Below are positions 1 through 46,337 of a DNA stretch of 46,337 nt, one piece after another. The notes beneath the pieces were generated by a model. The model ran no database searches. It saw only the letters and a list, made by a program, of their open reading frames with translations, and was not told where the DNA came from. Location of the stretch: positions 1 to 46,337 of the forward strand of contig MEXP01000010.1 of assembly GCA_001773725.1 (NCBI GenBank). Direction: 5' to 3'. This DNA comes from Candidatus Amesbacteria bacterium RIFCSPLOWO2_01_FULL_49_25. GTDB taxonomy: Bacteria; Patescibacteriota; Microgenomatia; CAZETR01; Amesbacteraceae. Position numbers and translations under genes: made by a program. Each line of letters begins with the position of its first letter. Position 1 is the first letter of the stretch.

Positions 1-282
1 AGCGGCATTTTGCCGGCGGATGCGAACTCTTGCTCGGGGGGAGGGAACGGGTGGAGCAGGGAGAGGATGGGGGTGGAGGCAGATAGGTGGGGGGGGAGAG
101 TAACAAATATATCCAGTATTTCCATAAAACACGGAAACAACGGACAGACAAATCAGGTGGTGTTGGGGACAAACCGGGGGGAAGTGGTGATTTCGGGGGC
201 AAATTTTTATCGGGCGTTTAACTTGCGGGCGCCGGGAATGCTGAGCCTGAAATCATATTTGTTTAATGTTGAGAGAAAGTAG
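1..282 (+). CDS. SpoIID/LytB-like protein, C-terminal fragment
   Basis: The reading frame is open from the window edge to the stop at 280-282, so the 5' part lies outside the window. The visible 93 residues end in a block (VVISGANFYRAFNLRAP, then LKSYLFNV) that resembles the end of SpoIID/LytB domains, where a 'G..(V/I)SG..(F/L)R..LGLRS..F.V' pattern is usual. Such proteins act outside the cell in peptidoglycan remodelling (family knowledge). The GW segment upstream fits the family's usual GW-(S/G)-Q region, though Q is replaced here. Function is inferred from the tail only. Confidence 0.55.
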   Translation, partial: SGILPADANSCSGGGNGWSRERMGVEADRWGGRVTNISSISIKHGNNGQTNQVVLGTNRGEVVISGANFYRAFNLRAPGMLSLKSYLFNVERK

Positions 283-391
283 TAAAATTCTAAGCACTAA
301 ATCCGAAATTCTAAACAAATTCTAAATTCGAACTTTAAAACCAGAAAATTGTTTAGTGTTTAGATATTTTAGAGTTTAGGTTTTTTGGTGT
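283..391. repeat. AT-rich intergenic repeat with inverted arms
   Basis: This AT-rich spacer sits between G-rich genes and is built from variants of 'AAATTCTAAA'. Its ends form an imperfect inverted repeat: CTAAGCACTAAA at 290-301 pairs with TTTAGTGTTTAG at 352-363 with one mismatch. Similar 'TTCTAATTTC' tracts occur inside several genes of this window (see findings). No promoter hexamer at a standard distance from the next start was recognised. Confidence 0.6.
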
Positions 392-1075
392 ATGCCTGAT
401 ATTTATCAAGCAATGGAAGAAGGTAGGATTGAGGAGCCGCCAAGGCCAAGGGAAAAATTGGCGCAGAAGTATGATCCGAAGCCGATGATAAAACAGGTGC
501 TGGAAAAGTGCGGGGAATGGCCGAGGCAGGCGATGATGGGGGCGTATTGCGTGGCTCCAGGAAAGAGATTTATCAATGAGCAGGAAGACGAGGAGATAGT
601 ACTACTGCTGCGGGCGCATCCCATCACCACTATAAAGTGGCTGTTTTGGGCGGGGATATTGCTTATCGTCCCGGTAGCTTTTGAGGCGACAGGAATATTT
701 GGAAGCTGGCCGGCGGGGGTGGTATTGGTGGGGAAAATGCAGTGGTACTTGATGGTGTTTGCTTTTATAATCCATGAATTTTTGAAGTGGTATTACTCGG
801 TGTTTATTGTGACCAATGAGCGGGTGGTGGACATCGATTTTGTTAATTTCTTAACTCGGGTCGTGTCTTACACCAACCTGAACCATATAGAAGAGCCATC
901 GATGGTGGCGGGGGGATTATTTAAGTCGATATTTAGGTATGGTGATGTGTTTGTGGCTACGGCGGCGGAGGGGCAAACGACGGAGGGACGGGGAGTGCCG
1001 TATCCGAATCAGGTAATCAGGATTATTTCTGAGCTTTCCGAAGAATTGGAAATAAGGAGAGAGAGGGGGGAATGA
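392..1075 (+). CDS. Membrane protein with bacterial PH (bPH2/YdbS-like) domain
   Basis: The protein has 227 residues. A soluble N-terminal 70 residues is followed by a hydrophobic hairpin at about 87-130 (IKWLFWAGILLIVPVAFEA and WYLMVFAFIIHEFLKWYY). After it comes a segment typical of YdbS/YdbT-type PH domains: 'YYSVFIVTNERVVDIDF' and 'VVSYTNLNHIEE', then 'GDVFVATAAEG'. Proteins of this kind are membrane-anchored and of unknown role, and they are common in Patescibacteria. The next gene overlaps this one by 4 nt (ATGA), which suggests translational coupling. The ATG at 392 is the first good start after the AT-rich spacer. Confidence 0.7.
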   Translation: MPDIYQAMEEGRIEEPPRPREKLAQKYDPKPMIKQVLEKCGEWPRQAMMGAYCVAPGKRFINEQEDEEIVLLLRAHPITTIKWLFWAGILLIVPVAFEATGIFGSWPAGVVLVGKMQWYLMVFAFIIHEFLKWYYSVFIVTNERVVDIDFVNFLTRVVSYTNLNHIEEPSMVAGGLFKSIFRYGDVFVATAAEGQTTEGRGVPYPNQVIRIISELSEELEIRRERGE

Positions 1076-1296
1076 TGGAGGCATTCCTGACAGGCTTAAG
1101 CGTAGAACTTGTGATGAAATTTTTGATAGTGGGAGGGATGGTAATGTATTGCGGGTTTGGGGTGGTTCTTTTTATGGAGGCTAAGGTGATGGCGGAGACT
1201 TTTGATTCAAGAATAGGAAACCTTGGGAAAATGGCGGCTTTGCTGCATTTGGCTTTGGCTGTGGGGCTGGTGGCTTTGGCGGTGGTGATTTTGTAA
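1072..1296 (+). CDS. Small two-helix membrane protein
   Basis: This 74-residue protein has two predicted membrane helices: about residues 12-36 (VMKFLIVGGMVMYCGFGVVLF) and 53-74 (ALLHLALAVGLVALAVVIL). They are joined by a polar stretch, MAETFDSRIGNLGK. Its start overlaps the stop of the PH-domain gene in an ATGA arrangement, so the two are probably translated together. I do not recognise the family. Small two-helix proteins of this type occur in Patescibacteria beside transport or secretion genes, but nothing here indicates a function. Confidence 0.6.
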   Translation: MMEAFLTGLSVELVMKFLIVGGMVMYCGFGVVLFMEAKVMAETFDSRIGNLGKMAALLHLALAVGLVALAVVIL

Positions 1297-1341
1297 GTGA
1301 ATGGCTCCGGCGCCATGGAATTAAGTTTTTAGCTGTGGATG

Positions 1342-1347
1342 TATACT
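1342..1347 (+). promoter_or_regulatory. -10 element TATACT, leaderless start
   Basis: TATACT ends 6 nt before the ATG at 1354, which places the expected transcription start on the start codon. The preceding bases are TG, as in extended -10 promoters. No Shine-Dalgarno sequence lies in the gap. The same geometry recurs before many genes in the window. Confidence 0.5.
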
Positions 1348-1353
1348 GGAATA

Positions 1354-3105
1354 ATGGAAGTTGGGAAGATATTGGGAGGGGGCGGGGAGGAGATATGGGG
1401 ACAGGTGCATGACTTTGGGGATTTGACGGTGGTGATGACGCTGGCGGGAGGGGCTGAGATGGGACGTGAGGCGCTGACTCGGGTACGGGAGTTGTACCAC
1501 GGTGAGGGAAGTTTGGAGGAGAGAATGAAACGGGCGGCCGGGGTGGTAGTTGAAGAATTTGGCGGGGAGGGTGGATGCGTGGCCCAGGTGGGAGGAAGGG
1601 TGTGTGTGGCGGGAAGCTTGCGAGTTTGGGTGAAAAGGACGGAAGGAAAGGATGGGTGGCTGCCGGCCGGTGACTGTCTGGTGGGAGAGGTGGGAAAGGG
1701 AATGTTGATGATACTGGGGAACAATCCGTTTTGGGAATGTGTGGGAGAGGGAGTGGCGCGGGCGGTGGCTGGCGGAGGGAGGAGTGTAGAGCAGATGGCA
1801 GAGGAGTTGGGGGCAGTGGTGAGGGGAGGAGAGAGGGGAAGGGGGGCAGTGGGAGCAATAATTAAATTTTCAATTTTCAATTTGGATCGAGGGATCCCGC
1901 TTCGTGAGCAGTTAAATCAAAATGCTCAAGTTTCGAATGATGTTAAGGGGTCGCGAATAAGTTGGTGGAAAAGGCTGGGAGGAAATATGCCGAGAATCAG
2001 GACTTATGATTCGAGATCCGGGGGCAATAATAAGAAGAGGGTGGTGTGGGCGGGAGTGGGGTTTTTGGTGCTGGCGGCGGCAGTCATTGGCGGGGGAGGA
2101 GTATGGAGAAGGGAGACTGAAAGAAGGCAAAGCGGAGTGGAGGAGAGAATTCTTGAGATACGAGCTAAGTTTGATGAGGCCAAGGCGATGGTGGAGCTAA
2201 ATCCGGTGAGGGCAAGGGAACTGGTGCAAGAAGTGGCCTCGGGACTAAAGGCTTTGGATGTGAAAGAAGAAAAAGATGCGAGGATCGAAGAGATTGAGAG
2301 TGAGCTGGAGAGAGTGAGGGAAGAGGCGATGGGGGTGCGGCGAGTGGAAGCCCGAGAAGTAGTGGACTTGGGATTGGTGAGAGAAGGAATGAAGGGGGCG
2401 AGGATGGTTAAGGGCGAGGAGGGGGAACTGGTGGTACTGGATAGCGAGGAGGGGCGGGTGATAGCCGTAAGTTTGAAGCAAAACAACGGTAAAGTTATTG
2501 CGCAAGCGGAGGGGGGAAAGCTGACAGCTTTTTACCCAGAAAAGACGGTTGTGTTGACCGAGGCGGGGGTGGTGCAAACATCGAATTCTAAGCTGCAAGT
2601 TCCAACTGACAGTGAGTGGGGAGGCATTGTGGATATGGAGATATGGGCGGGAAACATTTATTTGCTGGACGGGCAGAAACAACAAATATGGGTGTATAGA
2701 GGGACTGACAAGGGTTTTGGAAGCAAAAGCGCCTGGCTGGGGGAAGGCCAGGTTTTGGATGGTGAGGCGATGGGGATGACTGTCGATGGAAATATATGGG
2801 TGATGACTAAAGCTCAAGACTCGAGGCTCAAGATTCAAAAGTACAGCCGGGGGGTGGGGCAGGAGTTTGAAGTGACTGGAATGGAGGATTTGGGAGGGAA
2901 CGCAATTTACACCGATGATGCGGCTGAGAAATTGTATGTGCTGGACGAGAGGGGCGGGAGGGTGGTGGTAATTGGAAAGACCGGGGGATACGACGGACAG
3001 TATGTGGTAGAGCAAGCAAAAGAGGCGACGGATATAGTGGCGGATGAGGGCGGGGGCAAGATTTATTTGCTGGCAGGAAGTAAGATATGGGAGATACAAC
3101 TTTAA
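1354..3105 (+). CDS. PP2C-like / coiled-coil / beta-propeller membrane protein
   Basis: This protein has about 583 residues. The N-terminal 170 have a PP2C-like flavour (GQVHDFGDLTVVMTLAGG near the start, later GDCLVGEVGKGMLMILGNNPFW), but clear metal-binding aspartates are not all visible. A linker rich in N and Q, encoded by an AT-rich tract (1858-1945), precedes a membrane helix at about 229-249. Then comes a charged coiled coil (about 250-330) and a C-terminal half with repeated 'D...G.IYLLD', 'GNIWVMTK' and 'KLYVLDERGG' motifs typical of NHL/beta-propeller blades. An ATG at 1339 is possible, but the one at 1354 fits the -10 element. smpB follows 6 nt downstream, so co-transcription is likely. 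The exact role is unknown. Confidence 0.6.
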   Translation: MEVGKILGGGGEEIWGQVHDFGDLTVVMTLAGGAEMGREALTRVRELYHGEGSLEERMKRAAGVVVEEFGGEGGCVAQVGGRVCVAGSLRVWVKRTEGKDGWLPAGDCLVGEVGKGMLMILGNNPFWECVGEGVARAVAGGGRSVEQMAEELGAVVRGGERGRGAVGAIIKFSIFNLDRGIPLREQLNQNAQVSNDVKGSRISWWKRLGGNMPRIRTYDSRSGGNNKKRVVWAGVGFLVLAAAVIGGGGVWRRETERRQSGVEERILEIRAKFDEAKAMVELNPVRARELVQEVASGLKALDVKEEKDARIEEIESELERVREEAMGVRRVEAREVVDLGLVREGMKGARMVKGEEGELVVLDSEEGRVIAVSLKQNNGKVIAQAEGGKLTAFYPEKTVVLTEAGVVQTSNSKLQVPTDSEWGGIVDMEIWAGNIYLLDGQKQQIWVYRGTDKGFGSKSAWLGEGQVLDGEAMGMTVDGNIWVMTKAQDSRLKIQKYSRGVGQEFEVTGMEDLGGNAIYTDDAAEKLYVLDERGGRVVVIGKTGGYDGQYVVEQAKEATDIVADEGGGKIYLLAGSKIWEIQL

Positions 3106-3111
3106 TTTACA

Positions 3112-3555
3112 ATGAGAGTTGAGAACCGGAAAGCACGTTTTGACTATGAAATTAAGGACAGGATTGAGGCGGGAGTACAACTTACGGGGCCGGAAGTAAA
3201 AGCGGCAAAGCTGGGACAAGTGGAATTTGGAAGTGCGCACGCGAAGATTGGGCCGTCTAAATTTAGAGGACAGCATGAAGTGTGGTTAGCAGGGATGCAG
3301 ATTTTTCCGTATAAGCACGCCGACAATGCAAATTACGACTCGATGCGGACGAGAAAATTACTCCTGCATCAGAAAGAGATTTTGGGATTGCAAACCAAGA
3401 TGAAGTCGGGCGGGCTGACCTTGATCCCGACGGCGATTTATACCAAATCCGGTTTGGTAAAAATCGAGCTAGGATTAGCCCGGGGGAAGAGGAAGTATGA
3501 GAAGAGAGAGGTGATAAAAGAGCGGGAGAGTAGAAGAGCAGGAGAGTGGAAGTAG
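3112..3555 (+). CDS. smpB: SsrA-binding protein SmpB
   Basis: SmpB binds tmRNA and brings it to stalled ribosomes for trans-translation. The 147-residue length and motifs are typical: NRKARFDYEI at the start, GVQLTGPEVKAAKLG, then FPYKHA, RKLLLHQKEI and the basic C-terminal GLARGKRKYEKRE tail that enters the decoding centre. The stop codon (3553-3555) is directly followed by a copy of the tmRNA 3' end. The ancestral locus therefore had smpB and ssrA convergent, with only 2 nt between the stop codon and the tmRNA 3' end. An integrated element now separates them by 5 kb. Confidence 0.97.
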   Translation: MRVENRKARFDYEIKDRIEAGVQLTGPEVKAAKLGQVEFGSAHAKIGPSKFRGQHEVWLAGMQIFPYKHADNANYDSMRTRKLLLHQKEILGLQTKMKSGGLTLIPTAIYTKSGLVKIELGLARGKRKYEKREVIKERESRRAGEWK

Positions 3556-3572
3556 TTTGGTGGAGATGGGGG
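3555..3572 (+). repeat. attL direct repeat (18 bp)
   Basis: GTTTGGTGGAGATGGGGG matches 8544-8561 exactly. Identity ends at 3573 (T here, G at 8562) and before 3555 (A here, C at 8543). The first base is the last base of the smpB stop codon. The remainder copies the tmRNA 3' end. Confidence 0.9.
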
Positions 3573-3574
3573 TT

Positions 3575-4303
3575 CTAGACTACATTTACCCGGTTGAATA
3601 GGTCTCGGCTTTGTTTGTCCGCGATATACATGGTTAGGCCAAACTCTGTGCAGACCGTTTTATTAAACTCGACTACACTGCTCATGGAGTAGGCAGTACC
3701 GCTCTGCAGGAATTCTTCCTCGCATGTTTTTACCCTAGCGTTTACCTGAGCAGGTTTTAGATTGTTTGGGGTGGCCGAAGTTTTGAGAATCAACAGTTTA
3801 TTTTCATCACCCCAAGTTATCATCATGAATTGCTGGTTGGGGCCGGAAAGGAGGGTACGATAGTCTTGGCCGCTTAGGCCGTGGGATAGTTCTCTACCTG
3901 TGGCGGTGGGGTGGGTGTGTACGCTGCCGATTAATCTCTGGTGGGGTTCTCTTCCTGGTGCCTTTTTAACATCAAGTCTCACGCTGTCACCAGAACCTCG
4001 AGTTATCCTGCCCATGACGAGACTTTTTTTCTCCGTATCCGCAAAAACTGGCTGGGCGTGCTCATCTTGTCCTTGTGTCGTTTTGGCTACTAATCCATCA
4101 ACAAAAGGCCGCAATCCTTGTAAATGGATCGATTCAGGCCTGTTGGGAGCCGGGATCGCTTGACCTCCTCCCACAATTCCCAAAGCGACCATGACCCGTT
4201 TGAATCGGCCGTAGTCCCAGTTTCGAGGTTCTGTCAACTCTTTCAGGATCTGGGCGTCTTTGGGGTGAATTCTGCCCAGGTATATCTCGTCGTCTCCGAA
4301 CAT
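3575..4303 (-). CDS. JAMM/MPN-like putative metalloprotease, element cargo
   Basis: This 242-residue protein lies at the left end of the element. A block in the middle reads IGSVHTHPTATGRELSHGLS followed by GQDYRTLL, and then FMMITWGDENKLLILKTS. This resembles the JAMM zinc motif (H-S/T-H-P...S-x-x-D) of JAB/MPN/RadC-like proteins, but the spacing between the HTH and SxxD parts is 12 residues rather than 7. A glutamate upstream (EKKSLVMGRI) could be the general base. Family members cleave isopeptide bonds or act in DNA metabolism. Start ATG at 4303 has GGGAG just upstream. The N-terminal 80 residues (MFGDDEIYLGRIHPKDAQIL) are unlike known families to my eye. Confidence 0.5.
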   Translation of the reverse strand: MFGDDEIYLGRIHPKDAQILKELTEPRNWDYGRFKRVMVALGIVGGGQAIPAPNRPESIHLQGLRPFVDGLVAKTTQGQDEHAQPVFADTEKKSLVMGRITRGSGDSVRLDVKKAPGREPHQRLIGSVHTHPTATGRELSHGLSGQDYRTLLSGPNQQFMMITWGDENKLLILKTSATPNNLKPAQVNARVKTCEEEFLQSGTAYSMSSVVEFNKTVCTEFGLTMYIADKQSRDLFNRVNVV

Positions 4304-4511
4304 ACTCCCAAATTCTATCTTCTCCCGGACTTTTAGGCAAAAGCCAATTTAGAGATATGGCTTCCAGGACAGAAATCTTAAAGTATGTTGCGGTTCCACT
4401 TCGCTAAGGGCTACGTTATGGGCACTCTTCGCAATTGTTTAAAAGGTCTGATAGAGGAGTGTGGCTGTGCCACTTCGAAGCCTGAGCTGAAAGCGAAGGC
4501 GAAGAGTGGAG

Positions 4512-4631
4512 ATGCTGGAGAATAATTGGAACCAAGTGGTGGATTACCTCTTTCGCTGGTATTCAGTCCTAAATCAGAGCCAGAAGAGGCGGGAACTGAG
4601 GCTAAATTGGCAGCTTAACCCTGTTTATTAA
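4512..4631 (+). CDS. Possible 39-residue ORF
   Basis: An ATG frame of 39 residues (starting MLENNWNQVVDYLFRWYS, ending QLNPVY) is rich in W, Y, N and R and contains NQSQKRRELRLNW. A weak resemblance to the next short frame (DNRRRELFTSYYF) suggests a common origin. GTGGAG abuts the start codon too closely for a normal ribosome site. It may be noise. Confidence 0.2.
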   Translation: MLENNWNQVVDYLFRWYSVLNQSQKRRELRLNWQLNPVY

Positions 4632-4701
4632 GACACATATTGTTATATGAAACATGGTAGACAGGGGGAATTAAAATTGTTAGTCAGTATTGATTGGTAA
4701 A

Positions 4702-4715
4702 AACAAGCGCTTGTT
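4702..4715. repeat. Perfect 14-bp palindrome
   Basis: AACAAGCGCTTGTT reads the same on both strands. It lies in the noncoding part of the element, upstream of the doubtful frame at 4785. It could be an operator or a recombination/replication site of the element. No T-tract follows, so an intrinsic terminator is unlikely. Confidence 0.6.
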
Positions 4716-4784
4716 GAGTATTATAGGTCTTATAGCATCTATTTAGATATGTTTAGATTTTATGGGTGGTGGACTTAATGTTTT

Positions 4785-4970
4785 TTGGTGTTTTCGTGGC
4801 TAGTTTACTGGATGAGTAGTAGGCTGGACAATAGGAGAAGAGAGTTGTTTACGTCTTATTATTTTGAGATTTTGGCTAACCATATGCCATCCCCTGTGGC
4901 AAAAGGATGGTGGGTACCAGAAGAACCAAGGAAAGGGCGGAAAGTGGCCGATGTATCGTTAGTTGGTTAG
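4785..4970 (+). CDS. Possible short ORF, unknown
   Basis: The frame encodes up to 61 residues from a TTG, or 52 from the ATG at 4812. It begins with a hydrophobic patch (FSWLVYWM), continues RLDNRRRELFTSYYFEILANH and ends in a charged, glycine-containing tail. The 3' end overlaps the opposing gene's stop by 4 nt. There is no clear ribosome site. Its coding status is doubtful, and no family is recognised. Confidence 0.22.
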   Translation: MVFSWLVYWMSSRLDNRRRELFTSYYFEILANHMPSPVAKGWWVPEEPRKGRKVADVSLVG

Positions 4971-5578
4971 TTTGCAGCCCGAACCTTATCTCTAGTTTCG
5001 TGTACTCTCACGACTTGAGGAACTTCGTCAAAATTTGTTCTATTGGTTAGTGTCCAATACCTGGCTTGCTGTTCTTTGGCGTGCAGCTCAACTAGTCTTG
5101 GATGGATGACATCAGCTTTTTCTCTTGGTGTGGACAAGTCACGGCCTCCAGCCATAGATAATAAATCTTCTTCTACTTTGACCTTGGCTACTTCTGTTAC
5201 GGCAATATTACTGGCTACGTCACCTGATTGATTCCTTAATCCAGCGTCACATGCTTTCTGAATTAACTGCCTCTTTTCTTCCAGGTTAGGGTCAGCTTTG
5301 TCTGTGTCGTTTCCATCAATCCAAACACTCCACTTACCTTCGGTTCCCCAGATTTGAACTTTTCTGCCTGCAGCAAAGCGAGCTTCTCCTGCTATTTTGG
5401 CTAATTTTCCTTCTTCAGTAGGCGGTTCTGGCTCTCCTTTGAAAAGGATACCTACGCAATCGGAGGCTAATTTTAAGGCTCTCTCACCAGCTTGGGCTGT
5501 GCCATCTTTCCTTAGACTTGATAACTCACGAACACTGCTTTCCAGGGCAATATTTTCTGTTTCTGTTTCTCCAGCCAT
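4967..5578 (-). CDS. Hypothetical protein of the ssrA element
   Basis: The predicted product has 203 residues and is acidic and hydrophilic, with no membrane segment or signal peptide. The N-terminus (MAGETETENIALESSVRELS) and middle (AGRKVQIWGTEGKWSVWIDG) are distinctive, with a long helical region after residue 95. I recognise no family. It starts 4 nt after the stop of the upstream 5583-6143 gene, and the two are almost certainly in one minus-strand operon. Location inside the element marks it as cargo or a mobility accessory factor. Confidence 0.6.
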   Translation of the reverse strand: MAGETETENIALESSVRELSSLRKDGTAQAGERALKLASDCVGILFKGEPEPPTEEGKLAKIAGEARFAAGRKVQIWGTEGKWSVWIDGNDTDKADPNLEEKRQLIQKACDAGLRNQSGDVASNIAVTEVAKVKVEEDLLSMAGGRDLSTPREKADVIHPRLVELHAKEQQARYWTLTNRTNFDEVPQVVRVHETRDKVRAAN

Positions 5579-5582
5579 AAAC

Positions 5583-6143
5583 TTATGATACCACCACTTG
5601 GGTAAAAGTAATAGTTCTGGTCTGATTACGGGTGTCTTTGGGTTCTGGTTTATCGGTTCCTTTAACTTCGCCCAATAATCCCTGAAGCATCACTTGTTGT
5701 TCGTCTGTTTCCACTCCTTCTGGTTTCTTCAAATCCCAGTAATTAGCGTTCTTTTCAGCGACGTAGCGGTATTTGTTGGCAGTTTCTTTGTACCATTGGC
5801 CATTTTCACCCAATAGATAACAGACAGCGTTACCCTTACCCTCTTGGTTGTCCATTTGAGTCATCCAGACTCTTGCGACTGATTTGACTTCGGTGGTTTG
5901 ACCGTTTTCTGCAACTTTGAAGGTTTCACCCTTACCTTCTGCTCCTTCTTTGGTAAACTGGACATCCCATTTTACTTTTCCCATTTTGCCCCAGAACCTG
6001 TCGGGATATTGAGCTTCAAATTCGGTGTTTTTCCCATCATTGTCCTTCTTTTGCAACTGTTGTGATAGATTTCACAGCTGTTCACGTGTGACAGACTTGG
6101 TTTTGTCTACGATTTCGGTTTCTTTTATACCTGTGTCGCTCAT
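5583..6143 (-). pseudogene. Hypothetical element gene with in-frame TGA
   Basis: A continuous frame runs from ATG at 6143 to the TAA at 5583, broken once by TGA at codon 24 (6072-6074). It reads MSDTGIKETEIVDKTKSV..REQL, then stop, then NLSQQLQKKDND. Both sides have the same polar, coiled-coil-like composition, so a single 185-residue protein is the natural reading. Without readthrough only the 157 residues from TTG at 6056 could be made. The product is rich in W, K and E, has no membrane segment, and belongs to no family I recognise. It overlaps nothing, and the 203-residue gene follows after 4 nt. The interruption may be a nonsense mutation, a readthrough site or a sequence error. Confidence 0.5.
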
Positions 6144-6170
6144 ACCTTGGCTAATAATAGCATAATGTCG

Positions 6171-6341
6171 CTATCTTTTAGTACCCTCCTGGTTAATAGG
6201 GGAACTCATTGTTGGCGGCATACTTCGAAAAAATATAACTTGGATGGGTTCTGGAATGGGTGATGTTGCTGCAACTTTATTAGTAGACTCCTTTTGCTTG
6301 AGTTGAGAGGATGAGTTGGTGTGTTTAGGGGAGGATGACAT
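6171..6341 (-). CDS. 56-residue hypothetical protein
   Basis: The frame starts at ATG 6341 and ends TAG 6171. The product opens with a Ser/Lys-rich stretch (MSSSPKHTNSSSQLKQKEST), then VAATSPIPEPIQVIFFRSMPP, and ends QEGTKR. It is first in the minus-strand group of the element and diverges from the regulator at 6421, with the 79-nt intergenic region between. It has no recognised family, and its short length makes the call tentative. The order and even spacing with downstream genes support it. Confidence 0.4.
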   Translation of the reverse strand: MSSSPKHTNSSSQLKQKESTNKVAATSPIPEPIQVIFFRSMPPTMSSPINQEGTKR

Positions 6342-6383
6342 AAATTAAGTTTAACCTAATATGCAAATAGGAAAATTTCCCTG

Positions 6384-6412
6384 TTGACTTATAGTCTTCT
6401 ATGGTCTACCAT
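6384..6412 (+). promoter_or_regulatory. Promoter with operator-like inverted repeat
   Basis: TTGACT (6384-6389), a 17-bp spacer and TACCAT (6407-6412) precede the ATG at 6421 by 8 nt, so the transcript should start at or next to the ATG. The -10 overlaps the inverted repeat ATGGT-CT-ACCAT (6401-6412), which suggests an operator where a repressor would block the polymerase. The nearest candidate is the protein encoded immediately downstream. Confidence 0.6.
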
Positions 6413-6420
6413 GGTTTGGT

Positions 6421-6777
6421 ATGGCTAAACAGAATGACAATGAGAAATATAACTACGCCCTGCTTCGAGGTTGGCGGAGAGACCAATTACAGTTGTTGAA
6501 GGAATTGACCGAAAAACCGCTGATATCGCAAACCATGATTTCTGGAGCAAGTGGGCTTAGGCCTGGGTCTTTTGAAATAGGGGGGAAGATAACGGCATTA
6601 TCCAGAGCAAAATTGATTCAGAAGGCAGGTCGTGACGAAAATGGGCATTTGACTTGGCAATTAAATGAAGAAAGAGTGGATAGAGACCAGTTGAGGAAGT
6701 TTCTAGATTCAATAAATATTGCGTCTGGTTTAGACAAAATAAAAGAAATCCAATCAAAACAAAAAGATAAAAAATAG
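6421..6777 (+). CDS. Small winged-helix-like putative regulator
   Basis: The protein has 118 residues, is basic and soluble. Residues about 18-75 have the rhythm of a winged helix: QLQLLKELTEKPLISQTMIS, then GGKITALSRAKLIQKAGRDE and a 'GHLTWQLNEE' beta wing. The C-terminal part is helical and lysine-rich (KIKEIQSKQKDKK). Its promoter carries an inverted repeat over the -10 box, consistent with autoregulation. It is transcribed divergently from the minus-strand cargo genes, so it may control both directions and the downstream recombinase. The function is inferred from position and fold impression only. Confidence 0.5.
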   Translation: MAKQNDNEKYNYALLRGWRRDQLQLLKELTEKPLISQTMISGASGLRPGSFEIGGKITALSRAKLIQKAGRDENGHLTWQLNEERVDRDQLRKFLDSINIASGLDKIKEIQSKQKDKK

Positions 6778-6896
6778 CGTCTTTGTTTCGCATCTACGTT
6801 TAGTTGGTAACTTCTAGCGTAGGCAAGGTGAGCAAAGCCCCAAAAGGGTCAGAGTGATAATTTCGGACGCCATTACAAGCAATTTTGTAGTGGCAA

Positions 6897-7046
6897 ATGA
6901 CCCAAAATATCACAATAAAACAAGCCAGATTAAAGCTGGGCAAGAAAGCTGAAAATATGAGCGATAAGCAAGTCGAGCAGGTGCTAAATTTCCTGTACAC
7001 CCTGTGTGGGCGGATTGTTGACACTTTAGAGGGGAGGATTAAATGA
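6897..7046 (+). CDS. 49-residue helical protein coupled to the recombinase
   Basis: The frame starts ATG 6897 and ends TGA 7044-7046. It overlaps the recombinase start in an ATGA arrangement, a classic sign of translational coupling. The product (MTQNITIKQARLKLGKKAEN at the start, then QVEQVLNFLYTLCGRIVDTL) is predicted to be all helix with amphipathic periodicity. Possible roles are a recombination directionality factor or a partner of the recombinase, but this is speculation from position. No ribosome site was seen. Confidence 0.55.
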   Translation: MTQNITIKQARLKLGKKAENMSDKQVEQVLNFLYTLCGRIVDTLEGRIK

Positions 7047-8629
7047 CTAAGGCGATTATTTATTGCCGTGTGAGTTCGGATAGGCAGGTTAAAGAGGGAC
7101 ATGGTTTGGAAAGCCAAGAGGAAAGGTGCAGAAACTATGCCAAGAGTCAGGGATATCAAACAATTGACGTGTTTCGGGACGAGGGAGAAAGTGGTGGTTT
7201 GTTTGAGAGAACGGGAATGAAACAAGTTTTAGCTTGCTTAGAGCAGTACTTAGTGGAACCCGAGAAGGTGGTAGTTGTTTTTGATGACCTGAAAAGGTTC
7301 GCAAGGGATACAGAGGTTCACTTTGCCCTTAAAAAGGAAATTTACAGCAGGAATGGAAGGGTTGAGAGTCCTAATTTCAGGTTTGAAGATACGCCCGATG
7401 GAAAGTTTGTGGAGACTGTAATGGCTGCGCATGCTGAGTTGGAAAGGAATCAAAATAAAAGGCAGGTGATTCAGAAAATGAAGGCTAGATTGGAAATGGG
7501 ATGTTGGCCATTTTGTTCACCTCCTGGACTTAAGCACATAAAGACGGAGGCTTATGGAAAGGTGCCTATGCCAGTGGAGCCAATAGCAGGAATACTGAAA
7601 GAGGCGATTGAGGGGTACAAGGATGGATTGTTACTGACACTGGATGAGGTCAGAAGATTCATCCTACGCAAATATGAGCAACATGGAATTGATAGGAAAT
7701 TATCACTACGGGGCGTGAATGATATTTTGACTGAACTTTTATACACAGGATGGGTTGAATATTTACCTTGGGGAGTGTCTCTGAGGGAAGGGAGAGGCGA
7801 AGGATTTATTTCACTGGAGACCTACAAGACTGTTCAGGAGATATTGCGGGGAAAGAGAAAACCTAGGCTAAGGAATGATTACAATCTGGACTTTCCTGCG
7901 AGAGGAATAGTGGCTTGTATGGGTTGTGGGAAGCCTTTGACTGCCAGTTGGAATACAGGACGGAATAAAAGGTATCCGAATTATTGGTGCAAGTCTGTGG
8001 GTTGCCAGTACAGGTATAAAACTATGGCCAGGAAGACGTTGGAGGGTGATTTTGCGGTGTTACTTAAGAAACAGGAAGTGCCAGCAGGGGCGTTTGATTT
8101 GGCTGCTGATGTGTTGCTGGATATATGGGTACAGAAGAAATTGGAGGAGACGGCAGTTATAGTACAGACTGACAGAAAGACAGCCGTGCTTGATGGTTTG
8201 ATAACTAATTTGACAGCCAGGGTGGCAAGAACATCGGATGAGACGCTAGTGGAAAACTACGAGAAAGAGTTGAAGTCGCTAATGGCTAAGAAGACTGAAT
8301 TGGAGGTTAAGGATAAGGGTCAGAGATACACCGATGAACAGTTTGGAACCGCTTCTAGAAGAGTGATGGAAACACTAAAAGACCCCTTGGCGATGTGGAA
8401 TAGTGATGAGTATGAAGACAAGAGAATCATCGCGGATATGTATTTTGATGAGAGACCCAAGTATGATTACCGTTCAGGATTTGGAACCGCTAGTTTGGCT
8501 CTTCCTATAGCCATTATTCGTGACTGCGAGGGTGAAAAAGAGCGTTTGGTGGAGATGGGGGGAGTTGAACCCCCGTGTGAATTAGGATTGAGACACGTTT
8601 GTACAAGCTTGTTGTTTTTGACTAACTAG
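7043..8629 (+). CDS. Large serine recombinase (integrase) of the element
   Basis: This 528-residue protein begins with a resolvase catalytic domain (residues 1-150). The nucleophile is expected at Ser11 in IIYCRVSSDRQ, and DDLKRFARD carries conserved basic and acidic residues. A recombinase domain follows (about 160-265). A zinc-ribbon with CMGCGKPL and CKSVGCQYR lies at about 290-330, and a coiled coil at about 370-430, the usual layout of large serine integrases. It catalyses site-specific integration and excision through a Ser-DNA link. The reading frame runs past the attR repeat, so its last residues (GVEPPCELGLRHVCTSLL..) are encoded by antisense tmRNA sequence. In a circular form the end would instead read VLDYIYPVE and stop. 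Confidence 0.93.
   Translation: MTKAIIYCRVSSDRQVKEGHGLESQEERCRNYAKSQGYQTIDVFRDEGESGGLFERTGMKQVLACLEQYLVEPEKVVVVFDDLKRFARDTEVHFALKKEIYSRNGRVESPNFRFEDTPDGKFVETVMAAHAELERNQNKRQVIQKMKARLEMGCWPFCSPPGLKHIKTEAYGKVPMPVEPIAGILKEAIEGYKDGLLLTLDEVRRFILRKYEQHGIDRKLSLRGVNDILTELLYTGWVEYLPWGVSLREGRGEGFISLETYKTVQEILRGKRKPRLRNDYNLDFPARGIVACMGCGKPLTASWNTGRNKRYPNYWCKSVGCQYRYKTMARKTLEGDFAVLLKKQEVPAGAFDLAADVLLDIWVQKKLEETAVIVQTDRKTAVLDGLITNLTARVARTSDETLVENYEKELKSLMAKKTELEVKDKGQRYTDEQFGTASRRVMETLKDPLAMWNSDEYEDKRIIADMYFDERPKYDYRSGFGTASLALPIAIIRDCEGEKERLVEMGGVEPPCELGLRHVCTSLLFLTN
8544..8561 (+). repeat. attR direct repeat (18 bp)
   Basis: This is an exact copy of 3555-3572. It overlaps the 3' end of the tmRNA gene (acceptor stem and CCA) and also lies within the recombinase frame at codons 501-507. 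Integration therefore regenerates a complete tmRNA gene. Confidence 0.9.
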
Positions 8630-8899
8630 TCTTTCCCCACTTTGGTGTTAGTCAGACTTGGCGGGGGCATCTCGATTGGTTGTCACCCCAGGCTGCAGTC
8701 GAGAAAGGAGCTTTGGGATGCTCATTATCACGCTTAAGCGTAAAGATAACGAGAAGCGTAGTTCGGCTCTCTAAAGAGGGCTTTGGCTACGCGTGTCAGT
8801 TTCTTTTTGACACTTGTGCTTGAGCCTGTTTTACGAGTATGGTTCAAACTCGGCTTGACGTGTTTTCAAAGGGCTAATTCAGCGAATCCCGTCATCCCC
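8547..8899 (-). ncRNA. ssrA: tmRNA (SsrA)
   Basis: On the minus strand the 5' end GGGGATG (8899-8893) pairs with CATCTCC near the 3' end (one G-U pair), followed by discriminator A and an encoded CCA. The T-arm GGGGG-TTCAACT-CCCCC is present, and the 353-nt length is normal. It rescues stalled ribosomes together with SmpB. The best tag frame reads AKALFREPNYASRYLYA and ends at TAA (8732-8734) inside an ACGCTTAAGCGT palindrome. It ends in YLYA rather than the usual ALAA. A -10 like TATACT lies 13 nt upstream of the mature 5' end, so RNase P processing is expected. The 3' end is antisense to the recombinase gene. Confidence 0.93.
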
Positions 8900-8957
8900 T
8901 GAACTAGTCGTGAGTATAGCATAGTTGAGCGATTTTTGCCACCTTACCCCTTTTATT

Positions 8958-8983
8958 CCCCTCTCCACAATTGTGGAGAGGGG
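8958..8983. repeat. Perfect 26-bp palindrome, REP-like
   Basis: CCCCTCTCCACAA at 8958-8970 is followed directly by its exact inverse complement. Outer sequences (TTACCCC before, GGGGAGAGGT after) extend the symmetry loosely. It lies between the divergent tmRNA and comF genes. A related stem (CCCTCTCCTA...TAGGAGAGGG) occurs inside a gene at 18942-18991, so this is probably a dispersed palindromic repeat. Confidence 0.7.
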
Positions 8984-8995
8984 TTAGGGGAGAGG

Positions 8996-9001
8996 TATAT
9001 T
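8996..9001 (+). promoter_or_regulatory. -10 element TATATT before comF
   Basis: TATATT ends 7 nt before the GTG at 9009. GGAG lies in the gap (9002-9005), but the expected transcription start makes it unlikely to be in the message, so a leaderless start is the simpler reading. Confidence 0.4.
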
Positions 9002-9008
9002 GGAGTAA

Positions 9009-9680
9009 GTGGATTTTCTAGGTTTAATTTTTCCCAAAAAATGTGTGAATTGCGGAAGGTGGGGAAGCTATGTGTGCCGGGATTGCGAGGTGGGAATGTG
9101 GGAGGAGGAACAGATTTGCCCAGTGTGCGGGCGGAATTCCAGATATGGGTTGAGACATACATATTGTAAGGGGGAGATGGAGGGACTGGTTTGCTTGTGG
9201 GCGTATGAGGGGGTTACGAGGAAAATAATTACGAGGGCGAAATATAGTGGGCAGTTTGATGTTTTGGAATTTCTAATTTCTAATTTCGAATTTCTAAATA
9301 AACTTGAAATGTTCAAATTTTTGGAATTTATTGAGGTGAGGCCGAAGGTGGTGCCGGTGCCGCTGCATCCGAAGAGGAACAGAGAAAGAGGGTTTAACCA
9401 GTCCAAGGTAATCAGTCTAAGTCTAAGTAGAAATTTCAATCTGGAAGTAGGAGACTTATTGACAAGGGTTAAAGAGACGAAGCCGCAGGCGGGAAGAAGC
9501 AGGGCAGAGAGGCTGGAGGCGATGGAGGGAGCCTTCGCCATAAATTCCAAATTTTCAGTTCCTCAAAATATTTTACTTGTTGATGATGTGTGGACGACGG
9601 GAGCGACGATGCGGGAATGTGTCAAGACTTTGCGGAAAGGGGGAGTGAAAAAGGTGTGGGGGTGGGTATTGGCGAGGTAG
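9009..9680 (+). CDS. comF: ComF family phosphoribosyltransferase-like protein
   Basis: The 223-residue protein has the ComF layout. An N-terminal zinc finger (CVNCGRW, CRDC, CPVCGR) is followed by a PRTase-type fold with VVPVPLHPKRNRERGFNQ, RVKETKPQAGRSRAERLE and the PRPP-loop motif ILLVDDVWTTGATM near the C-terminus. ComF proteins assist DNA uptake during natural transformation. Two AT-rich repeat tracts are inserted in frame (9265-9320, giving LEFLISNFEFLNKLEMFKF, and 9541-9570), at positions that would be surface loops. The GTG start follows a TATATT box by 7 nt. Confidence 0.92.
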   Translation: MDFLGLIFPKKCVNCGRWGSYVCRDCEVGMWEEEQICPVCGRNSRYGLRHTYCKGEMEGLVCLWAYEGVTRKIITRAKYSGQFDVLEFLISNFEFLNKLEMFKFLEFIEVRPKVVPVPLHPKRNRERGFNQSKVISLSLSRNFNLEVGDLLTRVKETKPQAGRSRAERLEAMEGAFAINSKFSVPQNILLVDDVWTTGATMRECVKTLRKGGVKKVWGWVLAR

Positions 9681-9683
9681 CTT

Positions 9684-9689
9684 TATAAT
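9684..9689 (+). promoter_or_regulatory. -10 element TATAAT, leaderless start
   Basis: A consensus TATAAT ends 7 nt before the ATG at 9697. There is no ribosome-binding sequence between them, so the message should start at the start codon. It lies just after the comF stop codon. Confidence 0.65.
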
Positions 9690-9696
9690 CTGGCTT

Positions 9697-11256
9697 ATGC
9701 GCAGGACTTTGCTGCCGATATTTGTTGTGTATTTGATATTGATGGCGGGGGTGGGGAGCTGGGGGATACCCAAGCCGGGGCGGATGTTTGGCTACTTTAT
9801 GGATGAGTGGCATGGGACACAAGCGCTGCGGGCAATTGTCAGACACGGAACTATTAGTGTGGAGGGGGCGGCGTGGGGGACTCTGGGATATTACCTGCTG
9901 GAATTGTTGTGGATCGGTCCATGGGTGGTGACGGGAGTGGTAAATTCTGACCTGATAACTAGCCCAGCGACGGGACTGGTGGAGCAAGGGAAGATGTTTA
10001 TGATATTGCGGGTGAGTACGTGGATATGGGGCTTGGCGGGCCTGTATTTGGCGGCGAGAATTGGAAAGGAGCGGTTGAAGCTGGGGAACATGGCGGTTGC
10101 TGGAGGGGTGTGGCTTATGATGTTGTCTCCGGCGTGGCTGGGTTTTTCGAGTGTATACAAATACGATGTAGCAGTAGCGACGGGGATTTTGATGTTTGTT
10201 TACAGAATGTTTGTGTATGCAGACGATCCTAGTCGGAAGAACTGGTGGTGGGCGGCAGTTGTGGCGGTGATGGTGATGACTATTAAAATCAGCATGATTT
10301 TTTTGTTTGCCCTGATGGGAGCGGGCTGGTGGATGTTTACTTTGGATAAGGCCAAAAGATGGAGGGAGCTGGCGGGCGGGGCGGTAATTGCGGTGGTGAT
10401 ATTTATATGCTTGGGGATACCGGACGTGGTGTTTATGGGGAAAGGCGGGCAGTGGGACACCTGGTTAAAATCTGTATTTGTAACCAGGGTGGCGGATGCC
10501 TCTAACTTGGTTTTGGGGAAACATTGGATGAATTTTTTGTTTGGGGAAGAGTTGGGGCAAATATTCGGATGGATGTATGCGCTGGGAATTGCGGGATGGG
10601 GATGGTGGATTGTCAGGGGGGAATCTAAGCGGCGGTTTTTGGTGATAGGGGGGGTGGTGTTTGTAGTGAGCATGTTGACGATGGGGATATGGGGAGGGGG
10701 GAATAGGTCGATGGTGGTGGTGCCTTTTTTGGCGCTGGGGGCGATGGAAGTTTTGAATAAGCTTAAGTGGAAGTGGGCAATTGTGGGAATAGTCTGCTGG
10801 CAGATGGTGATGGGCTTGGGATGGTGGGCGATAAAAATGGGCGATGACCCGCGGGAGGCGGCGGCGGGATGGATGAGGAGAAATATCCCGAGGGGAAGCG
10901 AGGTGGGGATAGAAAACATTCCTATTTACCAACGGTTGCCGGATGTGCTAGTGAGTGATTTTTACGGGGGGCAGTATGAGAAGGAGTATGAGCCGGAGTA
11001 TAAAGTGAGAGAGGTGTACCTGGAGAACAAGGATTGGCCGGAGACAGTGGTGATTGTGAACGGCGATTTTGAAGTGAAGTACTTAAGGGAATCGAGAAAG
11101 AAGGAGATATTAAAGAGATTGGCAGATGAGGGGTATGTGCGGGTGGCGAGATTTGAACCAGCGTGGGGGTGGTACTCGGTATTTGGCGATAAATTGGTGT
11201 GGGAGATGGCGGGCTTGACTATGATTCCGGCAGAGATTTCGATTTTTCGAAAGTAG
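9697..11256 (+). CDS. Polytopic membrane protein, GT-C glycosyltransferase-like
   Basis: The 519 residues contain about 9-10 membrane helices and a soluble C-terminal domain of about 130 residues. The motif FMDEWHGTQALRAI after the first helix places an acidic DE pair in the first extracytoplasmic loop, as in GT-C enzymes that use lipid-linked sugars (GT39/ArnT type). This suggests sugar transfer to envelope molecules, but the substrate is unknown. The C-terminal region (YEKEYEPEYKVREVYLENKDWPETVVIVNGDFEV) looks like the soluble tail of such proteins. The 3' end overlaps the convergent rRNA methyltransferase by 38 bp. Confidence 0.6.
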   Translation: MRRTLLPIFVVYLILMAGVGSWGIPKPGRMFGYFMDEWHGTQALRAIVRHGTISVEGAAWGTLGYYLLELLWIGPWVVTGVVNSDLITSPATGLVEQGKMFMILRVSTWIWGLAGLYLAARIGKERLKLGNMAVAGGVWLMMLSPAWLGFSSVYKYDVAVATGILMFVYRMFVYADDPSRKNWWWAAVVAVMVMTIKISMIFLFALMGAGWWMFTLDKAKRWRELAGGAVIAVVIFICLGIPDVVFMGKGGQWDTWLKSVFVTRVADASNLVLGKHWMNFLFGEELGQIFGWMYALGIAGWGWWIVRGESKRRFLVIGGVVFVVSMLTMGIWGGGNRSMVVVPFLALGAMEVLNKLKWKWAIVGIVCWQMVMGLGWWAIKMGDDPREAAAGWMRRNIPRGSEVGIENIPIYQRLPDVLVSDFYGGQYEKEYEPEYKVREVYLENKDWPETVVIVNGDFEVKYLRESRKKEILKRLADEGYVRVARFEPAWGWYSVFGDKLVWEMAGLTMIPAEISIFRK

Positions 11257-12094
11257 CGATGAACATGGGGTCGAATTGAGAATGGGGATCGGTGTATCTT
11301 TGGGGTGGTTTGGTTAGGGTGAGTTCGGGGTGCTTGGCGAGAGAGGCGGCGACAATGTCTTCGTTTTCGGCCGGAGACAAGGCGCAGGTGCTGTAAATCA
11401 ATTGACCGTCGGGTTTGAGGAGGGGAAGGAGGGTGGTGATGAGAAGGTTTTGGAGATGAGAGAGGGTAGCGATACGGTTGGGGGACCAGATTTTTAAGTG
11501 GCGTTTGGAATTGAAGACGTGTTTTTCGCTGCTGCAAGGGGCGTCCAGGAGTATTTTGTCAAATTGTTCAGCGAGTTTGTAGGGAAGGGCTTGGACGGGG
11601 GAGTGGAGAGTGACAATTTGGGGAAAGCCGAATAGTTTGAGGGTGGTACGCAGGCGCTTGAAGCGGGGCAGGGAGGCGTCGGCTGAGATTAAATGGGGGA
11701 TTTTGGGCCAGAGTAAGTTGATTGCCGCGAGAGTCTTGCCGCCGGGGGCGGCGCAGGCGTCGAGAATAGTGTCTCCCGGTTGGGGATTGACGGCTAAGAC
11801 CGGCAGGAGAGAGGAGGGATTGAGAGAATAGAGCCAGCCTGGCTGGAATCCGGGTAACGGGGTGCCGATTTTAACTTCCGGCGGCCAAGAAATGGTGTGG
11901 GGGAACCAATCGAGAGGGTGCCAAGAGAGGTGGTGACTGGCAAATTCCTTTTTGGTTTCGGATTCATGAAGAGGAGAGACGAGGAGAACCGGGGGATTTT
12001 TGGCGGTGAGGTAAGACTCGAGGTCAGGAACGAGGTGGAGCCGGGAGTAATATTCCAGAAAGGCGGCTTTGCCGCGGGCGAGGGTAGATTTCAT
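11219..12094 (-). CDS. RsmB/NOL1/NOP2/Sun-family RNA m5C methyltransferase
   Basis: The protein has 291 residues from the ATG at 12094, with an earlier frame start lying inside a tRNA gene and rejected. Motifs of the SAM-dependent RNA cytosine-C5 family are clear: DTILDACAAPGGKTLAAI (SAM binding), FDKILLDAPCSSEKH (motif IV, catalytic Cys) and QLIYSTCALSPAENEDIV (motif VI, second Cys). It likely methylates cytosines in rRNA or tRNA. Lacking an N-terminal NusB-like domain, it is shorter than E. coli RsmB and closer to RsmF-core/YebU-like forms. It starts only 5 nt after the tRNA-Ser(GCT) 3' end, so the two are probably co-transcribed. Confidence 0.9.
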   Translation of the reverse strand: MKSTLARGKAAFLEYYSRLHLVPDLESYLTAKNPPVLLVSPLHESETKKEFASHHLSWHPLDWFPHTISWPPEVKIGTPLPGFQPGWLYSLNPSSLLPVLAVNPQPGDTILDACAAPGGKTLAAINLLWPKIPHLISADASLPRFKRLRTTLKLFGFPQIVTLHSPVQALPYKLAEQFDKILLDAPCSSEKHVFNSKRHLKIWSPNRIATLSHLQNLLITTLLPLLKPDGQLIYSTCALSPAENEDIVAASLAKHPELTLTKPPQRYTDPHSQFDPMFIATFEKSKSLPES

Positions 12095-12099
12095 GAAGG

Positions 12100-12184
12100 C
12101 GGAGGATGTGGGAGTCGAACCCACCGAACGCTTGCGCGTTCATGGTTTAGCAAACCATCCCCTTAGCCGCTCGGGATATCCTCC
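12100..12184 (-). tRNA. tRNA-Ser(GCT)
   Basis: The acceptor stem GGAGGAT/ATCCTCC, a long variable arm (GAACGCGCAAGCGTTC) and the anticodon loop TTGCTAA give Ser with anticodon GCT. Discriminator is G, and CCA is not encoded. The 5' 22 bp overlap the end of the upstream membrane-protein gene. Confidence 0.97.
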
Positions 12185-13284
12185 AGCGATGTGTATTTTC
12201 GCAGAAACTTCCCGAAAATACTATTTTTGATGGGGAGAAAGGGAAAAAGGAGAAAGAGGAAGAAGGGGATGAGGTAGAGAAGGGAATTGGAGAGGATATT
12301 TGAAAAAAAGAAGAGGACAAGAGTGAGGCGGGGGTGGTGGGGGGTGAGAACTAATAGAGGGAAGAGGAGAAGGGTGAGGTCGTGATGGTAGGTGTGGCCG
12401 GTGGTGAGGGGAAGGACGAGGGAAGAGAGGAGAAGAGAAGTGACGGCGGGGGGGCGAGAAGCGCCGATAAGGAGGAAAAATCCAGCTAGAAGAAGGGCGG
12501 ATGCGCGGGGGGGGAGGCTGATATTGGCCTCTGGATGGGAGCCAAAATTTGGGCTTTCGGTTTTTTGGAGAAAGCCGGGGTAGGTGAGGAGAGCTTGGGG
12601 GCCGACGAAAAGAAGACTAAGGATGAAGAAAGTGACCAGTCCGAGGAGCGATCCCAAAAGAAACTTGGGCTGGCGAGTAGTAAGAAGGAGGGTGAGAAAG
12701 GGAAGGGGGTAAAAGTGGGGTTTTAGTAACAAGAGACAGAGAGAGAGTCCAGCGTGAAACGGCTTGCGCTGTCTCAGGAAATAAGAGGTGAGGAGAAATA
12801 TGATGGGGAAAAAGATGGTGGGTTGGGCGCGGAGAAGGGCGAGGGTAACGGGAAGGAAGGAAAGGGGGGCGAGAAGCCATAATGATTGGAGGGTGAGGTG
12901 GGGGATGGTTTTGACGGCGAGAAGGATGAGGAGGGATAGGGTGAGAAGACTGAAGCCAAAGATGGCATCTAAGGCGCGGGGGGGGGGGAGGTGGGAGGCG
13001 GGAAGGTAGAGGAGGGCAGTGGGGGGGAGGGCGCGAAAGGGGAGAAGAAAAGAAGGGTTGAAGGAGTCGGCGACGAAGGTTTTTTGAAACTGAAATTGGG
13101 TGTCTAGATCGTAGAGGCGGGTGCCTAAGCCGGATTTGAGGATGGAGGCGCCGGTGAAGTAATTGGGGAGGTCGCTGCCGTAGGGGTGGGTATAGAACGG
13201 GGTGAGGGGACGGTCGACGATAAGGGCAAAGTTTATAATAAAAAAGGCGAGGAGGGTAGAGAAAGTGAGGATACGAATTAACAT
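12163..13284 (-). CDS. GT87/DUF2029-like polytopic membrane protein
   Basis: The 373 residues are very hydrophobic, with about 9-10 helices. The motif YGSDLPNYFTGASILKSG after the first helix, with an Asp in the first external loop, and LLLKPHFYPLPFL in the middle match DUF2029/GT87 proteins (related to mannosyltransferases using polyprenyl-phosphate sugars). Composition is extreme in Leu, Pro and Ser because the coding strand is C-rich. The stop codon lies inside tRNA-Ser(GCT), and the start is 1 nt from the tRNA-Arg(CCG) gene, so mRNA and tRNAs must be cut from one transcript. Confidence 0.65.
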   Translation of the reverse strand: MLIRILTFSTLLAFFIINFALIVDRPLTPFYTHPYGSDLPNYFTGASILKSGLGTRLYDLDTQFQFQKTFVADSFNPSFLLPFRALPPTALLYLPASHLPPPRALDAIFGFSLLTLSLLILLAVKTIPHLTLQSLWLLAPLSFLPVTLALLRAQPTIFFPIIFLLTSYFLRQRKPFHAGLSLCLLLLKPHFYPLPFLTLLLTTRQPKFLLGSLLGLVTFFILSLLFVGPQALLTYPGFLQKTESPNFGSHPEANISLPPRASALLLAGFFLLIGASRPPAVTSLLLSSLVLPLTTGHTYHHDLTLLLFPLLVLTPHHPRLTLVLFFFSNILSNSLLYLIPFFLFLLFPFLPIKNSIFGKFLRKYTSLEDIPSG

Positions 13285-13285
13285 G

Positions 13286-13357
13286 TGCTCCCTGTGCGAA
13301 TCGAACGCACATCTGCGGTTCCGGAAACCGACACTCTATCCATTGAGCTAAGGGAGC
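13286..13357 (-). tRNA. tRNA-Arg(CCG)
   Basis: The acceptor stem GCTCCCT/AGGGAGC, D-arm GCTC...GAGT and anticodon loop TTCCGGA give anticodon CCG. Discriminator A, no encoded CCA. It directly precedes the GT87-like gene start. Confidence 0.95.
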
Positions 13358-13360
13358 TTG

Positions 13361-13386
13361 CCCTCCAACGCCCGGGCTTCGGAGGG
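13361..13386. repeat. Stem-loop in the tRNA spacer
   Basis: CCCTCC at 13361-13366 pairs with GGAGGG at 13381-13386 and encloses a GCCCGGGC palindrome. It lies between two tRNA genes and could be a processing signal or a palindromic repeat remnant. Confidence 0.45.
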
Positions 13387-13391
13387 TAAAG

Positions 13392-13479
13392 CGGTGGGGG
13401 CGAGATTCGAACTCGCGTTCCAGCAAAGCCGGACCAAGGTTTTCGAGACCTGGCAGTTAAGCCACTCCTGCACCCCACC
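13392..13479 (-). tRNA. tRNA-Ser(CGA)
   Basis: The acceptor GGTGGGG/CCCCACC, long variable arm and anticodon loop CTCGAAA give Ser with anticodon CGA. Discriminator G, no encoded CCA. Confidence 0.95.
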
Positions 13480-13481
13480 CT

Positions 13482-13529
13482 TCGATTTCACTCAGGGCAA
13501 GCCCTTTCGGCAAGTTCAGGGCAAGAGCC
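13482..13529. repeat. Small 'TTCGA..TCAGGGC' dispersed repeat
   Basis: The spacer between two tRNAs holds AGGGCAAGCCCT, a short hairpin, and two copies of TTCA-like/CAGGGCAAG. This resembles the small 'TTCGAC...CTCAGGGC' elements scattered in many bacterial genomes. It appears once in the window. Confidence 0.4.
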
Positions 13530-13604
13530 TGGTGCACCCAGACCGAATCGAACGGTCATCAGAGCTTCCGCAAAGCCCTATTCTGTCCGTTGAACTATGG
13601 GTGC
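13530..13604 (-). tRNA. tRNA-Arg(GCG), CCA encoded
   Basis: The acceptor GCACCCA/TGGGTGC with discriminator A and an encoded CCA, and anticodon loop TTGCGGA, give Arg with anticodon GCG. An A at position 20 of the D-loop fits Arg identity. Most bacteria use ACG (edited to ICG) for this box, so a GCG anticodon is notable. Confidence 0.9.
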
Positions 13605-13634
13605 TTGGTTGAGGCTAATTTTAACACTTTGAGG

Positions 13635-14162
13635 TTACTGAGTGGGGGGATGGAGGGGGAATTTGGCGGCTAGCCAGGTGCCGGCTTTGTCCATGGGGGT
13701 AGGCTCGGGCTTTTCCATGAGGAGATAACTCCCCATGATGTCGGTGAGGTTTTTGGTCTTGGCAGTCCCGAGGATGAGGTGCAGGCGGGGAGGAAACCGG
13801 AAGGGGGTGTCGATGGAGAGGAGGGGTTTACCCCATTTGGTATCCAGCCACCAGCGGTCCATTTCTGTCCAGCGATAGAGCCGGCCGTGGGCCCGGATGC
13901 CCCAGGTGGTCAGGGAGTACTCGGTGTTTTCGGGGGGGATAGTGGACCAGAGATAGTAGGCAAAGAAGAGGGCGGCTAAGGTGGCAATGAACAGCCATTC
14001 GCCGGCGATGGCGAAAATTATGCCGATTAAGGACAGGATAACTATGGCGGTAGTGTAGATCTGGCGATTGCCGGGGGCGACTAGACGGACCGGGGCTTGC
14101 CAGGTGAGGAGAATTTTTTCCTGGAGATCATTTCTGGCGACAGTCGGGGACTTGGCAGGCAT
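13635..14162 (-). CDS. Conserved-looking membrane protein, unknown function
   Basis: The protein has 175 residues from the ATG at 14162. The track-length upstream extension falls in a tRNA gene and is rejected. Two adjacent helices at about residues 35-75 (TTAIVILSLIGIIFAIAGEW, FIATLAALFFAYYLW) are followed by a soluble domain with YSLTTWGIRAHGRLYRWTEM and WWLDTKWGKPLLSIDTP. This layout resembles small bacterial PH-like or DUF5673-type membrane proteins. A TATATT box preceded by TGG ends 7 nt before the ATG, indicating leaderless transcription. Confidence 0.6.
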   Translation of the reverse strand: MPAKSPTVARNDLQEKILLTWQAPVRLVAPGNRQIYTTAIVILSLIGIIFAIAGEWLFIATLAALFFAYYLWSTIPPENTEYSLTTWGIRAHGRLYRWTEMDRWWLDTKWGKPLLSIDTPFRFPPRLHLILGTAKTKNLTDIMGSYLLMEKPEPTPMDKAGTWLAAKFPLHPPTQ

Positions 14163-14169
14163 TAGGAGT

Positions 14170-14175
14170 AATATA
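14170..14175 (-). promoter_or_regulatory. -10 element TATATT, leaderless start
   Basis: TATATT on the minus strand ends 7 nt before the ATG at 14162. TGG precedes it, as in an extended -10. It lies directly downstream of tRNA-Ser(TGA). Confidence 0.5.
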
Positions 14176-14187
14176 CCATAAAGTTTG

Positions 14188-14275
14188 CGGAAGGGGTGGG
14201 ATTCGAACCCACGTCCCACCAAAGGTGGGAAGAGGTTTTCAAGACCTCCGCACTAGGCCTCTATGCGACCCTTCC
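14188..14275 (-). tRNA. tRNA-Ser(TGA)
   Basis: The acceptor GGAAGGG/CCCTTCC, long variable arm (TTCCCACCTTTGGTGGGA) and anticodon loop CTTGAAA give Ser with anticodon TGA. Discriminator G, no encoded CCA. Confidence 0.96.
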
Positions 14276-14294
14276 GTTGTACAATTATACCGCG

Positions 14295-14723
14295 ATGAAA
14301 CGGGAATTTAGTGCCGGGGGGATTGTCTATAAGAAGGAGGGCGGGCAGATATGGTGGTTGGTGCGCAGACCTAAAATGAACCAAGGATATAGGGGGAATG
14401 CCGGGTGGAGTTTTCCGAAGGGTTGGGTAGACGGGGGAGAGCACTTGGAAGAAGCGGCTTTGAGGGAAGTGGGAGAAGAGGGAGGGGTTGAGGCAAGAAT
14501 TATAAAGAAACTGCCGACTTTGAAAGTATTTTTTAGAGATAAGGGAGAGACGGTGATGAAATTTATCACGTATTTTGTGATGGAGTGGGTGGGTGACCTG
14601 CCAGAAGGGCCGGGGTGGGAGACGGAAGAGGTGAGATGGGCGAACCTAGCTGATAGCTTAAAGCTTTTAGCTTATAGCAACGAAAGGGAGCTCTTGAAAA
14701 AAGCGTATGAAATGGTTAAGTAG
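14295..14723 (+). CDS. Nudix hydrolase
   Basis: The 142-residue protein carries a full Nudix box, GWVDGGEHLEEAALREVGEE followed by GG, matching G-x5-E-x7-RE-x2-EE-x-G. Nudix enzymes hydrolyse nucleoside diphosphates linked to another group, often as house-cleaning. Preceding KREFSAGGIVYKKEGGQIWWLV matches the first strands of the family (MutT/Ap4A-type). A TACAAT box ends 9 nt before the ATG. An earlier in-frame start lies in tRNA-Ser(TGA) and is rejected. An AGCTTATAGC-type repeat is inserted near the C-terminus (LADSLKLLAYSNE). The next gene overlaps the end by 17 bp. Confidence 0.9.
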   Translation: MKREFSAGGIVYKKEGGQIWWLVRRPKMNQGYRGNAGWSFPKGWVDGGEHLEEAALREVGEEGGVEARIIKKLPTLKVFFRDKGETVMKFITYFVMEWVGDLPEGPGWETEEVRWANLADSLKLLAYSNERELLKKAYEMVK

Positions 14724-16161
14724 GGGACTGTGGGTGGTGGTTTGGCTGGCATTTTTTGCAAGGGGGATGATCATGTTAGATCCGGATTTTGGGTGGCATT
14801 TGAGATTGGGGGAGATGACCGTTTCGGAAGGGTTGGCAAAAAGCGAGCCGTTTTCTTATTCCATGCCGTCTTACTATTTTGTGGATTATGAGTGGCTGAC
14901 AAATGCAGCTATTTACTGGATGTACGAATGGGCGGGTATGGCGGGGCTGGCGGCGGTATTTGCGCTGTTGGCTATGCTAGCCCTGGAGGCGGCAGTGCCG
15001 GAAAAATGGAGAGAGTACAGATGGCCGGGATTGATACTGGGATGGGCAGTATTGTGGGGACGGAGCGGAGTAAGGCCGCAGGTGCTGAGTTGGGTACTTT
15101 TGGCGGTAGTGGTACGGATGCTGGATAGACAGAATTGGAAAAGATGGCGGTGGGCTTTTGGGATACTTATGGCGGTGTGGGCGAATTTGCATGGGAGCTG
15201 GCCGGTGGGGTTGGCGGCGGCGGCGGTTGTAATTGGCTGGAGATGGCTGGAGGCAAGAAAGATCGAATTTGAGGATATAGCGGCGGGGGGTTTGGGGGCA
15301 CTGGCGGTTTTGGTTAACCCGTACGGTTGGAAATTGGCTTATGAAGTGGGGAGGCAGATGATTTGGGGGGGGAAGCTGATGCGGATAGGAATACAAGAAT
15401 GGCTGCCGTGGTATACGAGTGTGGAGCTGGCATTTTGGATGCTTTTGGTGCTGGCGATGGCGTTGGGGTGGAGATATAGGAGGGCGATTGGCAGAGAGTG
15501 GTGGGCGGTGGCGGCGTTTTTGGCGTGGGCGGGAACGGCCTCTTTGCGGAACATGGCCTTATTTGCAGTGATGGGGGTACCTCTGGCGGCGGAGGGGGTG
15601 GGGAGGCTGAGGGCGGAGTCTGATGGAAAAAGGTTTGGAGTGGTGTATAGGCTTTTGGCGGGGCTGGCGGGAGTCCTTTTGGGAGTAGAGGTAGCGCTTT
15701 TTGGGATAGAGTATATGCTGACGGGAGAAAGGGGTTATTATCCGGTGAGGACGGTGGAGTATTTGCGGACGCTAGATTACCGGGGCAACTTGTTTTCTAA
15801 CTATGGCTGGGGAGGGTATTTGATTTGGAAATACCCTGAGAAAAAGGTGTACATCGACGGGCGGATGTCTAATTTTGTGGGGGACGAGAAACCTGGGGAA
15901 ACGGGCTATGTGTTTAGGGAGTACTTGGGTATCGGGGAGGACGAGATTACCCTGGGTGAGATATTTAATAAATATGACGTCGAAGTGGTTTTGTGGCCGC
16001 GGAAAAAGCCGGGTCGAATGGTGTGGAATATTAAGCTGCCGGCAGTGTTTGGGGGCCGTGATGAAAAGATCAAGGATTTTTGGGAGGAAATGGATAATTT
16101 GGGGTGGGACAAAATATATGAGGACGAGACGGCAGTTGTGTATAGAAGACCGTCAGGGTGA
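14707..16161 (+). CDS. Polytopic membrane protein, GT-C-like
   Basis: The 484 residues have about 10 helices plus a C-terminal soluble part. The first loop holds MIMLDPDFGWHLRLGEM and EPFSYSMPSYYFVDYEWLT. These are features of a common bacterial membrane family in which an acidic DxxWHL motif sits in the first external loop, as in GT-C transferases. After the last helix it reads LFSNYGWGGYLIWKYPEKKV and YIDGRMSNF, also typical of that family. It is translationally coupled to the Nudix gene by overlap. The substrate is unknown. Confidence 0.6.
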   Translation: MKWLSRGLWVVVWLAFFARGMIMLDPDFGWHLRLGEMTVSEGLAKSEPFSYSMPSYYFVDYEWLTNAAIYWMYEWAGMAGLAAVFALLAMLALEAAVPEKWREYRWPGLILGWAVLWGRSGVRPQVLSWVLLAVVVRMLDRQNWKRWRWAFGILMAVWANLHGSWPVGLAAAAVVIGWRWLEARKIEFEDIAAGGLGALAVLVNPYGWKLAYEVGRQMIWGGKLMRIGIQEWLPWYTSVELAFWMLLVLAMALGWRYRRAIGREWWAVAAFLAWAGTASLRNMALFAVMGVPLAAEGVGRLRAESDGKRFGVVYRLLAGLAGVLLGVEVALFGIEYMLTGERGYYPVRTVEYLRTLDYRGNLFSNYGWGGYLIWKYPEKKVYIDGRMSNFVGDEKPGETGYVFREYLGIGEDEITLGEIFNKYDVEVVLWPRKKPGRMVWNIKLPAVFGGRDEKIKDFWEEMDNLGWDKIYEDETAVVYRRPSG

Positions 16162-16866
16162 TTTTTGGCACTTGAGGACGTAGCGCAGGGGGAGAAGATC
16201 GAAGGGGATGCCTTTGACGGCTGATATTTTCCAGTAAGGCGAAGAATCTTTTTGGAATGATACCAGGTCATAGGAGCGCAGGTGCCATTCTTCGGTCATG
16301 TCCGGAGGGATGTTGGGGAAAAAGAGGTGAAATAAGCGGAAGCGGATGAGGATTTTTTTGATGGAGTTGATGAGGGGTTCGTTGGGGAAGGTGATGACCA
16401 GGAAGCCGGCTGGCTTGAGGACGCGGCGGAGTTCTTTGAGGAGATTGGCAGGAGAATAGACGTGCTCGATGACTTCGGAACACTCGATTTTATCGAAGTA
16501 GTTGGAGGGGATGGGGAGGCGTTCGAGATCGGCTATGAGAAACTTTTTGCGATGTAGATTTGTAGAGGCGATTTTGGCGCGGGTAATGGCCTCGCGGGAG
16601 ATATCCACCAGGGTGATGAGTCCGGTGGGAATGAAATTTTCGACGTAGCCTTCGCCGCAACCGGCGGCTAATATGCGATCTGATGGGGAGAGGGGGGCGA
16701 GAAGTTTGATGATAGCTTGGACCCGTTTTCTTTCCACGAAGCGAATAAAAGGATTGGAGTGATGATAGACCCGTTCGTTGTTGTAGCGGATGAACATCAC
16801 TTCGTTCCAGGCGCGGAATTTATTTTTTGGGATGCGGGGGTAAAAGGGGAATGGCTGGCTAGACAC
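16153..16866 (-). CDS. Class I SAM-dependent methyltransferase
   Basis: The start is taken as GTG at 16866 because TATAAT lies 6 nt upstream and longer frames run into the tRNA-Ser gene. The 237-residue product has RILAAGCGEGYVENFIP (motif I, though AAGCGEG replaces the usual DVGCGxG), ITLVDISREAITRAK (motif II region), FLIADLERLPIPSNYFDKIE and EVIEHVYSPANLLKELRRVL (post-I motifs), then GFLVITFPNE. This is a Methyltransferase_11-type fold, usually modifying small molecules, lipids or sugars. It overlaps the convergent upstream gene by 9 bp. Confidence 0.85.
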   Translation of the reverse strand: MSSQPFPFYPRIPKNKFRAWNEVMFIRYNNERVYHHSNPFIRFVERKRVQAIIKLLAPLSPSDRILAAGCGEGYVENFIPTGLITLVDISREAITRAKIASTNLHRKKFLIADLERLPIPSNYFDKIECSEVIEHVYSPANLLKELRRVLKPAGFLVITFPNEPLINSIKKILIRFRLFHLFFPNIPPDMTEEWHLRSYDLVSFQKDSSPYWKISAVKGIPFDLLPLRYVLKCQKSP

Positions 16867-16872
16867 TGGCTG

Positions 16873-16878
16873 ATTATA
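16873..16878 (-). promoter_or_regulatory. -10 element TATAAT, leaderless GTG
   Basis: TATAAT on the minus strand ends 6 nt before GTG 16866. It lies between the methyltransferase and the divergent tRNA-Ser(GGA). Confidence 0.6.
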
Positions 16879-16899
16879 CAGTGATAAAATGCATTTCGG

Positions 16900-16986
16900 G
16901 GAAGGGTGCGAGAGCGGTTTAATCGGCACGCTTGGAGAGCGTGTGTGGGCGAAAGCTCACCGGGGGTTCGAATCCCCCCCCTTCCG
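16900..16986 (+). tRNA. tRNA-Ser(GGA)
   Basis: The acceptor GGAAGGG/CCCTTCC, anticodon stem CACGC/GCGTG with loop TTGGAGA, and long variable arm (GTGGGCGAAAGCTCAC) give Ser with anticodon GGA. Discriminator G, no encoded CCA. With the three others on the minus strand it completes the Ser isoacceptor set. Confidence 0.97.
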
Positions 16987-16989
16987 CCG

Positions 16990-18063
16990 GTGCAATATCT
17001 GGCAAAAGCTGCTATTTGGATTTGGATCTTGGTATTGGGATATTTTGTGTGGAATGGGGTGACCACTGAGCCGTGGGAGGGGGATAGTTTGGCGTATCAC
17101 ATTCCGATTGCTAGAAATATATTGGAGGGGAAGTGGGGACAATTTGATAATTTGCTGGAATATTATCCCGCGGCGGGCGAGATGATTTTGGCCGGATTTA
17201 TAAGGTTGGGAATCCCCTTGAACTTATATAACGTGGCGGGGTGGGTGGTGTTATTTCTGGTTTGCCGACGGTTGGGCGGGAATTTGTTTGCGGCGGCGGT
17301 GTGTTTGTGGCCGAGCGTGGTCCGGTTGATACCGACGCAGACTGTGGATATTTGGCTGGCAGTATTTTGGGCGGGGAGTTTTTTGATGTTGGAGAGAAAA
17401 AATTGGGTGGGGGCGGGAGTGGTGTTGGGACTTTTGATGGGGGTGAAGTATTCGGGAGTAGGGTATGCTGGGGTGTTGATAGCGGCGGCACTGGTTTTTG
17501 GGAAAATAGATTTTAGAAAGTTATTGGTAGTTATTGGGGTGATGGTTTTGGTGGGGGGATTTTGGTATGCGAGAAATTATTGGGAAACGGGTCTTCCGTT
17601 TTATCCAGCGGGAGACTCGGCCTTTAAAATGACGGAGAAGAGATCGTGGATGATTGTGACAAATTATCCGGCTAGGTTTGTGGAGGCCATAATATCGGAA
17701 TACTTGTTGTGGCCACTGGTCGGACTACTGGTGGTAGTCCGAAATTTTATTTTCAATTCAAAAATAAACAGACTGCTTTTTTTGGCCGGAGGAAACTTTC
17801 TGGTGTATTTGTTTGTTCCGGCGGGGGTAGAGAATATCGTTTCTGATTTGCGATATATATTCCCGGTGATGATCCCCTTGACTTGGGCGGTGTTTGAGTG
17901 GGCAAGAGAGAGGGGGGGGCAAGAAAAGTTGGGAATGTTGGCGGTACTGGCGATGGCGGTGGAGATGACGCAGCTGGATTTTAGACCGAAGTTATTTGTG
18001 ATAGTTTTGATGACAGCGGCCGTATGGCTTTTTGGCTTAAAAAGATTATTTCGGTGGGTGTAG
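16990..18063 (+). CDS. Polytopic membrane protein, GT-C-like
   Basis: An open frame begins inside the tRNA. The first start outside it is GTG 16990, giving 357 residues with about 9 helices. The first loop contains TTEPWEGDSLAYHIPIARNI, an acidic loop motif followed by HIP as in GT-C/GT39-type enzymes. Later it reads KYSGVGYAGVLIAAAL and YARNYWETGLPFYP, common to this class. It is transcribed with the tRNA just upstream and overlaps the next gene by 40 bp. Probably envelope glycosylation or glycan export. Confidence 0.55.
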   Translation: MQYLAKAAIWIWILVLGYFVWNGVTTEPWEGDSLAYHIPIARNILEGKWGQFDNLLEYYPAAGEMILAGFIRLGIPLNLYNVAGWVVLFLVCRRLGGNLFAAAVCLWPSVVRLIPTQTVDIWLAVFWAGSFLMLERKNWVGAGVVLGLLMGVKYSGVGYAGVLIAAALVFGKIDFRKLLVVIGVMVLVGGFWYARNYWETGLPFYPAGDSAFKMTEKRSWMIVTNYPARFVEAIISEYLLWPLVGLLVVVRNFIFNSKINRLLFLAGGNFLVYLFVPAGVENIVSDLRYIFPVMIPLTWAVFEWARERGGQEKLGMLAVLAMAVEMTQLDFRPKLFVIVLMTAAVWLFGLKRLFRWV

Positions 18064-19601
18064 TTTTGGGGGTGGCGGTGTGGAGTGTGTGGCCGGTGAT
18101 AGTTAATCCGAGTCGGGTGGCGGACTTTGGAAGTGACGGATGGTTTATTAACTGGGTTATTAACCGGCAGGTTAAAATTATTACGGGTTGTATTCGGATT
18201 CCTGGAGAGTGTAAAAACACGCTTTTCCAAGGGAATATTTATTACCCAAATAGAGATGTTTTGGCCTATTCAGACTTACATGGGCTGGATGCGATCGAGG
18301 GAATTATCCCTGTCATTTTGAGTAAAAATCCGGGTGTGGCGTCGGGGTGGGCGATGGCTTTGGGACAGATTGCGACGATGATAATAATCTATAAAATTTG
18401 GGTGGAATTTTTCGGAAATAAATGGGGCGCGACTGTAGGGGCCGTGGCGTTTGGGTTGTCGCAAATCCGGTGGGAATATCAGGTGCATTTGCACACCTGG
18501 ACGATGCAATGGTGGTTAGTGGGTCTGTGGTTTATGTTTAGTTGGTTGAAGGGGGGTAGATGGTGGAAAGGGTTGATGGGTGCGGTGTTGTTGGGATTAC
18601 AAGCATGGGAGTCAATTTTACCTGTTTATTTTGCCGCCACCGTGGTAGCGATATATGTAATTTTAAATTTTAAACCCGCCTATCGGACGGGCAGGTCTTT
18701 AATTTTAAATAAACATGTTGTTCTTAATTTTTTAGTTTTTATTTTTGTTGCGGGGGGGGTGATGTGGCCGGTGGTGGGAGTGTATTCACGGGTGGCCAGA
18801 GAAAACGGATTTGTGAGGACGATTCGGGACGCGGCGAATGGGGGGATGAGCGTGGATGATTTGTGGGGGAAGTTTTATAGTCCGGGGCTTTTCGTTTTGT
18901 TTGGAGTGGCGTTACTCAAATTGATAATACCTCACTCTAATCCCTCTCCTAAATTCTCACCTGCGGATCGCGGCTTCGCCGTAGGAGAGGGAAATTATAG
19001 ATGGCTGCTAGCGGTAGTGGTTGTGGGGTTGGTGATGGCGATGGGGCCGGTACTTAAATGGCAGGGGAGGACGGTGAAGATTGCCGGAAAGTATCCGGTG
19101 CCGCTGCCGTACGCGGCGGCTTATTATGTGGTACCGGGCTGGGGAGCCTTTCGGACGCCATCGAGATGGATATGGCTGGCGGGGTGGGCGGGGAGCGGGA
19201 TTGTCGCTCTCGCGCTGAGTAGGTACCAAGCGAGAAATATTTTTGGAGTGTTGGGGGCGCTGGTAGTGGCTGTAATTGGAGGGACACATTTGACGAAGTA
19301 TGTAAATTTGCCGGGGGAAAAAGATTTGCCGAAAGTTTACCGATGGCTGACTACCCGGCCTGAACGAGTAATAGGGGAACTGCCTGTGGGGGGAGATGAG
19401 AGGGAGTCGGTGAGAATGTATTACAGCTGGTGGCATGGGAAAGATTTGGTAGGAGGGTTGACGGGATTTGCTCCAATAACTCGGGGGAGACCTGAGTTGA
19501 TTGTGATGCACAAGTTGGAGTGTGCAAGTGGCGGGTGCGGGGAAATTGCGGGTAGAATGATTTATGAAGATGAAGAGAGTGCTGTTTATAGGTTTTGGTA
19601 G
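18024..19601 (+). CDS. Polytopic membrane protein with repeat insertions
   Basis: The 525 residues include about 10 helices and a soluble C-terminus. FGSDGWFINWVINRQ in the first loop and YYPNRDVLAYSDLHGLDAIE suggest a GT-C-like or YfhO-like membrane protein. Two repeat modules are inserted in frame: CCCGCCTATCGGACGGGC (18678-18695, giving KPAYRTG) and a stem-loop at 18942-18991 giving NPSPKFSPADRGFAVGEG. Both fall in loops between helices, so the product may still fold. Function unknown. Confidence 0.55.
   Translation: MAFWLKKIISVGVVLGVAVWSVWPVIVNPSRVADFGSDGWFINWVINRQVKIITGCIRIPGECKNTLFQGNIYYPNRDVLAYSDLHGLDAIEGIIPVILSKNPGVASGWAMALGQIATMIIIYKIWVEFFGNKWGATVGAVAFGLSQIRWEYQVHLHTWTMQWWLVGLWFMFSWLKGGRWWKGLMGAVLLGLQAWESILPVYFAATVVAIYVILNFKPAYRTGRSLILNKHVVLNFLVFIFVAGGVMWPVVGVYSRVARENGFVRTIRDAANGGMSVDDLWGKFYSPGLFVLFGVALLKLIIPHSNPSPKFSPADRGFAVGEGNYRWLLAVVVVGLVMAMGPVLKWQGRTVKIAGKYPVPLPYAAAYYVVPGWGAFRTPSRWIWLAGWAGSGIVALALSRYQARNIFGVLGALVVAVIGGTHLTKYVNLPGEKDLPKVYRWLTTRPERVIGELPVGGDERESVRMYYSWWHGKDLVGGLTGFAPITRGRPELIVMHKLECASGGCGEIAGRMIYEDEESAVYRFW
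18942..18991. repeat. Stem-loop repeat inserted in a coding region
   Basis: CCCTCTCCTA at 18942-18951 pairs exactly with TAGGAGAGGG at 18982-18991, with an inner CGGC-TTCG-CCG hairpin. It keeps the reading frame. The stem resembles the intergenic palindrome at 8958-8983. Confidence 0.7.
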
Positions 19602-20961
19602 TTTGGGGTTGTTTGTTGGTATAGCTGGTATGTGCGGGTGGAGCGGGGCAAGAGTATTCAGGCGGATCATGAATAATGAGTTGCGAGTTATGAACGGGGA
19701 TTTCAAGCTGTTTAAGTGGTGCATATCTGGCGTGCCCGTGATTGGTGATATTGAGAACTTAATAAATGGCAAGACGTATTATGTGCTTCTGCAGAATAAT
19801 TATGAATTGCGGGCGACGGGGGGGTTTATGGGAAGCTACGCTAAGATTAGTACTGAGCGGGGAATAAAGGAGATAAAAATCCAGGACATTTACGTGCCAG
19901 ATGGACAGATTGCGGGACATGTGGAGCCGCCGTATCCAATACAAGAGGCTTTCAGGATTGGTAATTGGTGGCTGAGGGATAGTAACTGGGATCCAGATTT
20001 TGCCTCGGCGGCGGCGACGGTGGCCTGGTTTTTGGACCAAGGGGGAGAACCGTCTGCCGACGGAGTAGTGGCAGTTAATCAGTTGGTAGTTTTGCAGTTA
20101 TTAAAGGTATTGGGGCCGATCGAGGTGAAGGATTATGGAAAAACTGTGACTGAACAAAATTTTTACTCACTAGCTCAAACAAATGCTGAATGGGGATGGT
20201 TTCCGGGATCGAGCGGGAAGAGGGATTTTTTGGGCGCAGTGAGTAAGGAGATGATAGAGAAGGTTAAGAAAATTAACCTAATTGGTCTAATTAACCTAAT
20301 TGATCTAATGAATGAGCAACTGCGAAGGAAACAAGTCTTGGTGTGGATGAGAGACGGGCAGCTAGAAACTGCGATTGGGCGTTTAGGGTGGGGAGGGAGG
20401 TTGGAAGACGAATGGGATAAAAATAGCGACTATATGTATATCGTGGAGAGCAACTTGGGGGCGAATAAGGCGAACTGTTGTGTGACAAGATTGATTGACC
20501 AGGAAGTGAGTGGCGGGGATGAGAAAGTGACGGTGACTTGGAAAAACGGCGGAGACTATAGGCATCCGCTGCCGCCGGTGTTTTGGGGCGGAGATTATCG
20601 GAATTATGTGCGGGTGGTAATTCCTTCCAGTCACAATGTTAAAGCCGTCAAGATGGGGGACCGGGTACTGCGAAAAGCAGGGCCGGAAGATTTTGCGACG
20701 GCAAATTCTTTAAGGCAGTCGATGACTGACGATATGTATGTAGTGGAACCCAGAGGCGAATTGCAAATAATCGGATTTTGGGTGATTGTGTCGGTGGGCG
20801 AGAAGGTAAGGGCGGAAATAGAGTATAAGAGTGTAAGAGCGGGAGAGTATAAGATTCTGGTGAAGCGTCAGCCGGGGATAGAAGGGTTTGATTATAAGTT
20901 GACGGTGGATGATAAAGTGAAGGTGGATGAATTTGTGGATCAAGATATATGGATCAAGTAG
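19564..20961 (+). CDS. DUF4012-type protein
   Basis: The 465-residue protein has an N-terminal membrane helix (FIGFGSLGLFVGIAGMCGW). The central domain reads YYVLLQNNYELRATGGFMGSY, then IKIQDIYVPDGQIAGHVEPP and DFASAAATVAWFLDQGG, characteristic of DUF4012, a domain widespread in Gram-positives and Patescibacteria. Some related proteins are linked to LytR-CpsA-Psr-type cell-wall proteins, which would suit the surrounding GT-C genes. A repeated AATTAACCTAATT tract (20270-20312, giving KINLIGLINLIDLMN) is inserted in frame. The next gene, dnaG, starts 13 nt before its stop. Confidence 0.8.
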   Translation: MKMKRVLFIGFGSLGLFVGIAGMCGWSGARVFRRIMNNELRVMNGDFKLFKWCISGVPVIGDIENLINGKTYYVLLQNNYELRATGGFMGSYAKISTERGIKEIKIQDIYVPDGQIAGHVEPPYPIQEAFRIGNWWLRDSNWDPDFASAAATVAWFLDQGGEPSADGVVAVNQLVVLQLLKVLGPIEVKDYGKTVTEQNFYSLAQTNAEWGWFPGSSGKRDFLGAVSKEMIEKVKKINLIGLINLIDLMNEQLRRKQVLVWMRDGQLETAIGRLGWGGRLEDEWDKNSDYMYIVESNLGANKANCCVTRLIDQEVSGGDEKVTVTWKNGGDYRHPLPPVFWGGDYRNYVRVVIPSSHNVKAVKMGDRVLRKAGPEDFATANSLRQSMTDDMYVVEPRGELQIIGFWVIVSVGEKVRAEIEYKSVRAGEYKILVKRQPGIEGFDYKLTVDDKVKVDEFVDQDIWIK

Positions 20962-22601
20962 AAGAGGTAAAAAATAAGGTCGATATCGTGGAGATAGTTT
21001 CGGAACATGTGATGTTGAAGAAGGCGGGGAGAAATTATAAGGGGTTGTGTCCGTTCCATGGGGAAAAAACGCCATCATTTATGGTCAACCCGGAGCTGCA
21101 AATTTATAAGTGTTTCGGATGCGGGGAGGGGGGCGACGTATATAGTTTTTTGCAAAAGATCGAGGGCATGGAGTTTGGGGAGGCGCTTTTGACTTTGGCG
21201 GGCAGGGCGGGAGTAACCCTGACGTCATATCGACCCAGCCAGGGGGAGGAGATAAGAAATAAGCTAATTGAAATTAATACCTTGGCGGCCGAAGCGTACC
21301 ATTACTTATTGATGAAACATAAGGCGGGGAGGAAAGCTTTGGAGTATTTACGGGGGAGAGGAATAAACAAAGACTCTCTGGAGACCTTCAGATTGGGGTA
21401 CGCGCCCGAAGAATGGGAGTTTTTGGTGAAATATTTGACTAAAAAAAAAGATTTTAAGATGGATGATTTGAGGAGAGCCGGGCTCGTAGTGGAAGGGAGA
21501 AATTATGACAGGTTTAGGAACAGAATAATGTTCCCTTTGGCAGACGGGCGGGGAAGGATATTTGGTTTTGCGGGTAGACAAATGCCTGGCGCAGATGAGA
21601 AGGCGGGAGGAAAGTACGTGAATACGCCGGAGACGGAGATTTATCGCAAGAGTGAGCTGTTGTATGGGCTGGACTCGGCCAGAAGCGAAATAAAAAAAGA
21701 GGGGTGGGCGGTGGCGGTTGAGGGACAGATGGACCTGATTCCCAGTTGGCAGGCGGGGGTAAGAAATGTGGTGGGGATCGGGGGAACGGCGCTGACCGAG
21801 AGGCAGGTGGAGGTGCTGCGGAGGCTGACTGATACATTGGTTTTGGCTCTGGACACCGATTTTGCCGGAGATGCGGCCGCAAGAAGGGGGATAGAGGTGG
21901 CGGATAAGGCGGGGTTTATCATAAAAATGGTGAAATTGAGGGGAGTGAAAGACCCGGGGGAGATGGCGACCGCGAACCCGGAGGAGTGGAAGAAGGCGGT
22001 GGGAGAGGCGATACCGGTGTACGACTTTTATATTGAATCGGCGGTGGAAAGATTTGGTCTGAGGGTGGAAGGCAAGAAGAAAATCGGGCAGGAACTGCTG
22101 CCGATTTGGGTCAAGATCAGTGACGAGATTGTAAAAGCGCATTACATCAAGAAACTGGCGGAGGTATTGGGGGTGGGTGAGGAAGATGTGAGGAAACAGA
22201 TGGAAAAGACTTCTAATTCCAAATTTCCAGATTCTAATCAATTGCCAATTGAGCAAGCGAAAAAGACACGACGCGAGGTGGTGGAGGAGTACTTGGTAGG
22301 GCTGGCGGTGAACGCGAAGGCTTTTGATAAATTGAGGGAGGCGGCGAAGTGGTTTAAGACGGAGTTTTGGAAAAGAGTGGCGGCTGAATTGGAGGAGAAA
22401 AAGGACGTGAGAAAGCTGCCGGCGGAGTTGAGGAGCCGGATAGAGGGGTTGGTGTTTTTGGAAGACGAGTGGTCGGAAAAAGAGTGGATGCGGGCGATGG
22501 ATGAACTGGAGGAAGTGGCAATTAGAGAGCAGATTGGGGCGGAGGAGGGGGACGTGATGGTGTTGACAAAGAGATTGGCGGAGTTGACGAAGGATAAATA
22601 G
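20949..22601 (+). CDS. dnaG: DNA primase DnaG
   Basis: The primase makes RNA primers for replication. The 550-residue sequence shows the N-terminal CHC2 zinc finger (CPFHGEKTPSF and CFGCGEGGDVY), then the catalytic core with EEWEFLVKYL, RIMFPLADGRGRIFGFAGR and KYVNTPETEIYRKSELLYGL. The TOPRIM motif is WAVAVEGQMDLI, followed by GGTALTERQVEVL and VLALDTDFAGDAA. The C-terminal helicase-binding part is short and divergent. An AT-rich tract (22210-22260, giving TSNSKFPDSNQLPIEQA) is inserted in the linker before the C-terminal domain. It overlaps the upstream gene by 13 bp, and rpoD follows. Confidence 0.97.
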   Translation: MDQVEEVKNKVDIVEIVSEHVMLKKAGRNYKGLCPFHGEKTPSFMVNPELQIYKCFGCGEGGDVYSFLQKIEGMEFGEALLTLAGRAGVTLTSYRPSQGEEIRNKLIEINTLAAEAYHYLLMKHKAGRKALEYLRGRGINKDSLETFRLGYAPEEWEFLVKYLTKKKDFKMDDLRRAGLVVEGRNYDRFRNRIMFPLADGRGRIFGFAGRQMPGADEKAGGKYVNTPETEIYRKSELLYGLDSARSEIKKEGWAVAVEGQMDLIPSWQAGVRNVVGIGGTALTERQVEVLRRLTDTLVLALDTDFAGDAAARRGIEVADKAGFIIKMVKLRGVKDPGEMATANPEEWKKAVGEAIPVYDFYIESAVERFGLRVEGKKKIGQELLPIWVKISDEIVKAHYIKKLAEVLGVGEEDVRKQMEKTSNSKFPDSNQLPIEQAKKTRREVVEEYLVGLAVNAKAFDKLREAAKWFKTEFWKRVAAELEEKKDVRKLPAELRSRIEGLVFLEDEWSEKEWMRAMDELEEVAIREQIGAEEGDVMVLTKRLAELTKDK

Positions 22602-22604
22602 AAG

Positions 22605-22610
22605 CGTATA
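22605..22610 (+). promoter_or_regulatory. Possible -10 box TATAGT before rpoD
   Basis: TATAGT lies 33 nt before the rpoD ATG. A transcript from it would contain GAGGG at 22629-22633, about 10 nt before the ATG, as a ribosome-binding site. No clear -35 box was seen. Confidence 0.35.
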
Positions 22611-22643
22611 GTTAGGTTAGATTTGACAGAGGGCTCTTTTTTT

Positions 22644-23732
22644 ATGGTGAAAATGTCGGAGACTGCGGATAAGCTGATAACTAAAGGGAAGCATCAGGGT
22701 TTTTTGACTCTGGACGAGATATTGGGAGTCTATCCGGACGCCGAGGAAAAAATTGAAGAGCTGGATCGGTTGTTTGCAAAACTTCTAGATGCGGGGGTGG
22801 ATGTGTTTGAGACGGTGACTGAGGAGGAGCTGGAGGAGAGTGAAAAGTCGGTGGCTGATTTGGAAAAAGAGATTGAGGCATTGACTAAAGTGGAGGGGGC
22901 GGTAACTACCGATCCGGTGCGGATGTACTTGAGGGAGATTGGAAAAATACCGCTTCTGAAATCGCCCGAGGAAATAGCCCTGGCGCAAAGGATTGAAAAG
23001 GGGGACCGGAGGGCAAAGAAGAAGCTGACGGAGAGCAATTTGAGATTGGTGGTGTCCATTGCCAAGAAGTACGTGATGCGGGGATTGTCGCTTTTGGATT
23101 TGATCCAAGAAGGAAACCAAGGGTTGATCCGGGCGGTGGAAAAATATGACTGGAGAAAAGGCTATAAATTTTCGACTTATGCCACTTGGTGGATTAGGCA
23201 GGCGATTACCCGGGCGATTGCTGACCAGGCGAGGACTATCCGGATCCCGGTGCACATGGTGGAGACGATAAACAAACTGATCCGGACGCAAAGACAGTTG
23301 ATGCAGAAGCTGGGCCGGGAACCATCGGCCGAGGAAGTGGCCAATGAGATGGGGGATATGACGGCTCACCGGGTGCGGGAAATACTAAAAATTGCCCAGG
23401 ACACGACATCTTTGGAGACGCCGGTGGGGGATGAGGATGATTCGATTTTGGGTGATTTCATTGCCGATACTTCTCAACCTACACCAATCGAGGCGGCCTC
23501 TAAAGAGCTGCTTAAGGAGAATATCGAGGAAGTTTTGTCTACACTTACTGATCGGGAGGCGAGGGTCTTGCGGATGCGATTTGGACTGGATGGAAAGAAC
23601 CCTATGACTCTGGAAGAGGTGGGGAGGGAGTTTGGAGTGACCCGGGAGCGGATCCGGCAGATCGAGGCCAAGGCTCTGCGGAAATTGAAACATCCATCCA
23701 GGCGAAAAAAACTGCAGGATTATTTGGATTAG
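22644..23732 (+). CDS. rpoD: Primary sigma factor RpoD (sigma-70)
   Basis: The housekeeping sigma factor directs RNA polymerase to promoters. The 362 residues cover region 1.2 ([17 protein letters not shown]), region 2 ([40 protein letters not shown]), region 3 (EEVANEMG) and region 4 ([20 protein letters not shown]). Region 1.1 is reduced to a Glu-rich segment ([11 protein letters not shown]). The ATG at 22644 is chosen because GAGGG lies about 10 nt before it; an upstream TTG at 22623 is less likely. The dnaG-rpoD order is the classical macromolecular-synthesis arrangement. The 3' end overlaps the convergent gene by 4 bp. Confidence 0.97.
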
Positions 23733-24199
23733 ATATTGCCGCAGGCGACGTAGACTGTGGCTTCGGAGGCGGACTTGTGGACGTTGACGGCCATAGCCTG
23801 GCTTTTGAGGGCGGACCAAGTGGAGTTGATGACGGTTTCAGATTGGCCGTTTTGGAGTGAGGTCAAGGGATATTGAACCTGGCCGGGGGTGGGACAGGAG
23901 CCGAGATGGATGTGGGCGGGCTGGGTGGAGTCGGGGGGAGAGCCAGTGAGGGTGATGACGACGCGAAGTTGCCCATTTTCTTCAGTGATGACGGCTTGGC
24001 CGGATTGGCCGGAGTCGTTTTGGGTGGAGAGGGGGATAGTCCAGGATGACGGCGTTTGGGTTTGGGAGGGGGCGGATGGGGGGGCGGGGTAGCCGCCTTT
24101 TTTGGCGAAGTAGAAGTAGTAGATGGCGGCGTAGACTAATCCGCCGATAACCAGGTAAAGAAGAATCCATTGCCAAAGGGGGCGTTTGGCGTAGTCCAT
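23729..24199 (-). CDS. Membrane-anchored CHRD-like domain protein
   Basis: This 156-residue protein has an N-terminal anchor helix ([23 protein letters not shown]), a Pro/Ser/Gln-rich linker and then an extracytoplasmic domain. It contains [41 protein letters not shown] and [18 protein letters not shown], the pattern of CHRD (chordin) and superoxide-dismutase-like domains, with H residues in PAHIH and NVH. Function outside the cell is unknown. It diverges from msrA. Confidence 0.65.
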
Positions 24200-24200
24200 A

Positions 24201-24206
24201 TATAAT
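24201..24206 (+). promoter_or_regulatory. -10 element TATAAT, leaderless msrA
   Basis: TATAAT ends 7 nt before ATG 24214. The 14-bp spacer between msrA and the divergent gene must hold both promoters. Confidence 0.6.
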
Positions 24207-24213
24207 AATAAAC

Positions 24214-24741
24214 ATGTCTGGGGGAAAAGGTCAAGCGGAAACGGCGACTTTGGCGGGAGGGTGTTTTTGGTGTACGGAGGCGATTTTTAGACGATTGAAG
24301 GGAGTTAGTGAAGTGACTTCGGGGTATGCAAATTCACTGGTTGAAAATCCAACTTGGGAGGAGGTATATAGCGAGAGGACGGAGGCGGCAGAGGCGGTAA
24401 GGATAAAATTCGACCCGAAGATAATTTCTTATCGGCAACTACTGGAAGTATTTTTTAAGCTGCATGACCCTATGAGTTTGAATCGGCAGGGAGCAGATGC
24501 GGGGACGGAGTACAGGTCGGCGATTTTTTACCATGACGAGGAGCAGGAAAAGGCGGCGAGGGGCGCAAAAAGCAAAGTTACGGGAGCAGTGACGGAAGTG
24601 GTACCACTGAAAAATTTTTACAGGGCCGAGGGGTATCATAGGGATTATTACGAAAACAATAAAACCGCTTCGTATTGCCGACTGGTGATTGATCCGAAGA
24701 TTTCAAAACTATACAAAGAGTTTGAGGGAATGACCGCTTGA
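24214..24741 (+). CDS. msrA: Peptide methionine sulfoxide reductase MsrA
   Basis: MsrA reduces methionine-S-sulfoxide to methionine and repairs oxidised proteins. The 175-residue protein has the active-site motif GGCFWCTEAIF near the N-terminus, then VTSGYANSLVENPTWEEV, FFKLHDPMSLNRQGADAGTE and YRSAIFYHDEEQEKAA, all typical. Late cysteines are few (ASYCRLVIDP), so recycling may use that Cys. The next gene begins 20 nt after its stop. Confidence 0.97.
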   Translation: MSGGKGQAETATLAGGCFWCTEAIFRRLKGVSEVTSGYANSLVENPTWEEVYSERTEAAEAVRIKFDPKIISYRQLLEVFFKLHDPMSLNRQGADAGTEYRSAIFYHDEEQEKAARGAKSKVTGAVTEVVPLKNFYRAEGYHRDYYENNKTASYCRLVIDPKISKLYKEFEGMTA

Positions 24742-24746
24742 TGTGG

Positions 24747-24752
24747 TATTAT
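24747..24752 (+). promoter_or_regulatory. Extended -10 element TGGTATTAT
   Basis: TGG-TATTAT ends 9 nt before ATG 24762, giving a leader of only about 2 nt. It partly overlaps the end of msrA. Confidence 0.4.
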
Positions 24753-24761
24753 TTAGCCAGC

Positions 24762-25391
24762 ATGAAGATATCGGTATTCGGGGCAACGGGGAGAACAGGA
24801 AGGATGGTGGTGGAGCAGGCACTGAGTCAGGGGATAGAAGTGGTGGGGCTGGTGCGGGATGTAGGAAAAATGACGATGGATGACCCAAAGCTGCAGATAG
24901 TCCAGGGAGATGTGCTGGATGAGACGGCGGTGGAGAGAACGGTAGATGAGGCTGATGGGGTGGTTGTGGCGCTGGGGCCTAAACCGGGGGGCGAGGATAA
25001 TGTGATGGCGGTGGGGACGGGGTATGTAATTTCTGCCATGAGAAAGCACGGGGTAAGGAGACTGGTGGTGCAGAGTTCGTATGCCATGAGCGGGTCCGAG
25101 GCGGGAGTGAAGTTTTTGGAGGGAATGGAGGAGGAGACGATGAAAATGCTAAAGCCGGCGATTGACGATAAAATGAATCAGGAGCGGATGGTGCGGGAGA
25201 GCGGATTGGAGTGGACGATCGTACGGCCATTGACTTTGACTGATGGGCCAAGATTGGGAAAGTATAGAGTGGGGGAGGATATGGAAATAGCCAAGACGGA
25301 TACGATATCACGGGCGGATGTGGCGGATTTGATGTTGAAATTGGTAGGGGGAAGCGAGTGGGTGGGGAAGACGGTTACGGTGACTGGCTAA
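24762..25391 (+). CDS. NAD(P)-binding Rossmann-fold protein (SDR-like)
   Basis: From the ATG at 24762 the protein has 209 residues. It begins MKISVFGATGRTGRMVVEQA, the glycine-rich dinucleotide-binding motif of atypical SDR/NAD(P)H-binding (NmrA-like) proteins, and continues with IVQGDVLDETAVERTVDEAD and RRLVVQSSYAMSG. WTIVRPLTLTDGPRLGKYRV and SRADVADLMLKL are typical of the flavin-reductase (BLVRB)-like subgroup. Its substrate is unknown. Its stop codon overlaps the next gene's ATG by one base (TAATG). Confidence 0.88.
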   Translation: MKISVFGATGRTGRMVVEQALSQGIEVVGLVRDVGKMTMDDPKLQIVQGDVLDETAVERTVDEADGVVVALGPKPGGEDNVMAVGTGYVISAMRKHGVRRLVVQSSYAMSGSEAGVKFLEGMEEETMKMLKPAIDDKMNQERMVRESGLEWTIVRPLTLTDGPRLGKYRVGEDMEIAKTDTISRADVADLMLKLVGGSEWVGKTVTVTG

Positions 25392-27643
25392 TGGGCATGC
25401 GGATATACGGATTGTTTTTCTTGTCCGGGCTGGCGGGGCTGATTTATGAAATAATCTGGGGGCGCTGGCTGGTCTTGATATTTGGGAGTACAACCAATTC
25501 GCTGACGGCGACAATTTCAGCGTTTTTGGGAGGCCTGGCTATCGGAAGTTTTGCGGCTGGAGGAATAGTGGACAGGCTTAAACCAAAAACTCTTTTGCGG
25601 GGGTATTCTTGGCTGGAGGCGGGGGTGGGGGTAACGGCCCTTTTTAGTCCGTGGCTGTTTTCAGTAATCAGGCAGATATACTTTGGGCTTTCGGACGGGT
25701 CGAGTGTGACGACGGAGCTTTTGGTAATTAAATTTGCGTTGACGGCGCTGGTTATTCTGGTGCCGACGACCTTGATGGGGGCGACGCTGCCGTTTTTGGT
25801 GAGGTTTTTGCAGATGCAGATTAAACTGCCGGATGTTACGCTGAGCCGGCTGTATGCGGTGAACACTTTGGGGGGGATGGCGGGAGTCTTGGCGGCCGGA
25901 TTTGTGCTGTTTGAACTAGCGGGCCTGGGGGGGGCACTGGCGGCGGCGGCGGGGTTGAATATCCTGGTGGCGGTTCTGGCGGGTCGGATAAAGATAAGCG
26001 AGGCTGAAAATGAAAGAGCTGTTCCAGCTGTCCGGCTGAAAATATCCCCGGAGCTGGTGTTGGGGGTTGCGGGTTTTGGTGTATCCGGGTTTGTGGCCAT
26101 TGGCTACCAGATATTGTGGACTCGGGTGTTGACGCCTGGAATGGGGACAATGGTTTACGCTTTTTCTTCCATTCTGGCGTTTTATTTATTGGGGTTGGGG
26201 CTGGGAGCTTGGGTATATCCGGTTTGTAGACGATGGGTGGGGCGGGGGGGGGGGGGATTTGGCCTGCTGCAGCTGGGGATTGGGGCGGCGGCGCTGATAC
26301 CAGTACTTATTATGCATAAGACGGTAATGCCGGCAAATTTGGAGCTGGTGATGAGACTTCTGCCGGCGACACTTTTGTTTGGGCTGACGTTTCCGGCGGT
26401 GATGTCAGTAATTGACCAGCCGGGGGCGACGGGAAGGGTAATCGGATGGGCATATCTGGGCAATACAGCGGGGGCGATATTGGGGGGGTTTGCGGCGAGT
26501 TTCGTGCTAATTCCCCGGGTGGGGAGCTCGGCCGGGATAGTGGGATTGGCTGTGGTTAATTTTGTATTGGCATGGCTGTTTGCCGCTTGGGAAAAGAAGC
26601 GCTGGGGGAAATTGCCGGTTCTGGCGGCGGCGGGGGCCCTGTTTTTGGTGGGGATTTATCTGGTGACTTATAAGCGAGCACGACTGCTGCCGTTTAAGAC
26701 GGATTGGCCGATTTTGGAGGCGGGGGTACAAGGGGTGGCGCACAGGTTTTTGGAGGATGAAGCGGCGACGGTTTTTGCCAAGGGGAAAAGGGAAAAAGAG
26801 GAGCCGCAGTTGGTAATTGACGGGGTGGCCACGACACACAGGGTGGGGCTGACTAAATATATGGCGCACCTGCCGATACTAATGCATCCTCGTCCGGGGC
26901 GGGTGCTGGTGGTGGCGCTGGGCATGGGAAATACATACAGGTCGAGTCTGAAACACGGCATTGAAACTGATGCCGTGGAGCTGGTACCGTCGGTACCAAA
27001 AATGGCGGATTTGTTTCACCAGGAGAACATAACCAGTTATGAGAAAGGACGGATAATTATTAATGACGGGAGAAACTACGCTTTTTTGACCAGGAAGAAG
27101 TATGACATTGTGATCACCGATCCGCCGCCGCCATTTAATACTGCGGGGTCTACGGTCCTGCATTCGGTGGAGTACTACCGGGATTTGCGCCGAATTTTGA
27201 ATAAGGGGGGAATCGTGAATCAATGGATCTATGCATATGGCGCGAGGGCGGATGATATCTCGATGGCGATTCGGACTTTTTTGGAGGTGTTTCCGCAGGT
27301 ATTGGCGGTGCAGAAGGCGGATAGCCCCGGGGGAATATTTTTGATGGGGTCCGATAGACCACTTGAGAGGAACAAGGTTTATGGGATTTTGAAGAACAAG
27401 ATTGTCTTTGAGGATCTGCTGGAGGTGGCGGACCGGGAATATGTAAGTACCGAGCTGGAGCCGATGGAGATTATCGGCGACCGGGAAAGTTTGATGAATC
27501 AGTTGGGGGAGTTCCCACTGATTACTGATACACACCCGAGGACAGAGTATTTTCTGATTAGGCACAGGACGACTTTCGCTCCAACGCTGGTGGAGGATGA
27601 ATTGATAAAGTTTATCGCGGAGTTGAAGAATGGAGAAACTTGA
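25391..27643 (+). CDS. Fused membrane transporter-like / spermidine synthase-like protein
   Basis: The 750 residues start at the ATG of a TAATG overlap. The N-terminal part has about 12 helices (FFLSGLAGLIYEIIWGRWLV; GGLAIGSFAAGGIVDRLKP; TTLMGATLPFLVRFL). The C-terminal domain resembles spermidine synthase: RPGRVLVVALGMGNTYRSSL, then IINDGRNYAFLTRKKYDIV, TDPPPPFNTAGSTVLHSVEY and LNKGGIVNQWIYAYG. Membrane-linked synthase fusions of this type are common, with unclear substrates. The catalytic aspartates of true spermidine synthases are only partly visible (D in ITDPPP). The 3' end overlaps the convergent ATPase by 32 bp. Confidence 0.85.
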   Translation: MGMRIYGLFFLSGLAGLIYEIIWGRWLVLIFGSTTNSLTATISAFLGGLAIGSFAAGGIVDRLKPKTLLRGYSWLEAGVGVTALFSPWLFSVIRQIYFGLSDGSSVTTELLVIKFALTALVILVPTTLMGATLPFLVRFLQMQIKLPDVTLSRLYAVNTLGGMAGVLAAGFVLFELAGLGGALAAAAGLNILVAVLAGRIKISEAENERAVPAVRLKISPELVLGVAGFGVSGFVAIGYQILWTRVLTPGMGTMVYAFSSILAFYLLGLGLGAWVYPVCRRWVGRGGGGFGLLQLGIGAAALIPVLIMHKTVMPANLELVMRLLPATLLFGLTFPAVMSVIDQPGATGRVIGWAYLGNTAGAILGGFAASFVLIPRVGSSAGIVGLAVVNFVLAWLFAAWEKKRWGKLPVLAAAGALFLVGIYLVTYKRARLLPFKTDWPILEAGVQGVAHRFLEDEAATVFAKGKREKEEPQLVIDGVATTHRVGLTKYMAHLPILMHPRPGRVLVVALGMGNTYRSSLKHGIETDAVELVPSVPKMADLFHQENITSYEKGRIIINDGRNYAFLTRKKYDIVITDPPPPFNTAGSTVLHSVEYYRDLRRILNKGGIVNQWIYAYGARADDISMAIRTFLEVFPQVLAVQKADSPGGIFLMGSDRPLERNKVYGILKNKIVFEDLLEVADREYVSTELEPMEIIGDRESLMNQLGEFPLITDTHPRTEYFLIRHRTTFAPTLVEDELIKFIAELKNGET

Positions 27644-30038
27644 AGCCTTCTACTACAAAAAAGAGGGTTGTGGAGAGGGATATGGCTATCAACCAATAGA
27701 CAATGCCGGGATTGGTGACGCCAAAAAACTCTCGAGACCCGGGAAGGATGAAAGGCGTAATTTGCAATCCGAAACCGGCAATGACCGCAAGAACTAACCA
27801 CCGATTTTCGAAAAGATGGTTTTTCCAGAAGGGAGTTAGAAGTGTTCGGGTGGAAAACACATAAACTAGCGAGTTTGTGCCTAATGTGATGAAGGTTATA
27901 GATCTGGCAAGTAAAATGTCGCCCGAGGTTTTGTACATATAGATAAAGAATAAGAGAGCAGAAATGCCGGATATGAAACTAACAGTGCCGACCAAGCCGG
28001 ACATCCAGCCAGTTATTAACGGCTCTTGGGGATTTCTGGGGGGCTTGCGCATGATATCTGCTCTTTTGGGGTCGATGGTTAAGGCAAAGAAAGGGAAACC
28101 GTCGGAGATGAGATTTATCCAGAGTATTTGGACCGCCGTTATGGGTAAGGGCAGGCCCAAAATTATACTGCCGACCACGACGACTATTTCACCAAAGGCG
28201 TCACTTAGAAGGTAAAGAATGATTTTTCGAATGTTGTCGAATATGCCTCGGCCTTCTTCGATGGCGGCTATTACGGTGGAGAAGTTGGAGTCCAAAAGCA
28301 CCAGGTCGGCGGTTTCTTTGGCGACATCGCTAGCCTGGTCGACAACGATGCCGATATCGGATTTGTGCAGAGCCGGAGCATCGTTGACGCCATCGCCCAT
28401 CATGGCGACAACCTCGCCGTTTTTCTTTAAGGCCTCAACTATCTTGAGCTTTTGCTCTGGGGTGGTTCTAGCAAAGAGCTTGACTGATCTGACTTTTTGG
28501 GCCAATTGAGAGACAGTCAAGCGCTCGAGCTGGCTGCCTAGGAGAATCTGGGCATCAGAGATTGGCATATTGATCTCGGACAGAACATATTTTGCCGTTT
28601 TGGGATAATCTCCGGTGATGACGATGAGTTTGATGCCGGCTTGCAGGGCGATTTGGAGGGCTTCTTTGACGCCATGTCTGACTGGGTCGGTAAAGACGAT
28701 TAGTCCGACCCAGGTTAAATCGTGCTGAGCGTCTGAGGCGGTTAGTTGAACCTTTTTGAGAGACGTAACTTTGCGAGCTAAGCCGAGGACCCTTAACCCT
28801 TGGGAGGTTAAGTCTTCAAGATCTTTTTTGACGCCGACTTTGGTTTTATCGTCGATATTGCACCAATCGAGAAGGACTTCGGGGGCGCCGTTGACGAAGA
28901 TAATGTGGTGGCGGCTGTCCCATTTGTGGAGACTGGTGAAGAATCTGTCTTGGGGCGAGAAGGGGATACTGTCGAGCCGGGGGTGCTCCTGGAGAAAGTC
29001 TTTGACAGTAGCTCGCCCCCATTCGAAGCCGGTTATGAGGAGCGGATCGTCAAGATCGTTGGCCAGGACTATCTGTTGGGCCAGTTTGATTTGATCTCCT
29101 ATGTACTTGACGACCTGCATTTTGCCTTCGGTGAGGGTGCCTGTCTTATCGACGCAAATAGTGGTTACGCCGCCTAATGTTTCGGCAGAGGCGAGTTTTC
29201 TAACCAGTCCCCGGCGCCTAAGTATTCTTTGCATGCCGATGGCCAGGATGACGGTCATAGATACAATCAAACCTTCGGGGATGCTGGACACGGCGAGGGC
29301 GACGGCGATTTTGAACATATCTATTAATTTTTCTCCCCTGATACTGCCGATTATTAATATGAACGATGTGAGAAATAAAATTACAGACACGAGTTTTTTG
29401 CTGAAGCGGTTGAGCTGGAGCCTCAGGGGAGTGTCTTCTCTGACTTGTTGAATTTGGTTGGCTATACCGCCGATTTTTGTGCGCTGGCCGGTGGCGGTGA
29501 CTTTGATTAAAGCAAGGCCTGAGGAAACTGTGGAGCCCATGAAGACTGCGTCTGAACGCTGTTTGGCTACAGGGACACTTTCACCGGTGATAATGGCTTC
29601 GTCAAAGTACACCCGATTGGCAAAAAGAAGCTGGCCGTCCGCGGGAACTTTTGTCCCTTGGGAGAGGAAGACGATGTCACCCGGTACTAGATTGGCCGAG
29701 TCTATTTTTTGGCGAATTCCGTCGCGAATGACTTCGGTTTTGGGGCTAATGAATCTTTTGAGAGCTGATAGGGCGTCATTGGCTTTTTTCTCCTGGATAA
29801 ATCCAAGCAGGGAATTGAGAAAGACCGCGAGAAATATCAATGTGGAATCGGGAAAGTGCTGGAGAAGAAGGGTGATGAATCCGGCAATGGTGAGGACGTA
29901 GACCAGGGGATTTTTGAACTGGGAGAGGTAGATGGATAGGGGAGTGGGGGGGGGTTTTTCGGGCAGTAAGTTGGGGCCGTGTTGGCCTAAGAGACGCTTG
30001 GCTTCTTCGGTGGTAAGTCCTGGTTCATCTGGATACAT
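27612..30038 (-). CDS. Cation-transporting P-type ATPase (Ca2+-type)
   Basis: The 808-residue protein is a P2-type ATPase with an N-terminal cation-ATPase domain (TTEEAKRLLGQHGPNLLPEK), the actuator motif TGES (151-154), the ion-binding helix motif PEGL (254-257), phosphorylation site DKTGTLT (Asp297) and the hinge motif MMGDGVNDAPALHKSDIG. A C-terminal set of six helices includes ILWINLISDGFPFFALTI. PEGL and the lack of metal-binding CxxC favour Ca2+ or Na+/K+-type transport over heavy metals. It is convergent with the fusion gene and divergent from the GT39-like gene. Confidence 0.95.
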   Translation of the reverse strand: MYPDEPGLTTEEAKRLLGQHGPNLLPEKPPPTPLSIYLSQFKNPLVYVLTIAGFITLLLQHFPDSTLIFLAVFLNSLLGFIQEKKANDALSALKRFISPKTEVIRDGIRQKIDSANLVPGDIVFLSQGTKVPADGQLLFANRVYFDEAIITGESVPVAKQRSDAVFMGSTVSSGLALIKVTATGQRTKIGGIANQIQQVREDTPLRLQLNRFSKKLVSVILFLTSFILIIGSIRGEKLIDMFKIAVALAVSSIPEGLIVSMTVILAIGMQRILRRRGLVRKLASAETLGGVTTICVDKTGTLTEGKMQVVKYIGDQIKLAQQIVLANDLDDPLLITGFEWGRATVKDFLQEHPRLDSIPFSPQDRFFTSLHKWDSRHHIIFVNGAPEVLLDWCNIDDKTKVGVKKDLEDLTSQGLRVLGLARKVTSLKKVQLTASDAQHDLTWVGLIVFTDPVRHGVKEALQIALQAGIKLIVITGDYPKTAKYVLSEINMPISDAQILLGSQLERLTVSQLAQKVRSVKLFARTTPEQKLKIVEALKKNGEVVAMMGDGVNDAPALHKSDIGIVVDQASDVAKETADLVLLDSNFSTVIAAIEEGRGIFDNIRKIILYLLSDAFGEIVVVVGSIILGLPLPITAVQILWINLISDGFPFFALTIDPKRADIMRKPPRNPQEPLITGWMSGLVGTVSFISGISALLFFIYMYKTSGDILLARSITFITLGTNSLVYVFSTRTLLTPFWKNHLFENRWLVLAVIAGFGLQITPFILPGSREFFGVTNPGIVYWLIAISLSTTLFFVVEGFKFLHSSTPR

Positions 30039-30111
30039 ACACGGATTTGTTGACTATATATCCATCATACCCTGGGGAGCTCGAGTATGTTGGATATAAT
30101 TGATGGCAACC
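30039..30111. promoter_or_regulatory. Divergent promoter region
   Basis: A consensus TATAAT (30095-30100) faces the + strand gene; the ATG at 30112 is 11 nt away, and another at 30103 only 2 nt. On the minus strand TATAGT lies about 14 nt before the ATPase start. No clear -35 boxes were seen. Confidence 0.4.
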
Positions 30112-31533
30112 ATGGCTCGATCCACCCGATTCTTATTTTTTCTGTTGGTGTTGGCCGGGCTGACTCTCTCCATTCATATCAACTCACAGCGAGTGATGTT
30201 TACCGATGAGTTGCTGTTTGAAGAAGTTAGCTATCGGATGGTCCAAACCGGAAACTTTCTGACGCCAATAATTGACGACAAGCCCTGGCTGGAGAAGCCC
30301 CCTCTGTACTTTTGGATGACCGCTCCACTTTTTCGCGCTGCGGACTGGATAAGCTCAAAAAACCTGTTCGACTGGTCGCAAAATCTTACACCCGACCGCA
30401 CTTTCATTTATCCCTGGATACGCCGCTTCTGGACCAAGTTTCTGGCCGTAATTGTGTTGATTTATGTCTATCGGATTAGTAAAGAGTTGGCAGGGGTCCG
30501 CCAAGGTCTGATTGCCTTCGGGTTGCTGTTGGCTACTCCGTTGTTTGTTTTCACTAGTTTTTCGGCCAGCCTCGATGTGGCCGGCAGTGCTTTTATAACG
30601 ATCGCTTTTTTCTACTACTTGCGGTACTTGCGGCAGGGGAGGGGATATTACTTGTTTTGGGGGAGCGTGGCGATAGACGCATCTGTCATGACGAGGTCAT
30701 TTCTGGGGCTGACTCCTTTGGCAGTTATTGTTCTCCACCAGTTGTTTTTCGTCCGCAGGCGAATACCAGTTAAACACATACTTGCCTCGGTGGTTACCAT
30801 TGCCGCTTTTGTTCTGCCCTGGCACTGGTATGCCTATGTTCAGTATCGGCAAGATTTTTTGAACACATACTTGGGTTTTAATAGTATTGGTCACGTTGTT
30901 GAAGTTCCCGAAGGGTATACCCAAACCTCGGCCTGGTACTATCTGGCTTTGCTGTTGACGCAAAATCCGTGGTTTTATTTTGCCATAATCACAGTTTTTG
31001 GTTGGGCTACTGCACGACGCAACTACCCGCCAGAACTTAGCCTTATTTTTCTGTGGTTTTTGGTTCCGATTCTTGTCTTATCGGCGGCGGCTACTCGTCA
31101 CCAATGGTATATGATTCAAATTCTCCCTTCGGTTTCTGTCCTGGCCAGCTTTATTGTGGACAGGCTGAGCCGCTATTTGGGTATGGTTGGTGAAATTTTC
31201 GCCCTGGCTTTTGTTTTTGCGCCGTTTTTGGCTGTGGCCGCTTTTGGTTACAGGCGGGCGCCGGTAGTTGAAGCGGTTTATGCCGTGTTGCCGTACATTT
31301 CTGAAAATCAGCCTCTGTTCACTCTTAACCAAAGTTATTTGCCGCAGACTCTACTTTTCCGACCCCGCCCGGTGCAGATTATTAATTTTGACCAACTGGC
31401 TGGGGCGGCTGAGACGAGCTCTCCTTTCTATGTCTTTATTGCCGACAAAGATTTGGAGATGGCGAGGAGAATTGTTGTGCACCTGGAAAGGCTGGGTTCT
31501 TTTTCACCGGGAGGTGTGTTTTATGTTCCTTAA
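30112..31533 (+). CDS. GT39 (PMT/ArnT)-like membrane glycosyltransferase
   Basis: The protein has about 473 residues and roughly 11 helices. Motifs fit the ArnT/PMT family: MFTDELLFEEVSYRMVQTGN (acidic DE in the first external loop), IIDDKPWLEKPPLYFWMTAP and RIVIVLIYVY-like helices. ArnT family members transfer sugars from polyprenyl-phosphate carriers to lipids or proteins outside the membrane. Codon use is far less G-rich than in the genes before 27 kb. The ATG at 30112 follows TATAAT by 11 nt; an ATG at 30103 is too close to it. Confidence 0.85.
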   Translation: MARSTRFLFFLLVLAGLTLSIHINSQRVMFTDELLFEEVSYRMVQTGNFLTPIIDDKPWLEKPPLYFWMTAPLFRAADWISSKNLFDWSQNLTPDRTFIYPWIRRFWTKFLAVIVLIYVYRISKELAGVRQGLIAFGLLLATPLFVFTSFSASLDVAGSAFITIAFFYYLRYLRQGRGYYLFWGSVAIDASVMTRSFLGLTPLAVIVLHQLFFVRRRIPVKHILASVVTIAAFVLPWHWYAYVQYRQDFLNTYLGFNSIGHVVEVPEGYTQTSAWYYLALLLTQNPWFYFAIITVFGWATARRNYPPELSLIFLWFLVPILVLSAAATRHQWYMIQILPSVSVLASFIVDRLSRYLGMVGEIFALAFVFAPFLAVAAFGYRRAPVVEAVYAVLPYISENQPLFTLNQSYLPQTLLFRPRPVQIINFDQLAGAAETSSPFYVFIADKDLEMARRIVVHLERLGSFSPGGVFYVP

Positions 31534-31580
31534 TTCGGCGGCTGTTTGCTTCTTTGTAAATGTCAGAGTAAATTTTAATT

Positions 31581-31808
31581 ATGGCTCTGCCGCCCGACTA
31601 TGAACTGAGTCTGATGTACGGCGGTGAGGGTGACTTTTGTGCTCCCGCGGCTTCCGAAAACCGAAAGAGATTGGTCGATTGGGAATTGATTAGAGGAGCT
31701 TTGGCTCTTCCTCTTCTTTTAGTTCCGGCGGCTTTAACGGTAATGGAACTTGCTGCCGAAGCGGCCAAGGAAAGCGTAGACAAGTTTATAACAAACAAGC
31801 ATGCTTGA
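31581..31808 (+). CDS. Small single-helix membrane protein
   Basis: The 75 residues begin with a polar head (MALPPDYELSLMYGGEGDFC) and contain one helix near residues 40-60 (GALALPLLLVPAALTVMELA), with a charged tail (KESVDKFITNKHA). The next gene starts 8 nt before this stop. I recognise no family. Confidence 0.5.
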   Translation: MALPPDYELSLMYGGEGDFCAPAASENRKRLVDWELIRGALALPLLLVPAALTVMELAAEAAKESVDKFITNKHA

Positions 31809-32064
31809 GAATGCCCTTTTTATTTTGAGGCATCCAATGATCGCCGCTCGTACGGCCAGTATACTTTTTCAGGCATCCCTAAATATTTATGAGACTCCCA
31901 TTGGAGATTTTCCGGTTGAACCTGAAATACTATTTGACTTGCCGTTGTCGCAGGCCGCGGCGAGATTGGGGTTAATGAACCCTGGGCCCGATCTTCCCCC
32001 ATCTTTGGATTGGGGCAACAAAAAACCCGAACTAGGTAACAGACCCCTCCATAATGACCTATAA
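31801..32064 (+). CDS. Hypothetical protein, 87 residues
   Basis: It starts within the end of the preceding gene, so the two are translationally coupled. The N-terminus (MLENALFILRHPMIAARTAS) is mildly hydrophobic and could associate with membrane. The rest is Pro-rich (IGDFPVEPEILFDLPLSQAA, GPDLPPSLDWGNKKP). No family recognised. It may act with the 75-residue partner. Confidence 0.5.
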   Translation: MLENALFILRHPMIAARTASILFQASLNIYETPIGDFPVEPEILFDLPLSQAAARLGLMNPGPDLPPSLDWGNKKPELGNRPLHNDL

Positions 32065-32090
32065 ACCAGCGCTTAACGAGGTGGCGGTTT

Positions 32091-32396
32091 TTAAGGGTTG
32101 CAGGTATTGGGGATAACCGTGTCTGGAACTAAGCCGGCTTGGTGGGCATTAACTTCACCACCAACTCCGAAGCTTCCGTCGGCTCCTGGGCCGCTGGCAG
32201 CCCATGATATAAATCCTCCCCAGCCCGCGCCGGGATCAAACTGAAAATCGGCAGGTTCTGTCTGGCCGTATCTGGCGGCTCCAGAGATGTCGCTGCCGAA
32301 ACACCCTTGAACAGCTGGTTGAGCCGCAAAGCTTGGTAATGCGCTTGCCGCAAATAAAGCCGTAACAGCTCCAATTGTAGCGAATTTTTTAATCAA
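32091..32396 (-). CDS. Small secreted protein, paralogue of 32641-32916
   Basis: The start is taken as TTG 32396, which follows GGGGGTGAGG and gives MIKKFATIGAVTALFAASAL, a clear signal peptide ending PSFA-A. It matches the paralogue's MIKKIITIGAAISLLAASSL. The 101-residue precursor has a mature part with only two Cys (QGCFGSD and NTCNP), which could form a disulfide, and a Gly-rich middle (GAGWGGFISWAASGPG). Secreted, unknown function. The downstream end of a three-gene group. Confidence 0.65.
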   Translation of the reverse strand: MIKKFATIGAVTALFAASALPSFAAQPAVQGCFGSDISGAARYGQTEPADFQFDPGAGWGGFISWAASGPGADGSFGVGGEVNAHQAGLVPDTVIPNTCNP

Positions 32397-32420
32397 TTGC
32401 CTCACCCCCTTTCATTAATT

Positions 32421-32612
32421 TCACCAACCTAAAGCCTTAATTACCATATCCGCATTGGCATATGTGCCTTCTGGGAGTGCTTTTGAAAATTCTGCTTTGT
32501 CTTCCGGCGAAAAATCGGACAGGCCGTCGCACTCAGCCAAAAGCTGGGCCCGGGTAGCGGGGTATGTTTGATGTTTTTTAAGATGATCGATTGCTCCTGC
32601 TTTATTCATCAT
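32421..32612 (-). CDS. DUF2795-like small protein
   Basis: The 63 residues (HLKKHQTYPATRAQLLAECD, then FSKALPEGTYANADMVIKAL) match the DUF2795 pattern of a 'YPAT.(E/Q)L' helix followed by a 'LP...Y....(D/E)V' helix. It has no signal peptide, unlike both neighbours. AGGGGTGAG lies just before the double ATG. It is sandwiched between two homologous secreted proteins, which suggests a conserved gene trio. Confidence 0.65.
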   Translation of the reverse strand: MMNKAGAIDHLKKHQTYPATRAQLLAECDGLSDFSPEDKAEFSKALPEGTYANADMVIKALGW

Positions 32613-32640
32613 AATTTACTCACCCCTTTCAATATTTCGG

Positions 32641-32916
32641 TTATTCCAAAGCCTCATCACAAGCTTCGTGGGAACCTTCGTGCAGCTTGGCTATGATATT
32701 AAAGATTGTTCCAGGCGGCACGGGAATAGTGTCGATGAACGCTTTTAGACCCGGCATCCCATCGGGGAATTCTTCTGATGACCCGGGGGGCGAAATTGCC
32801 GCTGCTTCCTGACCCATGCAACTAGCTTGCGCGGAAGGATCAACTGCAAAAGCTGGCAGGGAGCTGGCTGCCAGAAGCGAAATTGCTGCTCCAATTGTTA
32901 TTATTTTTTTAATCAT
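32641..32916 (-). CDS. Small secreted protein, paralogue of 32091-32396
   Basis: The 91 residues have a signal peptide (MIKKIITIGAAISLLAASSLP then AFA) with the same MIKK...TIGA.S.LAASSLP pattern as the second paralogue. The mature part has two Cys (QASCMGQEAAAIS and EACDEALE), as in the paralogue, where CxG is also seen. It is first in the trio and leads with a 5' region of about 45 nt after TATAAC. Function unknown. Confidence 0.65.
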   Translation of the reverse strand: MIKKIITIGAAISLLAASSLPAFAVDPSAQASCMGQEAAAISPPGSSEEFPDGMPGLKAFIDTIPVPPGTIFNIIAKLHEGSHEACDEALE

Positions 32917-33016
32917 TGCAGCGGCTAGGCTGGTAAGACTGAAGTTATGAATGCTGTTATAGGATAGCCGAAAAAAATTATCAGTTAAGGAGATTACAGG
33001 AATTTTGTAGGATGAC

Positions 33017-33664
33017 TCACAGCTGGAACTTGTTTTCCAAAAGGGAGAGGTTTTTGACGACGAGAAGACGATTGCGCCGGGTGAGGAGACCTTCCTTTTC
33101 TAACTTTTTAAGCTCTAGGCTGGTAGTTTCGCGGGTGAGACCACTAAGATGAGCGATGTCCTGATGGGTGAGAGGGAGTTGGATGATGACGGAGGAGTGG
33201 GAATGAGAGCCAAAGCGCAGGGCACAAATATGAAGAGCAGTGGCGACGCGGGCAGACGCGGAACCTGAGAAGAGATGCTGGAGGCGGGAGAGGAGGCTAT
33301 CCACGCCGGATAAAATCCTTTGGGTGAGGGCAAAAAGGACGTCTGGATGAGACTGAAGATAGGAAAGAACCAGGTCTTTGGGGGCGCGGCGGAGGCTAAC
33401 TTCGGTCAAGGTTTGGTAATAATAAGAATTGGGGGAGGCGGTGATGGCCCAGATCATGGGAAAATAGGCGCCGGGGCTGAAAATGTTGAGAGTGAGCTCG
33501 CGGCCGTTGGCAAAAAGGGAGAACATACGGACATAGCCAGAGTGGATATAGTAGATGCCGGGCGGCGGGTCTTCGCTTCTGATGAGAGTTTCGCCTTTAC
33601 GGTATTTTAAGAGGGGAAAGGGGTGAAAAAGCTTCTGGAGTTGGAGGGTAACCGAGTCTGGCAT
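33017..33664 (-). CDS. Crp/Fnr family transcription regulator
   Basis: The 215-residue protein has a cyclic-nucleotide-binding-like beta barrel (FPLLKYRKGETLIRSEDPPP, IYYIHSGYVRMFSLFANGRE) and a C-terminal winged helix (LTHQDIAHLSGLTRETTSLE then LKKLEKEGLL). No Cys cluster for an Fe-S cofactor is visible in the N-terminal part, so Crp- or Arc-like sensing is more likely. TATACT lies 10 nt before the ATG. Neighbouring targets may include the secreted-protein trio and the surface protein. Confidence 0.92.
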   Translation of the reverse strand: MPDSVTLQLQKLFHPFPLLKYRKGETLIRSEDPPPGIYYIHSGYVRMFSLFANGRELTLNIFSPGAYFPMIWAITASPNSYYYQTLTEVSLRRAPKDLVLSYLQSHPDVLFALTQRILSGVDSLLSRLQHLFSGSASARVATALHICALRFGSHSHSSVIIQLPLTHQDIAHLSGLTRETTSLELKKLEKEGLLTRRNRLLVVKNLSLLENKFQL

Positions 33665-33744
33665 GCCGGTGACCAGTATATACCCATTTAACTTATTTTA
33701 TCCCCTCTATATGTTTCCTTTTAAGTAAGATAGTAGTAAACCTC

Positions 33745-33773
33745 TTGACAGGCGATTTTTACAAGCGTAACGT
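33745..33773 (+). promoter_or_regulatory. Promoter TTGACA-17-TAACGT
   Basis: TTGACA (33745-33750) and TAACGT (33768-33773) are 17 bp apart. The transcript would have a leader of about 7 nt before ATG 33787. The sequence also forms the unrelated 5' extension of the frame, which is therefore not coding. Confidence 0.6.
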
Positions 33774-33786
33774 AAAAACACAGCCA

Positions 33787-35055
33787 ATGGCAAAGAAGAA
33801 AAATTCCAAACTTGTCCCCATCTTTTCTCTAATCATTATAATTGCCGGGTTGGTTGTGGCGGCTTTCTTGATTAGGCGACCTCAGAATTTTAAGCCTCAG
33901 GCCGCTGTTAGTGATCCTTTGGCAGGAGTGTCTGCAGTCGCTTCCGGCTCCTCCTGTCAGTGTACCGGATCGACTTCGGCCTGTGCGAATTTTGCCACTC
34001 AAAATAAATGCACTGCTAATAAGAAGTGTCAGTGGGCTTGTCCTGCCCAGGCCACAGTAACTTCCCCCAACGGGGGTGAGGTGTGGCAGAGGGGCAAAAC
34101 TTACCGGATTACCTGGAACCAGACTCAGGCGGCCGGTTCGACCGGGCTCTTTCTCTACACTCGGGGAACTGGCGGCGATACTTACCTTGGAGCTATCGCA
34201 TACTACGTCAGCAACAAGGAGGGGGCCAACTATTATGATTGGACGATCGGTGCGTCGGGTACGACCAATCCTCCGGACGGCAATAATATAATTGTCGCGG
34301 TGGGGTTGTATGACTCCAACGCCAGCTTAATCTCCTCAGACAAAAGCAACAATCCATTTACGATCGTTTCGCCTACTCCAACTCCTGCTCCCCAGGCGAC
34401 GGTGCTTACTCCCAACGGGGGCGAGATTTGGCAGCGGGGGACTACCCACCAAATTACATGGAATCAAACTAGGGCCGCGGGTTCGACTGGTTTATTCCTT
34501 TACACCCGGAGTTCGACTGGCGATACGTACCTGGGGGCTATTGCGTATTATGTCAGCAATGTTGCCGGGACCAATACTTACGCGTGGACCATTGGAGCAT
34601 CGGGTACGACCAATCCGCCGGACGGGAGTAATATCGTCGTCGCGGTGGGGTTGTACGATTCTAATGGTAATTTAATTTCCTCGGACAAAAGCGATAACCC
34701 CTTTACGGTTGTATCAGCATCTGTTCCTCAGGCCACATTGACTTCTCCCAACGGGGGTGAGGTGTGGTCGCGGGGGACAACGCACAGAATTACCTGGAAC
34801 CAGACTCAGGCGGCTGGTTCGACCGGGCTCTTTCTCTACACTCGGGGAACAGCGGGCGATACTTATCTTGGAGCCATCGCTTACTACGTTAGTAACAGAC
34901 AGGGGGCTAACTATTACGATTGGAACATTGGCGCGTCGGGTACGACTAATCCGCCGAATGGCAGTAATATCCTTGTCGGGGTGGGATTGTACAATTCGAG
35001 CGCGAACTTGATCTCTTCGGACAAAAGCGACGCTCCTTTCACGATTACTCCCTAA
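33787..35055 (+). CDS. Surface protein with three Ig-like (Kre9/KNH-type) repeats
   Basis: The 422-residue product has one N-terminal helix (KLVPIFSLIIIIAGLVVAAF), a Cys-rich linker (SSCQCTGSTSACANFATQNK) and three copies of a ~105-residue domain. Each repeat begins (T/L)SPNGGE(V/I)W.RG(K/T)T.RITWNQT and contains GSTGLFLYTR, GDTYLGAIAYYVSN, YDWTIGASGTTNPP and LISSDKS. Between them are short Pro-rich linkers (SPTPTPAPQ). The pattern suits Ser-Thr-rich, Kre9-like beta-sandwich domains exposed outside the cell. The repeats are also very similar in DNA sequence, with most change at synonymous or exposed sites, so recent duplication or gene conversion is likely. Confidence 0.75.
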   Translation: MAKKKNSKLVPIFSLIIIIAGLVVAAFLIRRPQNFKPQAAVSDPLAGVSAVASGSSCQCTGSTSACANFATQNKCTANKKCQWACPAQATVTSPNGGEVWQRGKTYRITWNQTQAAGSTGLFLYTRGTGGDTYLGAIAYYVSNKEGANYYDWTIGASGTTNPPDGNNIIVAVGLYDSNASLISSDKSNNPFTIVSPTPTPAPQATVLTPNGGEIWQRGTTHQITWNQTRAAGSTGLFLYTRSSTGDTYLGAIAYYVSNVAGTNTYAWTIGASGTTNPPDGSNIVVAVGLYDSNGNLISSDKSDNPFTVVSASVPQATLTSPNGGEVWSRGTTHRITWNQTQAAGSTGLFLYTRGTAGDTYLGAIAYYVSNRQGANYYDWNIGASGTTNPPNGSNILVGVGLYNSSANLISSDKSDAPFTITP

Positions 35056-35196
35056 TGTTTGTAACTTTTTGTTGGTTTGCTCGAGGATGAGAGATTCTTT
35101 TTTATGAGCGCGAGTGGAAGTTTTTTATCCAGGGGGAATCGGATCGTTCCAATGTATGCTACACTGAACATACTGAGGGGGGGTGAGGTGCGTATT

Positions 35197-35592
35197 ATGA
35201 TCAAAGTTCTTGTAGTCGAAGACGATGAGCTTATATCGCGGATGTACCAGAAAGTATTTCAGTCCGAGGGGTATGAAGTATTTGTGGCAGAAAATGGTCA
35301 AGTAGGACTGGATTTAGCCCGAACCAAGGAGCCAACAATCATACTTTTGGATATCATGATGCCAAAGCTAAATGGGATGCAAATGTTGCAGCAGTTAAAG
35401 GCTGATCCAAAAATTGCTAAGATTCCAGTGGTTATATTGACTAACCTTTCAGGAACAGCAGATGCAGAGAAAGCATTAGAGTTCGGGGCTGTAAAGTACA
35501 TCATTAAAAGCGAGTATAAACCGAAAGAAGTATTTGACATAGTCAAGAAAATTTTGGCTGCGTATACCAGAGACGAAGTACCCAAAGCGTAA
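35197..35592 (+). CDS. CheY-like response regulator
   Basis: The 131-residue receiver domain stands alone. Asp9 and Asp10 (VVEDDE), phosphoacceptor Asp52 (LLDIMMP), Thr82 (ILTNLSG) and Lys104 (YIIKSEY) are at the expected places. The true start MIKVLVVEDD is preceded by GGTGAGG. There is no output domain, so it may act by protein contact. The adjacent kinase begins 5 nt downstream, so they form a two-component pair. Confidence 0.93.
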   Translation: MIKVLVVEDDELISRMYQKVFQSEGYEVFVAENGQVGLDLARTKEPTIILLDIMMPKLNGMQMLQQLKADPKIAKIPVVILTNLSGTADAEKALEFGAVKYIIKSEYKPKEVFDIVKKILAAYTRDEVPKA

Positions 35593-35597
35593 AGCTC

Positions 35598-37652
35598 ATG
35601 GATGAATTTCTGCCCGGTTTTCTCAAATCAAAGTGGAAGAGTGTTTTTTATGTGTTGGCATACATACTTCTTTGTCTGCCCATTGTTGCTTTATCCGTTT
35701 TTTCGTATAGGCAAGTATACAACGATCTTACTAGCCTAACATTGTCCAATCGACAATCAATTGCCTATCTGGCGGCGAATAGCTTAAAGGAGGAATTTTT
35801 GCATCTGACTGAATTGGCTCAGTCTTTCTCCACCAGACCGGTTTTTCAGGATCTTCTGGCCGAGGGAAAACCGAACGAGGCAATTAAACTACTTGAGTCT
35901 GTACCGACATATTTTCCTGAAATCGAGCGGTTATTTGTGGCGGATCTAAAGGGAACACTGCTTATAGATACCCCACATTTGTCTGATGTGGTGGGAGAAA
36001 ATTTTGCCCAAAGAGATTGGTATCAAGGGGTAACCCGTGAGTGGAAGCCATATGTCTCGGAAATTTACAAGAGAACGGCAGAACCATCATACAACGTTAT
36101 TGCCGTCGCCGTCCCGATACTGGACAAGGACCAGAGGCCTATGGCTATTCTTGTGCTGCAAGTAAAAATTGACACTCTGACTGACTGGAGTAAACGTGTC
36201 GATGTGGGGACGGGGGGATTTTTGTACTTTGTGGATAAAAAAGGTCAAGTTGCGGGATACGCTAGAGCCTCTTCGGAGGGCGAAATTCTTGACTTTTCAT
36301 CTGTTGCCATCGTGCAAAAAGTTTTGAAAGGCCAATCGGGCATTGAAATCAATTTCAACGAGTTGGACAACGAAGAGCGGTTGGCCGCCTACAAACCGGT
36401 CTCCGACTATGGCTGGGGGGCAATTGCCACTCAACCTACCATCAATGCTTTTTCGCGTAGGACAGAGACCTTACGTATTGTAATTGCAATTTTTGGTTTT
36501 ATTACCTTTCTCAATTTTACTTTTGTCTGGTTTCTTTTACGATTTTTACGAATCATTGACGGATTTCGTGAGCGACAGGAAACGTTTCTGAAAAGCATCG
36601 GTGATGGGGTGATGGCCATAGACAGGAAATTTGTCATAACGCTTTTCAATACAGCCGCTGAAAGGTTAACCGGATTTTCTCCACAAGAGGCAATCGGCAG
36701 ACCGATGCGGGATATTGTCAAGCTTGTGAATGAAAAAGATAGAACCGAAAATATCACTTTTATCGAAGAAGCGATGCTTTTCGGTAAGAATAAGGAAATG
36801 GCTAACGGTGTTGTGTTGATTACCAAGACGGGAGCGGAAATTCCCGTTGGAGACAGCGCGGCACCTGTTTTTGACGCAAACGGAGTCGTTTCGGGAGCAA
36901 TCATTGTGTTTCGTGATGTAAGCCGAGAAAGAGAAATAAGAAAGATGAAAGACGAGTTTGTGTCTTTGGCGTCTCACGAACTGCGAACGCCCATGACGTC
37001 CATTGCCGGCTTTGTGGACATGATGCGTGAGGGCCGGTATGGTCAGATCACAAAGGAATTTCAGGAACCCTTGGGTTATATCGCAGAAAGCATTGACCGG
37101 CTTATTCGGCTTGTCAATGATCTTTTGAATGTTTCACGCATTGAGGCCGGAAGGATGAAATTTAATCTGGGACACGTTGATTTAGGCAAGATAGCCTCCA
37201 AAGTAGTTACAGAGCTGCAGCCGGTGGCAGAGCAAAAAAAACTTGAACTTACTTCCAAAGCAGAAGAAATGATTGAAGTACAAGCCGACACAGAAAAAGT
37301 TGAACAAATTCTGCATAATCTCATCGGTAATTCTCTGAAGTTTACGGATCAAGGGAGGGTAACAGTTATCGTAAGAAAGGATAATGATTTTGGAATAATA
37401 GAAGTAGTTGATACGGGAGTAGGAATACCTGAGGACGAGCAAAAGAAATTGTTTGGCAAATTCCAGCAGATTGATATTGATTCTGCGGGACGTCCGAGTG
37501 GTACGGGCTTGGGGCTCTATTTATCCCGGCAACTGTCGCAAAAAATGGGAGGGGATGTGCTTCTAATTGAGTCCAAACCTGATTTAGGATCGAAATTTGC
37601 TCTAAGATTACCTACAATCGACTCAGCTACAGCTCAACGTGTAGCCAAATAA
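35598..37652 (+). CDS. Membrane sensor histidine kinase
   Basis: The 684 residues show an N-terminal helix (FYVLAYILLCLPIVALSVFS), an extracytoplasmic dCache-like sensory domain (about 45-285), a second helix (about 293-318), a PAS domain (about 325-440, QETFLKSIGDGVMAIDRKF), HisKA with His460 (SLASHELRTPMTSIAGF) and HATPase boxes NLIGNSLKF, DTGVGIPEDEQKKLFGKF and GTGLGLYLSRQL. It should autophosphorylate at His460 and pass phosphate to Asp52 of the receiver encoded just upstream. The sensed ligand is unknown; the dCache domain indicates a small extracellular molecule. Confidence 0.95.
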   Translation: MDEFLPGFLKSKWKSVFYVLAYILLCLPIVALSVFSYRQVYNDLTSLTLSNRQSIAYLAANSLKEEFLHLTELAQSFSTRPVFQDLLAEGKPNEAIKLLESVPTYFPEIERLFVADLKGTLLIDTPHLSDVVGENFAQRDWYQGVTREWKPYVSEIYKRTAEPSYNVIAVAVPILDKDQRPMAILVLQVKIDTLTDWSKRVDVGTGGFLYFVDKKGQVAGYARASSEGEILDFSSVAIVQKVLKGQSGIEINFNELDNEERLAAYKPVSDYGWGAIATQPTINAFSRRTETLRIVIAIFGFITFLNFTFVWFLLRFLRIIDGFRERQETFLKSIGDGVMAIDRKFVITLFNTAAERLTGFSPQEAIGRPMRDIVKLVNEKDRTENITFIEEAMLFGKNKEMANGVVLITKTGAEIPVGDSAAPVFDANGVVSGAIIVFRDVSREREIRKMKDEFVSLASHELRTPMTSIAGFVDMMREGRYGQITKEFQEPLGYIAESIDRLIRLVNDLLNVSRIEAGRMKFNLGHVDLGKIASKVVTELQPVAEQKKLELTSKAEEMIEVQADTEKVEQILHNLIGNSLKFTDQGRVTVIVRKDNDFGIIEVVDTGVGIPEDEQKKLFGKFQQIDIDSAGRPSGTGLGLYLSRQLSQKMGGDVLLIESKPDLGSKFALRLPTIDSATAQRVAK

Positions 37653-37720
37653 ATAGCATCTGAATACGGTACCACTCAAGATTAAAAGTGAATCTGTTTT
37701 GTGCTCAGTAGCTAAATGAA

Positions 37721-38539
37721 CTAGTGAAACACAGAGACCAACAAACTTAAAAATAGAGACACCAGAGCATACACCCCAATCATTTTAAGGACATATTTGG
37801 TTCTAACTACTGACAAAAACAACATTATAACCACCAGATTAAATATGGGTGAGACGCTTAAAAATATCATAGTCCCGGCGGGTGTCATGCCCAAATCCGC
37901 CAACGCTCTGGCCACGGGGTAGTTGCCTAGTATTGTCCCGAAATACAATCCAAATCCCACCACTAGACTGGTGATTACACCGCCTATTTGGGAAGTCATG
38001 GCTAAACCCAAACCTGTTAGCGGAATCACCACCCGCAGGATAGCCCCCACAGCAATCCCGATTAAAACCACTAATAAAGTTTTCCCCTGGGCCCGCCAAA
38101 AGTCACCGTTTTCCCTTGTGGGGTGGGGGATAAACTTAAACTTTTCTTTTCGGAAACTCCAGGTGGTAACCACTAGCGAGACCAGAATCACCGCCGCATT
38201 CAAAACTGCGATTTTTAGTCCGAACAAATCGGAAATAATAAAAAAAGATTGCAGATCATAGGCTCTTTCTGCCAGTAAAAACCCAAATAGCATCAATGGC
38301 TGGGCTCCCAGGCGGATAAGTTCCCCGGTAATAGGCAAGGCTGACATGATTGAGAGCGGCGAAGCCATGCCTACCAACTTGGCCACCAGAATATTGGGCA
38401 GTGAAACCTTGCCTAAGAAAGGGCGGATCACTCGGATGTCTACCGATCGATCTATCACATATGCTACTATCGTCCCCACTGCAAACCAGGGCAAAATGTT
38501 TCCGGCATAGGAAACAAAGGTCTCGGTAAACAATTCCAT
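37721..38539 (-). CDS. Permease of the ArsP/YraQ (DUF318) type
   Basis: The 272-residue protein has about eight helices. IRPFLGKVSLPNILVAKLVG with MASPLSIMSALPIT, and VVGFGLYFGTILGNYPVARA with MTPAGTMIFLSVSPI resemble the two halves of DUF318/ArsP permeases, which export organic arsenicals or other small compounds. No heavy-metal Cys motif is obvious. It is convergent with the kinase and divergent from the PPOX gene. Confidence 0.55.
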   Translation of the reverse strand: MELFTETFVSYAGNILPWFAVGTIVAYVIDRSVDIRVIRPFLGKVSLPNILVAKLVGMASPLSIMSALPITGELIRLGAQPLMLFGFLLAERAYDLQSFFIISDLFGLKIAVLNAAVILVSLVVTTWSFRKEKFKFIPHPTRENGDFWRAQGKTLLVVLIGIAVGAILRVVIPLTGLGLAMTSQIGGVITSLVVGFGLYFGTILGNYPVARALADLGMTPAGTMIFLSVSPIFNLVVIMLFLSVVRTKYVLKMIGVYALVSLFLSLLVSVFH

Positions 38540-38597
38540 TCATTTAGGATATCCAAACTCCCGTTCTTGGTCCAGTAGCGTATTCTAGTCAGTATTG

Positions 38598-38603
38598 TAT
38601 TAT
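38598..38603 (+). promoter_or_regulatory. -10 element TATTAT, leaderless start
   Basis: TATTAT ends 7 nt before ATG 38611. No ribosome-binding sequence lies in the gap. The gene is the first of a three-gene + strand group. Confidence 0.55.
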
Positions 38604-38610
38604 CTATATT

Positions 38611-39054
38611 ATGGGAAGCTTGCCTGGAGAAGTTCAAAAATTCCTTTCTGGTAATAATCTGGCGACAATTGCGACGGTTTCTGACGATAATGATTATCCT
38701 TATGTGCTTCCAGTATTTTATGTAACCGATGAAAGCGGCAGTTTATATTTTGCGACTCACAAGGATAGCAAAAAACTTCGTAATATTTTGTCTCATCCCC
38801 ACATAGGAGTGGCAATAACAGACCCTGTTAATTTGATGTCTCTGCAGTTACAAGGAACGGCGACTGTCGTCCCGCAAAAATACGAAATGATTCAAGAATT
38901 GCTGAGGGCGGCCAATGAAAGGAGTGAGAATTCGTTTCCGCCGTTTATGAAAATTGAAGCAGGTTCAATGGAAATTGCGGCCTTTACTGTCCATTGGTAT
39001 CGGCTGGCAAGTTATTCAGAAAAAGACGCAGTATTTGCGGAAGGTACTTTGTAA
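38611..39054 (+). CDS. Pyridoxamine 5'-phosphate oxidase-fold protein
   Basis: The 147 residues start with a PPOX-type pattern: FLSGNNLATIATVSDDNDYP followed by YVLPVFYVTDESGSLYFATH and KKLRNILSHPHIGVAITDPV. Such split-barrel proteins bind FMN or related flavins and often reduce small molecules. The length and the 'PY.LPV.Y' motif are like short PPOX proteins. It begins a group with a membrane M23-like protein whose start lies just after this stop. Confidence 0.85.
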   Translation: MGSLPGEVQKFLSGNNLATIATVSDDNDYPYVLPVFYVTDESGSLYFATHKDSKKLRNILSHPHIGVAITDPVNLMSLQLQGTATVVPQKYEMIQELLRAANERSENSFPPFMKIEAGSMEIAAFTVHWYRLASYSEKDAVFAEGTL

Positions 39055-39055
39055 A

Positions 39056-39853
39056 ATGAAGTTAATGCCCAAGATGCAAAAAGGCTCTGCATTCACCCCG
39101 GCTATAATCGCAGTTGTAATACTTCTGGTTGTTGGGGTGGTTGTTCTAAAGTTTTTTGGCGATCGTTCCCCGGGTTCCGTTGGTAAAAACCTCCAAAAAG
39201 TAAAACAGTCTTCTTGTCCTGACCCGTTTATTTTTGAGCTGCCGGTAGATATCAATAAGGCTACTTCTGTTCTTTATCCCGGACAGGTGAGGGGCGGGGA
39301 TTATAAAGCTCATGGCGGTTTTCGGTTTGATACTTCCCATCCCAATGACATTGCAGTTACCGCTCCTTACGACGCTCAAGTTATTGCCGGAGCCCGCTAT
39401 CCGGCCGACACTGGTGAGATTCAATATACTTTTGACTTTGCCCACCCTTGCGGAATTCGATATCGTTTCGGCCATTTACTTACCCTTACGCCAAAGTTTC
39501 AGGCAATTGCTGAGAAATTTCCACTCCCCAAAGGATTGGATTCTCGGACGACAGAGGTTTATCCTCCGGTAGAAGTTAAGCGGGGGGAGGTAATTGCAAC
39601 TGCGGTTGGTCTGACGCGGGGAGGGCCGAGTGCCTTAGGGGGTCTGAACATTTTTGTAGATTGGGGAGTGTATGATTACCGGCAAAAAAATGAGGCGGCA
39701 GAAGACCCCGATTGGGCCGCTAACCATACTTCTGAAACTTACCAGTACGCCGTGTGCTGGTTTGATTGGATATCTGCTGAGGATAAAGCAAAAGTTTTGG
39801 CTTTGCCGTCGTCGGATTACCAAAGCGGCAAGATAAGTGATTATTGTAAATAA
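39056..39853 (+). CDS. Degenerate M23-like (LytM) membrane-anchored protein
   Basis: The 265 residues contain an anchor helix (AIIAVVILLVVGVVVLKFF) and an external domain with an M23 peptidase outline: YKAHGGFRFD, ITVTAPYDAQVIAGA-like strands and YRFGHLLTLTPKF. The zinc motif HxGxD is altered (HGGFRFD, with Arg where Asp is expected), and the final HxH motif is replaced by LNIFVDWG. Other M23 members bind or cut peptidoglycan; this one looks catalytically inactive, perhaps a regulatory or adhesive protein. The start ATG at 39056 is 1 nt after the upstream stop. Confidence 0.5.
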   Translation: MKLMPKMQKGSAFTPAIIAVVILLVVGVVVLKFFGDRSPGSVGKNLQKVKQSSCPDPFIFELPVDINKATSVLYPGQVRGGDYKAHGGFRFDTSHPNDIAVTAPYDAQVIAGARYPADTGEIQYTFDFAHPCGIRYRFGHLLTLTPKFQAIAEKFPLPKGLDSRTTEVYPPVEVKRGEVIATAVGLTRGGPSALGGLNIFVDWGVYDYRQKNEAAEDPDWAANHTSETYQYAVCWFDWISAEDKAKVLALPSSDYQSGKISDYCK

Positions 39854-39858
39854 TAAAT

Positions 39859-40230
39859 ATGTCCATAGTTATACGCTTTTTAAAATTGCACTTGGCTATT
39901 CGGTTACTGGTTATCTACTGGGTTTTTATAGGTCTTATGTGGCTTACTCTTTTTACCCCTTTGGGAACATGCAGGGGGGGATTTGATATTTGCTTTCCTG
40001 CGGCCATATTTTTGATCATGATACCTTCAATTCCGGGGATATTAATTCTCAATAAGATCGCTCCAGCCATCTCGCCGTCGTTTGGAAGTTGGATAACATA
40101 TAGCGAAAATCTTACTCAAGTCACCTTTATTGGATACTTCATCACGTCGCTACTTCTTATTTTGGCCGGAATGCTTTTCGGCCATCACCCAAAGATTTCC
40201 GTACCCGTAAGAATTCGAAGAAAATCATAA
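39859..40230 (+). CDS. Small membrane protein, unknown function
   Basis: The 123-residue protein has three helices (LLVIYWVFIGLMWLTLFTPL; CFPAAIFLIMIPSIPGILIL; TFIGYFITSLLLILAGMLFG) and a short charged tail. It starts 5 nt after the M23-like gene and probably shares its message. I recognise no family. Confidence 0.6.
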   Translation: MSIVIRFLKLHLAIRLLVIYWVFIGLMWLTLFTPLGTCRGGFDICFPAAIFLIMIPSIPGILILNKIAPAISPSFGSWITYSENLTQVTFIGYFITSLLLILAGMLFGHHPKISVPVRIRRKS

Positions 40231-40265
40231 AAGAGCTCAGAACCTATATTGTCTTGTTTTTGGGG

Positions 40266-40706
40266 CTATTTAAATAGTGAAAACTTGCCAGTGAATTCTT
40301 TTAGGTCATTAGAGTTCCCAAAAAGAGTAATTCCGTAATACTCTAAATCAGCTTCTTCTGCAGCGGCCGTGGATTCGACTTGCTCTCGTGAAGTTCCGAC
40401 AGTCATTGTACTTGTAAAATCTGTAAAGGCAATTCCTCTTCGCAGAGCCTCATTTCTCACTGTTCTTATTTGATTTGAATTATCGGCCGCTAATACAATA
40501 AATCCAAACTGGGATATTCCAGGATGACTTCCACTGTCTTTGTCTTTGTAATCCAAGAAACACATTTCGTCAGCATTCCCAATTTTACCTGCCAATCCCG
40601 CTGTCATATGACCCAGCGCATTCATTAGTCGCCCTACTTCAACCTTTTTGTTCAGGACGGCAATAAATCGCTTTGATTTTTCATCTGGTAAAGCACTCCA
40701 ATCCAT
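40266..40706 (-). CDS. DUF2000-type protein
   Basis: The 146 residues match DUF2000: RFIAVLNKKVEVGRLMNALG followed by HMTAGLAG, LDYKDKDSGSHPGISQFGF and AFTDFTSTMT. The fold is related to peptidyl-tRNA hydrolase 2; its substrate is unknown. A TAAAAT box ends 6 nt before the ATG, so the message would be leaderless. Confidence 0.8.
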   Translation of the reverse strand: MDWSALPDEKSKRFIAVLNKKVEVGRLMNALGHMTAGLAGKIGNADEMCFLDYKDKDSGSHPGISQFGFIVLAADNSNQIRTVRNEALRRGIAFTDFTSTMTVGTSREQVESTAAAEEADLEYYGITLFGNSNDLKEFTGKFSLFK

Positions 40707-40712
40707 GCGAGT

Positions 40713-40718
40713 ATTTTA
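40713..40718 (-). promoter_or_regulatory. -10 element TAAAAT, leaderless start
   Basis: TAAAAT on the minus strand ends 6 nt before ATG 40706. No Shine-Dalgarno lies between them. Confidence 0.5.
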
Positions 40719-40902
40719 TCAAAGACTTCACCCCAATTATCAGACATGTCAGGACTTGAGCGTGAGTGAGATTTAGTAGGCAATAGCTTTTCCAGAAACA
40801 GAAGTAGTGAGGTCTCTCGTTGTCGACTTCGCCGGGATGGACAGATTTCGAACATATATATTTTTCTCTCCCTATCGACCAAGATCAATAATTTAGCTGC
40901 TA

Positions 40903-40908
40903 TATAAT
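40903..40908 (+). promoter_or_regulatory. -10 element TATAAT, leaderless GTG
   Basis: TATAAT ends 8 nt before GTG 40917. The gap contains no ribosome-binding site. Confidence 0.55.
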
Positions 40909-40916
40909 CTTGTTTA

Positions 40917-41354
40917 GTGCCTTACAAATCGATCGCTTTTCTGTTTCTGATCATCTCTGTTATTTTCATAAACCACCTATTAGCAGTTACTCTTGGCTTA
41001 CTGGGTCGCTGTCAGATTTCATATCTACCTGGGTCACAGGTAAAACTCCTCACTAGTTGTGTTGGGTTTACTGAGCGTTTTATTTCTCATACTCTCCAGG
41101 CGAGTGCGATAACCCTAGACAGCCATATTATTACCCCTCTCCCCAGCCTCGCACCAGAAATAGTTTCTCATGAGATGGGACACGTATTTCAATATCGAAT
41201 TTTAGGCCCCATATTTTTACCTGCCTACGCAATTGCCCAGCTAATTGCAATCGGGGAAACTAGATATCTCCACCAGACAAATGTTCATGCCCGCAATTAT
41301 TTTGAAATTTGGGCTAATTCTATTTCCCATCTTCCTCTCGAACCGACATACTAA
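40917..41354 (+). CDS. Putative membrane zinc metallopeptidase-like protein
   Basis: The 145-residue protein starts with a helix (FLFLIISVIFINHLLAVTLG) and carries SHEMGHVFQYRILGPIF, an HExxH zinc motif followed by a Q, and a later EIWANS where the Glu could be a third ligand. This layout is seen in short DUF4157/M48-like proteases of Patescibacteria. A second helix (LPAYAIAQLIAIG) follows. Activity is likely but unproved. Confidence 0.6.
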   Translation: MPYKSIAFLFLIISVIFINHLLAVTLGLLGRCQISYLPGSQVKLLTSCVGFTERFISHTLQASAITLDSHIITPLPSLAPEIVSHEMGHVFQYRILGPIFLPAYAIAQLIAIGETRYLHQTNVHARNYFEIWANSISHLPLEPTY

Positions 41355-41391
41355 TGCTTGCTCAGTGGGATGATTACTGGGAAGGGGGGAA

Positions 41392-41664
41392 TTAACTGTC
41401 TGATCCTCCACCCAGGGCATATCTTGCCAATTTTTCGACTGATTCCCTCGCGGCATCAAGTGGTTCACTAAATAAATTTCGGTGTCCGGTTATCTCGAAG
41501 GCTTTGGTCATCCTTAGTTCGGCTAATTTAGTTAGTGCTTGTCTAGCGCTTGCTGAGTTAGCAGCCAACTCACGGATTGTTTCTTCAGTTTCTTGCCTTA
41601 CTGTGACCTAGACGCCAAAATCGCCCAACGTAAACGTATCGTTTTTTGGCTGTTCTTTTCCCAT
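41392..41664 (-). pseudogene. Interrupted gene with in-frame TAG, 90 codons
   Basis: A frame from ATG 41664 to TAA 41392 is interrupted by TAG at codon 19. It reads MGKEQPKNDTFTLGDFGV, stop, VTVRQETEETIRELAANSAS, RQALTKLAELRMTKAFEITG, HRNLFSEPLDAARESVEKLA. Both halves look like one small, mainly helical protein. The promoter-like TACAAT lies 9 nt before the start. It is best called a decayed gene unless amber suppression occurs. No family recognised. Confidence 0.5.
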
Positions 41665-41774
41665 GCGAACATTATTGTACTCAGATAGTCAAGTGACTTC
41701 TCCGTTATTGTGGAATTCCTTGCTCCCCTCTGATTGACATGTTCAGGAACAGGAAAATGAGGCAGCTGCAAAAT

Positions 41775-42329
41775 TTATACCCGAAGCTCGCCACGGAACC
41801 CCCTGACGCCATAGTAAGATTCTGCACCGTTGTGATATACGAAGACATTGTCATAGCGGCGATCGGCAAAGAGGGCGCCGCCGAGTTTTCTAATATCAGC
41901 GGGTGTTATTATCCAGCTCGACGTCTTCGTATCGAAGACCCCAAGTTTTTGAAGCTGGCGATATTGTTCTTCCGTTAAAAGCTCAATTCCCATAGCATCA
42001 GCCATATCAATAGCATTATTTTTCGGTTTATGAACTTTTCTTGACTTGAGCGCTTCGCGGTCGTAACAAAGATTTCTGCGGCCGGCAGGGCTTTGGGCTG
42101 AACAATCATAAAAAATGTATTCGCCCGTCTTAGAATCATGACCCACAACATCCGGTTCACCGCCAGTTCTTTCCATTTCTGAAAGTGACCACAGTTTTTC
42201 ATTACTGCCTTCCAGCTTTGCTTGTACTTTAGCCCACTGCAGACCTTTGTGGCGATTCGTGTTTTTCTCAAAACGGGCTTTCAATGCTTTGAGTAATTCT
42301 TCACGTTTATTGCTATTAATGTTGTTCAT
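41775..42329 (-). CDS. DUF4256 protein
   Basis: The 184 residues match DUF4256 along their length: MERTGGEPDVVGHDSKTGEY, FYDCSAQSPAGRRNLCYDRE, AIDMADAMGIELLTEEQYRQ, DTKTSSWIITPADIRKLGGA and DNVFVYHNGAESYYGVRGFR. This family is widespread and uncharacterised, often annotated as a conserved cytosolic protein. A TATAAT box ends 7 nt before the ATG. Confidence 0.93.
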   Translation of the reverse strand: MNNINSNKREELLKALKARFEKNTNRHKGLQWAKVQAKLEGSNEKLWSLSEMERTGGEPDVVGHDSKTGEYIFYDCSAQSPAGRRNLCYDREALKSRKVHKPKNNAIDMADAMGIELLTEEQYRQLQKLGVFDTKTSSWIITPADIRKLGGALFADRRYDNVFVYHNGAESYYGVRGFRGELRV

Positions 42330-42336
42330 ACTATCT

Positions 42337-42342
42337 ATTATA
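42337..42342 (-). promoter_or_regulatory. -10 element TATAAT, leaderless start
   Basis: TATAAT on the minus strand ends 7 nt before ATG 42329. No ribosome-binding site is seen. Confidence 0.55.
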
Positions 42343-42421
42343 TTACCTCTTCTTTTTCTTCCTTGGCTTTGGTTCCGCCTGGTAGAAAATTGCAGAACCT
42401 ATTATGCTAGAGTTGGGTTGT

Positions 42422-42634
42422 ATGAGGTTAACCAATGATAGTTATACAATTTTAATTGGCACTAAAAACTTCACCGAACGATATTATAAAGATAAAAAAG
42501 TGTGGCTGAAGGTATCATCCCGCGGTAAAACATTCCGGATGACTGCTGAACAAGTCTTGAATCATCTTTTACCAGCACTATCTGGTATTAAACCAAACCT
42601 CACAGTAAAAGTAGTGTACAAGAAAGGAGATTAG
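42422..42634 (+). CDS. Small basic protein, unknown function
   Basis: The product of 70 residues from ATG 42422 is basic and soluble (YTILIGTKNFTERYYKDKKV, SSRGKTFRMTAEQVLNHLLP). An ATG at 42404 overlaps the -10-like TATTAT (42400-42405) and is rejected. No recognised family. The AT-rich setting and repeats nearby suggest accessory DNA. Confidence 0.5.
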   Translation: MRLTNDSYTILIGTKNFTERYYKDKKVWLKVSSRGKTFRMTAEQVLNHLLPALSGIKPNLTVKVVYKKGD

Positions 42635-42663
42635 AAGTTAAAGTCAACACACAGGATATTTGG

Positions 42664-42779
42664 CTCCCCAAACCTAGAATTAATATAACATTAGATTTCA
42701 CCTCGATCATCCAAGCGTTTCAGGATTTACGGTACATTGGAGAATTGAGATAAAGATGGGAGGAGATAAGGAAGTTGCA
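42664..42779 (+). pseudogene. Decayed copy of the 43641 microgene
   Basis: The stretch matches 43644-43759 at most positions and keeps the frame (LPKPRINITLDFTSIIQAFQ), but the CAA codon of the copy at 43641 is TAA here (42751-42753). It has no start codon in frame close by. It is a duplicated, inactivated copy. Confidence 0.65.
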
Positions 42780-42821
42780 AGTCGGTTCTTCTTTAGCTAC
42801 ACCTTAATTTTACTCTGACTG

Positions 42822-43028
42822 TTAATTATTACTGTATTCCAGAATGTCACCGGGTTGACAATCTAATGCTTTACAAATTGCCTCCAATGTTGAAAAACGG
42901 ATAGCCTTTGCCTTTCCATTTTTTAAGATTGAAAGATTAGCCATAGTTATGCCAACTTTATCAGTAAGTTCCGTAACACTCATTTTTCTTTTCGCCAACA
43001 TCACATCAATGTTAATTATTGTAGCCAT
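42822..43028 (-). CDS. Xre-type HTH regulator (YozG-like)
   Basis: The 68-residue protein is one helix-turn-helix domain, LAKRKMSVTELTDKVGITMA followed by NLSILKNGKAKAIRFSTLEA. This type is typically encoded next to DUF2975 membrane proteins, as in B. subtilis yoaS-yozG. GAGG lies 6 nt before its ATG, and it starts 8 nt after the stop of the DUF2975 gene. Autoregulation through the operator-like repeats at the shared promoter is likely. Confidence 0.85.
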   Translation of the reverse strand: MATIINIDVMLAKRKMSVTELTDKVGITMANLSILKNGKAKAIRFSTLEAICKALDCQPGDILEYSNN

Positions 43029-43036
43029 AATTGCCC

Positions 43037-43513
43037 TCAGACCGTTAAATCATTTTCTGATTTTATGTCGACAGTATTTTGAAAAAGCTTTTGAAAGACA
43101 CCGGCGGCTGTGGCAATCACACCAAATGCTAATGCCATACAAATGCCAAGCATTGTCGGACTTGCTATATCATCACCATGCACAAAGAAACGGAGGTAAA
43201 GCTCTGCTAATGCAATAAAACCGATAAGACTGAGGGAAGCAAATTTCATATTCTTGAGTGTATTAACAGTACCTTGGGAGAAGGCTTTATTAGCATCAAT
43301 GAAGTTTAATAATTTGAACGCCTGGTATAACCCAACAAAAAATGGGATTGAAGTTATATAACCATAGATAATAAACGGGTCTGTATAAATACTGATTAGA
43401 TCTAAGTTAGTAGCTCTTCCTTCAGTTTGAGGAAACCAAAGCATCCATATAAGGGCTCCGATTGCGGTAAGCAAAATAACAACTTTCAAGAATAATGTTG
43501 AACCACGTTTCAC
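43037..43513 (-). CDS. DUF2975 membrane protein (YoaS-like)
   Basis: The 158-residue protein has four helices: LFLKVVILLTAIGALIWMLW, YGYITSIPFFVGLYQAFKLL, MKFASLSLIGFIALAELYLR and TMLGICMALAFGVIATAAGV. Pattern and gene partner match DUF2975. Its role is not known; its operon is regulated by the adjacent HTH gene. The start is GTG 43513, 6 nt after an ideal promoter. Confidence 0.85.
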   Translation of the reverse strand: MKRGSTLFLKVVILLTAIGALIWMLWFPQTEGRATNLDLISIYTDPFIIYGYITSIPFFVGLYQAFKLLNFIDANKAFSQGTVNTLKNMKFASLSLIGFIALAELYLRFFVHGDDIASPTMLGICMALAFGVIATAAGVFQKLFQNTVDIKSENDLTV

Positions 43514-43519
43514 AACTGT

Positions 43520-43571
43520 ATTTTACTTCATCATTTATCGTTTGTCAATATATAGTTATCGTTTAGCGATA
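43520..43571 (-). promoter_or_regulatory. Promoter and operator-like repeats of the DUF2975-HTH operon
   Basis: On the minus strand TTGACA (43548-43543), a 17-bp spacer and TAAAAT (43525-43520) end 6 nt before GTG 43513. On the + strand TATCGTTT occurs at 43536-43543 and 43557-43564 (21 bp apart, about two helical turns), and TATCG-N5-CGATA at 43557-43571 is a perfect inverted repeat. These are plausible binding sites for the HTH protein. Confidence 0.7.
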
Positions 43572-43640
43572 GTACTAATAAGTTTTACTGACTTTATTAG
43601 GGATACTAAAATCCGAAGAAATCCATAGAAAACCTTAGAA

Positions 43641-43790
43641 ATGCTCCCCAAGCCTAGAATTAATATAACTGTAGATTTCACTCCAATCATCCAGGCGCTT
43701 CAGGATTTACGGTATATTGGAGAACTAAGACAAAGGTGGAACGAGATTAAGAAACTTCAGTCTATTCCAACTTTAAACCTAGCAGGTTAA
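43641..43790 (+). CDS. 49-residue microgene, intact copy
   Basis: The frame MLPKPRINITVDFTPIIQAL ... QDLRYIGELRQRW ... ends at TAA 43790. A decayed copy lies at 42664-42779. It is preceded by a 25-nt module that also precedes the frame at 44503. No family recognised. The last 29 bp overlap the convergent gene at 43762. Confidence 0.45.
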   Translation: MLPKPRINITVDFTPIIQALQDLRYIGELRQRWNEIKKLQSIPTLNLAG

Positions 43791-44457
43791 TTAACTTTTT
43801 ATCTTTGGGAAAAACTACCCTATTTTTCTTTCGCGAAAACTCTAACCCAGTTACCTCTAAAATCGACTCCGCAAGTTCGTAAACATCTTGCTCATATTTG
43901 TCTAAAGGGGTGGAAATCATTATTGCTTCAGGGTCAATATGTATTCCAAGTCGGGATTGTAATTTTGCAAATCCCGTAGAACTATCAAAAATCGGAAACC
44001 CTTGGTAAAACCCTAAGAGTTTACATACTTCCAGAACTCTTACTAAAAACTCATCTTCGAGCCGTAGTTTGGCAATATTAGCAGTCAAGAAATTCACTGC
44101 TTCTCTTATTACTGATTCTCTTTTTCCATAATCTAACTCATCAGTAGAAAATCTGTTGTAAAAGGCAGCCAGCTTGGACTTATTCCAATAGAAAGTTATA
44201 TTATTTTGCGATTCAACCACTTCTTTCTGATCAAAATAAGAACTATATGGAACAGATAGGACACGTAACGCGGGTATTAATGTACTTGTATTAGAAGACA
44301 TCTGCAATTTTACCTCAGAAGCTTTTAGTTCCTTTGTTTGGTCATAAATTAGAGCACCCCCTTTCCCAGATACATACTCTTTTCCATTTACAACCAGTCC
44401 TGTTAACTCAGAATTGAAAATTAATTTCTTACTACCTTGCTTTACCTCAAACTTCAT
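43762..44457 (-). CDS. Hypothetical protein, 231 residues
   Basis: The protein is soluble, with a beta-rich N-terminal part (MKFEVKQGSKKLIFNSELTG, LVVNGKEYVSGKGGALIYDQ) and a mainly helical C-terminal part (REAVNFLTANIAKLRLEDEF, YELAESILEVTGLEFSRKKN). I recognise no family. TATACT ends 6 nt before the ATG, preceded by TGA as in an extended -10. The same TCTGATATACTTT segment precedes the next gene at 45004, so these two share a promoter type. Confidence 0.55.
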   Translation of the reverse strand: MKFEVKQGSKKLIFNSELTGLVVNGKEYVSGKGGALIYDQTKELKASEVKLQMSSNTSTLIPALRVLSVPYSSYFDQKEVVESQNNITFYWNKSKLAAFYNRFSTDELDYGKRESVIREAVNFLTANIAKLRLEDEFLVRVLEVCKLLGFYQGFPIFDSSTGFAKLQSRLGIHIDPEAIMISTPLDKYEQDVYELAESILEVTGLEFSRKKNRVVFPKDKKLINLLGLKLE

Positions 44458-44463
44458 AAGTAA

Positions 44464-44469
44464 AGTATA
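44464..44469 (-). promoter_or_regulatory. Extended -10 TGATATACT, leaderless start
   Basis: TGA-TATACT on the minus strand ends 6 nt before ATG 44457. A near-identical box lies at 45012-45017. Confidence 0.55.
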
Positions 44470-44502
44470 TCAGAAGCTAAAAATCCGAAGAAATCCGTAG
44501 AA

Positions 44503-44604
44503 TTGCTCGCCGGATGGGACGATTACCGAGAGGCTGACTGGTCTGACCTTATCGACTGTCCAGACTTAGTTATAGAGCAAACCCATCAACTCTTATCACT
44601 TTAA
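44503..44604 (+). CDS. Possible 33-residue ORF
   Basis: A TTG-initiated frame reads LLAGWDDYREADWSDLIDCP then DLVIEQTHQLLSL. It resembles the start of a short frame at 41355 (MLAQWDDYWEGG). It follows the repeat module at 44477-44502. Its size makes it doubtful. Confidence 0.25.
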   Translation: MLAGWDDYREADWSDLIDCPDLVIEQTHQLLSL

Positions 44605-44614
44605 GCCAATTTAA

Positions 44615-45004
44615 TTATGCAGGCAGGCTTTTATCCAGAAATACTTTCAGGGTGTCTAAGTCTTTTTTGCTAGAGTCGTAGTGATATGAAGTTATTCCAA
44701 CTGATTGAGCACTTTTCACTGCTTCTGGGTTGTGCTCAAAATAGATAACCTCTTCCTTACTTAATCCAAAATGATTAAGCAGTGTTTCAAAATATTTCGG
44801 GTCGGTCTTTTCGGGATTGTGCTTGAGCGTAAACACCTCATAAGGCATCTTGTCCAAACCGAACTCTTTGTACTGTTCATCATTAGCTCCTGTCAAAATA
44901 ATCTTCCTGTTCGGATAGGTTTCAAGCAAGTCGTGCATTTCTGCGAAAATTCCCTGACCTTCTATAACAAATGCGTCAACTGCGTCAACCAAAATTGTTT
45001 TCAT
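44615..45004 (-). CDS. HAD-like protein
   Basis: The 129-residue protein looks like a small HAD-fold member: ILVDAVDAFVIEGQGIFAEM (motif I with Asp-x-x-Asp), NRKIILTGANDEQY (motif II Thr), HNPEKTDPKYFETLLNHFGL (Lys) and EEVIYFEHNPEAVKSAQSVG (acidic motif IV replaced by FEHN). The family includes phosphatases and phosphoglucomutase-like enzymes; this one is short and motif IV is weak, so activity is uncertain. TATACT ends 7 nt before the ATG. Confidence 0.7.
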   Translation of the reverse strand: MKTILVDAVDAFVIEGQGIFAEMHDLLETYPNRKIILTGANDEQYKEFGLDKMPYEVFTLKHNPEKTDPKYFETLLNHFGLSKEEVIYFEHNPEAVKSAQSVGITSYHYDSSKKDLDTLKVFLDKSLPA

Positions 45005-45011
45005 AGTTAAA

Positions 45012-45017
45012 AGTATA
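45012..45017 (-). promoter_or_regulatory. Extended -10 TGATATACT, leaderless start
   Basis: TGA-TATACT ends 7 nt before ATG 45004. It is the twin of the box at 44464. Confidence 0.55.
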
Positions 45018-45030
45018 TCAGAAACATAAG

Positions 45031-45585
45031 CTACCCTCTCGTTTTCCGCAACTGCTCTTTAAGTGGGTCAAAAGTGGCAAATACAATCCCTCCCTCCATT
45101 GCTTCATCCAAATTAATTTTCCCCCTAAGGTGAGCTTCCTCATGCTGGTATAACCGAGCCAAAAACCCATCAACTTTCTGTTTTTGTCTCTGCCCGTTTA
45201 CATCTGTCCACTCCATCACCATCCATTCTGGCCTTTCGGTATCTGCAGCCATAATTCCGGAACTTAAACACAATTCCCGATAAAAATTAGTTTCCTCAGA
45301 TCTCTCAATGATTTTAGGGTTTATGAAAGTCTGCAGCCGATTATCCACGAAGGTTACAAATACAGCCTTACCTTCTCCAATTTGTGGAGCGGCAAACCCT
45401 CTACCATAATCAGCTATCTTTCTATATTTGATTAAAACTCTCCCTAACTTTTCTCCCAAAACTACTCCCTCTTCCACTTTCACCTCACTTACAACCTGTC
45501 TGAGCACCAGGTCTCCCGCATACCGCACCTCAGGTAGTTTTTTTAACACTTCCACCCAAGTATCGATTCGCTTAATTATTTTCAT
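45031..45585 (-). CDS. Peptide deformylase-like protein
   Basis: The 184 residues align with peptide deformylases: motif 1 is GRGFAAPQIG, motif 2 is RELCLSSG (usually EGCLS) and motif 3 is QHEEAHLRGKI (usually HE.DHL.G). The metal ligands (Cys, two His) and catalytic Glu are present, but Gly in motif 2 is Leu and the Asp before the last His is Ala. Deformylases remove formyl from nascent peptides. This may be a divergent accessory copy. A TAAAAT box ends 9 nt before the ATG. Confidence 0.75.
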   Translation of the reverse strand: MKIIKRIDTWVEVLKKLPEVRYAGDLVLRQVVSEVKVEEGVVLGEKLGRVLIKYRKIADYGRGFAAPQIGEGKAVFVTFVDNRLQTFINPKIIERSEETNFYRELCLSSGIMAADTERPEWMVMEWTDVNGQRQKQKVDGFLARLYQHEEAHLRGKINLDEAMEGGIVFATFDPLKEQLRKTRG

Positions 45586-45638
45586 TGCAGCCCCATTTTA
45601 CCAAGAAGTTCGGAAATCGTCCTTTCCTAGTACCAGTG

Positions 45639-45910
45639 CTCCCCCGGGAGGATTCGAACCTCCAACCTCGTCCTTACAGTAACCCTCTTGTTACCAAAAG
45701 GTCTGGACTATCTCATTCCCGATTAAATCGGGATCGGGTATATAGTCTCTACACATTTCTCCTCTTTCAAAGAGTTTAGCTCGGGATAATCCTACTAAGC
45801 ATTAAGCAAAGTAGGAGTTCCCCGAATTAGCCCGATTTTCCATACCGTCTTTCGGCGGTACGCTGCCTATTTTCCGACAGGGACTCGCTCTACCATTGAG
45901 CTACAGGGGA
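45639..45910 (-). tRNA. tRNA-Asn(GTT) with group I intron
   Basis: The two exons, 45877-45910 and 45639-45676, join to a tRNA with acceptor TCCCCTG/CGGGGGA (one G-U), D-arm GCTC/GAGC, anticodon arm with loop CTGTTAA and T-arm GGAGG-TTCGAAT-CCTCC. The anticodon is GTT. U1-A72 and discriminator G match E. coli tRNA-Asn. CCA is not encoded. The intron lies between anticodon bases 35 and 36. Confidence 0.9.
45677..45876 (-). ncRNA. Group I intron in tRNA-Asn
   Basis: The 200-nt insert has the marks of a group I intron. P1 forms between exon-intron CTGT|C and GGCAG (45867-45863), with U-G at the 5' splice site. The last base is G (45677). P7 is likely GACTA (45747-45743) with TAGTC (45710-45706), in the context AGAGACTA and AGATAGTCC, and CCCGATTAAATCGGG (45718-45732) forms P8. 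It carries no open frame and is too short for one. It should self-splice with guanosine. Confidence 0.85.
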
Positions 45911-45936
45911 TTATCAATGAACTTACCAATTTTAAC

Positions 45937-46236
45937 TCATTGGGCCACTACAGCCAATCCCGACTGTACTTCTCTATGGCAATTGGCGCATAGCAAAATA
46001 CATTTACTTATCTCATCTTTAATTTTCTCCCACGATCGTGTATATCCCTTATCGCCTATTCCAAAACTTTTTTTACCGACATGGTGCAACTCCAAAGCAC
46101 GAACGCATTTGCTATAGCCACAAATTTGACATTTGCCTCCTTTGTATTCTATTGCCATTTCCTTCACTTTTCGTCTTCTTTTAGCCACTGCTTGAATCAT
46201 GTATCTACTCCTATCAGCGTAAGTTCTCTTACCCAT
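45937..46236 (-). CDS. HNH endonuclease
   Basis: The 99-residue protein has a zinc-binding HNH domain: CQICGYSKCVRALELHHVG, GYTRSWEKIKDEISKCILLC and ANCHREVQSG. The Cys pairs and the HH/H residues fit a McrA-like HNH nuclease. A basic N-terminal helix (RSRYMIQAVAKRRRKVKEM) may contact DNA. It lies on the same strand just 26 bp upstream of the intron-containing tRNA-Asn gene, raising the possibility of a free-standing homing nuclease. Confidence 0.88.
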   Translation of the reverse strand: MGKRTYADRSRYMIQAVAKRRRKVKEMAIEYKGGKCQICGYSKCVRALELHHVGKKSFGIGDKGYTRSWEKIKDEISKCILLCANCHREVQSGLAVVAQ

Positions 46237-46253
46237 GCTTTTACCCTATTTGT

Positions 46254-46282
46254 ATTTTATTCGGGAATATTGGAAGTGTCAA
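46254..46282 (-). promoter_or_regulatory. Promoter TTGACA-17-TAAAAT of the HNH gene
   Basis: On the minus strand TTGACA (46282-46277) and TAAAAT (46259-46254) are 17 bp apart. The ATG at 46236 lies 17 nt downstream, so this gene has a short leader, with no strong Shine-Dalgarno. Confidence 0.65.
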
Positions 46283-46337
46283 GTAGAAGCTGTATTCTTC
46301 CGGAGACTGATGTAGAATAGATTTATGGTGGAAAGAG

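Follow-up and report, generated by a model that had tools for sequence, protein, structure and literature searches.

A tRNA-Asn(GUU) gene of Candidatus Amesbacteria is split within its anticodon by a group I intron, and an open reading frame (ORF) for a putative HNH endonuclease, whose homologues occur almost exclusively at tRNA-Asn genes, adjoins it. We explain this layout best by collaborative homing, in which the HNH protein would probably be a homing endonuclease specific for tRNA-Asn that is paired with the ORF-less intron. The adjacent HNH gene is more informative than the intron itself.

A group I intron in the anticodon of tRNA-Asn

In the window, that is, the whole stretch of 46,337 nucleotides that was analysed, the tRNA-Asn(GUU) gene occupies the minus strand from 45910 to 45639 and carries a 200-nt group I intron between U35 and U36 (Table 1). 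The intron starts with CGGAAAA and finishes with ACTG, its first base C standing directly after GU and its omega-G directly before U36-A37-A38. When the exons were joined, ARAGORN called a tRNA-Asn(gtt) of 73 nt, a cloverleaf with the GUU anticodon. Its discriminator G73 is the base expected for tRNA-Asn, and the CCA end is not encoded. On the unspliced gene ARAGORN called no tRNA, and both a plain ARAGORN scan of the whole window and the Rfam tRNA searches missed it; tRNA finders run with no intron option miss tRNA-Asn in Patescibacteria genomes that carry the split gene. With introns allowed, ARAGORN mis-spliced the gene into a Thr(tgt) call, which was rejected, and the splice sites were therefore placed from the U, the G and the stem pairing.

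Table 1. Features of the split tRNA-Asn gene, its intron and the adjoining HNH gene (window coordinates).
Feature	Position	Strand	Details
5′ exon, tRNA-Asn(GUU)	45877..45910	-	acceptor 5′ strand to U35; TCCCCTG...CTGT; from sequence and ARAGORN on joined exons
Group I intron	45677..45876	-	200 nt, no ORF, omega-G at 45677; RF00028 65.4 bits, covariation in 39 homologues
3′ exon, tRNA-Asn	45639..45676	-	U36 to discriminator G73; TAAGGACG...CGGGGGAG; from sequence and ARAGORN on joined exons
P1	45863..45880	-	exon CUGU and intron C (45880-45876) with IGS GGCAG (45867-45863); U.G at splice site
P2 hairpin, GAAA loop	45843..45860	-	double changes in 7/7 pairs; 92.6% of cells paired
P3, 5′ strand	45831..45836	-	partner 45738-45733; double changes in 4/6 pairs
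P4-P5	45781..45825	-	P4 45825-45820/45786-45781; P5 45816-45810/45796-45790
P6/P6a	45753..45780	-	P6 100% paired; P6a 75%
P7, guanosine-binding helix	45706..45747	-	45747-45743 with 45710-45706; P3 3′ strand and P8 (45732-45718) between
P9, GUAA (GNRA) loop	45684..45701	-	double changes in 6/7 pairs
Free-standing HNH endonuclease gene (putative)	45937..46236	-	99 aa; PF01844 22.8 bits; homologues in or beside tRNA-Asn

The Rfam group I model RF00028 matched minus-strand positions 45684-45886 over all of its 253 positions (65.4 bits, cut-off 50, E=1.8e-14). The covariance-model search proposed in the initial annotation thus recovered the full core, and together with the call on the joined exons it bears out the claim of a group I intron splitting the tRNA-Asn(GTT) anticodon; the boundaries, the insert length and the 35/36 break given there were right to the base, and the terminal G, P7 and P8 were as described. 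With the core P3-P8, the guanosine site in P7, the U.G at the 5′ splice site and the terminal G, the element is a group I intron. To analyse its structure, the window intron and 38 homologues were aligned and the pairs of P1 to P9 were counted. Standard pairs filled 90.3% of the cells, compared with 72.3% in shuffled alignments and 35-51% with slid partners, while changes on both sides of a pair occurred in 348 cells against 96.5 in shuffles. Covariation in these 39 introns was strong in P1-P6, P8 and P9; in P4, for instance, 97.4% of the cells were paired and double changes were found in 5/6 pairs. In P1, the pairs made with the exon were constant in 39/39 introns; among them is the splice-site U.G that had been noted from the sequence (U12.G23 in local numbering). 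The pair formed by the first intron base covaried (C-G, G-C, A-U, G-U, U-G). P7 was invariant in the 39 rows and therefore gave no evidence from covariation, but full conservation. Taken alone, the window intron folds far below shuffled sequences (z=-5.2). The P2 and P9 hairpins end in GNRA loops, and the AGAGACUA/AUAGUCC motifs were seen as well; the intron may thus belong to subgroup IC3, as tRNA anticodon-loop introns of the Azoarcus type do. The structure predicts that the intron splices itself in the cell.

The genome is a metagenome-assembled genome (MAG) of 958 kb in 30 contigs with a completeness of 97.3%. None of its 43 other tRNA hits carries a GUU anticodon, and the uninterrupted tRNA-Asn gene that the initial annotation had named as evidence against its own reading is absent among them. 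Very probably, therefore, this genome has no source of tRNA-Asn but the split gene, whose transcript would need splicing. An incomplete MAG of many contigs, and a locus so close to a contig end (101 nt beyond the HNH gene), might raise the suspicion of a pseudogene or assembly artefact, with a normal tRNA-Asn gene in the unassembled part. We consider this highly improbable, since the exons, the splice sites and the ribozyme core are fully conserved, relatives share the arrangement and some single-contig genomes have the split gene too.

Other RNA genes were observed in the same genome. It has two tRNA-Trp(CCA) genes (G000:C1:33217-33287 and G000:C25:47601-47671) and a tRNA-Ile(UAU) gene (G000:C1:39272-39343). 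A second group I intron (G000:C1:852-1117, minus strand, locus L002) reads as lying in 23S rRNA, near a conserved AACTATAAGG/TAGCGAAATTCC segment. The tmRNA gene (window 8547-8899, minus strand) has the predicted tag VKKKLTRVAKALFREPNYASRYLYA, with RYLYA at its end where an ALAA-like sequence is usual.

Distribution of split tRNA-Asn genes

Group I matches were found in 35/59 relatives. The loci fetched comprised nine split tRNA-Asn genes, the window's counted, about eight Met(CAU) tRNAs and a remainder that was mostly rRNA. The Met(CAU)-type introns recur (L037, L040, L041, L043, L047, L049, L053, L055) and apparently lie after U33, directly before the anticodon. An exact pattern, the 5′ half of tRNA-Asn where UAA does not come next, matched at least 114 stretches in the contig collection; this one pattern yielded at least about 100 tRNA-Asn genes split at 35/36, mostly in Patescibacteria. 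Among the matches listed, 106 loci could be resolved (with a few repeats from the whole-genome set), and 105 of them had the 5′ U, G|UAA and both P7 motifs. Other carriers among the matches listed were MAGs named WOR-3/Stahlbacteria, Omnitrophota, Margulisiibacteriota and Elusimicrobia, and chromosome-scale MAGs of WOR-3 and Omnitrophota also carry the split gene. Carriers with unexpected names, for example a Pacearchaeota or a proteobacterial MAG, may stem from contigs that were binned wrongly. In an unselected sample 6/30 tRNA-Asn genes were split, a figure that is not an occupancy rate because the strict pattern admits only genomes with a fitting tRNA-Asn 5′ half. Two Yanofskybacteria MAGs each had two split genes (L100 and L161 in PLYL01000024.1; L111 and L129 in MGJA01). 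Searching plasmid and phage records for intron-like DNA returned only a 29-base tRNA match.

Asn is therefore a common host of group I introns, though absent from the published lists consulted, in which the bacterial tRNA hosts are Leu, fMet, Ile2 and Arg (PMC8450103, PMC4033280). The description of Asn as an unusual host in the initial annotation agrees with those lists but does not hold in nature, given the number of MAGs with the gene split at 35/36. In many Patescibacteria a required anticodon probably depends on ribozyme activity.

An HNH family at tRNA-Asn genes

The stop codon of the HNH ORF lies 26 nt before the tRNA-Asn gene on the same strand, and its match to PF01844 stands just above the cut-off of 21.4 bits. 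The ORF is intact and retains every residue that is invariant in the family, as judged from a 14-row alignment: the presumed zinc-binding Cys4 set C36/C39/C83/C86, H51 and H52, N85 and H87. There is one copy of the family in the window's genome, and no close relative of the protein was found in PDB or NCBIfam. The long tRNA-Asn introns of other species (about 470-607 nt) mostly encode a homologue that is 53-73% identical. Within these introns the ORF occupies loop L1, downstream of the 5′ splice site and ahead of the IGS, and its 3′ end mostly runs into the GCAG of the IGS, hence the recurring C-terminal ‘TQLP’.

We determined the placement of the family using a search profile built from the 14-row alignment. 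Hits were obtained in 10 of the 280 class genomes and in 40 of the 380 phylum genomes searched. Six divergent hits (G026, G305, G328, G325, G245, G295) were set aside, leaving 42 close homologues, one of them at a contig end. All 41 placeable copies were at tRNA-Asn on the same strand and none was elsewhere in these genomes. Inside the tRNA-Asn intron lay 31 copies, three of which have a stop-to-stop ORF that starts in the exon. Seven lay 17-53 nt upstream of a split tRNA-Asn gene, so that a free-standing HNH gene beside the host gene of an ORF-less intron is found in the window and in six further genomes (G003, G006, G045, G620, G089, G297); the copies of G003 and G620 are pseudogenes. The remaining three, all from Patescibacteria, were upstream of an intact tRNA-Asn gene (G013, G092, G118; loci L217, L242, L250). 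On viral contigs, 48/62 distinct copies were directly beside tRNA-Asn, 34 of them directly upstream (three at split genes) and 14 directly downstream. As a control, other PF01844 ORFs from 59 class genomes were placed; only 1/24 was within about 100 nt of tRNA-Asn, which rules out that every HNH gene sits by tRNA-Asn.

The control exception (L354, in G034) is an HNH-domain ORF of another kind, which follows a split tRNA-Asn gene at a distance of about 95 nt. Phage tRNA arrays (L265-L344) hold HNH relatives beside mostly intact tRNA-Asn genes, and a few beside or in split ones. Divergent relatives were seen by tRNA-Gln (L221) and tRNA-Trp (L264, where the ORF enters the 5′ part of the tRNA) and, in antisense orientation, in other tRNA introns (L260, L262, L263). 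Another HNH subfamily (CK.HG...KHF) occurs near split tRNA-Asn genes (L120, L133, L136, L173, L174), mostly upstream and antisense.

This placement bears on two other explanations. One is that the HNH gene is an independent free-standing homing gene aimed at the sequence just 5′ of tRNA-Asn, where its own insertion would prevent cutting, with the intron a mere neighbour. The copies of phage tRNA arrays and of the three Patescibacteria that adjoin an intact tRNA-Asn gene would fit; the coupling to the intron, with 31/41 close homologues inside it and seven beside a split gene, is not predicted, and we hold this explanation to be unlikely. The other is that the intron is an old immobile resident and the adjacent HNH gene a leftover of a former in-intron endonuclease with no present role. 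Most of the tRNA-Asn intron loci have no HNH gene, and broken copies occur both within the intron (L168, L078, L130) and upstream (G003, G620). Against it stand the intactness of the window ORF with all its invariant residues and the closely related free-standing copies that recur in several lineages and in phages, and we judge it improbable to a similar degree.

In a tree of 56 HNH proteins (93 columns), most deep forks were open, and the tree did not fix whether the HNH gene had entered the intron or left it. The window protein grouped with the Amesbacteria copy of G006 (support 100/97). Copies upstream of split genes were scattered, and the well-supported branches force at least three changes of position; a single origin of the upstream position was thus not supported, though most forks are open.

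Proposed collaborative homing and comparison with known systems

Collaborative homing, our preferred explanation, would proceed as follows. Splicing of the intron would restore the GUU anticodon, while the HNH protein would cleave one or both strands of tRNA-Asn alleles that lack the intron. Repair from the intron-bearing locus would copy the intron into the cut allele, co-conversion of a short flank would carry the HNH gene along, and the intron would shield the donor's own tRNA-Asn gene from cutting. In other lineages the same endonuclease, residing in L1 of the intron, would form a composite mobile intron. The nuclease activity, target sequence and homing of the putative enzyme are predictions. 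The HNH pseudogenes are as expected of decaying homing genes and are no proof of activity. The copies beside intact tRNA-Asn, those of the three Patescibacteria and most of the phage copies, do not fit a strict rule that the intron protects the donor; either these hosts would have another protection, or the target would span the insertion point of the HNH gene, or the enzymes would be inactive or of other specificity.

Whether a single tRNA-Asn HNH family spans all stages of the proposed path to a mobile intron, beside intact genes (mostly in phage arrays), beside split genes (as in the window) and within the intron with the ORF entering the guide, seems to us evenly balanced. If so, collaborative homing would be seen for the first time in a cellular system, and the stages would form a natural series for the joining of introns and endonucleases. 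The way in which mobile introns arise from ORF-less introns and endonucleases is debated; with the three expected states at one target and in one protein family, it becomes possible to test which event came first and whether the intron is protective.

The kind of intron is already known. Like the introns of cyanobacterial Leu(UAA) and fMet and of proteobacterial Ile(CAU) and Arg(CCU) tRNAs (Azoarcus type), this one is about 200 nt long, ORF-less and located in the anticodon loop, with a U.G in P1, an omega-G and GNRA loops in P2 and P9. It differs from them in its host, tRNA-Asn(GUU) at 35/36, in its occurrence mostly in Patescibacteria and in the adjoining free-standing HNH gene. Inserts of 22-49 nt have also been claimed for cyanobacterial Arg, Gly and Lys tRNAs (PMC5733544). 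CPR rRNA insertion sequences include abundant group I introns, many with LAGLIDADG or GIY-YIG homing endonucleases (PMC11270868). They resemble the present case in that group I introns interrupt structural RNA genes in the same phylum, and differ in host and enzyme type; tRNA is absent from that text. tRNA group I introns, of the same kind and in the same phylum, have been noted in CPR genomes; the parts available to us name neither the isotype nor the site nor an endonuclease (PMC8172020; review PMC9698310). No published tRNA-Asn group I intron was found in a literature coverage that was partial, most subscription journals lying outside it; the Asn host and the intron-HNH pair are apparently new, with priority uncertain.

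The closest parallel is F-CphI, which cyanophage S-PM2 encodes next to a psbA gene that contains an intron (PMC6083498; review PMC3984707). In collaborative homing, an enzyme encoded outside the intron attacks the gene where the intron is lacking, the donor is shielded by its intron, and enzyme gene and intron spread together (PMC6083498; PMC3984707). The review describes only two phage systems and predicts that such an enzyme, whose specificity already matches the insertion site, could enter the intron and create a composite mobile intron (PMC3984707). The in-intron HNH copies look like this predicted product. As with F-CphI and psbA, an ORF-less group I intron is found with a free-standing endonuclease gene by the interrupted gene. 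Unlike F-CphI, which is of the Endo VII type and acts on phage psbA, the present system involves a cellular tRNA gene and a putative HNH Cys4 enzyme known from its sequence, and the in-intron, adjacent and intron-free stages all occur in one HNH family.
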